DNA of 64,000 nucleotides from Siphonodentalium dalli (lineage: Eukaryota > Mollusca > Scaphopoda > Gadilida > Siphonodentaliidae), in contig CP136066.1 in the NCBI GenBank assembly GCA_032622095.1, forward strand, positions 53,596,609-53,660,608. Reading direction: 5' to 3'. The notes below the pieces were generated by a model. That model was not told the origin of the DNA. It did not search any database and saw only the letters and a program-made list of their open reading frames with translations. Both the position numbers and the translations under genes were made by a program. Below are positions 1-64,000 of the stretch, piece after piece (the stretch's first letter is position 1; the number at the start of each line of letters is the position of its first letter).

Positions 1-560
1 TTTGTTTATGTGGAAATGTTAGCTTTTGGTCGATCCGGTGTCTGTTCAGGCGATAACTTGAACAGTAATGCTTGGATATCAATGGAATTTGGTATGGATG
101 TTCACCACTATGAGGACATTTAATGGCGCATTCAACTGTTTTGTTTTGATTTTTTCATTCTATAGTTATTCATCTTTGTTTATATGAAAATGCTGATTTT
201 TGGGTCCATCTGTCTTGAGTATAGGAGTCTTAAGTTATAGATATGACCATACTAGGTGGTAAGCCACAATGGGGTATGCACCGTACGACAGTCAATCTCT
301 TGTTAAAATACCCTATAGAGGCACAATTTTAGGCTATATTTATATCAAGGCTATTATATTTTCTAGAGATAACGGTCGGGTTTTTTTTGGGTTGGATTTT
401 CTCATTAATATTTGGGGATATAATTTTCGCTCAGTTCCTTTAGTTCATAACACAGGATAAGAAAATGATATTCATTAGAGATTTTTTCCACTGAAACAGC
501 ATTTAAGGTCATTATATCTACTGTGTCAATCTCTCACTCTTACATATCCTGCTGTTTCAG
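1..560 (+). other. XDH intron sequence, no feature resolved
   Basis: This is intron upstream of the first recognised exon. It contains degenerate satellite-like phrases (AATTTGGTATGGATG) of the kind repeated elsewhere in the window. No coding or RNA feature is supported. Confidence 0.5.
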
Positions 561-648
561 AGATAACAGATGGAAGAAGCGTGGGGTGTCAATGACTCCA
601 TTGATAGCGAATTGTGGATTCGGCCCTGGATCCAACTGGTTGATGCAG
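561..648 (+). CDS. XDH: XDH exon a (RWKKRG exon)
   Basis: The acceptor is tttcag at 555-560 and the donor is gtacgt at 649. The exon starts on the third base of a codon and ends in phase 0. It encodes [11 protein letters not shown]... and ends in ..NWLMQ, the XDH stretch before GGALVH. No earlier exon was found in 1-560. Confidence 0.9.
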
Positions 649-3600
649 GTACGTACAGCTTTGGAAGTTGTGGGTTCATATCAGGGTTTCTGCTGCCACT
701 TGCCAAATTCACTAAATGAACAAACAATTCACATTTGGCAATAACAAATGTGGCAAGTGACGTCTCGGTTCCATAAGAAAGTAAAAATTATTTATCAAGG
801 AATTGGTCACTAAATCATCCATGTCACGGAAGTATGGGAGGCCGTTTTCACATTGATCAAATAATTGGACTTAAACGCAATACAATTACGTTTAAGTGCA
901 ATTCAATAACACTTAAGCACAATTGAATTGTGCTTAAGTGTAATTACTTACAGTAATGCCCTAATTAATTGACTTCTTAACCACAGCATAATTATGGGTA
1001 ACTTTTCAGGATTTAGTCGGAAATATGGCTTGTTGCCATTCATTGGAAAGCTCTCGCCAACAGCTTTCCGATGAATGGCAACACGCCATATTTCTGCCAT
1101 TATCACCAGAGTTACGACCCTTTGGAATTTGCACTCAATTTTCGTTTCCAGATGCTTAACTTTAGTAAGTCTGAACTGAATGGAATGAAATTTGGTATGT
1201 TGGTTTACTACCCCAAAATACATGTCAAGTTCAAATTTTGGTCCCGCCGCCAATTTTCACCAGAGTAATGGCCCTTTGTTGAAATTACCACAGGCATCTT
1301 TTGCCATCCCTAGCGATGCTCTTGTTAAATTTTGTTGTTTGTATGTAATGACTATATTGTCACTGATTTCACATTATATTGCAGGGAGGTGCTTTGGTTC
1401 ATGTATACAAAGATGGATCAGTGATGCTGACTATAAGTAGTGTGGAGATGGGACAAGGTCTCTATGTTAAAATGATGCAAGTACGTATACAACATGGTCT
1501 CTATGTTAAAATGATGCAAGTACGTATACAACATGGTCTCTATGTTAAAATGATGCAAGTACGTATACAGCAGGGTCTCTATGTTAATGATGCAAGTATG
1601 TAATCAGCAGGGTCTCTATATTAAAATGATGCAAGTACATATACAGCAGGGTCTCTAGGTTAAAATGATGCAATCACGTATACAACAGGGTCCCTATGTT
1701 AAAATGATGCAAGTACATATACAACAGGGTCCCTATGTTAAAATGATGCTAGTATGTATACAGCAGGGTCTCTAGGTTAAAATGATGCAATCACGTATAC
1801 AACAGGGTCCCTATGTTAAAATGATGCAAGTACATATACAACAGGGTCCCTATGTTAAAATGATTCTAGTACGTATACAACAGGGTCCCTATGTTAATAT
1901 GATGCAAGCACGTATACAACAGGGTCCCTATATTAAAATGATGCTAGTACGTATACAACAGGGTCCCTATGTTAAAATGATGCATGCACATATACAACGG
2001 TTCGTATACAACATAGACTCTATGTTAAAATTATACAGATGTGTATACAACAGGGTCTCTGTCCTAAAGTGATGCTGGCGTGAATACAACATGTTAAAAT
2101 TATGCAAGTGCGTCTGTTAAAGTGACATATAATTTTCCAACCTCAAATTAAGCCTTGTAATATCACGCGTTAACATGACGGGAGCTGCACTGGTGCAGCA
2201 TTAAAGACCATGTACCAGTGCATTCTCTTATATATGCGAGTCTCCCACAGGGAGCCTCGCATATATAAGAGAATGCAATGGCTTACAAGGTTAAGGTAAA
2301 TATTGTTAGGCCAATGCATTCTCTTACATATTCGAGGTACCCTATGGAGACTTGCTTATATGCCAGTAAGAGAATGCATTGACACAGGGTTTTCACAAAA
2401 TTTCAGGAAATCTCCACTCATGGAAGGGTTGATTTGTCACATTCTGGTTATCAAAATAAGTCAATAGAAATAGGATCAAACATTCATGGATGCTAATGTG
2501 TCTATATTCAAAGAAAGAAATATGTGACCCGCCATATGAAATCCAGTCGTAAGTCGGGATTTTTTTACCCTGTGCCAATGCATTCTCTTATATATGCGAG
2601 TCGACCATAGGTCGCCTCGTATATATAAGAGAATGCATTGGCCTAACAATTTTTTACAATTTTAATAATTTTTTCTTGTATTCTTTAACAATTTTATAAT
2701 TTCACCCATACAGAGCCCCAGACAAACATGAGCAGACGACACTCTTCTATATGCTTCTATATATGTGTGGGGCTCCCTGCAGGGTAATGGATGTTTTTTA
2801 TTTTATGTCCTAAAAATTATAAGAAACATTTATTTAAAAAAAATGATAAAAAATTGTTAGGCCAATGCATTCTCTTATATATGCGAGGCGACCTATGGTC
2901 GACTCGTATATATAAGAGAATGCTTTGGCACAGTGTAAAAAAATTCCGACTTACGACTGGATTTGATATGGCGCCACATATTGGGGTGTACTGGATGGAC
3001 TTTGTCTCTTTCTCCGTCTGTCCGTCCTGGCACATATCACAGCCATGGGTTATTGGAACTGAATTAAATTTGGGATGGATATATTCACAGTCAGGATGGT
3101 TTTCAAAATTAGCCCCAGCTAGTGGCATTCACTTTTTCTATTCGAGAATTATCCGTTATTTAGCTGGAAAGGATCAGGGCTCGATTTAACTGGATTCACA
3201 TCGAAATTTGCTATGCTTTTTCCAATTTTTGCTAACCAATTTACAATGAAAAAACATGTACTGGTGGGGGATGCTATTTAAAATCTACCCAGTGCTGCAA
3301 AATGCTATACAACTGTTATGGCCTTTTTCTCATTTTTCATTCTAGATGTATCCTTCTTTGATTTAAATCTGGAAATAATAGTTTTTGTCTGTCTTATATA
3401 TCTCATCCATGGGTTATGCGATCTCAATGATGTAGAGATGTTCACCACAAAGACTTTCATTAAAGTGTCCTGCCCATTTTTACATTTTTCGATCAATAGG
3501 TTTAGGATTAGGGTTAGGGCTTAGGGTTGTGCACCTGCAATGGGAATTTTATTATTTTAACTTAATGTTTACTGTCATGTGAAACATCTTAGTGTTTTAA

Positions 3601-6600
3601 AAACATGGGGGTATCCTTAGTCCCATTGGGACAGTCACATCTCTAGTTTCATTTGCTAATGTGGAGGGATAGGCCATCACCAGTGGTCACCACTATTTGA
3701 GACATTTGATTTACTATAATAATTACCATTATCACACTGTCCAATCGGCTCGCGGAATACCAGTGTGAACGTCGGAATACCAGTGTTGTACAGGAGAATA
3801 CCAGTGTTTTTTAAAGCCATGTTATGGTAAAATAATTAGAACCGGACGTCTATATAATGACAGAAAAGACATGGAAAGGTATATACGATTAATTTTGCAT
3901 TTACCCAGTGGAAGAGTCACCTGGTGATGTTCAGTTCGACTCTGGGCGATCTGGCCTTTGTTTGAAGCAGAAAAATAGGGTGTACAAACTCGTAGGGGGG
4001 AGGTAAAATTTTGCCCTAATCGGTATTCTAGTGCGTTTTGTTTAATTCCTGAGCATAACTTGCGGAATCTTTTATAAAATTCCGACAGCGGAATCTATCG
4101 GCTATACGTGCACATCGAAATCACTGGCGTGTATCAGTTGGAAATACACGAAAATAAATCGAAAAGAGGGTCGGTGATCACAGAAAATGGCACGGCGAAG
4201 TACCAGTGCATGCCAACGAGGGCTATCAGTGCCAAATTGTATTTATATGGTAATTTTTCCGGGTATATGTCGATAAACGCTTCATACAGGGCATCGGGCA
4301 TATCAAATGCCTCACCCTTCCCAATATAACGACAAAGTTGATCTAGAAGGGTAAATATGTGGATCTATAATAGGAAAGTACGAAACTTCAACTATACGTC
4401 GATACTCAAAGCTAGTGTAAAATATAGAACAAATTTCATGATGTCCAGGTCAGAATATGGCGTTTTTGTAGAATTGTTCTTAAAACTATTGGGATACGTC
4501 GGTTTAAATGCAATTTTCAGAACTTGTACAGTAGCTGAATAATTACATTATAAAATGCCAAAATCTGTTTGGCCTAATCGTCGCATCTTCAACTTCAACT
4601 TTTTATTCAGTCTTTTAACATTTTACATTGTCACGTGATATATACAGTATAAGGCCCGTGGTTTTTTACATGTCCACGGAAGACCACGCGCGATTTTTCC
4701 GTGGTTTTTCCATGTTCAAAATCTGAACTCGCCAAGAACACGGTCTGGGTAAACGTGATCAATCGTGTTCAGATTTTGAACATGCTCTGATCACGTTTCA
4801 ACACGCTCTGATCACGATTGAACACGGAACATCCACGCTATGATCACGGTACGACGAGCGGGTGACCACGGACAAATGATCACGTTTGAACACGGAACAT
4901 CCACGCTATGACCACGGCCATAACACAGGTGACCACGACGTGAACACGGAGGAACATGGCTGAACACGGAGCCATCGCTGGCCGACCGGAGCTTCACGCC
5001 GCGGTGGCGGAGCTCGCGGTGTCCGTTACGTAATTAATTATCACCTCCCTAGTCCAAAATATATTCTCGAAATTGCTGCTCAAATTGGCAAATGAGCAGC
5101 ACCATTTTATTTAACGGAAATTTCATCGAAATGCAACCCGTCGATTGTGAAAATTGGCCCAGAAAAAATAAAGATACCAATTTGCAATATACCGCGATTA
5201 CTCATAAAAATAACTTATATATGGGAGTCGGAATTGTACCGAAACACATGCATTATTTCAAGCAGGGTGCTTTCTTAATACTAAATAACTCAAATATTTT
5301 GACAGGAACATGTGACTATATATATTTATTGCATTTTATAGATTTACATCTTCCTGATCGAAAACAACTTGGCGGGACCTTTGATAAATGTTCAATTTAG
5401 TTTCAATTTAGAATGTTTCTGGTATCAATGTCCGTTTAGCTTTAAACAAACCTCAATTCAATCAATTCAATTTATTAGTATTCTGATCATCAAGGTAGAT
5501 ATAACAGAAACATGGTTATTACAAATATTGATGCAAATATAAATTTGTTTTGCATGAATGCACATTTATATATATAATATAGTTGTGTATACCTTGACCA
5601 CGTTTGAACACGGAACATCCACGCTATGACCACGGGTGACCACGGCCATAACACAGGTGACCGCGACATGAACACGGAGGAACATGGCTGAACACGGAGC
5701 CATCGCTGGTGGCCGGAGCTTGGCACGCCGCGGTGGCGGAGCTCGTGGTGTGCGTTACGTAATTAATTATCACCTTCCTAGTCCAAAATATATTCTCGAA
5801 ATTGCTGCTCAAATTGGCAAATGAGCAGCATCATTTTATTTAACGGAAATTTCATCGCAATTCAACCCGTCGATTGTAAAAATTGGCCCAGAGAAAGTAA
5901 AGATACCAATACACCGCGATTACTCATAAAAATAACTTATTATATCCAAATTGACAAAACACACCGTAATTCATATATATTCATTAAATACAGTGACCCC
6001 CCGATGGCGAAATCGTTTGTGTTAATTTACCGCCGATAGTTGCCTCCCGAATCGGGAAGTAAATTTTTACAATTGAGCGTAGTTCAGACGATGTTTTCTA
6101 TGATGTGGTTCGACGATTTGTTTGAGATTTTTGGCAATGTTAGTAGAATTCTACATTCCCCGAGTTGGCATAGCGCCTGCATACTAACTAAACAATTTCA
6201 CGCGCCCGAACAAGTGCATAATATGTCTTTAACTTATGAATTTTTGTAATGTTATATCCAATTTTTCAGCCAACACGATATCGCCGCACAAACTACCGAA
6301 ACCATTTGCGTACATGTAATATGAACAAACACAATAAAATAGTAATGCCAACTAAAATAAAATGCGACAACAAAACATGACACGGATATAAAGGCCATAG
6401 ACACAGATAAACAAATATGCATATATACTTCAATATATGAAATTGTTTTTTATTATAAAAGATTTTATCTGACAATTCTTTATTCATTGACGAAATCAAT
6501 CCGGGCCAAATATACCCTAAAAAAGCCTACCGCAAGTAATCCTGCGGCAACTCTTTGATGTCGCGGATTATTCACACCTCCCGCACTGTCCCTGAAAAGA

Positions 6601-7549
6601 GTAGGTGCCTCTCTGCAATGGGATGCAGACCACAGGGTAAACACTGCTGACCACGCTATTAACATGGATGACCACGGCATGAACACGACTTCAACACGGA
6701 TGACCACGGAGTACACTCAATCAATTCTTTAATCTCGATAAACCAATATACATGGCATTTGAGATACATAAATATAAATACAAATAAATGACAATAGCAC
6801 ATTTAACAGGTACATAATTATATTGTAGTATATGTAATATTAATGTATTGATTGAAGGCACGTCCACCCAACTTATGTCATGAAATCTTTAAGTGCGATT
6901 GGGACTCTTCCTTATTCGGCAGTACTGTGAATATCGCAACGTTGTTGATATGGGATCATTGGACAAAATAGCAGAAATAGAAAAAATTGAATAAAAAGAT
7001 AAAGACTAAGTCAGGGTGGATGTGCCCGTTACTATATACAGACTATCTATTTATTTGATACACTCGCGTCATTCACACAGAATTTACTGTCATAGCGACA
7101 TGCAATGCATATATATAAATGTATAAATGTTGACTTGAGACGATGGGGCACATGAGCTACAGACATAAGTTTGAATTTTTTTTTTAAATATATCGTATGG
7201 ATAAAGTCTGGTATGTTTTAATCATCCTATAACTCGAAGTTGTGTGTGTGTGTGTTCGAATGGTAATGTTTAGGATAAAGCGTGGCTACAAATAAACTTA
7301 CAAAGACATCGTTGCTAATAAGCCCCATCACTCAGAGTGCATAATATGTCTTTAACTTATGAATTTTTGTAATGTTATATCCAATTTTTCTGCCATTTGT
7401 TAGAACACGATATCGCCGCACAAACTACCGAAACCATTTGCGTACATGTAATATGAACAAACACAAGAAAATATTAATGCCAACTAAAATAAAATGCGAC
7501 AACAAAACATGACACGGATATAAAGGCCATAGACACATATAAACAAATA

Positions 7550-7604
<55 letters not shown>

Positions 7605-10600
7605 CAATATATGAAATTGTTTTTTATTATAAAAGATTTTATCTGACAATTCTTTATTCATTGACGAAATCAATCCGGGCCAAATATACCCGAAAAAATC
7701 CTACCGCAAGCAATACTGCGGCAACTCTTTGATGTCGCGGATTATTCACACCTCCTGCACTGTCCCTGAAAAGAGTAGGCGCCGCTCTGCATTGGGGTGC
7801 AGACCACGCTATTAACACGGCAATAACACGACTTCAACACGGATGACCACGGCGTGCAATCAGATGACCACGTCATGTACACGCCGTGTTCAGACCGTTT
7901 TTGAACACGCTGGCCATTTTGCCATAATTGATCACGCTAAGAACACGACTTTAACACGGATGACCGCGGCGTGAACTCGGGTGACCACGGCATGTACACG
8001 CCGTGTTCAAACCGTTTTTGAACACGCTGGCCATTTTTCTGAAGTTGACCACGCTAAGACCACGCGCGATTTTTCCGTGTTTTTTCCGTGTTAAAATGTT
8101 GGCCACGCGTGGTTTTGAACAAAACCACGGGCCTTGTACTGTAGGATAAATCTGTCCTAATTTGGAAAAACATTCCAAGAAAGCCACCGAGGGCACAAAC
8201 CCGGTCCGCCAACGTGGTTGAATTTAGGGAAACCAACGAACTGTCTCGATGAATACACGGAATGAAATGTTCTCCATCGGGAATGTTCCTTTCGCAATCA
8301 GATCGAAAAAAGTTTTCATGTCTTTCCAGTATCCAGTTCCTTTTAAGGCGGCTGTTGCTTGAACTGGTATTGAATAACTTCCTTTTTCAAAGAGCACTCG
8401 CCTTGATCCGGCGATTATAGATCTCTTTCTTAAAGGGCGCCCACGACAGTTGCTTGCTGAGCACACCTGACTGTGACCCCGGTGTTACTGGCCCAGCCAC
8501 ATCTGGATCCGCATCTCCACTGTCGTGTCCGTTCCCGCTGTCGAGTTTTTCAATCTTTATTTGTTTCCTCTTCTCCCATTGATTACCGCGCTTTCTTTTT
8601 CTGAAAAGAGAAAAATAAAGAAAAAATTAGATATGCATAAAATAAACCCCTAGATTTATCCATATGGACATGCAGTCATACAAAATATCAATATATTTGT
8701 ACACGTATCCACAACATACGTCCAATCACCACGCAACGATCCACCAAAAATAATCCAGCCAACCATTGACTCGCCATTCACTCACGGATTCATCAGCACA
8801 GCCATCTCCAACTCATGCTCCCATCACTCCAGCTCAGAAATATATCATATCCATGCATTCAACAATCAATATATTTGTCACCAGTCCATGCATCAATATA
8901 TATATATATACTCATTCATCTTTAGTTAAGACATCCAACTCATCAAATAATGACACACAGAGATCCCTGCATGCATGCATACGGTAACGTCTTAAAATCG
9001 ACGAAGAACTCAACACATAGGCAGATATGCATGCCCCAATATCAATTACTTTCTAAATTTTGGGAACAAGTCCATCCCATATATGCAACATTTGCTGGGA
9101 TAATTAGAAACATCCCATTGAACTAGAACGTCTTGAGAAATCGTATACACTACCATGAAACAAAAACAATATACACAACCTTCCATATTTCATGATAGAC
9201 GTATTTGCAAATGTTGAACATTTGTTTGAATCCAATTGACACGGAACTAACTCAGTGCCAATACCGAATAAAGGGAAATTTATATTCTTGTCGACAAAAT
9301 TTTTACTTTATGTTCCACCAATGTTGAGTATCGCCGTACTTAAAATATCGAACTTTCATATCTTAGACCCAGACATGTACCATTCTAGATCGATTGTGTC
9401 CAAATTTGATGAGGGGGACACATTCCTGGTAGCTTAAACCGAATCTAAAACGTCCCCCGACATATACCCGATATAACTTACCATATAAATACAATTTGGC
9501 ACTGATAGCCCTCGTTGGCATGCACTGGTAGTTCGCCGTACCATTTTCAGTGATCATCGCCCCTCGTATCGATTTATTTTCGTGTATTTCCAACTGATAC
9601 ACGCCAGTGATTTCGATGTGCACGTATAGCCGATAGATTCTGCTGTCGGAATTTTATAAAAGATTCCGCAAGTTATACTCAGGAATTAAACAAAACGCAC
9701 TAGAATACCGATTAGGGCAAAATTTTACCTCCCCCCTACGAGTTTATACACCCTATTTTTCTGCTTTAAACAAAGGCCAGATCGCCCAGAGTCGAACTGA
9801 ACATCATCAGGTGACTCCTCCACTGGGTAAATGCAAAATTAATCGTATATATCTTTCCATGTCTTTTCTGTCGTTATATAGACGTCCGGTTCTAATTATT
9901 TTACCATAACATGGCTTTAAAAACACTGGTATTCTCCTGTACAACACTGGTATTCCGACGTTCACACTGGTATTCCGCGAGCCGATTGGACAGTGTGATT
10001 ATGTTATTTTCAGGTAGCCAGCCGGATTTTGCGTATCCCAATCTCTAAAATAACGATGGGAATTCACAGCACAGATAAGGTACCCAATGATATCCAAACA
10101 GCGGCCAGTACATCAGCTGAACTCAGTGGTCTTGCTGTTATGGTGAGTCGAAAAGATATTAGACATTTATATATTTATATGTACAGTAATGCCCTAATTA
10201 ATCGACTCCATAACCAAGGCAGAATTATGGGTAACTTTTCAGGATTTAGTCAGAAATATGGCTTGTTGCCATTCATCGGAAAGCTCTCGGCGAGTCGATT
10301 AATTAGGGCATTACTGTATACTAGCAGCCCTCATAATTAGCTATGGCAATCAGCAATGCCGAAGCCATTTGCTGAAGCAAACTGAGCCATGGCAAAGGAT
10401 TGCGGTAGAGGATTGGCGAAGCCAAACAATTTGAATTAAGAGGACTGGAACAGGCTCCCTTTGGGAGTTTTTATTCAACGTCAGAGGAGCCTGCAGCCAC
10501 TCCCATTGGATCCTTTATTCAATTTTGATCGTTTATAAACATTTTTTTTTTTTTTTTTTAGTTTGAACTTAATTGAAAACAAAATGTTTTTTTGTGTTAA

Positions 10601-13600
10601 ATAAATCTTTTTTTCATCAAATTTTTTAAAATCTTATGTCAATATGACATCCATTGGGGACCTGTCGCCACATCAAACATGGTTGAAATCAGTCCAGGGA
10701 TCTGGGAGAAAATCACGAACAGACAGATAGACAGACAGACAGATCCTACTCTTATATATACAGAATAAATGCCCCAGCATAAAGATCTTTTGGACCATTA
10801 GTCCTTGCCAAAATATTTACCGGGGTAGCAGTATCTAAGTGTAAGCTGCGCTAATTCATTTTAGAAATAATTTTGAGATGCCACATTGTTGACTGGCATC
10901 TCAGAATACAGCAGGTTGCTATAATTAATAAAGCGAAACAATCTAGTTCCATCTCACCATTATTAACAACACGTTTATTGAATTAATTTTATCGGGCTAA
11001 CAACTAAATTTCATAAATACATGTAGATCTCAAAGTATAAACTCAAAATCGTCTATCAATATAAGATTCTCCTTATATTCCGATTGCATTGCAAGAGAAA
11101 AATAAGACTGAGTCCTGCACATCGAGATAAAAAGGTGTTTAGGCATGCAGCGGACAGCGGGCTAGCATAACTAAATTCACCCTCTGGGACCTCATTCTGA
11201 TGGCCACATCTTCTTTTCAGTTTCTCTGTATCCCCAAATTGTCTCATGACACAATGCATAGGTGCCCAATGGGTGTGCATCACCATCTTCTCAATTTGGG
11301 AACTTAAATCTTAGTCTAGTTCTCCCTTAACAGATGAGGCCATGCAGAATGAGGCCCAATGATGCTAGCCCAATGTGCATGGTAGTTTCACTAAGTTCAC
11401 CCTCTGGGGACCTCATTGTGAATATGTTCAGGCATGGGCATGAGATACCATCCATATTGTTCAGTAATTGGACAAATTAAAGGGAAAAATTAAATATAAA
11501 CATAAAAATATTTTTGAGCCAATTTGAGGTGAGCTGTCATCCCTGTACAGCGGCAATATTTATCTATTGTCAGTTAACAACAGCATACTATGGCTCTACA
11601 AACAAGCTATTTTGATTGGTCAGAAATCTGCGAAATAAATCATATGTTTCCTGCTGGATTCGCTAACATAACTTAACATTGTAAACAATTTGTTTTACTA
11701 AATACTCATTGATGATTAGTTCCCTTAGGAAATGTTCAGATAATATGTTCAAAAACAGCCATTGGGTGTGTTTTACTAAATACTCATTGACGATTAGTTC
11801 CTTAGGAAATGTTCAGATAATATGTTCAAAAACAGCCATTGGGTGTGTTTTACTAAATACTCATTGACGATTAGTTCCCTTAGGAAATGTTCAGATAATA
11901 TGTTCAAAAACAGCCATTGGGTGTGTTTTACTAAATACTCATTGACGATTAGTTCCCTTAGGAAATGTTCAGATAATATGTTCAAAAACAGCCATTGGGT
12001 GTGTTTTACTAAATACTCATTGACGATTAGTTCCCTTAGGAAATGTTCAGATAATATGTTCAAAAACAGCCATTGGGTGTTTGTTGAACTTATTATCTGA
12101 ACATTTAGGAGATCCTTCTATGTTTGTATTATATGTTTGTCTGTCATCTGCTTATATTTCATGAACATCGCTCCAGATGAATAATAGACCATTCCAATGT
12201 ATACTCTTATAACTGAAGGAGGGGTCCACTCAGTAAATAAAGGGAAAATATGTCTAATGACTGCTGCAACTATGGCAGAATATATGGAATTCCCAGAAAT
12301 TGCACTGAATTTTACATCTATAATTTTATATTTGTTATGAGTATTATAATATTTCTTTTGACAGGATGCTTGCAAGAAATTAATGAAGAGATTGGAACCT
12401 GTCATCGCTGAAAACATGAAGGGGTCATGGGAAGAGTGGGTGTGTATTCTTATAAAAAGATTTGGGAGTCGCATAAATTGTTCTTGTCGCCGTTTCACAC
12501 CAATGTCATAGAATCATAACTCACCCTGAGGGAATAAGATTATTGTTGCACCCCTCAGCGATATAAAAACCATAGTGTCACAGCTAATTATAATAATATA
12601 ATTTAGTATAGTAAATGAATAAAAGTGAGATTAATTTCAATCAATGTTCCTAGGTGTGTCCCATATGCAGTAGTTGTGTGAGGGTTTCAGTTTGAAGTTC
12701 ATCGGAAAGCTCTCCCCAAGAGCTTTCCGATGAATGGCAACAAGCCATATTTCGGACTAAATCCTGAAAAGTTACCCATAATTCTGCTGTGGTTAAGGAG
12801 TTGATTATTTAGGGAATTACTGTAGTTCAGTATTCAGGCTCTCTTTAAGGAAAAATTAATTATACTTATAAAAATAATATTTTCTGGTTCAACTCAGCTA
12901 TTATTAGTCAGTCAATAGAGAATTATCCATTCTGTTCTTCAAATATGCTTTTCATTGTAATTAAAAACATCAACATCATTTCTAGGGATCTAAGGGAATG
13001 ATATAGAGGTATCATTTCTTAAAAGGGTACTGAACACTAAATCCGGCCATTTATGGGGCCATCTTCATTTATACTTTTATACTCAACAGAATATATGCAA
13101 TAAATGAATGAATTTGAGCCATGGATTAGCACAAAATACACACATGGTAATTATAATGAAAATAAATTTATGACTGAAGTCATAAATTCATTTTCATTAT
13201 AATTACCATGCTGTTTACATCATTCATAGATCACACAGGTGTATTTTTCACAGATCCATGGCTCAAATTCATTCATTTGTTACATATATTCTGTTCAGTA
13301 TAAAACCAGATGGTCCCATAAATGGCCGGATTTAGGGTACAGTCCCCCTTTAAGCAACATTCTTCATAGTTTCCTAAACTGAGTCTGCTCAATCGAGGTT
13401 CTTGTACGAGAATTATCTGATTATTACTTGTTTGGCAAAATCCATAAAACAATTTTACAATGATTTTGTCTCATTTTAGGTGAAGACTGCTTTCCTGGAT
13501 AGAATTTGTTTGTCTGCAACAGGATATGGCAGGTAATATGCATTACTAGTATTTCATTAAAAGATATGTTACCATCTGAGCTAGATTCATAAATAAAGCC

Positions 13601-16600
13601 CAGCAATTGATCATTTTAGATATCCAGGCCTAGAATATGATGTGGAGACTGGGAAAGGTCAAGGTTTTCCGCACTATATATATGGAGCTGCGTGTTCGGT
13701 GGTGGAGATCGACTGTCTCACTGGTGATCATATGGTTAGTATTAACCTGAACCTTTGTTCAGTTTTAAAAGTATACATCGTAATGTCCTAAGTAATCGAC
13801 TCCTTAACCACAGCAGAATTATGGGTAATTTTTCAGGGTTAATCGTAAATATGCCTTGTTTCCATTCATCGGAAAGCTCTCACTGAGAGCTTTCTGATGA
13901 ATGGCAACAAGCCATATTTCCAACTAAATCCTGAAAAATTACCCGTAATTCTGCTGTGGTTAAGGAGTCATTTATTTAGGGCATTACTGTATACATTGGA
14001 ATTGCCTGTTCTTATTTGCTGACTTCATGATTTGTGGATAATAGCCAGATTTAGACACGCGTATGTGTAACTGGTAACATGTATTACATGTCTGACTCGC
14101 TATCGACTGGACCACGGATCTCCAATATTGTTAGGCCAATGTATTCTTTTATATATGTGAGGCTCTCTATGGGAGACACGCATATATAATAGAATGCATT
14201 GGCTCAGGGTTTTTGCAAAATTTCAGGAAGCTTCAGTCATGAAAGGGTTAAACAATGAAATTAAATAATAGAGGTTAAATCTTTTTAGGTTCTGAGATCA
14301 GATATTGTCATGGACCTCGGCAAGAGTTTGAATCCAGCTATAGATGTTGGACAGATAGAAGGAGCCTTCGTTCAGGTAAGACCAAAATAAAAATTGCAGA
14401 ATCTAGCTATCCTGGTGCTAGCAGCAAAATAAAGTGACAACATATATAGCCTCAGGAGTGCTTATGGCAAGTATACTGCAAATCATTATACGATTCAACC
14501 GTGGTTTCTGCTGGGGTTAAAATTTAGGGTCCATATAACCATGGTTAGGGCCATCCAAGCAGGCAAATAGCATGTCTGTCGTTTGCAGAATAAGGTCCCC
14601 AGAGGGTGAATTTAGTGACGCTATCCCACAAAGTGGGCTAGCATCACCAAATTTGCCCTCTGGGAACCTCGATCATTCTGCTTAGACCCTCAACTGCTAT
14701 GGTAGATTGAAGTTCCCCAGTTGAAGTTGGTGATATTCACCAATTGGGCACCTCGATTATGCATTTCATCGTCTGCAAATTAGGGGATATAGAAACTTTC
14801 CAGAAGGGAAAACATAACTAAAAACAATGTTAATTTGATACCATAGATACTTCCCAGAAGATGAGGCCTAAGCAGAATGAGGTCTCCCGAGGGTGAATTT
14901 GGTGATGCTAGCCCGCTGTGATGCTTCACCCTCTGGGGACCTCATTCTGCAAATGACAGACATGCTATTTGCAGGCTTGGGCCCATCATATCCAAAGTAT
15001 TCTTGCACCAGAGAACAGTGCTGGGTGGTTGTATTGGTCTCTAAAAATACCTCTGTAACCCCGACCCCTGATATTTTTTGCACGTATCGTTTTTCACATT
15101 TTAGGCAATGGCTTTTTGAATTTGTTTCGAACGAAAATTTAAATAGTCAATGCTAAAACAAATATATATACTTTTGAGTGGTTCCGACAGGTTCAACATT
15201 GAGTGGTTCCAACCAGTTCTGATTGAATTGCTGCTTGCTAGAAGTTTTGCCAACAGACAGGTTATTGAATATACACAGATGCCCGCTTTCCTTTGATATG
15301 TTGCATTTTGTGGCATTCATGGTGATCAGAAATCAAATAAAATGGACCTGCACAATTTACACTTGTTTATATAGATTCATGCCTCCTGTCTTATTTTTCT
15401 TTTCCGGCAGACATAGGTTTTGTAGCAGACTAGCTTAGCTGGTTATATTTTGCCGCAGAATAGCCCTTACTAAAAAAATATTGTGTTCTCAGACTAGTGA
15501 TGAGCCGATTATCAAAAAAGCCTTGCGCCGATTGCTGATTATTTGAGATCACAATCAGCCGATTCCGATGTCGATTCTGATTATTGTAATAATTATACCA
15601 GAATATGTTATATGTGTTATATAACACTTAGATTTTGAAGCACCAACTGCAGTAATATACCAGAGTACTAGAGTTATTTTTCTTAGATCCCTACATGTAC
15701 ATATATAATACATAGAGTACACACAAATGGTCTTGGTGGTTGTCGATGTATTATATCCAGTAAAAGATTAATTACAGATAGAAAATCAATTTCTTTTTAT
15801 TATCTGACTATTAAAGCTAGAACAGTTTTTATGACTGCATCCTGACAACTAATGCAAATTATGCTCTATTTAATATGACAAATAGTGCAGTCAACTGCGT
15901 AATTAAGTGTAATTGACATGTACTTTCGGTTTCTGCCTCTATATTGTTGTATATATAGATATAGCTTTGTTGTACTGCTGCTGCGTATGTATACATTTTG
16001 ATAGCCTGACATACAAAAACCAAAATGTCTACGTGTAATCAAACTCTAAAGTTACCTATCAGCATACATGAGATATCCTTTGTGTACATCACCATGCTAA
16101 TGAAATCAATTGACTGAAATGACTGTTCCGTTAATTTATCAAATATCAAGATATGCACAATCATGTTAACGTGGGGTCATCCTCGCTCGAACACAAAGTG
16201 TCGTGTGCTTCAACGGCGATCCCTGCTGTAACATAGAACCGGAGTAATGGTATTCTGAAGAGGACATGGCTGTATATAAAGTTTATATTTACATACTAAG
16301 TGTGATTATCACTAAATCCAGCATTCTGATTGGTCGGCGCCCACGTGGCTAGTTGCAATTATTTCTCGGTTAATGCGCAACAGCTCATAACTGCAAGCTC
16401 ATAACAACATCGATACGTCATTTGGGTTTGGAAAGACGAACGCATAATGTTTTGGGAGCATTTGGATTCGCGCAGGATTGACTTAATAAATCATCGGGTT
16501 TCAATTGTTCCTGTTAACTTTTGCCAAGGGTGCTATGGGATATTTTTGGCTGGTTTTGTCACGATACACTTTTCGATTTAAATACATTTACAAAAGTGGC

Positions 16601-19600
16601 TTTTTCGCTAAATGTATATAAATATAAGGATTAACTGTCATGTGGACTGTTTTATGGAGATGTAACTGTGAGGTAAGTGGTTATCTCCATAAAAACAGTC
16701 CACTTGACAGTTAATCCTTATCCCAATGTTTATTGGTCATTTATTCAACAAAACATTGTCATACTTAACTCAGTTTATTGAAGAAAAACAAGCACCTGAT
16801 TATTATTTAGATAATCAGTAATGCCGATGTTGAAACCAAAGTGCCGATTGTCATCCAATAGGACATAATCGGCAGCCGATTCTGATTGTCATTTCGATCA
16901 ATTGGCTCATCACTATCTCAGACACCTCCCACATCAGTTTAAAGCCTTGATCATACACACATGGTTTAGATTTTTTGATAACCATTTGGTGTAATCCGGT
17001 TTTAATTTACATTTCGACCAATCAGAATGATACGTATCAATGCTTTGTCATAATCCTATTGTTTTGACACTTTTCTTGCTGGATTCCATCTGTTTGATTA
17101 TACCCCTTTAACCCTTTCAGTGCCAAGTGAAAGGGTTAATGACAGGAACTGTGCTGGTGCAGCTTTAAAAATTGTGTGCCAGTGCATTCTCTTATATTTG
17201 CTAGTCTCCCATAAGGTGCCTCACATATATAAGAGAATGCACTGGCTTAAAATCTTTAGGTAAATATTGTTAGGCCAATGCATTCTCTTATAGTGTGGTC
17301 GTGGGAGAGTTGAACCCGGAAGAAATTGGATACAAGCTGATTTTGGTGTCATTCGACGCGGAAAAACACCAGGAACAACATATCCAAAATCCGCAAAAAT
17401 CCGCTCATGGGAAAATTGAGGATCCAAGATGGCGTCCAATATGGCTGACACAATAAGTAAATTTCCCATTAGTGCCCAATAACACATGAGACCTCGGTAA
17501 TTATGGAAAATTACGCGCCAAATCATATTCCACATTGAAAGTAACACATGTCGGAACACGCACACTGCTAAGCTTGTTGTCTTTGGGGGCAGATGGCTAT
17601 CAATATGGCCGCTGAATTCGGGAAAATTATAAATTTTAAGTGTATACAAATATTCTTCTAATAAAAATGTCTATTATTAGCATATCATATATTTCAATAC
17701 AAGCAGTTTTTGTACATTTTTACGCAGAAAGGAACCGAGACCAACTTATAAATTAAAAAAAAAAACAGCACAAGCAGTCAGGATACAAGATGGCGTCCAA
17801 GATGGCGGTCAAATGATGATATTTCGAGTCAGTGCCCATTAGCACGCGAACTCCGGGTTATATGGAAACTATTTAACCAAAACGGAAGCTACATTGACTT
17901 AGTCATGATACAGATGATACATAAATATAATGTGGTTACTGAAGGGGGAATGGATGCCAATATGGCCGCCGAATTTGGGAAATGTGAAAATTTCAAGCTT
18001 ACGCCTTTCTTAGACAATATTCTCCAATTAATAAAGGAAAACATGCCCATTAGTCATACTTATTCTCTACCAAACAACTGAGACAACATACAAGAAACCG
18101 TCAAGTACTTAGTTATCGTCTTCAGAAATTTCAAGTCTAATTTCTTCCGAGTTCTTACAGCCTTCTCCACGACAATCTCCACATGCTACAACACATTTCA
18201 GTCCATTTTTGCGACACGAACACAAGTTACTTCCACACGAATTCTTGGACGACAACTGGCATTTACAGCGAACGAACTTCAATAGTTCACAAGGTGCTGC
18301 ATCCTGGTCAGTCATAATTGGGATGAGTTCTGAGACACCAACCTTCCATCCCCATTCCCAAGGATCCAACACATTATTTCGAAGATTTTTCCAAATCATT
18401 ACTTGTAGATGAACTCCAGTCCTTCGAATTTGGAAAACGTAGGTGCGCGATATATCGCTCGGAGCTTTTGGAATTTGCGCGCGCCTTTTTTGAGGGAGCA
18501 CAATTCAAATTAACATGGATGAAATCATCAGAAATGATTACTGAATAAAGACAAACACAAGTATAATGATACACACGTATAATTCCAAGTGTGCCTGTGG
18601 CAACATAAAATGAAAAACAGAAATAAAAACATATGTTTAGATTGTAGACAGTAGTACAATAAAAATTTCTAGTCCACAATAAACCGGCAATCCAGGTGAA
18701 TCTAATCACGGTAATGAGTCCACTTCCGCGTCTGAGAGCGCATGCTCATCAGACTCGCAGTCGCTTAAAACTTCAAACTCGGAAGTGGAATCTTTACCGC
18801 AATCAGATTCACCGGAATCCGACGAATCAACTCTCTTTCGTTTTGATAACGTCGGGACTATTTCGGAGGCTCCAATTTCCATTTTGCGCTTCCTTCTCGT
18901 CGAGAGATACTGGTTTATCGCACGCCCGAGAATCTCTTCCTTCTCGTCTGTATTCCACACCAGATCGTTTACTCTTATCATTAGCAAGTTTTCCATCGTA
19001 GCTCAAACGCCTGTCTGACATCATAGCGGTGAGATGGCTGAAACCACATTCAACGATACTGTTTGATAGCGCAATCGAAAATACGATTTCAACCAATAAC
19101 AGAATATTCGGAAATTGCTCACTCCTATACTTAAATAGTTTTCTCCAGAGCTTTCGCACACTCAGTTTTTTATAATATGTCTTCCTTGTGATCTTGATGT
19201 CTTTCCATTCTGTTTTTATGTTTTCTTTTAACATTTCGGTAGTTTCTGGAAAGTTGAATCCCGCAAATTCCAGCGGTGCACGAAAATGTTCGATCAATTT
19301 CAAAATCGAAGCGATCTCGTCCTCTGTAGACTGCCAGTTGGCAGGATCAACCCATTGCATTGAATTGAAAATACTTGATTCTTCCTTGAAATTCGCGAAC
19401 CTCTGGTCAATGCAAAATTTTATATTGTCGACCGTTCTGTTGGCCAAATCTGTAACTTGCGTAAGTATAGCGGCGGATGTTTCTGTTTTGCGGCATCCTT
19501 GCAAGCCATCATAACGTTGTTTTACAAACTCTCTATTGACCTTTTTACGCGACATTGTTCCAGCTCTCGGCATCGACACTTCGATTGATACAACACTCTG

Positions 19601-22600
19601 TGCTCCAGATCCCGTCATTGTTAATTTTATATCAGACTCCGACGTGATGGAATCTGCACTTGTGAGTTTTCCGGGAAGGTCTGACAAGCGACTTTCCGTC
19701 TTTTCCACTGCAGGCAAAATATCAAATGCCATTAAATTGTCCTTCTCGAAAACAAGTGAGAGAATTGAAACAACATCTAGAATCCTTCGGTAAAGACAGC
19801 ACACCATCAAAAACTTGTAATTCGTTAGCTTCTTTAAGATGCCTTGCAGTTTGGCCTTAATGTTCTTGTAGTTCGGATCAACAATTGAGTCCTCCAATAC
19901 CTTAATCAGAATAACCCAGTTATTTAGTAAATTCGTGATTGCTCTTCTATGATGATTAACGAATCGCGTGGATGTCAATTTAGGTATCTTGTAGACAGTG
20001 ACACACATTGCAGCTGCTGCTTCTTTAAAATGGCGGGAAAATTTTCCTGATTGTTTGAAAATTTTTAATAGAAGTAGCATAAAATCCTCAACTTCGACGA
20101 ACAACTCTTCCTTAAGAATCGAGTCTTTTATAGCTAGTTCCAATTTGTGAGCAACACAATGAATATGCACCAACCACGGTCTGCCATCATCAGTAAAACG
20201 TTTTAAGAGTCCCGTCTTGTGACCCATGTTTACATTAGCTCCATCGGCAGTTGCCGCGATTTCCGCAGCTATGTAGCGCTCTTTTGGTATTTTAAGACGA
20301 TTGAGAAATACATCGTCAATGGCAGCCTTAATATTCGCGGCAGTCGAATCCCCGAATGAATCCAAATCCTGTAGGGCTAAAACATAGTATCTGGCAGTGC
20401 CGTCCGTTACGGCCTTTGCCAACACTAATTCTTTTTCAGCATTAGTTTTGCGTGCTTGAGACCCATCCGTCATTACAGAGAATGCATTCACACTACACAG
20501 TATTTCAGTTAATTTACATCTGATGGAATCAGCTATGAAACTTAGCATTTCTCTTGCCATGTCAGAGGTACAGGCTCCCTGGATCAGATTGACCCCATTC
20601 GCCTTCTGCACTTTAACCATAGTTTCGAATGACGTCAGAGGCATTCCATCCACTGCTAGAATATACGCGGTAGTAAACAGTTTCGAATATGCCTCCTTTG
20701 ATGCCAGTCCAAACGCAACATCAATTTTCGGTTGCTTTTTAGTCACTGGGGGTGGTTCCGTGTTCCCTAAATCAACGGGCCCCGAAGTCGACACTTCTTC
20801 CGGTTGCGTGATCAAATCACCAGCAGATTCCTTCTCTATTCCAACACCAATTCCGTGGGCATGGGAAGTAAGGTGTCTATTCACACTATGCTTTGTAATA
20901 TAGTTGGTTCCTGCTGCATACTTCTGTACTTCCTTGATGGCATGGCCACGTATTTTGTCCGACTTTACGATACAATCGACATGGCGCGCACACGATTTGC
21001 ACCATATCTTATTCACGATGACACGGCCATTATTGTCCTTTGCTGTCTTGTGTCCGATCAAAGTCCCCATATTCCACTTTTCAAAAGTGTGCAATTGGAC
21101 ACTTTTGCCCTTTTGGGCAGTGTCATCACTATCCGACATGAATTTGTAATTCGTTAGCTTCGAAGTACAGTTAAACTTAAACACTATGAGTAATCTATGG
21201 CAATACTATTCAAATGAATCGGCGAATCCCGCATGTCGAAACATCAAACGAGGCCGCCAAAGATATTGACACAGTTTTTTGCGGGAACTCGCACGTGCAA
21301 CAGTTGTGACGAGGTGTCACCCCAATCATTGAGTGAGAAAGACGCCGGCGGCCGCTTTGATCTTTGTTATCATGTTCGTAATCAACGTCATCGCTGTTGA
21401 GAAAGATACACGGTGAATAGTCTTGTCGGCGCTTAACCATTGATGTGCTGTTTGTTAAAATCTCGTTCACTGGCTGCAAATTCCGACACGCGCATTTGAA
21501 ATTTTCGGCGTGCGCATTTAATAACTCGCTGGTTTTTAGATCCGCGCGCGCCAAGGCGCGCAAGCGCAATTGCGCGCCTCAAAATCGAAGGACTGTGAAC
21601 TCTCAGACTGTGGAAATATGCCACCCTTTCTGTTGGTGGAAGTTTCTGAGGATCGATCGATCCTTTGCTCGACGAAACCATTTCCATAAATTTAGCATAA
21701 CGTAGTGTATTCAAATTTTCTTCCAACTTTCCACCGTACATAATGAAAAACAGTTTTATACCTAATTTTCCTATTTCACATTGGGTGGCTTCGATATTAT
21801 GCATACTAAGTGATGCGTCCCGAACGTCAGCCGATTCTTGGTATTTCTTGGAAAGACCGGTTTTACCATGCCCAAAAATGGCAGAAGTTGTGTCACAACC
21901 GAACCACGCATGCAGAAACAGAATGTTTTTTGTTGTGGCATCACCTGCCTTTTCCACGATATCGCCAATTTTCCACAGTGTAATGCCTCTTTTACTTGTC
22001 TTTCGTGCTTCCGAATGGAAGTACACATCTGCCATATTTGATGTCCAATGATACAATCAATAGGACCAGTATATCGGTGTCATCTGCAATCACATTCACA
22101 TGTTTAGAATGTGAAGCGTATCCAATGGCAGAGGCAACTATTTTATTTGATCCTTCCGCTTGATCGAGGCATCTGTGATACTCATGCTGTTGAGCTTTTG
22201 GTGGATCTCGAAACCGACACGTTCAGAGTCAATACAGTTAACACCGTCCCCATCACTAGATGTTAACCCAGACGACAGGGAGCGTAGTTTACCTTCACTC
22301 AAATCAAAAGGTTCATGTTCGTCAAACCAACGTTGTATGTTTATCAAATCATCAGAGTCACGTTTGCTCCTACTTGCCCCGAACTCCGCGTGCTGTTCAC
22401 TGGTGGTATGTCTAAGTTTGGTTAATTCGGTCATTGCATCATGAATCTAGGCACACCTATGCATGCTATATATCCATTGCATTCGGACAGATTCGGTCAT
22501 TCCCCTACCTCTTGTCAGACCTCTGCTTTTGATAGAACGCATAAGGACTTGTTCTATTATGAGATATGTTGATAATCCTGCCCATAATCTATTGCTTCTA

Positions 22601-25600
22601 CGTACAGCATGAAACCCATTTTCGGCGAAACATTTGTACAGCCAAGGGTGTTTATTAGGTAGTTCCAACATTTGCTGGAGATAGAGTCGACAGCTCTTGG
22701 GATAGTTGGCGTGACCGGTTGCGGCAAATAGATTGAGCATTTGCCCCACAGTAGCGAGATGCAGACTCCATTTTCCTGTTCTCTCTGCTCTAATGAAATT
22801 CTTCAACGTTTGCACATATTCCAAATACTGAACCCACAACTTTGCTGTCGGAGATTTCTCAATAAGCAACGATTTATACTTGTTCAAACATTCCTCGAGT
22901 TTCATCAATGGTTGAGACCCTTAAACAGCACTTGCAGGAATTACTCTACTTTCAATAGATTTGTACAAATCACTTATTGCGTTCATCTCATCCTTCTCGA
23001 TTCTAGGTATTGTTTTTTCTTCAGACTGATTTATAGCTACTGTGGCATCAGGCGAAGCATCGAGCACCTTCTCAGAGTTGAATATATACAATCCTCATCG
23101 GACGGATTCAAATCTATAATCGGCAAAAACAGAACATCAGACTTCGTTGGGCACTTCTGGTCATCAGTCGTAATAATTTGCATGAAGCCCGACCAATTTG
23201 TCAGAGGCTTTGTAGATTGGTTCACAAACCACCCTGAATGCCACAGTAGATCAGTGTTGAGCTCTGGGGGCAATGTGTGTGGAGTAATCAGTTGAAGCAA
23301 AGGTTTGTAAGACAACGATAAAAGGCCTTTACCGGGAGAATCAACATAATGGCATATCTGGACTCCTTTACCTCGAACTAGCTCATCAACCTTCGAACGC
23401 TGGCACCTGTTAATGGTGCGTGGCCTGAGGCTAAGCTGTGTTTGATCTTTTGGTGTAGAGATTGCTATCATGCACATACCATGGAATGTTCCCTGACCAT
23501 CTAAAGTTGCTATGTTATGGTCTACATTGTCGGCAACCCACTGTGTAAATGTTCCGGGGAAATAGTCGGTTAGAATATCGTCAGGACGTTCGGTTTGGAT
23601 GACAGACTGTTTGTATCTTTCTACTTCGTCATGTGTAATGGAGAACCCCCATCTAGATAACTCATTCACCAACCATTTTGAACCGAACACGTGATCCATC
23701 TCTACACCCACACCAAAGAGTGTTGGTGTTATAACAGATCGAGGTCGAGCAGATTGAATTATGGAGTGCCCAATGCTATTTATCTTCAAATCGGATGGAA
23801 TCAGAACACTTAAATAATGCGGAACCCACTGTCGACCCCGATCAATGGAAGATATATCTTCACTGGTTGGGTATGAGTTAGTCTACGTGTCATACTCAGT
23901 CTCTCTTATTTCTGCTCGTAATATCCTTGCTGTCAACATTATCCTTTTAGTTTCCTCTTCAATACTATCTCTCTTATCACAGTACCATTTTTCGTTTATG
24001 ATAAACTTTGCCATGTTACGAAAACACACTATATTGTTCCGTCCTTCAACTTCGGCGAAAAATATAAACTCCCCGTAGTGGTCCTGCAGTTTCTCTTTGA
24101 GCCACAGCTTCGAGCCAACTACAAACCATCTCAAACCATTGCTGCATTCCCTGGTCCGATCTCCTACCCCTTTTCTCCTTATCGACCAATGTTGGATTTT
24201 CTTTAGCCTTCTGGAAATCAGTATAACAGCGTGAGTGGAGACAGATTCTGCTGCTACCAAGTCTATACAACCATACAACCTATCCTGCACATCGGATGCC
24301 CATTTGGTCCCACTTTTATCACATAATTTTAGGATATTGTCCCGCATTGGGAGGGTTGTTACTTGCCTCACCCCTGATTTGTCGGGATGTCGAGGATCTA
24401 TAGTGGCAGGCGTACCACAAAACATACAGTCTGTCTTGAAATCAAACGGTGACACACCAGATCTCAGTTGTTTATTTGGAGGTACTTCGGTAGTTATGTC
24501 GACAGAACGGTGTCGCCTTTTTGGATCTGTGAATCTCTACGGCAATTCGAATGGACAAGAACTTTACCGACTGGTGTCATCCGATAGCGCTCATTCAGAT
24601 AATCTTTCAGGTCGTGCCTCCCATGTTTATCACAGAAATTGATCAATGTCAACATGCCTTTCTTAGACACGATGACGGGAGGTTTGTCATCAAAACCCGA
24701 TGGGCATAAAACACAGATGTCATCCCGAAATTGCGTAATTTCTTGCGGCTCGCAAAATTCTGCCATAACTATATATTCAATACAAGACCAACTGATATAT
24801 GGACTGACACAACATTTAAATGATAGAAATATAGAATATGTATAGTAACAGGTCTCCTGCATACGTTGGCACCGTTAGGTTTCAACAGGAGAAAGAGAAA
24901 AGTTATAAGCCTTCAATCCAGTGGTTTGCAAATCAAAGTATTACTACTTGGACATACACAGCCGGAATGAGAAAATACAAGCAACGAAGCTATATGCGAA
25001 AAAGCAGCTGATCTGTGAGAACAAACATATAGCACGTGTTCTGTTATAAGCGCTCTTTATGTTCTGTTCTGTTATATACACGCTCTTTGTGACATTTCCT
25101 GGAAGAGTATAGCAAAACACGTGTTCTGTAGCAAACGCTCTTTATTCTTGAACGAACCGACATTGCCCGCTAGCTAATATAGATATCAGTGATACACATA
25201 AACTTGGTTTATTCGCTGTATGGACTTACAAATCGCAGTTATAGTAAATTATATAGACACATTAAGCACATAAATTCGCCAATGTTCATAACTGGTTGAA
25301 TAAATTGATAAAAACGGCATTTGAGAGTCAAACATGTGTGTATTTCAAAGTGCTCTGAAATCCTTGTCCATGCGCGGATTTTGGCAAATTTTGGATATGT
25401 TGTTTCTGTGGCTTTATCGGTTAGATTGATACCAAATTTAACATGTATTCCAGAAAATATGACATGCCAATATAATTGACTGTTGTCTTAGACAAATGTA
25501 TACTTGAAAATTATAATTTTCTCGAATTTGGCTGTTATATTAACAGAAGTATGTCCCAATTGACAACAAAATTGTCTATATATATGTTCTAACATATGTT

Positions 25601-28600
25601 ACTATCAATGTGGAATCCGTTTTTGGTGAGATGTTTCCATATTCACTGAGGGTTTGCGTGTCAATGTGCGTTGACTGGAAAATTATTCATTTGGCGGCCA
25701 TCTTTGACGCCATCTTGGATCCTGAATTTTCCCATGCGCTGATTTTTGCGGATTTTGGATATGTTGTTCCTGAAGCTTTTCCGCGTCGAATGACACCAAA
25801 ATCAGCTTGTATCCAATTTCTTCCGGGTTGACCCCCAAATTCAGCTTCAGCGACCATACTAGTATATATGGGAGACGCGCATATATACTAGAATGCATTG
25901 GCACATGGTTTCGCAATATGTCAGGAAGCTCCAGTCATGTTAGGGTTAACTTGCTATTGAATCAATTTTGTTAAAACCAATTTAAATATATATAAATATT
26001 GTATTGCTACAATGCCGGGTCACTTCAAGTGCTACCTGGGTATAATATGATGAGTCTATTGTAAGGGATGCCGGAGAAGGGGGCACGCGGGGGCACTGTC
26101 CCCTTGCCCTGACCCAGGGGAGTCCAATGGGTACCTGAAAACACAGGTACCCAGAAAAAAAAATTGACCCCACCCCAATAGTACTTAATCCTTTAGGATT
26201 AAGTACTATTGGGGGGTGGGGTCAATATTAGTTCTGGGGACCTGCGCCTGAAAAGTGCCCTCCTCGTGAGTTTCCCCCCCCCACCTTGCCCCTTGATGCT
26301 TCCGGCGTCCCTGTCTATTGTTATCCCTAAACTTGCATGCATATATGATCTCACCTAGGCTAAATGTGAAGAGTACTCAAGAAGGAGTGATAAAAATGTA
26401 TTTTCATATTAACCAGAGAACAAAACTCAATCTCCTTTTTACTCACATATAAATTGATATGGACCAAAATTTTTCATAAAATAATAGGCAAGTATTCTGG
26501 CTCTGTGAATAGTAGATTACACATTTATTACAGGGTTACGGTTACATGGTACTAGAAGATGTCAAGGTTACACCAGATGGCCTCGTCATAACGCAGGGGC
26601 CTGGAAATTACAAGATCCCGTCAGCACGAAACATCCCCGTTGAATTTAATGTCACTCTCCTACAATACAATGAGAATGATACAGCTGTTTATTCATCAAA
26701 GGTATGTCGTGTCTTAACCCTTTCGTGACGGCCCAGACCTGTGCTGGTGCAGCATTAAATTTCTTGTGCCAGTATATTCTCTTAATCTCTTATTTATGAG
26801 AATGCACTGGCTTACAAGCTAGGTCAAGGTAAATATTGTAGAAGTAGAGTGGGTGGTTTGGGGTGGTAGCCCCGGGATTGTCGGAAGCACCGAATGGTAA
26901 CTCCCCTTAACCCCTAAATATTGTTAGCTAATGTATTCTCTTATATACGCGAGGTGTAGCCGAGTCCCAGGGCGTTTTTACCCTGTCCTTGGGTTTCTTT
27001 CTTTAGCTTCATGTTGTGTATTCTTTCGGGTTACTATATATCAAAGACAACTATCTCTAGTTAAATTGTTTCTATACTTTAATTTGCGACGACGTATCCT
27101 ATAGAAGTAGAAACATGGTGAGGATGTATGATGACGACTGACTGGAATAGTTCGATAACACACATACTGGATCCAGAATTCTGGTCCAGTATTTATAGGG
27201 AATGGTCAATTTTGTTTGCAATAGCAAGTGACATATGTTTAAACTGGGCCTGTCAGAATACATAACTCATATGTCACATTTGTGGTTTTTAATGGATTTT
27301 AAAAATACATTTTACCTGATTAGCCAAATGGTTTGCACACCTAAAATAATTTGGTGTCATTGTTGTCATCACATCCTGAACGTACCTATGCAATGTTATG
27401 ATACTAAGTATCAATATGTAATAAATGGTTTATGTAAATTATTGCGCAGGTACGTTCAGGAATCCACCTCACCATCCCTTGTGACCAACATTCCCAAGAG
27501 AGGACATCAGTACCAAGTACGTTCATGTGTCCTTACCCTGTTCTAGTTTGTAGTACACACTGTACTTTACAATACACTGACTATCGAAGTTAGATACTCT
27601 CTAGGTTTTAGTGACCTTTAATAATTTGGAAGATACTAGAACAGAGTCCACGGAAACATCGTTCTGTTACACGAGGCTCTCTATGTCTATTTGACTATGT
27701 GTTGTGAGGAAGTTTATGCTTCTTAAAATTGTTAATAAATGGTGGAATATGTCCATTTCTATTGGGGGGTTAACCCTTTACCCAACAAACCGGCCAAAAC
27801 CGGCCAAATAAAGCTGCAACAGCCTAAATTATCTTGGGTCTGTCTCAATAAAACCATACAAATATGGATATCATTGGAACCAGCTCATTGACCACATTGT
27901 GATGGTTACAGTTATGCCCTGTGCCAATGCATTCTCTTATATATGCGAGTCGACCATAGGTCGCCTCGCATATATAAGAGAATGCATTGGCCTAAAAAAA
28001 AACTTTTTTTAACACTTTTTACCATTATTTCTTACATTCTTTAACATTTTTATAATTTTTAATGTGTTAAGCCAATGCATTCTCTTATATATGCGAGGCG
28101 ACCTATGGTCGACTCGCATATATAAGAGAATGCATTGGCACAGGGCCGTTCTGTTGGGTAAAGGGTTATACCATAAGACAGATCCATCTTATAGTTTATT
28201 ATGATTTTGTACTTTCGATTTCGCACAAATCCGGCCGTATCCGGTGGAATTCTGAGTATTTTAACTTAGTTTAAATGAAGTGTCTGCTTCTTTCTCTTTA
28301 ATAAATGGTGGTGGTGTCTCAACACAGGTGGAATTTTTGTTTTGAACCAAAAATTAGGTGGTCGCGGTCACGTTAAACAGGTGATCGCCCGTTGAAGGTG
28401 ATATATAGAATAAACCAGGTCATCCCTCCGGCAAAAATCTCCCAGATGGCCATATTCAAAACTTAACAAGTCTGGTGTTGTCACATGATTTCATGCTGTT
28501 GGTGAGCCACTACTGATCTTGTGAACTCTTGTGAATGATGCTAATTGATGTTTTATTGTCATGTTTTTTAGGCTGTTGGTGAGCCACCCCTGAATCTTGC

Positions 28601-29250
28601 GAACTCTGTGTTCTTTGCGATCAAAGATGCCGTTACTGCTGCGAGGGCTCAGTCAGGAATTACCGGCATTTTCCAATTCGATGCTCCAGCTACACCTGAC
28701 AGAATTCGTATGTCGTGTGTCGACAGGTTCACTGGACAGGTAAAATCACCAATAATCTACCAAAGGCACGGCAGGGATGTGTGACAGATTAGAGCAGGGA
28801 CCAGTCTATTATTATTTTCTCATTTAGAGTTATTCTTCTTTTTTTATATAGGCCGAGATATCTGTAAAAAGTATTTATTTTGTCTGCTCTTGAGTATCTC
28901 AGCCATGGGTTATTGGATGTCCATGAAATTTGGTATGAAAGTTTCTGTTATAAAAATAGACTAAAACTGTCCAAAATATAATTATACCAGACATAGATAG
29001 AAGCATTTCCGGACAGGTTTCTTTGATTCATATTTATTATTTTATTCCCCAGAATCTATATAAAACTTGTTAGAAGAGACACTATCTTTAAGTGCTAATG
29101 ATCTCATTTTCACTTTTATCAAAGCTTTATAATTTTAAATTGTCTCATTTCTGCCCATGAGTCATTCTGCCAGCACTTTTCATTTTATTTCCATTTCAGG
29201 TTCCTCATCCAGAAGAAGGAACATATCGTCCGTGGGTCGTTAAGCTATAG
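561..29250 (+). CDS. XDH: Xanthine dehydrogenase, 3' part of gene (10 exons)
   Basis: Xanthine dehydrogenase/oxidase oxidises hypoxanthine to xanthine and urate in purine breakdown, and is a cytosolic molybdo-flavoenzyme. Joining exons 561-648, 1385-1480, 10014-10142, 12365-12439, 13480-13532, 13620-13734, 14289-14375, 26534-26701, 28572-28739 and 29200-29250 gives one uninterrupted reading frame. It is collinear with the C-terminal molybdopterin-binding domain of animal XDH, from the RWKKRG motif to the C-terminus. All borders are AG/GT and phases agree. Landmarks are [49 protein letters not shown] and AVGEPP. VGEPP carries the catalytic glutamate of the family (Glu1261 in bovine XDH) and favours XDH over aldehyde oxidase, which has GES there. 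The N-terminal Fe-S and FAD domains and promoter lie upstream of the window. Introns of 8.5 and 12.2 kb are filled with TEs. Confidence 0.93.
840..950. repeat. Palindromic cluster of CACTTAAG/AATTG units
   Basis: Repeated ACTTAAGCACAATTG-type words occur in both orientations and can fold on themselves. They lie directly before a TA-type MITE. A similar palindromic TTAAGTGCAAAT cluster is at 60055-60155. Confidence 0.5.
951..1099. mobile_element. Mariner-type palindromic MITE, truncated copy
   Basis: It starts TA|CAGTAATGCCC and carries the arm CTCCTTAACCACAGCAGAAT in variant form, the TTTCAGGATTTAGTCGGAAA core and part of the mirrored arm. It breaks off near 1099. Full copies of the family are at 10184 and 13776. 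TA flanks point to a Tc1/mariner-mobilised family (inference). Confidence 0.7.
1385..1480 (+). CDS. XDH: XDH exon b (GGALVHVY...EMGQG)
   Basis: Acceptor ttgcag ends at 1384. The exon has 32 codons in phase 0, from [12 protein letters not shown] to GLYVKMMQ, and contains the molybdopterin-contacting EMGQG motif. The first donor gtacgt is at 1481. This end is chosen because the next exon starts with VASR, exactly as in other XDHs (KM.Q/VASR). Immediate in-frame copies of the exon end and donor follow, so donors at 1520 and 1559 are also usable on paper. Confidence 0.92.
1457..2131 (+). repeat. 39-bp minisatellite made of exon end plus splice donor
   Basis: There are about 16 tandem units of 39 bp; unit 4 is 37 bp and the last ones are degenerate. 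The first unit is the last 24 bp of XDH exon b plus its intron donor, so each unit contains the GLYVKMMQ codons followed by GTACGT or a derivative. Perfect gtacgt remains at 1481, 1520, 1559, 1869 and 1947. As 39 is divisible by 3, units 1-3 are in frame; the 2-bp-short unit 4 breaks the frame. Confidence 0.95.
2174..2428. mobile_element. TTAA-type MITE with two internal hairpins
   Basis: It is flanked by TTAA at 2170-2173 and a degraded TTGA at 2429. The left arm has GACGGGAGCTGCACTGGTGC and the right arm CAGGAA.TC.CC.CTCATG. Inside are two copies of the hairpin whose arm is CATTCTCTTATATATGCGAG. Relatives are at 14130, 17139/25945, 26718 and 32859. Confidence 0.7.
2524..2977. mobile_element. 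GTGACCCGCCATAT MITE with 4-bp TSD (copy 1)
   Basis: The 454-bp element starts GTGACCCGCCATAT and ends with the mirrored ATATGGCG.CAC. It is flanked by ATAT on both sides (2520-2523 and 2978-2981). Two copies of the CATTCTCTTATATATGCGAG hairpin (about 2575-2642 and 2864-2933) lie just inside the ends in opposite orientation. A second copy is at 29519. Confidence 0.8.
2982..3732. other. XDH intron, degenerate repeat-like sequence
   Basis: No gene is supported. It contains AAATTTGGTATG-type satellite debris and three TTAGGG-like words near 3505-3530, too few to be telomeric. ATTAT at 3728-3732 is the left target duplication of the next element. Confidence 0.5.
4640..5030. repeat. GACCACG/GAACACG motif array, copy 1
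   Basis: Irregularly spaced words of the form GACCACGG, GAACACGG and GATCACG, on either strand, with few mismatches in the CACG core. The same array recurs at about 5598-5750, 6540-6720 and 7790-8125. The 4860-5200 block is duplicated at about 5600-5930. Confidence 0.75.
6213..7870. repeat. Internal duplication in the 3733-9997 element
   Basis: The block 6213-6720 (GTGCATAATATGTC... to the CACG array) is repeated at about 7336-7870 with small changes. The second copy carries a (TA)n tract at about 7550-7602 that the first lacks. Between them (6721-7335) I see no coding signal. Confidence 0.8.
8236..8603 (-). pseudogene. Broken exon-like coding segment, unknown family
   Basis: On the minus strand a good acceptor (tctcttttcag) is followed by an open frame. 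It encodes [12 protein letters not shown], an acidic linker ([11 protein letters not shown]), a Pro/Gly stretch, then [21 protein letters not shown] one-base shift near 8395 moves the frame into [25 protein letters not shown] and [13 protein letters not shown], ending at a stop. The amphipathic, protein-like composition across the shift suggests a decayed gene exon carried by the element. I do not recognise the family. Confidence 0.4.
8640..9320. other. Inner part of long-TIR element, no gene seen
   Basis: AT-rich sequence with CATCCA/CATGCA-rich stretches and a short (TA)n tract near 8895. No coding feature is supported. Confidence 0.4.
10014..10142 (+). CDS. XDH: XDH exon c (VASR...TAASTSAEL)
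   Basis: There are 43 codons in phase 0, from [12 protein letters not shown] to LSGLAVM, with donor gtgagt at 10143. It contains TAASTSAEL, the family's TAASVSAD-type molybdopterin loop. The 3' splice site is squeezed: a 6.3-kb transposon ends at 9997, so only 16 bp of original intron precede the exon. Confidence 0.93.
10184..10316. mobile_element. Mariner-type MITE, one arm shortened
   Basis: It starts TA|CAGTAATGCCCTAATTAAT and ends with the mirrored ATTAGGGCATTACTG|TA. It has the same arm as 13776-13989, with most of the second arm deleted after the AAGCTCTCGG centre. It begins 41 bp after the donor of XDH exon c. Confidence 0.8.
10317..11690. other. XDH intron with MITE fragments and simple repeats
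   Basis: It contains a poly-T tract near 10540-10560, a short (AGAC)n run near 10718-10742, and diverged pieces of the AGAGGGTGAATTT palindromic MITE between about 11080 and 11420. No coding signal. Confidence 0.5.
11691..12079. repeat. 78-bp tandem array, five units
   Basis: Units start TGTTTTACTAAATACTCATT at 11691, 11769, 11846, 11924 and 12002 (spacing 77-78 bp) and are nearly identical. The array ends in TTGTTGAACTTATTATCTGA (12080-12100), the inverted form of the unit's GTTCAGATAATATGTTCAA. A related palindrome lies at 48557-48615. The long open frames through the array on both strands are repeat artefacts. Confidence 0.95.
12365..12439 (+). CDS. XDH: XDH exon d ([12 protein letters not shown])
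   Basis: There are 25 codons in phase 0, from [12 protein letters not shown] to GSWEEW. The acceptor is ttgacag and the donor is gtgtgt at 12440. It matches the helical ACQ..LKRLEP...GSWE.W segment of XDH. Confidence 0.9.
12698..12822. mobile_element. Mariner-type MITE, 3' half
   Basis: It has the AAGCTCTC centre and one full arm ending GGAATTACTG|TA. The other arm is missing. Same family as 13776-13989. Confidence 0.75.
13023..13349. mobile_element. Palindromic TTAA MITE (GGGTACTGAACAC family)
   Basis: The arms mirror each other over about 325 bp (AAATCCGGCCATTTATGGG against CCCATAAATGGCCGGATTT). TTAA flanks at 13019-13022 and 13350-13353 suggest piggyBac- or Kolobok-type mobilisation (inference). 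Confidence 0.75.
13480..13532 (+). CDS. XDH: XDH exon e ([16 protein letters not shown])
   Basis: The acceptor is cattttag and the donor is gtaata at 13533. It encodes [17 protein letters not shown] plus two bases of the next Arg codon, so phase 2 is completed by the next exon. Confidence 0.9.
13620..13734 (+). CDS. XDH: XDH exon f ([16 protein letters not shown])
   Basis: The acceptor is cattttag. The first base completes the split Arg codon, followed by 38 codons ending LTGDHM and donor gttagt. The motif [17 protein letters not shown] is highly characteristic of XDH. Confidence 0.93.
13776..13989. mobile_element. Mariner-type MITE, complete palindrome
   Basis: Two full arms (TTAACCACAGCAGAATTATG and mirror) surround an AAGCTCTC..GAGAGCTTT centre, flanked by TA. 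This is the reference copy for fragments at 951, 10184, 12698, 32081 and 48071. Confidence 0.85.
14130..14247. mobile_element. TTAA-type hairpin MITE, right half
   Basis: The AATATTGTTAGGCCAATG start is followed by one CATTCTCTTATATATG-type hairpin, then CAGGAAGCTTCAGTCATGAA, ending GGG|TTAA at 14248. Same family as 2174-2428 and 32859-33078. Confidence 0.7.
14289..14375 (+). CDS. XDH: XDH exon g ([16 protein letters not shown])
   Basis: There are 29 codons in phase 0, from [11 protein letters not shown] to GQIEGAFVQ. The acceptor is tttttag and the donor is gtaaga at 14376. It includes the conserved Gln of GQ.EGAFVQ near the molybdenum centre. The next intron is 12,158 bp long and contains the nested transposons. 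Confidence 0.94.
14548..14986. mobile_element. Palindromic MITE, AGAGGGTGAATTT family
   Basis: The arms carry GCAAATAGCATGTCTGTC and AGAATGAGGTCCCCAGAGGG with mirrored copies. The short inner hairpin is around TGCTAGCCC. Diverged copies are at about 11080-11420 and 31478-31770, with a scrap near 32610. No clear target duplication was resolved. Confidence 0.65.
14987..15486. other. XDH intron, nothing recognised
   Basis: No exon, repeat or RNA gene is supported. Short overlapping open frames lack protein-like features. Confidence 0.4.
15495..16915. mobile_element. Non-autonomous hAT transposon
   Basis: It is 1421 bp with ends TAGTGATGAGCCGAT and mirror GGCTCATCACTA. The perfect 8-bp duplication TCTCAGAC is at 15487-15494 and 16916-16923, diagnostic of hAT. 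AATCAGCCGAT-type subterminal words occur at both ends. There is no transposase frame. An internal hairpin of about 40-bp arms (GGATTAACTGTCATGTGGAC) lies at about 16625-16725. Confidence 0.9.
17139..17290. mobile_element. TTAA MITE, left part, split by Academ-like element
   Basis: It begins TTAA|TGACAGGAACTGTGCTGGTGC and contains one full hairpin (about 17164-17245) and the start of a second (ATGCATTCTCTTA), where the 17291 element enters. It continues at 25862-25945 on the far side. Confidence 0.8.
18417..21595 (-). mobile_element. hAT transposon nested in Academ-like gene
   Basis: The 3179-bp element has ends CAGTCCTTCGAATTT and mirror AAAATCGAAGGACTG. TGAACTC flanks both sides (18410-18416, 21596-21602). 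Seven bases match exactly and the eighth differs, consistent with a worn 8-bp hAT duplication. Removing the element and one flank copy restores the Academ-like frame across the site (..[12 protein letters not shown]..). GC-rich GCGCGC words lie near both ends. It carries a BED-finger transposase. Confidence 0.93.
18706..21184 (-). CDS. hAT transposase with BED finger, one frameshift
   Basis: The transposase cuts and pastes its own element in the nucleus. The main frame is 785 codons (21184 to 18827). A BED-type zinc finger is formed by C62, C65, H104 and H108. The RNase H-like core follows with [22 protein letters not shown] and [17 protein letters not shown] hAT dimerisation region [25 protein letters not shown] precedes the end. 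Just after RRLSYD the frame slips: the family-like continuation [14 protein letters not shown]...[10 protein letters not shown] is in the next frame and runs to 18706, with a basic then Ser/Asp-rich tail. So one indel near 19000 (or a sequencing error) separates core and C-terminus. Met at 21139 (MSDSDD) is an alternative start. Confidence 0.85.
25862..25945. mobile_element. TTAA MITE, right part after Academ-like insertion
   Basis: The remainder of the MITE begun at 17139: the hairpin's second half (GGGAGACGCGCATATATA), CAGGAAGCTCCAGTCATG, and GGG|TTAA at 25946-25949. Confidence 0.8.
26063..26312. mobile_element. Palindromic MITE with 9-bp TSD (Mutator-like)
   Basis: GTCTATTGT occurs exactly at 26054-26062 and 26313-26321. 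The ends are AAGGGATGCCGGA and mirror TCCGGCGTCCCT. The centre is a near-perfect palindrome around 26163-26226 (ACCCCACCCCAATAGTAC arms). A 9-bp duplication is typical of Mutator-like elements. A fragment of the arm recurs near 60321-60360. Confidence 0.8.
26534..26701 (+). CDS. XDH: XDH exon h (GYGYMVLED...VYSSK)
   Basis: There are 56 codons in phase 0, from [12 protein letters not shown] to AVYSSK, containing [16 protein letters not shown]. The acceptor is attacag and the donor is gtatgt at 26702. A TTAA MITE starts only 16 bases after the exon. Confidence 0.94.
26718..26980. mobile_element. TTAA-type hairpin MITE, degraded
   Basis: The TTAA at 26714-26717 is followed by CCCTTTCGTGACGG and GTGCTGGTGCAGCATTAAA, a worn hairpin (about 26768-26813) and half of a second one (26930-26955). 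An unrelated stretch sits between them and the right end is not resolved. The left end is 12 bases past the donor's first base at 26702. Confidence 0.6.
26981..27769. other. XDH intron, no feature recognised
   Basis: A local inverted pair TGAACGTACCT / AGGTACGTTC lies near 27377-27460. Otherwise no repeat family or exon is supported. Confidence 0.4.
27774..28165. mobile_element. CCCTTTACCCAACA MITE with two hairpins
   Basis: Ends CCCTTTACCCAACA and mirror TGTTGGGTAAAGGG are flanked by TTAA (27770-27773) and TTAT (28166-28169). Two perfect-looking CATTCTCTTATATATGCGAG hairpins (about 27919-27992 and 28071-28140) lie in opposite orientation, as in the GTGACCC family, but the ends differ. Confidence 0.75.
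28495..28533 (+). pseudogene. Decayed tandem copy of XDH exon i start
   Basis: This segment matches the first ~39 bp of exon i (GCTGTTGGTGAGCCAC...) 77 bp downstream with a few changes, and the preceding TTGTCA.. intron bases also match. The AG of the acceptor has become AT and a stop interrupts the frame. It reads as a duplicated 3' splice site that is no longer usable. Confidence 0.75.
28572..28739 (+). CDS. XDH: XDH exon i (AVGEPP catalytic Glu exon)
   Basis: There are 56 codons in phase 0, from [20 protein letters not shown] to VDRFTGQ. The acceptor is tttttag and the donor is gtaaaa at 28740. The catalytic glutamate is residue 4 of the exon. An imperfect copy of the exon start lies 77 bp upstream. 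Confidence 0.95.
29200..29250 (+). CDS. XDH: XDH terminal exon and stop
   Basis: The acceptor is atttcag. The exon encodes [16 protein letters not shown] and a TAG stop at 29248-29250. It matches the short C-terminal PW.V.. tail of XDH proteins. It is short, so the call rests on collinearity with the preceding exons. Confidence 0.88.
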   Translation, partial: VPHPEEGTYRPWVVKL

Positions 29251-29518
29251 TAGACTGATCTCACTAGCGAATAATAGCTAACAGTTTGGATGTACATATC
29301 TACCTCAGTGCTTTATTTTGTTAAAGACAAAATAGTTTTTACTCAACATATTTCCATATATACAGGATATTATATTTCAAATCAACAGACTATATTTATT
29401 TTTTTAATTAGGGTTCTTGTAAACAGTATTTATTCCTGCGACTTTGGAGAAAGTTAATTGGGACATCAAGGCTTGTGTTCACCAACTGGGTTTATTTTAT
29501 AAAGCAGGTAGTTTATTT
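29251..29518 (+). other. XDH: XDH 3' untranslated region (proximal part)
   Basis: AT-rich sequence follows the stop up to a MITE at 29519. I see no AATAAA on the + strand here. The first one downstream is at 30197-30202, beyond the MITE, so the 3' UTR may run through the MITE or use a variant signal. Inference only. Confidence 0.4.
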
Positions 29519-29937
29519 GTGACCCGCCATATCAAATCCAGTTGTAAGTCGGGATTTTTTTTACCCTGTGCCAATGCATTCTCTATGGTCGACTCGCATA
29601 TATAAGAGAATGCATTGGCCTAACAATTTTTTACAATTTTAATAATTTTTTCTTGTATTCTTTTATAATTTCACCCATACAGACCCCCAGACAAACATGA
29701 GCAGACGACACTCTTCTATATGCTTCTATATATGTGTGAGGCTCCCTGCAGGGTAATGGATGTTTTTTATTTTATGTCCTAAAAACTGTAAGAAACATTT
29801 ATTTAAAAAAATTGTTAGGCCAATGCATTCTCTTATATATGCGAGGCGACCTATTGTTGACTCGCATATATAAGAGAATGCATTGGCACAGGGTAAACAA
29901 GTCCCGACTTACGACTGGATTTGATATGGCGGGTCAC
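29519..29937. mobile_element. GTGACCCGCCATAT MITE with 4-bp TSD (copy 2)
   Basis: The 419-bp element has TIRs GTGACCCGCCATATCAAATC and mirror and is flanked by ATTT at 29515-29518 and 29938-29941. It has two hairpins; the first has lost part of one arm. It is close to the 2524-2977 copy throughout, including the TGAGCAGACGACACTCTTC middle. It lies in or just past the XDH 3' UTR. Confidence 0.85.
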
Positions 29938-30149
29938 ATTTATGGAAGCGTCTGAACCCACAATGTAACCTTCGCTATCGAAGTCATCGTCAATACGATT
30001 GACCCAATCTATCAGGTTTGCCATTTGTCAACACGATTTAAATCAAGAACACTCGCCAGTTAAAATCATACTCTATTGTTCCAGATGAACATGCATGCAC
30101 GTTTATTAATTCATCGAAAATTTCCACCCTGCATGTTAGTCAGTTTATT

Positions 30150-30730
30150 GCCCCCCTCAATTTTTTTTTGGGGGCGGGGGACTATTAAACGTCCGTAATA
30201 AATATCCGTCCATATGGAAAGTTTCCAGATGAGAACTTTATTTTGGGTTATCGGATCAAAACCAAATTTGGTATCTGAGTTTATCAGCTCAAAACACAGG
30301 TCAATTTCGCATAAGTCTGTCTATTTTTGCTGGAGTTTTGGCCTCTTTCCAACTTAGAATTTTTTTGTTTTGAGGTTTACGGATGAGAACTTTAGTTTGT
30401 GTGATCAGATCAGAACCACATTGGCTGTGTGAGGTTATCAGTTCCAAATACAGGTCAAGTTTGAATATGGGTTCGGTCCGCCCATTTTTGCCTGAGTTAT
30501 GGTCCTTGTCGAATTAGAATTTGCCGATTATTTCGGTTTCTGGATGATATCTTTACTTTTAGTTATCTGATTATTTTTAAATTTAACTGAATCTCTTGAT
30601 ATTTGTGGAATCTCTTGATATTTGAATCTCTTGATATTTGGTACGTGGTTCAAATTTCAGAAGACTAAGGCCAGGTCTGAATTTGGTCATGGTCCGATGA
30701 ATTTTCAGAGTAAAAAAAAAAGCTATCCTT
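30150..30730. repeat. Degenerate satellite, ~150-bp units
   Basis: Repeated phrases GATGAGAACTTTA, ACCAAATTTGGTAT and GAGTTATGGTCC recur about every 150-170 bp with heavy divergence. Similar units are at 34060-34490. From 29942 to 30150 nothing is recognised. Confidence 0.55.
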
Positions 30731-30838
30731 AAGCCACATTTTCTGGGGGCACATGTCGGCAACCTTTCATTTTATTTGGTCCCTCCACAGGAAACAAAAA
30801 TGTTCTATTAACAAAAATAGTGGGGAGGCGTTTCTTAG

Positions 30839-31284
30839 GCCCGTTTTATACGTCGAGCCAGACACGGGTCGCGCCAGCCTAATTAGTGTGAAAATGACAA
30901 AGTTCAAGATATCGCGACTGGAGCACGACGTATAAAACCAACTGGCTCGTCAGAATTTCTCTGGCACGACCCGACGTGCTACACGTCTGGTACCGACGTG
31001 CTACAGCCTACACGTCTGGGGCTCGATGCTGTTTTATACGACGTGCTAAACACGCGTCGCGCTAAGATGATTCAGGGAAAACCATTCCCCATTTAGGACC
31101 CCTTAGGCGGAGAGCATGCGCAATTTGAATTTTTTGGCGTTATTACGTTATCTATTGAGTCATCCTAGTGCGACCCGTGTCTGGCACGTCTTATAAAACA
31201 GCGTCGGGCCACAGACGGATCTTCTGACAAAGGATGTTTGAAAGATAGTGCGACCCGTGTTTGGCGCGACGTATAAAACGGGCC
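30839..31284. mobile_element. Inverted-repeat element GGCCCGTTTTATACGTCG
   Basis: The 446-bp element has ends GGCCCGTTTTATACGTCG and mirror. Internal copies of the same word (GACGTATAAAAC, CGACGTGCTA) occur in both orientations, with CAGACACGGGTCGC as the inner arm. No convincing target duplication. Three short CGTTTTGATGCCAGCTGT direct repeats follow at about 31315-31355. Confidence 0.7.
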
Positions 31285-31477
31285 GTATTTCTCTGTTGAT
31301 GCCAGCTGTATACGTTTTGATGCCAGCTGTGTACGTTTTGATGCCAGCTGTACACAATCACACATCATTTGTATGGCTGGTATTGATAGTACATGTATGA
31401 CATAATTATATTCCATTATACTCGCAAAACACGTAAAAGCACTTTGTTTCAGAAGTGTGTTATAGAAAGTACTCAAG

Positions 31478-31770
31478 CCTGCAAATAGTGTGTCTGTCAT
31501 TTGCAGAATGAGGTCCCCAGAGGGTGAATTTAGTGATGCTACCCAGCACAGCAGAGACCTCATTCTGCCTTATGACTCATCTTCTGGGAAGTATCCATGG
31601 TCTCAAATTTAGTTTCTATATCCCCTGATATGCAGACGATAAAATGCATAATCAAGGTGACTAATGGGTGAACAATACCAACTTCAACTTGGGAACTTCA
31701 ATCTGATCCTAGGTCTCCCAGAATGAGGTTCCCAGAGGGAGAATTTGGTGATGCTAGCCCACCATGATAA
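31478..31770. mobile_element. AGAGGGTGAATTT palindromic MITE, diverged
   Basis: It contains TGTCATTTGCAGAATGAGG, AGAGGGTGAATTTAGTGATG and later mirrored and direct copies of the arms, as in 14548-14986. Boundaries are approximate. 31771-32080 shows nothing recognisable. Confidence 0.6.
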
Positions 31771-32080
31771 GAGCCTTAAAATAATGTTTATTTGACTGTC
31801 TGACATTTTGTCAGGCACCAAACAGACATGGTCTGACATTTCAAAATGAGGCCTCACTTGTCTTTTTTGTCACCTGAAATAATGCCAAGTGAAACTAATA
31901 ATGATGTATTGTCCCCCAATTATGTTCCTCTTCTCAATTGTCACTTTTACTATAAATAATGCAATCTTCCCACCCTGGCCACAACATCATACATGCTTTC
32001 CAATTTCCACGCTCAATAATAATAATATTCTAAGGTTATAGAAATCTGCAATTGCTCTAATCCCGGCGCTGTTACTAGTA

Positions 32081-32172
32081 CAGTAATGCCCATGGTAATT
32101 GACCACTTAACCACAGCAGAATTATGGGTAAATCTGCTGTGGTTAAGTGGTCAATTACTTTGGGCATTACTG
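32081..32172. mobile_element. Short mariner-type palindromic MITE
   Basis: A 92-bp near-perfect palindrome, CAGTAATGCCCATGGTAATT... and mirror, flanked by TA. It keeps only the outer arms of the 13776 family. Confidence 0.85.
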
Positions 32173-32858
32173 TACCATGTAAGGGTAGTCCTATCATTAT
32201 GGCCATATGACTATGGAATTCAGGACAGTAGTATGTTATAACTCGACTGGGAGGAATACATGTAACTTGTTCCATACTGAATTTTCTAATTCCAATATTT
32301 TGTAGACATCCAAGTTCTAATAATCATACATCTGAAAAACCCAGATTTTGGCAATACAAATAATTAAAAATGACTCTCCAGTCTCCAATAGAAAACATTT
32401 CATTTAACAGCACACTATATCAATTTATTTTGCAAAATATCACATTACCAGTGATATTTTCCTTTAAAATACATCAATAATTCAACCTGACATTATGTCA
32501 GACAGATTCAAAGCAGAACCTGACAACCTATACAAATTTGAATTTGGCATCTGACAATTGTCCCTGTCACACCACTTATTTTGAGCCTTGACGGGCCATG
32601 ATGGATAGTGTCACTAAGTTCACCCTCAGCAAATGTATGGCACCATATTCTGTGGCCCGTTGAGAGTACCAAATTTTCACCACTCTTGGTATTGTGGTTT
32701 TTTTCCCACTCAGTTAAAGGTTTGTGGTTAAAACCAAATTCCACTTGTGGTCAAACTTTGGTACTATGGGTGTGTTCTATTGTTTTTCTCAAAGAGTCTA
32801 TTTTAACTTGTTTTATCTTGCTATTTGGGAGGTTTAGATTTAGAATGGCACACTTTAA

Positions 32859-33078
32859 CTTTCCATGACTGGAGCTTCCTGAAAGTTTGCGAAGACCATG
32901 TGCCAATTGAATCCTCGCATATATAAGAGAATATGTTTGCCTAACATTATTAACCTTGACCTTGTAAGCCAGTGCATTCTCTTATATATGAGGCTCCCTA
33001 TGGAAGACCTGCATATATAAGAGAACACTGGCACATGATCTTTAATGCTGCACCAGCGCCGCTCCCATCATGCAAGTG
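32859..33078. mobile_element. TTAA-type hairpin MITE, near complete
   Basis: TTAA lies at 32855-32858 and 33079-33082. The 220-bp element has CATGACTGGAGCTTCCTGAA at one end and the mirror of GGTGCAGCATTAAAGATCAT at the other. One full and one half hairpin lie inside. The 680 bp before it (32173-32854) holds no recognised gene. Confidence 0.75.
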
Positions 33079-33082
33079 TTAA

Positions 33083-33187
33083 GAATGTGACACACTATAA
33101 CTCTCTCTACCTCGTAAGAATGTGACAGACTATAACTCTCTCTACCTCGTAAGAATGTGACATACTATAACTCTCTCTACCTCGCAG
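33083..33187 (+). repeat. ~40-bp tandem repeat, three units
   Basis: GAATGTGACACACTATAACT-type units followed by CTCTCTACCTCG repeat three times with single-base changes. Confidence 0.9.
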
Positions 33188-35328
33188 GAATATATTATTC
33201 AACAGCATCCAAACTATTATTTTGAGTCAGTAGCGTTTACATCTGATAGCGACTGCACGATAGTACATTTCATGTCTCATTGCCCACTTATGAAACAGAT
33301 GAGGAGACTGCATGGACTTCACATGGAAATAGAACATTCTCACTATTGAATAATCTTTTCTGTGACTGGGATAAAGAGTTATAGTCTGCCAAGTGCGACA
33401 GATATGTTTTCCGATCTATAGTATATATAGTCAAATTCTTACATTCCAGAATATCGTTAATTTTTTTTATTTAATGTTTATACAGATTATGGTTCTTATA
33501 TACTTTGTTAAAGGATTGTTTGCAATAAAGATTATTATGAAAATAATGGACATATTTTCATGTTTCATTCTTTAATTGTGGGGATGTACAGATAGAAGAC
33601 AGAAGCAGACAGCAGGCAGTATTAACCATGACTGGAGCTTCCTGAAATTTTGCGAAAACCATGGAAAGTATAGATGGACCTACTCAGAAAACTACTCAAA
33701 TGTTAAGCTCATATATGCCAAAAAAACGTGAGCAAAAAGTTAAGGGGGTATGTTTTTCTCCCCTGTAGAAAGTCTTGGAACAGAGCGGGACAAGCGTTAC
33801 AGAAGCTGATAGAAGACATATTTATTTCTGGCGGTTATCTGCGTCTCAGCAGAAAATTGGGACAGAGCAGGACAGTGTTACAGAAGCTATAGAATCGTTT
33901 TTATATCTATAGTAGTTATCTGTGTCCCATCAGTAGACCTTGGGACAGCACGGGACAAGTGTTACAGCAACTTATAGAAGTGATTTTATTTCTCAATGTT
34001 ATCGGCATCCCATCCCATCCCACCCCGTCCGTTCGTCTGTCAGTCGTCCGTCTGTCCATCCACTTTTGGTTCCGGATGATAACTTTAGATTGAATCGAGT
34101 GAACTGAACAAAACTTTGAATGTTAGTTTACCACACCAACATACAGATCAAGTTCGAATATGGGTTTCGTCCTCATGATTTTGACTGAGTTATGTCCATT
34201 TTTCGACTTACATTTTACCTGATTTGCGGTTTCCGGATGATAATTTTAGATTGAATCCAGTGAACTGAACCAAATTTGGTATATTATTTTACCACCACAA
34301 AATACAGATCAAGTTCGAACATGGGTTTTGTCCGCATGATTTTGACTGAGTTATGCCCCTTTTTCAACTTAGATTTTACCTGATATGCGGTTTCCAGATG
34401 ACAACTTTAGATTGAATCGAGTGAACTGAACCAAATTTGGTATACAGATCAAGTTCAAATATGGGTTCTGTCCACAAGCCCCACTCTAATCCAGAAACGG
34501 GCGTATTATGCAATGCCCCGACGGCATGCTCTTGTTATTTCTTGTGGTTATCTGCGTCCTACTGGTAGTAGTAACCCTTGGGACAGAGCGGGACAGGTGT
34601 TACATAAACTTACATAATCGTTTTTATTTCTAGTGCTTTATGATCTGTGTCCCAGTAGTAATCCTTGGGACAGCGCGGTAGTAATCCTTGGGACAGCGCG
34701 GGACAAGTGTTACAAACATTTATAGAATCGTTTTTATTTCTATCTCTTCTCAAAAGGTGTGAAAAGACCAATTTTTTCATCGGATGCCTCAAGAAAACCA
34801 TGCGGTGAGAAAAAAGTCCGCCAACCTGACAAATTCAACATACGGATTCAGAAAGTTGAGCATTTAGGCTTACCAAACATGTAGGTCTCATAAATTTCCT
34901 TTCGAGGCGACACCTATCTCCATTTTCGTCTGGCCTATTTAAATATATGCTTAAATAAATTACTAATTTTTTTTTTATAGATATATTTATCCTGAATACA
35001 TGTACCATGATTATTAATAGCCAGGATCAGACACAGTGCATGTGAAGTATGTGTAACTTGTAATATATTAATTAACTATGGCAAGCCGTTTTCACATCTT
35101 TTATGTTTTAGACTTAAGTAAAATTAATTCATGATTTGATTTTATTGTTATTTGACAACATAGGCTACGCAGTTTCATTTATTGTGTTTACTAAGTGATT
35201 TGTTTCTTAATTTGCGCGGTTGTTGAACTCAAGATTATAAGGGTGCACTCGATCGTCGAATTTTGCCAAAACAATAGATTAGAGTGACTCCCCTTATATT
35301 GCTATTGTAATGAAGGCGTGTACTAGAA
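33188..35328. repeat. Intergenic degenerate satellites
   Basis: Two families alternate. Units with CTTGGGACAGAGCGGGACAA and GAATCGTTTTTATTTCTA lie at 33760-34010 and 34540-34745. Units with GTTTCCGGATGATAACTTTA and GACTGAGTTATG, about 165 bp each, lie at 34060-34490 (three copies). The rest is AT-rich and featureless. No gene supported. Confidence 0.6.
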
Positions 35329-35329
35329 T

Positions 35330-35566
35330 ATGGAGGACGAATCCTCACACAGTCAATCTAGACGTGTCTGGTCAATCTTTTCCACTGAGAGTGAGCCTAC
35401 TTTGGATCAATTAGCTTGGTCAGAAGGAACGTGCAAAATAATTTACATACTATATTGCTCAGTGTTAACATGTATTTTATCCCACTATTTGTATAGATTT
35501 GGTCCAAATATAAACCAATTAGCAGCCAGAATTTGTTTAGTGCAGCCTCGATCGAGTGTGGACCGT
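35330..35566 (+). other. Possible 5' exons of an unknown gene (weak)
   Basis: An ATG at 35330 opens MEDESSHSQSRRVWSIF...LDQLAWSEG. A plausible acceptor (ttgtatag, 35489-35496) precedes 35497-35566, which reads FGPNINQLAARICLVQPRSS in a compatible frame and ends at gtaagt (35567). The first exon's donor would be a weak gtgcaa near 35435. The composition looks protein-like but I recognise no family and find no further exons. Treat as a hint only. Confidence 0.2.
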
Positions 35567-35839
35567 GTAAGTTGTAACTTTTTTATCAGGTTTGATCAAG
35601 GGCAAGGGGGGTGGTGGTATTTTATTTACTTGGTCTGACTCGGGTAACATTATTACTAACAACACTGTCTAGGAACTGTTACATCCATCGGAAGTCAATC
35701 TATTCGGCAGCTTTGTGATGGTCCAGGAATGATTTTTAGAATATATGCCTATTATAGATAATTAGGAACCGGGGATTAAGTGACATAATTATGTGGTATA
35801 CGTAGTGAACCGACAAGGGTTAGGTAAAACAATTGGTCT

Positions 35840-36270
35840 TGCAGGGTGGCCCCTACTTTAGATGCCCTAAACGTACACCCAACACATCCCACCTTGATCC
35901 AAAATGGCTGCCGCCCAGAGGGGTCCAAAAATGGCATGGGTCCCATGTTTGCGTTAACCCCTCTGTGGTCGGCCATTTTGCATCGGGTTGGGGTGTATGT
36001 TTATGGTGCCTTGAGGGCCAATCACAACACTCTTTGTATGACCTACATAGTATGTCAATGGGTGGCTGAAAGGGTCGAGCATGGGTCCCCTAGTTCAACC
36101 CCTCTGGGCGGCATCCTTTTTGGATCGGGGTGGGTGTGGTTAATATTTAGGGTTTCTTGGGGGGCCACCATACACCACTCTTGACATAAATCGGTCAAGG
36201 GCCCAGAAATGCATGGGTCCCTATATGATCACCTCTGGGGTCGGTTTAGATTGGTTTGGGAGTCCACCCT
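35840..36270. repeat. GGCATGGGTCCC satellite, block 1
   Basis: Units of ~150 bp share AAATGGCATGGGTCCC, ACCCCTCTGGG.GGC, CATTTTGGATCGGG and CACACTCTTTG..TGACATA. The same units fill 58605-58760 and 60340-60960. 36271-36730 holds no recognised feature except a short CGAGTTTT hairpin near 36700. Confidence 0.75.
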
Positions 36271-36839
36271 ATAACGCCATTAATTTGTTTAATATAACAA
36301 ACCCAATTTTCAAGTAACAATAATTTCTTATAGACATTTCAAACTAGAGTACATTTAATCAAATAGATTCCAATTCTTACTGGAGCATAGCACAATGCTT
36401 CATTTACTGATTTACAATCATGAGGTTCTTTAATTAAGCCTACTTCTATAGTACAAAGCTGATTAAAGACCACTTATGTTATCTGATAAAAGATAAACAA
36501 AGGAAGGCTTACCTAACACAGGTAAATTAATGATATGGTAACTGAGGAAGTAGGATTCAAGGAAGGCAGTTGAAACTACGATAATGGATTCATGGGACTA
36601 CAAACGAAAGCTAAGTTATATATATATTCTTTATTTATTAGGTTTATGACTTTAGCCCTATGATCATGACTTAATTTCTACATGGCAAATTTTATTAGTC
36701 GAGTTTTTTTCCAAAACTCGACTTATAGTTTGATGGGGGACGGTGGGCGGGCGGGAGCAGACGGGCGGCGGGCGGGAGACGGACGGGCGGGCGGCGTGCA
36801 TGTTTTGCTTATAACTCAACCGTTTATTGACGGATTAAA

Positions 36840-37430
36840 ATTTGGTGTGTGAGTACATATCCATGCACGTAAGCTGCAGACAAAAAATCGGGTTCGTCCG
36901 CACATTTATTACAGAGTTATGGCCCTTTGCCATTTTTCACTGATTTTAGTGTCGTTAGCGCAACAACTTCAACAAACGTTATCTGATTCGATTGAAATTT
37001 GGTATATAGGTGTCTCCCAAGAATATCTCGGACGAGTTCGAAAATCGGCCTGGTCCGATAAAATTTGATAGAGTTATGGCCCTTAATTAGTCATTTTTCA
37101 CGAATTTTCAGCTCGTTAGCGCGATAACATCAACAAACGTTATCCGATTTGATTGAAATTTGGTATATAGGTGTCTCCCAAGAATATCTCGGTCGAGTTC
37201 GAAAACCGGCCAGGTCCGATAAAATTTGATAGAGTTATGGCCCTTAATTAGTCATTTTTCGTGAATTTTTAGCTCATTAGCGCGATAACTTCAACAAACG
37301 TCCTCCGATTTGTTTAAAATTTGGAATAGACGTACTTGCCAAGAATATTTCGGACGAGTTCGAAAACCAGCCTGGCCCGATAAAATTTGATAGAGTTATG
37401 GCCCTTAATTAGTCATTTTTCGATTTTACC
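36840..37430. repeat. ~164-bp satellite, three units (duplication unit 1)
   Basis: Repeats of GCGATAACTTCAACAAACGT, ATTTGGTATATAGGTGTCTC, GGACGAGTTCGAAAACCGGC and GAGTTATGGCCCTTAATTAG. It follows a GC-rich (GGGCGGAC)n start at 36735-36800. The homologous array at 40490-41225 has four units. Confidence 0.9.
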
Positions 37431-37665
37431 TATTAATTAGTCTACCGATACTGATGCACACCAATTGCTAATTTCAGGTTCATATGTTGAAATATAACAA
37501 TACATATTTTATAACCAATAGGAGGATTTTATGTCATCATGTCTTCAATTCAATTAAGTCAATCCTACTCCGATATTTATGAATTAGTTGCACATCCAGA
37601 TTATGTATGATTCAACGAGAAGGGCTAGATAAATATTCCTACACAAAGGATAGTTATGGAACCAA

Positions 37666-40383
37666 TAGTGTGGTCGTGGTACGCAAAAAAAGGGGTCAAC
37701 CCAGAAGAAATTGGTATAGAAGCGATCTCGGTGTCATTCAACGCGGGAGAATCTCTGCTACAACATATCCAAAATCCGCTAAAATCCGCTTTGGGCAAAA
37801 TCCAGGATCCAAGATGGCGTCCAACATGGCCGCCTTTAGTCAAAAGAGATTCTGACTGAGATTAATTCGACATAATGAGAACAAATGTTGCCATATTAAT
37901 ACAAATGTATTATGCCACATATCTATAGAAAAAATGGAACCCCTCGCCCCAGATGGCTGCCAAAATGGTGGCCTAAACTCGAAAATTTGAAATTTTTGCC
38001 TAATATCTTAAAGATCAATTCCTGTTGTTTGATAATGGTTCAGACTGGCGACATTGATTAGTCATATTCATGTTAATTCATCATCGGAGCAATGAAAGAT
38101 ACCATAAATGGGGTCCCAGTCTCATATACACCCTCACAAATTTGATTTTACAGAACGCGGTATAAAATTCCACAAAAATCGCCATTGGGATTCCAGTCGT
38201 ATATCAACAAGAAATGGACAGAACTGTACAATGTAAGTTGGGCATACCATTATCTATAATTACTCCAATTCAATGAAACCCAAATTGGCGCTTTGTCTTA
38301 AAATGGCGGTCAAAATATGGAAAATGGCAGATATTTAGAATGGTCGTCAGAGGGTTAGACCCAGAAGAAATTGGTAAAGAAACGGTTTTGTTGTCATTCG
38401 ACGCGGGAGAATCTCGTGTATAACATATCCAAAATCCGCTAAAATCCGCTTTGGGGAAAATACAGAATTCAAGATGGCGTCCAACATGGTCGCCAATAAT
38501 AATGAAAATGTCAAATATGTAGTTATTCACGAAAACCCATTCGACAAAACGCCAATTCGGCACCAATACACATCATTGATTGAAATAAATGTTTTTTGTG
38601 GGTATGAGTAGCCAATCACGATTCAAAATGCTAAGATGGCTACCAAAATGCCACCGAAAATTGTCGAAATTTAAGTTCTGCTCAGAGGAAAGCCGAAACA
38701 ACACTTCGGTTGTGAGCTAACGATGACAGACCTATTAAACATGTTGCCAATAATCTACTACCACAATCAGTTCAGCCCGAAATGTTCCAACTAAGCAGTA
38801 TCTACTGCAGGATCCAACACGATGTCCACTTATTACGAGGGACTATCTGGAAATTAATTAAAAAGAAATTAAATTGCTACGAATCTGGATTATTTGAAAA
38901 CACAGTGTCAACATTTCTACTTATAATGACTATCCGGAACATCAAATATATGGGCATCGGTGGTAGTCCGGAAGCATCAGGCTATAATAGGTTTTCCAGT
39001 GCTGGCGAAAGTGAAAAGGACAGGAGGGAAAAGCGAATAATCTGGGGTTTACTTAATTGGTGGGCAAGTTGGTAATCGGAGCTGGGGAGTTTCAAAGTAA
39101 AATTATTTTCTTCAATATCAAGAGGAAAAATGAAAATTCGCACGTACATTGTATACCCTTCACACTTTATGTGACAATTCCGTGTCATGCGATTGTGGGT
39201 ATATACATGTGGATAGAAACATTCTAGTACATATATAGACGCACCTATATCTTCTACACATTTAGTGAATTTCATCAATGATATGTAGACACAATGTGCG
39301 TCACGGCTGGATCTGACCCGTAGGCGTAAAGGTATCAACCATTTAGCTTGATTAACTGGCATTTCAAGGTTGTCATTGGATAGAAATGCCACATGAACAT
39401 GGTGATTAACAACATGTTTGTCTAAGAAATGTGAACAATGAACATGTTATTTTCCGGATGTTAGACAATCAAACTGCCACATATGGCGATCATCCATGCT
39501 CATCAGAGCACGAAATATGTGCAAATTAATGACACGAAAACTATTTCATGCGGACGACGTACTCTAGACCTACATCCAACGTCATTTCCTATTAACCTTT
39601 ATTGTTTGTACGGACGGTTTCGAGGTTTGAAAATCCCGCTTGTCCAAGAAAACCTCCACATACTTACGGAGTCGATGTGTAAACAATGTATGGGGATAGT
39701 TTCTTCATACATATATGTATTTGGCACACGTATTTTCTAGAACATAAGAGATCACCATTTACCGGAGAGTTGATATCTGGGAAGAGATCAGAGTAAAACT
39801 ACTTTTCTTACATGTCGAATGGGGGATCCATGGGCTACATTTAGTTCCAGCTTGAAACTTGAAAATGATGGCCGAGCCCGAATAGTTAATATTTCGTCGC
39901 ATCAGGGCTATAATGTAACCCACATTTTCAACTTTCCGAGAAAATGAAGGTTGAAGTTTTTAGACAACATTTCTCCTAATGTTGACAAAGCATGACGTAT
40001 TGTTGTATTTATCCCAATGAAAACTGACATTAGCTGTTCATTGAACCACATATTGTTTTCTGTTTATTCCCTCGTTTTCTTTTAAAAAGCAATAGCTTGT
40101 GTGGAGATATGACATGCCAGCGACGATTCGTTTCCGTGCTATAATGAAGTTGTGCTAATAAATGCAGATTAAGCTAAATATGGTGGCAATCGCATGTGTC
40201 TATGAACTAAAAAGTACATATTCTACACTATGAAAATTCACCCATGTGCATCATCATACAGAAATGTGTGGAACAATCACAAAATTTAAATCACCAAATG
40301 ATCACGTGACTAACATGGAGATACTGCCATATAGCACACATTTTAGAATTCACAAACACAAAACAGAAGTCACGTGGACAACC
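37666..40383. mobile_element. Duplicated left part of Academ-like element
   Basis: Copy of 41465-44183, with the same TAGTGTGGTCGT end and CAA flank (37663-37665), produced by the tandem duplication rather than by transposition. It has no right end of its own before unit 2 starts. Confidence 0.85.
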
Positions 40384-40489
40384 TGATGGGGGACGGTGGG
40401 CGGACGGGCGGGAGACGGACGGGCGGGCGGCGTGCATGTTTTGCTTATAACTCAACCGTTTATTGACGAATTAAAATTTGGTGTGTGAG

Positions 40490-41225
40490 TACATATCCAT
40501 GCACGTAAGCTGCAGACAAAAAATCGGGTTCGTCCGCACATTTATTACAGAGTTATGGCCCTTTGCCATTTTTCACTGATTTTAGTGTCGTTAGCGCAAC
40601 AACTTCAACAAACGTTATATGATTCGATTGAAATTTGGTATATAGGTGTCTCCCAAGAATATCTCGGACGAGTTCGAAAACCGGCCTGGTTCGATAAAAT
40701 TTGATAGAGTTATGGCCCTTAATTAGTCATTTTTCACGAATTTTCAGCTCGTTAGCGCGATAACTTCAACAAACGTTATCCGATTTGATTTTTAAATTTG
40801 GTATATAGGTGTCTCCCAAGAATATCTCGGACGAGTTCGAAAACCGGCCTGGTCCGATAAAATTTGATAGAGTTATGGCCCTTAATTAGTCATTTTTCAC
40901 GAATTTTCAGCTCGTTAGCGCGATAACATCAACAAACGTTATCCGATTTGATTGAAATTTGGTATATAGGTGTCTCCCAAGAATATCTCGGTCGAGTTCG
41001 AAAACCGGCCAGGTCCGATAAAATTTGATAGAGTTATGGCCCTTAATTAGTCATTTTTCGTGAATTTTTAGCTCATTAGCGCGATAACTTCAACAAACGT
41101 CCTCCGATTTGTTTAAAATTTGGAATAGACGTACTTGCCAAGAATATTTCGGACGAGTTCGAAAACCAGCCTGGCCCGATAAAATTTGATAGAGTTATGG
41201 CCCTTAATTAGTCATTTTTCGATTT
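40490..41225. repeat. ~164-bp satellite, four units (duplication unit 2)
   Basis: Same units as the 36840 array with one additional copy (TTAGCGCGATAACTTCAAC.. block near 40745-40910), so the unit number changed after the tandem duplication. Confidence 0.88.
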
Positions 41226-41464
41226 TACCTATTAATTAGTCTACCGATACTGATGCACACCAATTGCTAATTTCAGGTTCATATGTTGAAATATAACAAT
41301 ACATATTTTATAACCAATAGGAGGATTTTATGTCATCATGTCTTCAATTCAATTAAGTCAATCCTACTCCGATATTTATGAATTAGTTGCACATCCAGAT
41401 TATGTATGATTCAACGAGAAGGGCTAGATAAATATTCCTACACAAAGGATAGTTATGGAACCAA

Positions 41465-44400
41465 TAGTGTGGTCGTGGTACGCAAAAAAAGGGGTCAACC
41501 CAGAAGAAATTGGTATAGAAGCGATCTCGGTGTCATTCAACGCGGGAGAATCTCTGCTACAACATATCCAAAATCCGCTAAAATCCGCTTTGGGCAAAAT
41601 CCAGGATCCAAGATGGCGTCCAACATGGCCGCCTTTAGTCAAAAGAGATTCTGACTGAGATTAATTCGACATAATGAGAACAAATGTTGCCATATTAATA
41701 CAAATGTATTATGCCACATATCTATAGAAAAAATGGAACCCCTCGCCCCAGATGGCTGCCAAAATGGTGGCCTAAACTCGAAAATTTGAAATTTTTGCCT
41801 AATATCTTAAAGATCAATTCCTGTTGTTTGATAATGGTTCAGACTGGCGACATTGATTAGTCATATTCATGTTAATTCATCATCGGAGCAATGAAAGATA
41901 CCATAAATGGGGTCCCAGTCTCATATACACCCTCACAAATTTGATTTTACAGAACGCGGTATAAAATTCCACAAAAATCGCCATTGGGATTCCAGTCGTA
42001 TATCAACAAGAAATGGACAGAACTTTACAATGTAAGTTGGGCATACCATTATCTATAATTACTCCAATTCAATGAAACCCAAATTGGCGCTTTGTCTTAA
42101 AATGGCGGTCAAAATATGGAAAATGGCAGATATTTAGAATGGTCGTCAGAGGGTTAGACCCAGAAGAAATTGGTAAAGAAACGGTTTTGTTGTCATTCGA
42201 CGCGGGAGAATCTCGTGTATAACATATCCAAAATCCGCTAAAATCCGCTTTGGGGAAAATACAGAATTCAAGATGGCGTCCAACATGGTCGCCAATAATA
42301 ATGAAAATGTCAAATATGTAGTTATTCACGAAAACCCATTCGACAAAACGCCAATTCGGCACCAATACACATCATTGATTGAAATAAATGTTTTTTGTGG
42401 GTATGAGTAGCCAATCACGATTCAAAATGCTAAGATGGCTACCAAAATGGCCACCGAAAATTGTCGAAATTTAAGTTCTGCTCAGAGGAAAGCCGAAACA
42501 ACACTTCGGTTGTGAGCTAACGATGACAGACCTATTAAACATGTTGCCAATAATCTACTACCACAATCAGTTCAGCCCGAAATGTTCCAACTAAGCAGTA
42601 TCTACTGCAGGATCCAACACGATGTCCACTTATTACGAGGGACTATCTGGAAATTAATTAAAAAGAAATTAAATTGCTACGAATCTGGATTATTTGAAAA
42701 CACAGTGTCAACATTTCTACTTATAATGACTATCCGGAACATCAAATATATGGGCATCGGTGGTAGTCCGGAAGCATCAGGCTATAATAGGTTTTCCAGT
42801 GCTGGCGAAAGTGAAAAGGACAGGAGGGAAAAGCGAATAATCTGGGGTTTACTTAATTGGTGGGCAAGTTGGTAATCGGAGCTGGGGAGTTTCAAAGTAA
42901 AATTATTTTCTTCAATATCAAGAGGAAAAATGAAAATTCGCACGTACATTGTATACCCTTCACACTTTATGTGACAATTCCGTGTCATGCGATTGTGGGT
43001 ATATACATGTGGATAGAAACATTCTAGTACATATATAGACGCACCTATATCTTCTACACATTTAGTGAATTTCATCAATGATATGTAGACACAATGTGCG
43101 TCACGGCTGGATCTGACCCGTAGGCGTAAAGGTATCAACCATTTAGCTTGATTAACTGGCATTTCAAGGTTGTCATTGGATAGAAATGCCACATGAACAT
43201 GGTGATTAACAACATGTTTGTCTAAGAAATGTGAACAATGAACATGTTATTTTCCGGATGTTAGACAATCAAACTGCCACATATGGCGATCATCCATGCT
43301 CATCAGAGCACGAAATATGTGCAAATTAATGACACGAAAACTATTTCATGCGGACGACGTACTCTAGACCTACATCCAACGTCATTTCCTATTAACCTTT
43401 ATTGTTTGTACGGACGGTTTCGAGGTTTGAAAATCCCGCTTGTCCAAGAAAACCTCCACATACTTACGGAGTCGATGTGTAAACAATGTATGGGGATAGT
43501 TTCTTCATACATATATGTATCTGGCACACGTATTTTCTAGAACATAAGAGATCACCATTTACCGGAGAGTTGATATCTGGGAAGAGATCAGAGTAAAACT
43601 ACTTTTCTTACATGTCGAATGGGGGATCCATGGGCTACATTTAGTTCCAGCTTGAAACTTGAAAATGATGGCCGAGCCCGAATAGTTAATATTTCGTCGC
43701 ATCAGGGCTATAATGTAACCCACATTTTCAACTTTCCGAGAAAATGAAGGTTGAAGTTTTTAGACAACATTTCTCCTAATGTTGACAAAGCATGACGTAT
43801 TGTTGTATTTATCCCAATGAAAACTGACATTAGCTGTTCATTGAACCACATATTGTTTTCTGTTTATTCCCTCGTTTTCTTTTAAAAAGCAATAGCTTGT
43901 GTGGAGATATGACATGCCAGCGACGATTCGTTTCCGTGCTATAATGAAGTTGTGCTAATAAATGCAGATTAAGCTAAATATGGTGGCAATCGCATGTGTC
44001 TATGAACTAAAAAGTACATATTCTACACTATGAAAATTCACCCATGTGCATCATCATACAGAAATGTGTGGAACAATCACAAAATTTAAATCACCAAATG
44101 ATCACGTGACTAACATGGAGATACTGCCATATAGCACACATTTTAGAATTCACAAACACAAAACAGAAGTCACGTGGACAACCTGAAGCGTCCGATTGGC
44201 TGCTGTTGGACATACGACCTCATAGCACGAATAATTGTAAAGATCGCTGGAGATACGACATTTGCTTCACTGGTTTGTGCGAATATTTGTCATCCAATGC
44301 AAGGACAGTTTGGCCCATCGGATTGGATTTTTTCTCACGATTCGAATGGTATCAAATACTCATTTCCCGCCAAAATGGATATACGACATTATAGCACTGA

Positions 44401-45751
44401 TGAGTCGAGATTTTGTCAACCCGCGGGAAGCCACCAAAAGATTGAAAATAAATAGTTTTGATGTATATGAGCCTCACACATGTATATGAGCCAACTATCA
44501 ACTGCATCCACCACTCACAACTTCCATTATGTGATAAGCTGGGCAGAGTCTACCATTTTCGTTTTGGAACCATATTAGATAAAATTTATTGTTTCTTTTG
44601 GTCTATTTGAGATGGAATGTTTACAAATAAAAGAAACGATCAATTATTTTGTAGACAAGATCTGTTCATCCCTAAATATCAAATGTGACCAGAACCCCAA
44701 AGTCGATTTTGGTTAAATTTCATACCACATTCGTTATAACTTATTAGTGAAGGACCAGAGTAAACTATGATCTAATCTATTAGAAATGTCATTGCTGTAA
44801 TGATCAGTTGACACGATCATTGAAAGAATATACCCATTGTTTCCCAGTTCAGAGAGCAACAAGTGATAAACAGAAGTGATAGAAAATAGTATTTTTCACA
44901 TCGGGTTGCCATTTTGGCAGCCATTTTTGGTACTGATTTTTAAGTTTTTACATAGAGCTAGCATAATGGCATCATAAAGAGGTATACATTCGTATTTATT
45001 TAGTCAATTTTATTCATCAACCACTACTTATAATGGATTGAATGACACTGTGATCAATATCCGCCATTTTCCATATTTTGACCGCCATTTTGGCAGCCAT
45101 TTTGAGACAAAGCGCCAATTTGGGTTTCATTGAATTGGAGTATTTATAGATATTGGTATGCCCAACTTACATTGTACAGTTCTGTCCATTTCTTGTTGAT
45201 ATATGACTGTAATCACAATGGAGAGTTTTGTGGAATTTTATACCGCGTTCTGTAAAATCAAATTTGTGAGGGTGTAGATGAGTCTGGGACCCCATTTATG
45301 GTATCTTTCATTGCTCCAATGATGAATTAACATGAATATGACTAATCAATGTCGCCAGTCTGAACCATTATCAAACAACAGGAATTGATCTTTAAGATAT
45401 TAGGCAAAAACTTCAAATGTTCGAGTTTAGGCCGCCATTTTGGCGGCCATCTGGGACGATGGGTTCCATTTTTGCCATAAACAGGTGGCACAACATTTTA
45501 CCTTTGCAAAAATGTATACATTTGTATACATATGACAACATTTGTTCTCACTGTTATCGAATTAATCTCAGTCAGAGTATCTTTTGACTAACGGCAGCCA
45601 TGTTGGACGCCATCTTGGATCCTGAATTTTGCCCAAAGCGGATTTTAGCGGATTTTGGATATGTTATACACGAGATTCTCCCGCGTCGAATGACACCAAA
45701 ACCGCTTCTATACCAATTTCTTCCGGGTCGAACCCTCTGACGACCACACTA
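41465..45751. mobile_element. Non-autonomous Academ-like element
   Basis: The 4287-bp element has ends TAGTGTGGTCGT and mirror ACGACCACACTA, with a CAA duplication (41462-41464 and 45752-45754). The imperfect inverted repeats span about 670-690 bp (41465-42130 and 45060-45751) and share the first ~190 bp with the 17291 element. AAGATGGCGTCC / ATGGCCGCC words recur in the subterminal zones. The 2.9-kb middle has no transposase or recognisable protein. Its left end and 2.7 kb of interior are also present in duplication unit 1 from 37666, so the locus has two left ends and one right end. Confidence 0.88.
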
Positions 45752-45754
45752 CAA

Positions 45755-46238
45755 GTATATGGTCTAATTCCTAATAGTGTTCTGTTCAGATGATTCATAA
45801 GGTATAACTCAAGGAACCATATTTCTAGCCTTTTAGGCGGTGTTAAATATTAGTTCCAAGTAACTAATTATAGCCATATATGGCGGTGTCAATAACTAAT
45901 TCAATCCAGTATCTTAGCCTCATAGGCAGTGTCAAGTATTAGTTCTAAGTAACTAAAATTAAAGCTGGTGTTAACGATCATAATACATTCATCTATGCAA
46001 TGTTGAGCTTCAGTTGACATATATAACATAATCTGGTGACTTCTCGACAATTCACAAATATCAGGATATTTACACTTCATATATAATATCTACAAGGTAG
46101 AATGCATAACTGTTCTATAACTTCTATTGCCTACATATATCATTCATATTCTATTGATTCCTCATTCAAATATGTTCATCATATTCATAACATTTATTCT
46201 CCCGCATCAGGGTATGACTTGTACAAAATCATAATATA
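45755..46238. other. Short diverged repeats, no gene
   Basis: Two related ~100-bp stretches contain AGCCTTTTAGGCGGTGT.AA and AGTTCCAAGTAACTAA (45825-45962). Otherwise AT-rich and featureless. Confidence 0.5.
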
Positions 46239-48070
46239 GAACTAGAATGAAACTGTAATTGCACAGCAATTTCGATACTTCCATGTCCACCAATGACGGA
46301 AATTGTGCCACCCGATAAAGTGTCAGTTGTCAGGAGACACATATCAGTATGGTGATACTATAGCTCATAGTAATACTCGACCACCACAGGTTCTATCCAC
46401 CAAATTCCATCAAAATCTGCACCAAAAACAATTTGAAACACTTACCAACACGCCATTTCTCCCAAATAGGAAGTAAAAACCGTAACATATATACATCATT
46501 ATGCAGCGCAGAATCTGATGCAAACAATTCAAAAAGTCCGAACCCGATATCTCCAGCCGTTTTGGGGGAGATGCCTTAAAAATAATAACAAAGATAAAGG
46601 GCGTTGTTCCCAAAGAAGAATGTCAGACGAAATTCTCTATTAGTCTGTCGACTGCGTATGCACAATAGCTATGCGGGTACAAAACTCCAAATCAATTGGT
46701 TGAGCCGTTTTGACGATATAAGAAATAAAAACTCGATTTGCAATTCATTATGGTGGCACGAAACCTCCCAGTAAATAAGGTATTTAAGCAGCAATAACTC
46801 CAGAAATTTTAGCCCGATTAAAAAACTTCGAGTGGGATAGTGATCAGCGGCAACTAGAGATTATATCCACAAAATTTCATCATAATATGCGCCAGAACAG
46901 TTTTGAGGTACATACCCACACGCCCATTCTCCATAAACGGAAGTGAAATCCGTTAACTATATATATCTTTATACATCGCACAGTTGGATGAACATAACGC
47001 AAAAAGTCCCAACTCAATATCTCAAGCCGTTCTGGATTTCCAATAAAGAGCGTTCTTTTATTATTCGACCCAGGGTCAACTTTTAAACCGGAAGGGCGAC
47101 CCCTATTATTGTTCGATGGTTTGTAACACATGTGCATGCGCAAATAATGAAAAAAGTCCGAACCAGATATATCAATCCGTTTAGGAGGAGATATAGTGGG
47201 GTGACTTAGCAACTTTTTTGTGCATTTTTTGTTAAAAGCATGAAACTTTATATGTGAGTAGGGGTCGTTTCCCTGGTCATTTTAAGAGTTGGACCCCAAC
47301 ACAAAACATCTTCGTTCGGGAGAACGAGCTCTCTGAAGTTTTGTTGATTTTTCCGCACAAATTGTCGCGCATCCGGTCTGTCATACTAGTTTTAACTATA
47401 TACGCATGCGCAGAGAGAATAGAATTATCGATTTGCTCTGGGGAATTTCGTGTAATCTAAATCGGGAATACATGTATATGTAAAAATAAAATATTTGTTG
47501 ATTTGCATTCTTTGCTCGCGGCAGGGCAATGAATGTTATGCAGGTACATTTACTACATTCAATCAACAGTTGTTTTGGTATTTAATTTGATATTATTTTT
47601 TCAATTTACTACGACTTGTGTACGTTCCATCATCACCGCCAAACTCGAAGACTTTGAACAACTTCAAGTTGACATTGACAGAAAATGAGCAAGTCAACAT
47701 GCCGACTCTATTTATAAATTACGATTTATGCGCTCTGATTACCTAAATAAGCATAAGCATACAGCTGCTGTCGCATTCCCTGACATAATATATTAATTAA
47801 AACAGTTGATTAGTTATAATAATCGACTGCGTAAACAAAATATTTCACAAGCAATGTTTTGAAAACACGTCACGCTCAAATTTCTGCAAAATCTATGGAA
47901 CGCCGGAGTGGTATAATTGATGAACACACGTAATTTTCGTTTGAACTGAAACAGTTGCTAAAAGTTAAGGGTACGCCAAACAAAGCTGTGAAATTATTGA
48001 CAAAATTATGTACTGAAAAGAACATTTAGTTTCTTGAATATTGACACTGTACTACCACATTCACCGAGTG

Positions 48071-49000
48071 TGTGGTTAAGTGGTCAATTACTTTGGGAAT
48101 TACTATAGGGGTGGAGTTGGGTGGGGCAGCACATGTACAAAGTTCCCACTACAGTCTACATGAGGGTATCACCCCCCCCCACTATTTTCAGTACGCGGGA
48201 TTCAGGGTGTTTTGAAGCCGTATGCGGGATTCATACTCCCAAATTAACTGGTATTCGGGTTCAAGCAAAACATCTTGGACGCAGGTTATTATGGCGCAAA
48301 ATAATATTCAATTTTTTAGATGTGGGGAAGGGTTGAATATTTTTTTTTAAGGAATGGGTGGGGCAAGATATCCTGGCAAGCGCCTAGGAAACAGAATTAT
48401 GTCCATTTTTTTCTGGGGGGGGGGGGGGGGTGATTGTGTTGGGGAACTGGTGGGGCAAGATATCCTGGCAAGCGCCTAGGAAACAAAATGCTGTCCATAT
48501 ATTTTCTGGGGCCTAGGATACAGAATTATGTCCAAGATTGAGTCAAATGTATTAAGGGAAATGTTCAGATAATAAGTTCAACAAAGGTTTGTTGAACTTA
48601 TTATATGAACATTTACTATGGGATAACTACTCATAAATGATGTTCCAGTATATCCGTTAAGGATAACCTGCCGTTAATAGATTAACCTGTCAATGTATCT
48701 CGTCATGTGATAGTATCACAATTACTCTACTCCAATATCATGTCAGGTATAATGGATCATAATGTGTCTATGTATGTGTCTATTTGTCGCATATTATTTC
48801 TTAACATGTATTCAGGATTCACCCCCCAAAATTAACTGGTATTCAGGATTCACCACCCAAAATTAACTGGTATTCAGGGGGAGGGGGCGATACCCTCCTA
48901 CATGGGGAACATTAAACATATAAACCATTTTGTCGCTATAATCTGCGGGATGGCGATTGTTAATTTGTTAATCTTATTTTTCCTTTTTTTCCCGTTCTTC
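48071..49000. repeat. Repeat debris in the left arm of the 47194 element
   Basis: A mariner-MITE arm scrap (TGTGGTTAAGTGGTCAATTA) lies at 48071-48105. GGGCAAGATATCCTGGCAAG blocks are duplicated at 48361 and 48454, with a G16 run at 48415-48430. A palindrome lies at 48557-48615 (ATGTTCAGATAATAAGTTCA and mirror), and AAAATTAACTGGTATTCAGG is duplicated at about 48828-48880. All look like secondary insertions. Confidence 0.6.
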
Positions 49001-49507
49001 ATTTGTTGATGTTTTTGTTGTTTTTTCCGTTCTTGAAATTTTTGTTGTTTTAAGAAGATGTGTTCATGTTTTTACCAATTTTCAAGGTGAGTTGTAGTTT
49101 TTATTATGATATTTATCAGTAATACTAATACATTCCAATGTATCATGCTGTTTCTCTCTCACACAATACTCTGATACTTACTTGTTTGTTCATGTAATTA
49201 AATTGAATTCAAATTTTGAGTTATAAAATAGGATCAGCACAACCATTCTAAACTTATACCCAGTAACCATTCATTACAAGATCTGAGTTTGAAATATATC
49301 TATTTCCTTTCTAATTCTTGGAATGAAATTGCACACTTAAAAATCTAATGTTAGATGGAAGATTGAAAATATATTTAGATCACTGTGTACATGATTTGCT
49401 TAGAATTTTCATATTCAATTTATGTCCCAAACACAATACTACATGAAGGTTACAATATATTTCGACCTTTATATACAGGTGATATAAATATAATTTCCTG
49501 TTTTCAG

Positions 49508-49600
49508 ATCTGTATATTGAGTCTTTGTTGACTGATAATGGTGAAGACTGAGGACTATAATCTGAAAATTAGACTCCTATTCATCCTGGATCATAAAGAA
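49508..49600 (+). other. Predicted 5' UTR exon of the Academ-like gene
   Basis: A strong acceptor (cctgttttcag, ending 49507) and a consensus donor (gtaagt, 49601) bracket 93 bp without a long frame. The next plausible acceptor is ttgcaag ending 50006, just before the ATG at 50023. This suggests a spliced 5' UTR. Inferred from splice signals only. Confidence 0.4.
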
Positions 49601-50022
49601 GTAAGTTATAGACTGTTCTGTGTTGGGACATTAATACTCTGGGACCCATTTATTGGGAACTCCTTTTTTGTTTAAATAGTTTACCTCACGTTGTATACAT
49701 TGGAAAGAGTATAGTGTCCATTTGTTCATCCACTGTGACCATCCTGATATCCTTCAATCAGGGTAAAGTTAAATTGTGATGCACGAACAGCGCCATGATT
49801 CCAGATTTATTTTCTGTTCCCATGCAATATTTCAAGATTTGAATTTGAAATTTCCTTTTTAAATAATGAGCATCACCCATTTCGGCTTCTAGTATTAAAT
49901 TTCTGTCGCAAAACATAATATTTCATTGTAGGTTACATATATATTTATATCATTGAGTATATGTTATTTATAAAATAACAAAGAATACATTTTTTTCACT
50001 TGCAAGTCGTGAAGATAGTGTC

Positions 50023-53000
50023 ATGGCAACCAATATAAACTGGGAATGGTGCGTGATATGCCAAGAACCGGACAGTGAAGCTCTGCAGTCTCCAGCAACT
50101 ACAAAACACCTGCGGAAAGATATAGGATGTGGTTATAAAACGCTGGCAGATAATATCGGACAATTCAGAAAGATAAGTCAGAATTTAGTTCCACCTTCAT
50201 TAAATGATATCGATGCCAACGATCTTTGCCAAATATTGGAAACGAACAGAGCACGATGGCATAAACTTTGTTTCAATCGATTTAATAACAAAGAACTCCA
50301 GCGAGCAAAGAAAAGAAACAACACAAGCGCTGATGGTGTACCACCAAAACAGAGAAAATCCTGTCGGTCACAGAATGACACACCAAAAGATATTTGCTTT
50401 TTCTGTGAACAAGATAGAACATCTGGTAATCTTCATCAAGTTGCAACAATGAATGTTGACAGAAAAGTTAGACAGATTGCAGTGGAATTGAATGACACCT
50501 CGATCCTGGCTAAGCTAAGTGTGGGCGATGCAGTTGCCGTTGATGCGTTTTACCACCTGAACTGTTTGCAAGGATACTACAACAAAATCAGAACCAAGTC
50601 AAACAGCCTGATGTGTAAGGACGTCATAAGGGGTGTAGCTTTTGCTAAAATCGTGAACTACCTCACAGAATCAAGGGGAATTGATAATTGCGGCATATAT
50701 AAACTATCTGACCTATGCAAGAAGTATTGCGAATTTGCTGAGGATTTGGGTATCAAAGACCCAATACACTCGACACGCTTCAAAGAAAGGTTGTTGGCAA
50801 ACTGCCCATACTTGACATCGATGAAATCTAAACGAGATGTCCTAATAGCGTATAACAGTGATGTTGGAGATCTGGCAATGAAAGCCCAAAACGAGACGGG
50901 GGACGAACAAGGATTACACCTGGTGAAGGCTGCGTCCATAATAAGGACACATATACTCAGTGATTCTTCTGATAGCAATGATACAATTCCCCGATCACTC
51001 CAGACGCTATTAAACATGATTATGGATGGCCTGGCCCTAACAGAGAAACGAGAGGAGGGAGAGGATGCAATACAGCAATCATCACAATCAATTGGTCAAC
51101 TAATAGTTTATAACACATCACAGAGACGATCCAAAAGCTGTAAGATTGACAAGGCTGTTCCTCGACATTACAAGAACAACGAACCACCCTTACCACGTTA
51201 CCTGGGCTTGATGGTGCATCATCAGACACGGCAGAAAAACATGATAGATAAACTCCACGATCTCGGTTTGTCAATTTCATATAAACGGACACTAGAGTAT
51301 GAAAAGGAAATCTCCGTGGATATGTGTTCTACTTTCAACAAATCCGGTGTAGTGTGTCCGACTGTTATGAGAAAGCATGTATTTACTACCATGCAGATGG
51401 ACAATTTGAATATTCAAGCTTCCTCGAGCACAGCTACTGATTCGTTCAATGGTACAGGTATTTCCATATCACAACATGGTCCAGTACATAAATCTGAATG
51501 TGCAGAGCCTTGCTGTAAAATTTTGGAAAAAGACACCGAAGAACCGGACGGTTTACATGGAGATCATTTACCGACTAGCTATACAAACATCCTTCCCGCA
51601 GCATTAAAGAAAGCTGAACCAAAATGCCCATCTGACATTTCAGATGCGTGTAAGAAGTTAGTGGAACCCACTCTTGATTCTGACCGCAACTGGCTTGAAA
51701 ATGTTCGCACAAATATTGCGATTCCCGACAAAGAGATTAGCAAAGATAGCAATATTTCGTGGTCTGCGTATCATTCACAGAATGACAGTTCATCTCACGC
51801 CAAATCAACTTCTGTCATGTTGCCGTTATTCAAGGATGATTCAAAAACGACAGCAATGATGCGGCATACTATGGTAATAACTCAGCGAAACACAGAATAT
51901 TTGAACCCCGGTCAGATACCGGTGTTGACACTCGACCAACCACTATATGCTCTAGCAAAGAAACTCCAATGGGACGACCCTTACCAATTCGGTGAAGACA
52001 AAATGGTTGTGATGATGGGTGGACTTCACATTGAAATGGCTGCACAAGACGCACTCGGCGACTTTTTACGTGGAAGTGGCTGGACTGATTTGCACGTTAC
52101 ATCTGGAATAACATCATCAGGAATCGCTGAATCTGCTCTGGATGGAAATCACGTAAAACGGACACGCTATGTGCATCAGGTAACAGCGGCCACCCTAAAC
52201 ATTCTTCTGAGAAACGAATATGAAAGTCAAGGTGCAACAGGTTCATTTGAATCATTCTGTTCTTCGCAAAAGGATCCGCAATTTATCTACTGGTACACAG
52301 TCTTGCAGAAGGAGTTATTGCTACTAACATTTGTGCGTTCACTTAGAACAGGAAACTTTAAGCTCTACGTAGACAGTTTACGCAAAATAGCTGAATGGTT
52401 CTTTGCTCACGATCACTACAACTATTCCAGATGGGTCAGTGTCCATATTCGTGACTTGCTTAATCTAAACACCAATCACCCTAATGTAATGGACAACTTC
52501 AATGACGGATTCTTCGTTGGCCAGAACTCTGAGCGGAAGTTTTCGAGAATAGCACTTGATCAGATTCACGAACAACTGAACAAAGCAGTGAAAGGCGACG
52601 GTGGAATTACAGGCATCACTGCTAACGACCCTGCTCTTGAAAGATGGTTAATTATCGGACCAGAGATGTCAAGAAAGCTGACAGAATTTGAGGACACGGT
52701 GCACAAGAGGTCTGGTACAGATTCGGATTCGGAATGTGTGTTCAGTTCGCCTCACCATGAGCAAACACAAGCACATCAGTTGGAATTTATGAAGGATGTC
52801 AGGGAGCTGGTGAAAGTTTTTGAAGACTCGGGAAATCCATTTCGAGATGGAACTGGTCAACTAATATCAATGAGTTCACGAAACATAGCCAACGAAACGT
52901 CAATAGATGTGTTGCGGAAAATAGTAGACGAAGGGAAGACCCAGTATGAGGCGTTTACAACCGAAAGATTCGTAGAGAGTAAATCCTCCGTCTTTGAGAA

Positions 53001-54489
53001 AATTGTAAAGAATAAGTTCATGATCTTTAGTACGAGTCAAAACAAAGTCAAGACGAAGGGAAATCGGTTGATGAATTTAAAGAATAATTGTGAACTATTC
53101 TCAAGACTGTTTATTGCTAGTGAGACCAGGTCTTTTCAACTGGACGAGTTCTTTGAACACGAGAACCAGCAGAATCCACCATCGCTGTCAACAGGTGATG
53201 TTCTGCGGCAAGGTCACAAGTCGGATCTTGTTAGCAAATGCCTTTTAGACGAAGAATCCCGATGTTTAAAACCACCTGGTATAACCACAGTACTCTTTGA
53301 TGGGGCGGTGCTGGTTAACATATTGAAGCCTTCTCCCCGAATGACGTTTGCTGGCTATGTCAAGGAGAAATTTATTCCATATGTACAAAACTTTGCCAAG
53401 GGTGCTGAAAGGATCGATATAATTTTTGATATCTATCTCCCGGATTCGCTGAAGCAGTGTACAAGGTCTGGTCGCGGGGCGGGAATAGAACGACAGGTAA
53501 GAGAAGACAGCATAGCTCCAACAGGCAAAACATGGTCATCCTTCTTGCGGAGCGACAACAACAAACGCGACCTATTTTCGTTCATAGCTACCACCGTGCA
53601 TACTACACTACGACCAGAAAACACAGCAATCATTGTCACTTGCAACGAGTCCGTCCTTTGCTATCCACAAAAGGATTCCACAAAGCTGGAAAAGACCAAC
53701 CACGAAGAAGCAGATACGCGCATCTTTCTCCATGCATATGATAGTTTGGCTGATGGACTTAACTCTATTTTAATCAGAACAGTTGACACTGACATCATCG
53801 TGATCGCTATCTATGCTGTAACAAAAGTTATAGATATGAAAATAATCATTGCATTCGGGACCGGAAATGATTTTAAATTTATTGATATTAACAGCATAGC
53901 CTGCACCTTGGGATATGTGCGTTCGATGGCCATACTGATGTTCCATTCGTTCACGGGAAGTGACTTTACGTCATTCTTTTCTACTATTGGAAAAAAGAAG
54001 GCATTTTCAACCTGGTCGAATTTCCCGGAAATTTCTGACATATTCACCCAGTTGACAAATGATGTAAATGGGGATATTGAGATATGCATGCCGACTTTGG
54101 AGCGTTTCGTTGTATTGATGTATCACAGAGTGAGCGACCAACTTACTGTCAACGGGGCCAGGAGGGAACTATTTTGCAAACATAGTCGTCCTGTGGATCG
54201 GATTCCACCGACAAGGGATTCACTTGTCCAACATACGAGACGTGCTTCACGATATGCAAGTTGTTTATCGCAGGTGTTCTCTAAATACGTGGAACTACCT
54301 TCGCCTGACTTATGTGGATGGCAGAAAATAGATGGCAGATGGATGCCCTTTTGGGGAGAACTTCCACCTGTTAACCTTGCTCTCCGTGAGCTTATCAGAT
54401 GCGGCTGCACCAAAGTCTGCAAAAAGAAGTTATGTTCTTGTTTGAAGGCTGGGCTCCAGTGCTGTCCATTGTGCAAGTGTGACTGTTGA
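50023..54489 (+). CDS. Academ-like transposase, XPG/FEN nuclease + Cys cluster
   Basis: A single open frame of 1488 codons. The start is the first ATG of the frame (TGTCATGG context, good +4 G). The N-terminus has CVIC (10-13) with WHKLC, then CFFC with YHLNC: two likely zinc-binding modules. The middle resembles invertebrate proteins of this family (EMSRKL, LQKELLLLTFVRSLRTGNF..Y). The nuclease region has LFDGAVL (Asp1093), IIFDIYLPDSLKQCTR (Asp1136, like the XPG N-region FDG..P..LK), HEEADTR (1227-1233), VDTDIIVIAI (Asp1255, Asp1257) and FTGSDFTSFF (Asp1314). These are the acidic clusters expected of an XPG/FEN fold. Ten cysteines crowd the last 29 residues (CGC...CSC..GLQCC..CKC). Academ transposases are described with XPG nuclease and Cys8 finger domains; no helicase is seen here. 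The assignment is inference; a domesticated gene is the alternative, made less likely by the surrounding TIRs. Confidence 0.85.
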   Translation: MATNINWEWCVICQEPDSEALQSPATTKHLRKDIGCGYKTLADNIGQFRKISQNLVPPSLNDIDANDLCQILETNRARWHKLCFNRFNNKELQRAKKRNNTSADGVPPKQRKSCRSQNDTPKDICFFCEQDRTSGNLHQVATMNVDRKVRQIAVELNDTSILAKLSVGDAVAVDAFYHLNCLQGYYNKIRTKSNSLMCKDVIRGVAFAKIVNYLTESRGIDNCGIYKLSDLCKKYCEFAEDLGIKDPIHSTRFKERLLANCPYLTSMKSKRDVLIAYNSDVGDLAMKAQNETGDEQGLHLVKAASIIRTHILSDSSDSNDTIPRSLQTLLNMIMDGLALTEKREEGEDAIQQSSQSIGQLIVYNTSQRRSKSCKIDKAVPRHYKNNEPPLPRYLGLMVHHQTRQKNMIDKLHDLGLSISYKRTLEYEKEISVDMCSTFNKSGVVCPTVMRKHVFTTMQMDNLNIQASSSTATDSFNGTGISISQHGPVHKSECAEPCCKILEKDTEEPDGLHGDHLPTSYTNILPAALKKAEPKCPSDISDACKKLVEPTLDSDRNWLENVRTNIAIPDKEISKDSNISWSAYHSQNDSSSHAKSTSVMLPLFKDDSKTTAMMRHTMVITQRNTEYLNPGQIPVLTLDQPLYALAKKLQWDDPYQFGEDKMVVMMGGLHIEMAAQDALGDFLRGSGWTDLHVTSGITSSGIAESALDGNHVKRTRYVHQVTAATLNILLRNEYESQGATGSFESFCSSQKDPQFIYWYTVLQKELLLLTFVRSLRTGNFKLYVDSLRKIAEWFFAHDHYNYSRWVSVHIRDLLNLNTNHPNVMDNFNDGFFVGQNSERKFSRIALDQIHEQLNKAVKGDGGITGITANDPALERWLIIGPEMSRKLTEFEDTVHKRSGTDSDSECVFSSPHHEQTQAHQLEFMKDVRELVKVFEDSGNPFRDGTGQLISMSSRNIANETSIDVLRKIVDEGKTQYEAFTTERFVESKSSVFEKIVKNKFMIFSTSQNKVKTKGNRLMNLKNNCELFSRLFIASETRSFQLDEFFEHENQQNPPSLSTGDVLRQGHKSDLVSKCLLDEESRCLKPPGITTVLFDGAVLVNILKPSPRMTFAGYVKEKFIPYVQNFAKGAERIDIIFDIYLPDSLKQCTRSGRGAGIERQVREDSIAPTGKTWSSFLRSDNNKRDLFSFIATTVHTTLRPENTAIIVTCNESVLCYPQKDSTKLEKTNHEEADTRIFLHAYDSLADGLNSILIRTVDTDIIVIAIYAVTKVIDMKIIIAFGTGNDFKFIDINSIACTLGYVRSMAILMFHSFTGSDFTSFFSTIGKKKAFSTWSNFPEISDIFTQLTNDVNGDIEICMPTLERFVVLMYHRVSDQLTVNGARRELFCKHSRPVDRIPPTRDSLVQHTRRASRYASCLSQVFSKYVELPSPDLCGWQKIDGRWMPFWGELPPVNLALRELIRCGCTKVCKKKLCSCLKAGLQCCPLCKCDC

Positions 54490-55320
54490 CTACTGACTAC
54501 TGATTAGAAAGTGACCATATGCTTCATAAACTGAGAACATTTAGAGAAAAAAAATTATAAATCGCAAAATAAATCCTTAATATTTTTCTAAAATGTCAGC
54601 CATTTCGGCAGGCATTTTGTTTATTTTTGGCCAATAATCATCTTAAATCAAAGATAAATATTCCCTGGATAGAATGTATCAATTATTACTGAGCATGTGT
54701 TTATATTCACCTGTTCACAAGAGATTGAAATTACTGAGTGGATGCAAAAGTCATCATCGAGAATTATTAATGAAATATGTCAATTTTCATACCTGTTGAT
54801 TCCATCTGCAAATATACGGCTCTTTCCAACTCTTATTTCTTACAAATGGCTCCAACTTGTTCTTATATGATTGTTCTTATGATAGACAGTAAAATATCTC
54901 CAATATGCTAAGCAATCTCAGAAAAAAAGTAGAAGATTTTAAATATTTCGCAAAAAATCATAGATTTTTTCCATTTTGGTAGTCATTTTGGTCCTCATTT
55001 TGCCAGCCATCTTGGATTTGTAAGGCCATCAGTCGTCTTAAATGAAAGACTGACATCTCCTGGATAGAATACATCAATCACTACCTCTCATATGTTAATA
55101 TCCATCTGCCCACAAGAGATTGAAATTAGTAAGTGGAATCTCGGATCACTAAACGCTCTCTACGAGATTATGACGTCATAACTCAGAACTGGGTCATTTT
55201 CTGGCTGGGGTCCAACTCTTATTTTGATCACAACACCTTAGCCTACATATGTGTGAAGTTTCATGCTTTTAACAAAAAATGCACAAAACTATTTTATTTT
55301 GTCCCGAAGGCCCCCCACTA
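54490..55320. other. 3' arm of the Academ-like element
   Basis: Two related ~100-bp blocks (54640-54745 and 55035-55140) share CTGGATAGAAT, CACAAGAGATTGAAATTA and AGTGGA. ATGGC-type words (GCCATTT, GCCAGCCATCTTGGAT) lie between them. AATAAA-like words at 54559-54575 (AAAATAAATCC) could serve as poly(A) signal for the transposase. The right inverted repeat ends the arm. Confidence 0.5.
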
Positions 55321-58300
55321 ATACGTTAACAACAATAAAACAGATAAAGAGCGTTGTTTCCAAAGGTCAAGGTCAGACGAAATTCCTTATTTATGCATCG
55401 ACCGCGAATGCTCAATGGCTATGCAGGTACAAAATTTCAAATCAATTGGCTGAGCCGTTTCAACGATATAAGAAATCAAACATCGATTTTGAAGTTTTGC
55501 AAGTCATTCTAGGGGTCCGAAAACCCATAAAAATCAGGTTTTTAAGCAGCCATAGCTCGAGAAGTTTAAGTCCGATTTAAAAAATCTGAACGCAATAGTG
55601 GTCAGCGAGAGCTAGAGATCATGTCTACTAAATTTCATCAAAATCTGCGCCAAAATAGTTTTGAGATACATACCCACACGCCCGTTCTCCCGAACCGGAA
55701 GTGAAATCCTTTAACTATATATATCGTTCGAGCGCGCAGAGTTTGCTGCACATAATCGAAAAAGTCCCAACTCAATATCTCGAGCCGTTCTGGATTTCCT
55801 ATAAGAGCGTTATTTTATTCTTCGACCAGTAGCTAACTTTTAAACCGGAAGTGCGGTTCATAACACGCATACATGCGCAAATAATGAAAAAAGTCCGAAC
55901 CCGATATCTCAAGCCATTTAGGAGGAGATCTCTTCACAACAATAAAACCGATAAAGAGCGTTGTTTCCAAAGTTCAAGGTCAGACGAAATTCCTTATTTA
56001 TGCATCGACAACAAATGCTCACCGGATATGCAGATACAAAATTTCAAATCAATTGGCCAAGCCGTTTCGATGGTATAGGAAATCAAATATCGATTTTGCA
56101 ATTTTGCAAGTCATTATATGGGTCCGAAAACCTCATACAAATTAGGTTTTTAAGCAGCCATAACTCGAGAAGTTTAGGTCCGATTTTAAAAATCTGAGCG
56201 GTGTAGTGGTAAGCGACAACTAAAGATTATGTCCAATAAATTTCATCAAAATCTGCGCCAAAATAGTTTTGAGATACATACCCACACGCCCGTTCTCCCG
56301 AACCGGAAGTGAAATCCGTTAACTATATATATCGTTCGAGAGCACAGAGTTTGCTGCACATCATGCAAAAAGTCCCAACTCAATATCTCGAGCCGTTCTG
56401 GATTTCCTATAAAGAGCGTTGTTTTATCCTTCGACCAGTAGCGAACTTTTAAACCGGAAGTGCGAACCCTATCATTTTTCGGCGGTTCATAACACACATA
56501 CATGCGCAAATCATGAAAAAAGTCCGAACTCGATATCTCGAGCCGTTTAGGAGGAGATACGATAACAACAATAAAACCGATAAAGAGCGTTGTTTCCAAA
56601 GGTCAAGGTCAGACGAAATTCCCTATTTGTACATCGACTTCGTATACTCAATGGCTATGCAGGTACCAAATTTCAAATCATTCGGTCAAGTTATTTTGAC
56701 GATATCAGAAATCAAACCTCGATTTTGCAAGTCATTTAATGACTCGAAAAATCCAAAAAAAATCAACAAAATGGCGATAACTCCGAAGGTCAAGGTCGGA
56801 CGAAATTCTCAATGGGCCATTTTCAGAGAACTTCCAAAGTTATATACTAAAGCCGAAAACAGTAGGTGAATCGGTCCAGCCGTTCCGGAGATTAAGACAT
56901 GTTATTGGAATAAGAAGAAGAAGAAGAACTAGAATGAAACTGTAATTGCACAGCAATTTCGATACTTCCATGTTCACCAATGACTGAAATTGTGTCACCT
57001 GATAGAGCGTCCATATCAGTATGGAGATACTGTAGCTCATAGTTGTTTCTTAAGCTCAAGGTCATACAAAATTCCATATTAGTGCATCGACTGGGTATGT
57101 TCAATGGCTATGCAGGTACGCAAAAGTCCCAACTCAATATATCAAGCCATTCTGGATTTAGTATAAAGAGCGTTCTTTTATGATTCGACCATAGTTAACT
57201 TGTAAACCGGGAGTGCGACCCCTATCATGTTTCGTTGGTTCATAACACACATATATGCGCAAATAATGAAAAAAGTCCGAACCCGATATCTCATGCCGTT
57301 TATGAGGAGATAGGTTTACAACAATAAAACCGATAAAGAGCATTATTTCCAAAGGTCAAGGTCACACGAAATTCCCTATTACTTCATCGACTGCCAATGC
57401 GCAATGGCTAAGAAGGTTCCGAATTTCAAATCAATCGGACAAGCCGTTTCGGCGATATAAGAAATCAAACCTCGATTTTGCAAGTCATTTTAGTTGCGCT
57501 AAGACCCCCCAAAAATCAACAACATGTCGATAACTCTGAAGGTCAAGGTCGGAAATAAACCAGGTTTTTAAACAGCCATAACTCTCGAAGTTTATGTCCG
57601 ATTTTTAAAATTCGAGTTGCATAGTAATCAGTGGCAACTACTGATGACGTCCACCAAATTTTATCAAAATCTGCGCTAAAATAGTTTTGAGATACATACC
57701 CACACGCCCGTTCTCCCAAACCGGAAGTGCAATCCATTAACTATATATATCGTTATAGAGCGCAGAGTTTGCTGCACATGATACAAAAAGTCCCAACTCA
57801 ATAGCTCGAGCCATTCTGGATTCCTTATAAAGAACGTTCTTTTAATATTCGACCCATAGCGAACTTTTAAACCGGAAGTGCGAACCCTATCATTTTTCGG
57901 CGGTTCATAACACACATACATGCGCAAATCATGAAAAAAGTCCGAACTCGATATCTCAAGCCGTTTAGGAGGAGATACGATAACAACAATAAAACCGATA
58001 AAGAGCGTTGTTTCCAAAGGTCAAGGTCAGACGAAATTCCCTATTTGTACATCGACTTCATATACTCAATGGCTATGCAAGTACCAAATTTCAAATCAAT
58101 CGGTCAAACCGTTTCGACGATATAAGAGATCAAACATCGATTTCGCAAGTTACTTTTGTGTCGCGAAAAACCCCCAAAAATCAACAAAATGGCGATAACT
58201 CTGAAGGTCAAGGTCGGACGAAATTCTCAATGGGCCATTTTCAGAGAACTTCCAAAGTTATATACTAAAGCCGAAAAGAGTAGGTGAATCGGTCCAGCCG

Positions 58301-58604
58301 TTCCGGAGATTAAGGCATGTTATCGGAATAATAAGAATAAGAAGAAGAAAAATAACAATAAAAGCCAGAAGAATTACAATATACTTCCATTTAACATGGA
58401 AGTATAATAAAAGCCAGAAGAATTACAATATACTTCCATGTTACACATGGAAGTATAATTAGATCCCAAACAGGTGTTGTTGCTGTTACTTTCTGAAGAT
58501 CCCCGGTCCTCTCATACGTTATTAAAGCTCTATTGCTAATTCCCCACAATTTATAAATCAACAATCCAAATTAATATATGGAGCAAATTCCAGTTCGTGA
58601 TATT

Positions 58605-58760
58605 AACCTAAATCGGTCAAGGGGCTGAGAAATTGCATGAGTTCCCTATTTGAACCCATCTGGACAGTGACCATTTTGGATCGGGTGTATGTGAAGAGTG
58701 CCTTGGTGGCCACCCTCAAACTAACACCCTTTGTTTGACATAAATATAAATATTTTTGAA
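58605..58760. repeat. GGCATGGGTCCC satellite, single unit
   Basis: It has AAATCGGTCAAGGGGCTGAG, CATTTTGGATCGGG and the TTTGTTTGACATAAATATAA end, matching units at 35840-36270 and 60340-60960. 58461-58604 is featureless. Confidence 0.7.
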
Positions 58761-58839
58761 TAAGGAATGGATGTCACATTCGTGCCATGATTGGGGAGGG
58801 GAGGGGCACCGAAACTGATAGTGATACAAATATGTTTAG

Positions 58840-59475
58840 TGCTGTTTCCACCAAATTCATACGTAATAATAAAACCAGTGAATTCATTAGCAAAATGTTC
58901 CAACGAGGATTTAAGCCATTGATAACCAAATTTACCAACGAGGGTAACGGAGTTCTCGGCAAATTTAATTGACCATATATACACAAATAACATATCAAAC
59001 TGCAAATTCACCAGCGGAATAATACTAACAGACGTTTCCAATCACTTTGGAACGTTTCACATTGAGACCACTACTACATGCGAAACATCGTCAGAAAATA
59101 ACTCAACGCTAATACCAATTCGGATAATATCAGAAAACAACGTCAGAAAGTTTAAAAGTATACTAAACAGCTACTCGTTTGAAGAAGTATTCAGATGCCA
59201 TTGCCAAGATGTTAATATCGCATATAACTCGCTCCTTAATATTTATTCACTTGCTCAAGAGGGGGGGCATTTCCCTTAACAACCAAAAAACTGCCAAATA
59301 AATATATTAAGCGCGAACCTTGGATGACAATGGGTCTACTAAAATCGTCAATAGAAAAACATAAAATATATATCAATAAATTAAAAATTCCATCCAACAA
59401 AAAACATTGACAAATATAAGAATTACTGCCGAATATACAATCAGCTAAAAAGAAAATGCAAAAATCAATATATAA
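58840..59475 (+). pseudogene. LINE (non-LTR retrotransposon) ORF2 fragment
   Basis: It translates as the end of an apurinic-type endonuclease domain and the linker towards reverse transcriptase. TSEFISKMFQRGFKPLI is followed, after a frame change near 58955, by LIDHIYTNNISN, GIILTDVSNHFGTFHI, then ..NKYIKREPWMTMGLLKSS.EKHK. The SDH-like endonuclease motif appears as SNHF and the K.REPW.T.GLL.S linker is typical of L2/CR1/Jockey-group LINEs. It has stops and frameshifts, with no reverse transcriptase core retained. Confidence 0.7.
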
Positions 59476-59575
59476 TTGTAATATATGTAAAAATCAATAT
59501 ATAATATGTAATATGAGACTAACATGGTCAATATTGAAAGACGCATTAAAGATGTCTCATGACACGTACACTTAA

Positions 59576-60054
59576 AGGTACTCAATCCGATAAAACTCCT
59601 CTCAATTACTATTTCAATGGCTTCGGGGGTCAAAAATATTTTATTCGAGTCGAGGAAGTCACCCATCAAAGCTCAGATTTGTTAGATATCGATTTTAGAA
59701 ATCTATTATTTTTCATTATCGGGAATTCTTTCTGGCCCAGAAGACAGTCAAAATTTCGTTATTATTACCACTTGATTATAGAGTTATCCATCCTTGTCTG
59801 TTTGAATAGAGTTTTGGCGTAAAATCTCGAGCAGGTTACCAAATTGACGGCAGTTATTAGTACTCATCTCGAGCAATTAACAAATTTCAAAAATCAATAT
59901 CTAATAACTCTGAGCTTTGTTTGATGGGTTCCTCGACTCGAATCAAATATTTTTTACCCCCAAAGCCAAAGAAATAGTAATATAGGACCCTCTGATCGGA
60001 TTGTTGTTGTTGGAATCTGTTGAGATGGGGACCCTCTTTACGGATTGAGTACCT
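59576..60054. mobile_element. Palindromic TTAA MITE (AGGTACTCAATCCG)
   Basis: The 479-bp element has ends AGGTACTCAATCCG and mirror CGGATTGAGTACCT. TTAA lies at 59572-59575 and 60055-60058. The arms mirror over about 150 bp (GGTCAAAAATATTTTATTCG and counterpart). It inserted into the AC|TTAA|GTGCAAAT palindromic repeat that continues on its right. Confidence 0.85.
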
Positions 60055-60155
60055 TTAAGTGCAAATATTTGCACTTGAGTGCAAATATTTGCACTTGAGT
60101 GCAAATAAATGCACTAATTGTACTTAAGTGCAAATATCTGCACTTAAGTGCAAAT
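60055..60155. repeat. GTGCAAATATTTGCAC palindromic repeats
   Basis: At least five overlapping TTAAGTGCAAAT / ATTTGCACTTGA words in alternating orientation, capable of hairpins. Confidence 0.85.
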
Positions 60156-60319
60156 GTTAAGTAGGAATTAGTTAATTGTTTGTTAGATTAATATTGTGCA
60201 GTTAATTGACTAATGACTAACCATTTCCCCAAAAAGTCCGCCCTTTGAGCAACACCAGACCAGCTTGTTCTCCGAGTCAAATGGGGGTGTTTATTATACA
60301 GTTGCACTCATTTATGATT

Positions 60320-60960
60320 CAGTATTATTGGGGGTGGGGTCAATTTTTGTTCTGTGGACCTGTGTTGAGAAATGGCATGGGTCGGCAATTTTGCATTATG
60401 TTGGTGTGTGGGTTGTGGGGCCACCCTACAACTCTCTTTATATGACTTAAATATGTTAAGGGTGTCTGAATTAGGGGCCGTGAAATTGCATGGGTCCTCT
60501 AGTTGAACGCCTCTGGGTGGCAGCCATTTTGGATCTGGTGGTGTGTGTGGAGAATATTTAGGGTGTCTTGGGGGCCACCATACACCACTCTGTTTGACAT
60601 AAATATGTTGAAGACCCAGAAATGGCATGGGTCCCTATATGATCCCCTCTGGACGGCGGCCATTTTGGATCACGGCGGGGTGAGTGGGGTGAATATCTAG
60701 ATTGGTTTGCGGTCCACCCCATAGCACAATTTGTCTAAACTAAATCGGTCAAGGGGCTGAGAAATGGCATGGGCGCCCTATATGAACCCCTCTGGGCTGT
60801 GGTCATTTTGGATCGGATTGTGCGTGTGTGGAAAAAGAGTGCCTTGTGGGGTCATCCTACAACACCTTTTGTTTGACCTAAATATAAAAATTTCGAATAA
60901 GGAATGGAATTCACATTCGTTCTGTTCGAGTCATGAATGGGGAGGGGAGGGGCACCAAAA
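60320..60960. repeat. GGCATGGGTCCC satellite, block 2
   Basis: About four ~150-bp units share GAAATGGCATGGG, CCTCTGGG.GG and CATTTTGGATC. The block starts with TATTGGGGGTGGGGTCAA, a fragment also found in the 26063 MITE. Its end resembles 58740-58810, including GAATGGGGAGGGGAGGGGCA. Confidence 0.75.
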
Positions 60961-61019
60961 ACTGAATGTTTGAATGTTTATTTGCACATTTATACAATAC
61001 AGTAATATATAATTACTAG

Positions 61020-61740
61020 CAGGTGACCGGGCTTTGACCTTGAATTGACCATTTTGAAGGTCAAGGTCAGGTCGGAGTCACTATTTGACCCGTCCAAAAC
61101 ACTCCCAGGACAAAGTACCACAAGGTATCAAATTTTGTCGAAATCCGTCAGATTTACCCGATTTTACCTTGAATTGACCATTTTGAAGGTCAAGGTAAGG
61201 TCGGGGTAACGATTTTACCCGTCCAAAACACGTACTCCCCGGACAAAATTATCCGTATGTATCAAATTTCGTCGAAATCCGTCCAGCAGTTTTCCCGGCC
61301 ATAGCTAACAGACAAACAAACAGACAGAAGTCCCAAAATATATATTAGATCATTTGTCGGTACCCGTTTCAAGGTGAAGGTCACCTCGGTCGGAAAAAAC
61401 TGACCCGATGAAAATCTCCCCCATTCCTAGGAACCCCTAAGTACGAAAAGACATAAGAATCACACAACACGCCCATGTCTGGACACAGACAAAACACGCT
61501 CATGTCTGGACAGACACGCTCTTTATCAACGACACTGCGGATTACCCATGAATTTCTATTGCGGTGGCGGGGGAATTGAGAAGGAGTGGTCTGACGTTCT
61601 CAGAAGCGGTGCGAGGACACGTCATCTGTGATTTTACCCTTAGATAAGATGTTTGGGCTCAATCCGTCCGGCAATTTTCCCGACCATAGCTAACACACAT
61701 GTGCAGACAGAAGTCCCAAAATATATATTAGACTAGCCGA
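61020..61740. repeat. Degenerate GTCAAGGTCAGGTCGG repeats
   Basis: Two ~140-bp units contain TTGAATTGACCATTTTGAAG, ACCCGTCCAAAACAC and TCGAAATCCGTC, and end CCATAGCTAACAGACAAACA..AAATATATATTAGA, with another such end at 61680-61735. They look like 3' ends of an unidentified interspersed element. Confidence 0.6.
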
Positions 61741-61769
61741 TGAGCCCGACGTTGTCCGGGCTATTCAAA

Positions 61770-62080
61770 AACCAAATTTCAAGTCGATAGCTCCACCCGT
61801 TTTCGAGATCTGGTCTGCGCATGCGCGAAGCTGGCGTCGCACGGGCTCGGCGACCCGATAAAATTCGTATCCGGGGCAAGATACATTCACATACCAAATT
61901 TCAAGTCGATAGCTCCACCCGTTTCCGAGATCCGGTCTGGGCATGCGCGAAGCTGCATGGCGTCGCACGGGCTCGGCGACCGATAAAATTCGTATCCGGG
62001 GCAAGATACATTCACATACCAAATTTCAAGTCGATAGCTCCACCAGTTTCCGAGATCTCGTCTGCACGGGCGCCGCACGG
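61770..62080. repeat. ~115-bp tandem repeat, three units
   Basis: Units have ATACCAAATTTCAAGTCGAT, AGCTCCACCCGTTT.CGAGAT, GCATGCGCGAAGCTG and GTCGCACGGGCTCGGCGACC. The last is truncated. The open frames across them are repeat artefacts. Confidence 0.85.
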
Positions 62081-62094
62081 GCTCTGTGCCAATA

Positions 62095-63035
62095 CGGGTA
62101 CATATAACTCTTAAGGCTATCAGAACGGTTTGATTATTTATATACAACAAAGTCAATAATGTTCAATCATCGGCATCTGGGTTTCTCTTCCTGTCGTCTG
62201 TTTGGTTTAGGGTCTCCTTCCGTCTTCATAGGTTGGGTGTGTCTGCTTGTCTTCTACTCGGTTGAGTTCCGGTTGAGTTTATCTTCCTGTCGTCTGCTCT
62301 TCTTCTTCTTTCGTCGGCGCATCAGTGAGACGTTGTTAGAAATACAAGAGCATAATGTTTACCTTGTATTTTCGTCCATTGCTCCACACTGCTCTTTCTA
62401 CGCGTCCGAGGGTTCGTGGTGATCGCTGTCTGCTCAGATAGAACTGCTTGTTTGTGTCGGCTTTTCTTCTTACTAAATACCAGAGCGGCCGCTAATGAAG
62501 GCCATGTGCAGCTTCACGGCGCATCGGTTCCATGGGTCTCCCCATGGGTCCTATTAACTCTTCTGGTTTCGGTAGCTTTTCTAGGCGAGACATCTGTTCC
62601 TCAAGACCGTTCTGTTTACTCCACAAATCATTTCCCTATGTATGATGATTATTGCATTCCCGGGTTGAAAGTTATGTCCCTGGGGTTGTCTTGGCACAGC
62701 TCGCCAATACGACAACGTCCACCGCCTGCTCAAACTACACACATGGCCAGTACAGGCCGTCTTCCTGCCACCCCTGTAATATAACATTACATGTATGATT
62801 AAGATGGCGTTCATAGCTGAATAATGAGTATTTACAACAAGGATGAGCGTTGAAGGGTTTATCAATGAGAAATCTTCATATAAAATAGGACAGTCTAACT
62901 AGTCCGGGAGCTAATAGGGGTACCCTTGCACCCCCCCCCCCCTGGGACTTAACTTCACCCCACTCATTTTGTTCCTTATTATGTCCTTCAACTTTTAAGC
63001 AATGTTAACAAGAAAAACAAGTGGCCGTGTAGACT
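62095..63035. other. Unassigned sequence, no gene supported
   Basis: Open frames here (for example 62159-62422 and 62416-62784) have no splice context, recognisable motif or repeat kin. A C-run lies near 62928-62942. I see nothing to annotate. Confidence 0.4.
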
Positions 63036-64000
63036 CCAGACAAGATGGCGTCCATCATGGCCGCCGTTTTTCAGCCCAGACCCTAAGTAAGTTTATGCAA
63101 ATTATAGCGGGAAAATCTTGTAAAACGTATACAAATGTATATATTTTCGTGAAGCTGAGACATAATGACACATTTTTGAGCCAAAATTGAAACTCACCAT
63201 CCAAGATGGCCGCCAAAATGGCCACCGGAAGTTGAAAATATAACATTTTTTCACAAATGTCTTCTAGATCAATTCATGCTGTTTGGAACTGGTTGAGTAA
63301 TGCAACTTTATTTTGTGTTTTTTATATTAACTGATCATTGGAGCAACGAAATATGCAATTATTGGGGTCCTAACCCCTTCCGATCCCTCAAAAATTCGAT
63401 TTTACAGAATGCGGTATAAAATTTCACAAAAAATCACAATTGGGATTCTAGTCATATTTCAACAAGAAATGAACAGAACTTTGTAATGTAAGTGAGGCAT
63501 ATCATTAACAATTAATGTTCCAAAATTCTTACTTTGGCTCAAAATGGCTGCCAATATGGCCGCCAAAATATGGAAAATGGTAAATATTACACCAGCGTGT
63601 CCTGCAATCGCTTACAAGTTGTGGTTGATGTATACAATTGGCTAATCTGTATTCTATACATTGCATACTAACATGTCTAATGCACCATGGATCATTTTTA
63701 CTATTGTCACCACTGACATCACCAGAAATATTGGATTTTTCTCTCACAAACTTGACAAAAATATTGGCAAAAATTAACTTTTCAGGGTTCGACCATTTGT
63801 TCAAGTAAACTGCAACTATCTTTGGTATCAAAGGTGTTTATTGTTTTGGTCTATCTTAAGTGTGTCACACTGTGATGTTTAAAGACTGAAATGCTCAAGA
63901 TGGCTTCCAAAATGGCAACCAAATTTGTAAAAAGTTAAAAGTTAACATATCCCGAACATTATTCTCTGCGTTATCCGAAAAAGATAGCAAATTGTGACTC
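63036..64000. mobile_element. Partial, diverged Academ-like element
   Basis: It matches the subterminal zone of the 41465 element: CAAGATGGCGTCCATCATGG, then TTTTACAGAATGCGGTATAA, TTGGGATTCTAGTC, CAACAAGAAATGAACAGAAC and repeated ATGGCCGCCAAAATGG words in the same order. A TAGTG end was not found, and the window ends before the other side. Confidence 0.65.

Follow-up and report, generated by a model that had tools for sequence, protein, structure and literature searches.

What happens when the end of an exon, together with its splice donor, is copied many times over? In the window, a 64,000-nucleotide stretch of the genome of the scaphopod Siphonodentalium dalli, such copies form a tandem array at an exon of an XDH-like gene, and those nearest the exon keep both the reading frame and the donor. 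We consider it likely that exon end and donor were amplified together in an ancestral gene, that the first unit is a fixed master copy and that some transcripts use an extra donor to make a longer isoform.

The exon in question (1385–1480, 96 nt, on the forward strand like all exons given here) belongs, judged by homology, to the XDH family, and is nearer to XDH than to aldehyde oxidase. Its peptide, joined to that of the next exon (in the version of a sister gene described below), matches rat XDH 3an1 at 1017–1090 with an E value of 3e-22; for the best aldehyde oxidase the value is poorer, at 5.7e-15. The preceding exon lies at 561–648 (start inferred from TTTCAG, donor CAG/GTACGT). The next one, at 10014–10142, provides the acceptor side of the array intron (VASRILRIP...SGLAVM; end inferred from the following GTGAGT). 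Homology places a later exon at 14289–14375 and the last two exon matches found at 26531–26701 and 28572–28733 (with AVGEPP). A mammalian XDH stretch, used as the query, gave the later exons in order at 10011–10160, 12368, 13480, 14292, 26525 and 28572. The TAG inside the match at 14289–14375 is the acceptor AG, and we reject it as an in-frame stop. Further matches on the same strand, to the preceding domain of XDH, begin before the window at C6:53569959, and these we take to be earlier exons of the gene.

HGG..EMGQG..HTK, FRGFGG and GEPP are conserved molybdenum-pocket motifs of XDH. The array gene retains EMGQG and AVGEPP; it reads ISS for HGG, YVK for HTK and FRAYGQ (FRAFGQ in the sister) for FRGFGG. 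HGG and HTK are present in three other XDH copies of the genome, and FRGFGG in the single one of the three that was examined for it. The changes in pocket motifs (window 1433–1441 and 1463–1468; L020, L023) occur in both array-bearing genes, which are under purifying selection. The array gene is an XDH-like paralogue, and both genes may have changed their substrate.

An array of this extent is not chance. TRF reports a period of 39 bp with 14.1 copies and 88% matches at 1453–1998, plus a degenerate tail, and a wrap-around parse divides 1457 to about 2116 into 17 units, of which the final three are degenerate. The parse is close to the earlier note, which had placed about 16 copies of 39 bp at 1457–2131. 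The note had also described the unit as the last 24 bp of the exon plus a GTACGT donor, which is what we see in both sister genes. Unit 1 (1457–1495) consists of the final 24 bp of exon 1385–1480 followed by GTACGTATACAACAT, and its 39 bp correspond to 13 codons. It holds the authentic exon end and donor, CAA/GTACGT, with the GT at 1481. Units 2 and 3 (1496–1573) are in frame and carry donors identical to that of unit 1 (GT at 1520 and 1559), which makes them candidates for isoforms longer by 13 and 26 residues. In units 4–14 (1574–2000) the donors read GTATGT, GTACAT, TCACGT, GCACGT and so on. The frame, open from 1385, is closed by a stop at 1601 that follows a 2-bp deletion in unit 4, and in units 6 and 9 a TAG appears when they are read in unit 1's register. 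GTACGT is retained at 1869 and 1947, preceded there by CTA (CTA/GTACGT). The perfect donors of units 2 and 3, and the decay and stops beyond them with these two survivors, are thus all present as the note had claimed. The degenerate tail, units 15–17, spans 2001–2116 according to the parse and a comparison with a fragment on C7.

Whether the query was 1380–1600 or the array tail, genome searches returned the same three places among the best-scored candidates, namely the window locus, a sister locus and the one C7 fragment. We reject an origin of the array as a dispersed repeat or transposon, since the searches gave just these three places; they score the best candidates only, and more decayed pieces could be missed. 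The C7 fragment (C7:172885070–172885238; L008 3069–3239) is a 171-bp solo copy of the degenerate tail. It is about 93% identical to window 1983–2144, one of its units is more complete than the counterpart there, and among the matches listed no XDH exon lies beside it. The gene holds other repeats as well. Another array, in one of the later introns (11691–12080), has five copies of 78 bp with 99% matches (TRF); in the sister gene there is a repeat with a 208-bp period, partly of sequence related to the 78-bp array. Also scattered about the window, at 2215–2281, 2574–2642, 2861–2929, 27917–28142 and elsewhere, is a hairpin element (CCAGTGCATTCTCTTATATATGCGAG with its complement), which occurs in introns of the sister gene too. 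It is probably a miniature inverted-repeat transposon.

Which of the units is the original one can be read from the three other XDH copies (L009, L010 and L011; near C6:165.9–166.2 Mb). They end the exon at the same codon, KMIQ/GTATGG, as the earlier note's choice of unit 1 for the real exon end would have it, and the 594, 709 and 480 bases examined after their donors contain neither a match to the unit nor a tandem repeat. Each has a single donor, CAG/GTATGG, and the difference between its CAG and the CAA of the sister genes is synonymous. Because the array-free copies share the exon end, the original donor must be that of unit 1, with the array a derived feature. Judged from these copies, it originated on the branch of the two sister genes.

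The second full locus lies 218 kb downstream and matches 219 of 221 query bases at 96% identity. Its array occupies the same exon, comprises 18–19 units, a number different from that of the window array, and has perfect donors in units 2, 4 and 5; in unit 4 the exonic 24 bp are copied with one base changed. Here the frame that begins with the exon runs on without a stop for 185 residues, across 12 units. A comparison of the two genes in eight coding segments (290 codons) gives a dS of 0.148 and a dN of 0.017 (ratio 0.11). Adding the preceding exon, which is less conserved (74 of 88 bases), gives nine segments with a dS of 0.172, a dN of 0.025 and a ratio of 0.15, all for exons within the window. 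Such low ratios indicate constraint on both genes. On this comparison the array-bearing genes look like constrained tandem duplicates. We reject gene decay, as the compared exons are open and constrained in both.

Within each array, to judge from the similarity of the units, evolution is concerted. Outside the degenerate tail 27 units are not identical to the master, and the nearest neighbour lies in the same array for 23 of them and in the other array for one (window unit 4), with three ties. Blocks of several units have been duplicated. Sister units 1–3 and 4–6 show one difference in 117 bp, a three-unit block that includes the exon end, and window units 6–7 and 9–10 are an identical two-unit block. 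At the exon side the sister genes share their first 80 intronic bases (1481–1560) without a difference. In the intron just upstream of the array exon 20 of 241 aligned bases differ, and in a stretch further up (381–560) 25 of 178; even at the lower rate the chance of 80 consecutive matches is about 0.001. The simplest reading is that the exon-proximal units are recent copies of unit 1, which would itself be kept constant by its roles in coding and splicing. Selection on units 2 and 3, or conversion between the genes, would lead us to expect the 80-bp identity equally.

Under the reading that we favor, 24 bp of exon end and 15 bp of intron would have been duplicated in tandem in the ancestor of the two XDH-like genes and then amplified. 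Away from the exon, the two arrays have turned over separately with multi-unit duplications, and the units next to it have stayed copies of unit 1. We infer that constraint on coding and splicing turns unit 1 into a fixed master copy, so that every fresh duplication at the exon side would restore an intact donor in frame, and the older units further out would decay. U1 would then bind units 1–3 in the window gene, or units 1, 2, 4 and 5 in the sister, and some transcripts would gain 13 or 26 residues. In most transcripts splicing would take place at one of the first donors, and the remaining array would be removed as intron.

How often might the extra donors be used? Since units 2 and 3 repeat the true donor exactly, along with 24 bp of its exonic context, it is plausible that they are used occasionally. 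An extra donor would add 13 residues to the segment after the EMGQG cofactor loop, where enzyme activity would probably be harmed or altered. Probable damage from an insert beside the molybdenum centre argues against frequent use. A simple duplex model of U1 pairing makes the master donor weak, at -3.3 kcal/mol, compared with -9.3 for the donor of the previous exon and -9.1 for that of one array-free XDH copy. The strongest unit donor of the sister array is that of unit 16 (CAA/GTGAGT, L007 2067; -7.6 kcal/mol), which lies behind an in-frame stop and, if used, would yield a truncated product. Taken from the sequence, the position of the insert, the weak master donor and the place of the strongest sister donor all argue against our favored reading. 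A retrocopy that records a junction was looked for in the genome and is rejected, as the spliced query matched exon by exon only and no processed copy appeared.

The most serious rival, possible in our view though somewhat doubtful, is an ordinary intronic minisatellite that overlaps the exon end by chance. The first donor alone would be used, and all copies would be inert. Distal units of the window array do show stops, a frameshift and the loss of GTs (9 of 13 scored units retain the GT, as do 10 of 16 in the sister array). The exon and first units fold unremarkably (z 0.66 and -0.20), which likewise suits inert copies and leads us to reject RNA structure that masks donors. However, the donors of units 2 and 3, and of units 2, 4 and 5 in the sister, are identical to the first and come with the copied 24 bp, so that the spliceosome should hardly be able to discriminate between them locally. 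Human IFI6 also offers a precedent, a minisatellite with units that are reported to serve as donors (PMC4526556).

A bolder version of our own reading is rather unlikely. It holds that the exon end is a permanent master that keeps reseeding working in-frame donors, so that turnover of the array would continually generate enzyme isoforms in steps of 13 residues next to the molybdenum centre, in parallel in both sisters.

It is also conceivable, but improbable, that surplus donors are harmful, that selection favors units with dead donors and that homogenisation spreads these units. To examine donor decay we scored 29 units (2–14 in the window; 2–16 and 18 in the sister), and 23 remained after removal of three identical to the master and three duplicates. 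Among these, the share of cells that deviate from the master is 22.7% for the donor columns (-3 to +6), 5.6% for the exon-like part and 7.1% for the intron tail (+7 to +14), a mean that excludes the last tail column, in which 22 of 23 units differ. In decayed units, changes are about four times as frequent at donor bases as elsewhere. Parsimony assigns 22 of 51 changes to the donor, which makes up 9 of 39 columns (p 0.0014). The count is 15 of 44 once the two CpG columns are removed (p 0.019), and a looser test that draws nine columns at random has a p of 0.045. This enrichment is what purging would produce, but the direction of the changes is not. In simulations of the distinct unit donors no excess weakening relative to random changes was found: with CpG weights of 1, 3 and 6, the share at or below the observed mean is 0.56, 0.35 and 0.21, and GT is lost in 7 of 15 distinct donors compared with 7.0, 5.7 and 4.8 in the simulations. 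Moreover, single multi-base events seem to account for several of the changes, the unit tree is weak and a local mutation hot spot fits the clustering equally well. The donors nearest the exon, which should be the most harmful, are intact. Because these donors are intact and the changes weaken donors no more than random ones would, we do not claim purging.

Less probable still is that the copies are beneficial, with several weak donors raising splicing efficiency or providing regulated isoforms. In favor of such a benefit, both sisters keep the same weak master donor (CAA, where the three other copies have CAG) with perfect copies nearby, and their first 80 intronic bases are the same. Yet homogenisation accounts for this identity without any benefit, the array-free XDH copies have just one donor there, and the insert would sit beside the cofactor. 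A related suggestion of the earlier note, that the array serves as a splice-buffering sink, is unsupported: the master donor is weak, yet nothing shows that the copies compensate. That the array is an assembly artefact is hardly credible, for although tandem repeats misassemble easily and the exact copy number comes from one assembly, the arrays of the two loci, 218 kb from each other, consist of different units that have diverged, and another contig holds a piece.

Human IFI6 (6-16) has a minisatellite of 12-bp units, an array that begins at the donor of exon 2. It is the closest precedent for the XDH-like array. Two downstream units are reported to act as additional donors, and three mRNA species result (PMC4526556). 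In both genes repeat units follow the donor of a coding exon; in IFI6 the use of the donors is reported, whereas here they are candidates from sequence. By homology, our array likewise starts at an authentic coding-exon donor and has downstream units with intact in-frame donors. In contrast to IFI6, its 39-bp unit includes 24 bp of coding exon, such that the exon end is copied along with every extra donor, and the array is common to two paralogues, each homogenised separately. Other systems are more distant. In DOK7 intron 4, as far as the available text describes it, neighboring donors compete for U1 and context decides (PMC5585400), but these are two donors of different sequence rather than identical copies in a repeat array. 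The VNTR in CTNS intron 7, an ordinary intronic minisatellite, has a tandem unit of a few tens of bases that varies in number, and the available part of the report mentions neither an origin from an exon end nor a splice donor within the unit (PMC5628181). In the partly available open-licence literature on minisatellite donors, junction duplications, competing donors and XDH repeats, no clear case besides IFI6 was found.

The XDH-like arrays provide a natural test bed for the splicing machinery's choice among identical donors placed at steps of 39 nt in nearly identical exonic context, and the two sister genes have different numbers of intact donor copies. A further lesson of the array is how selection that acts on a coding exon can anchor one end of a minisatellite.
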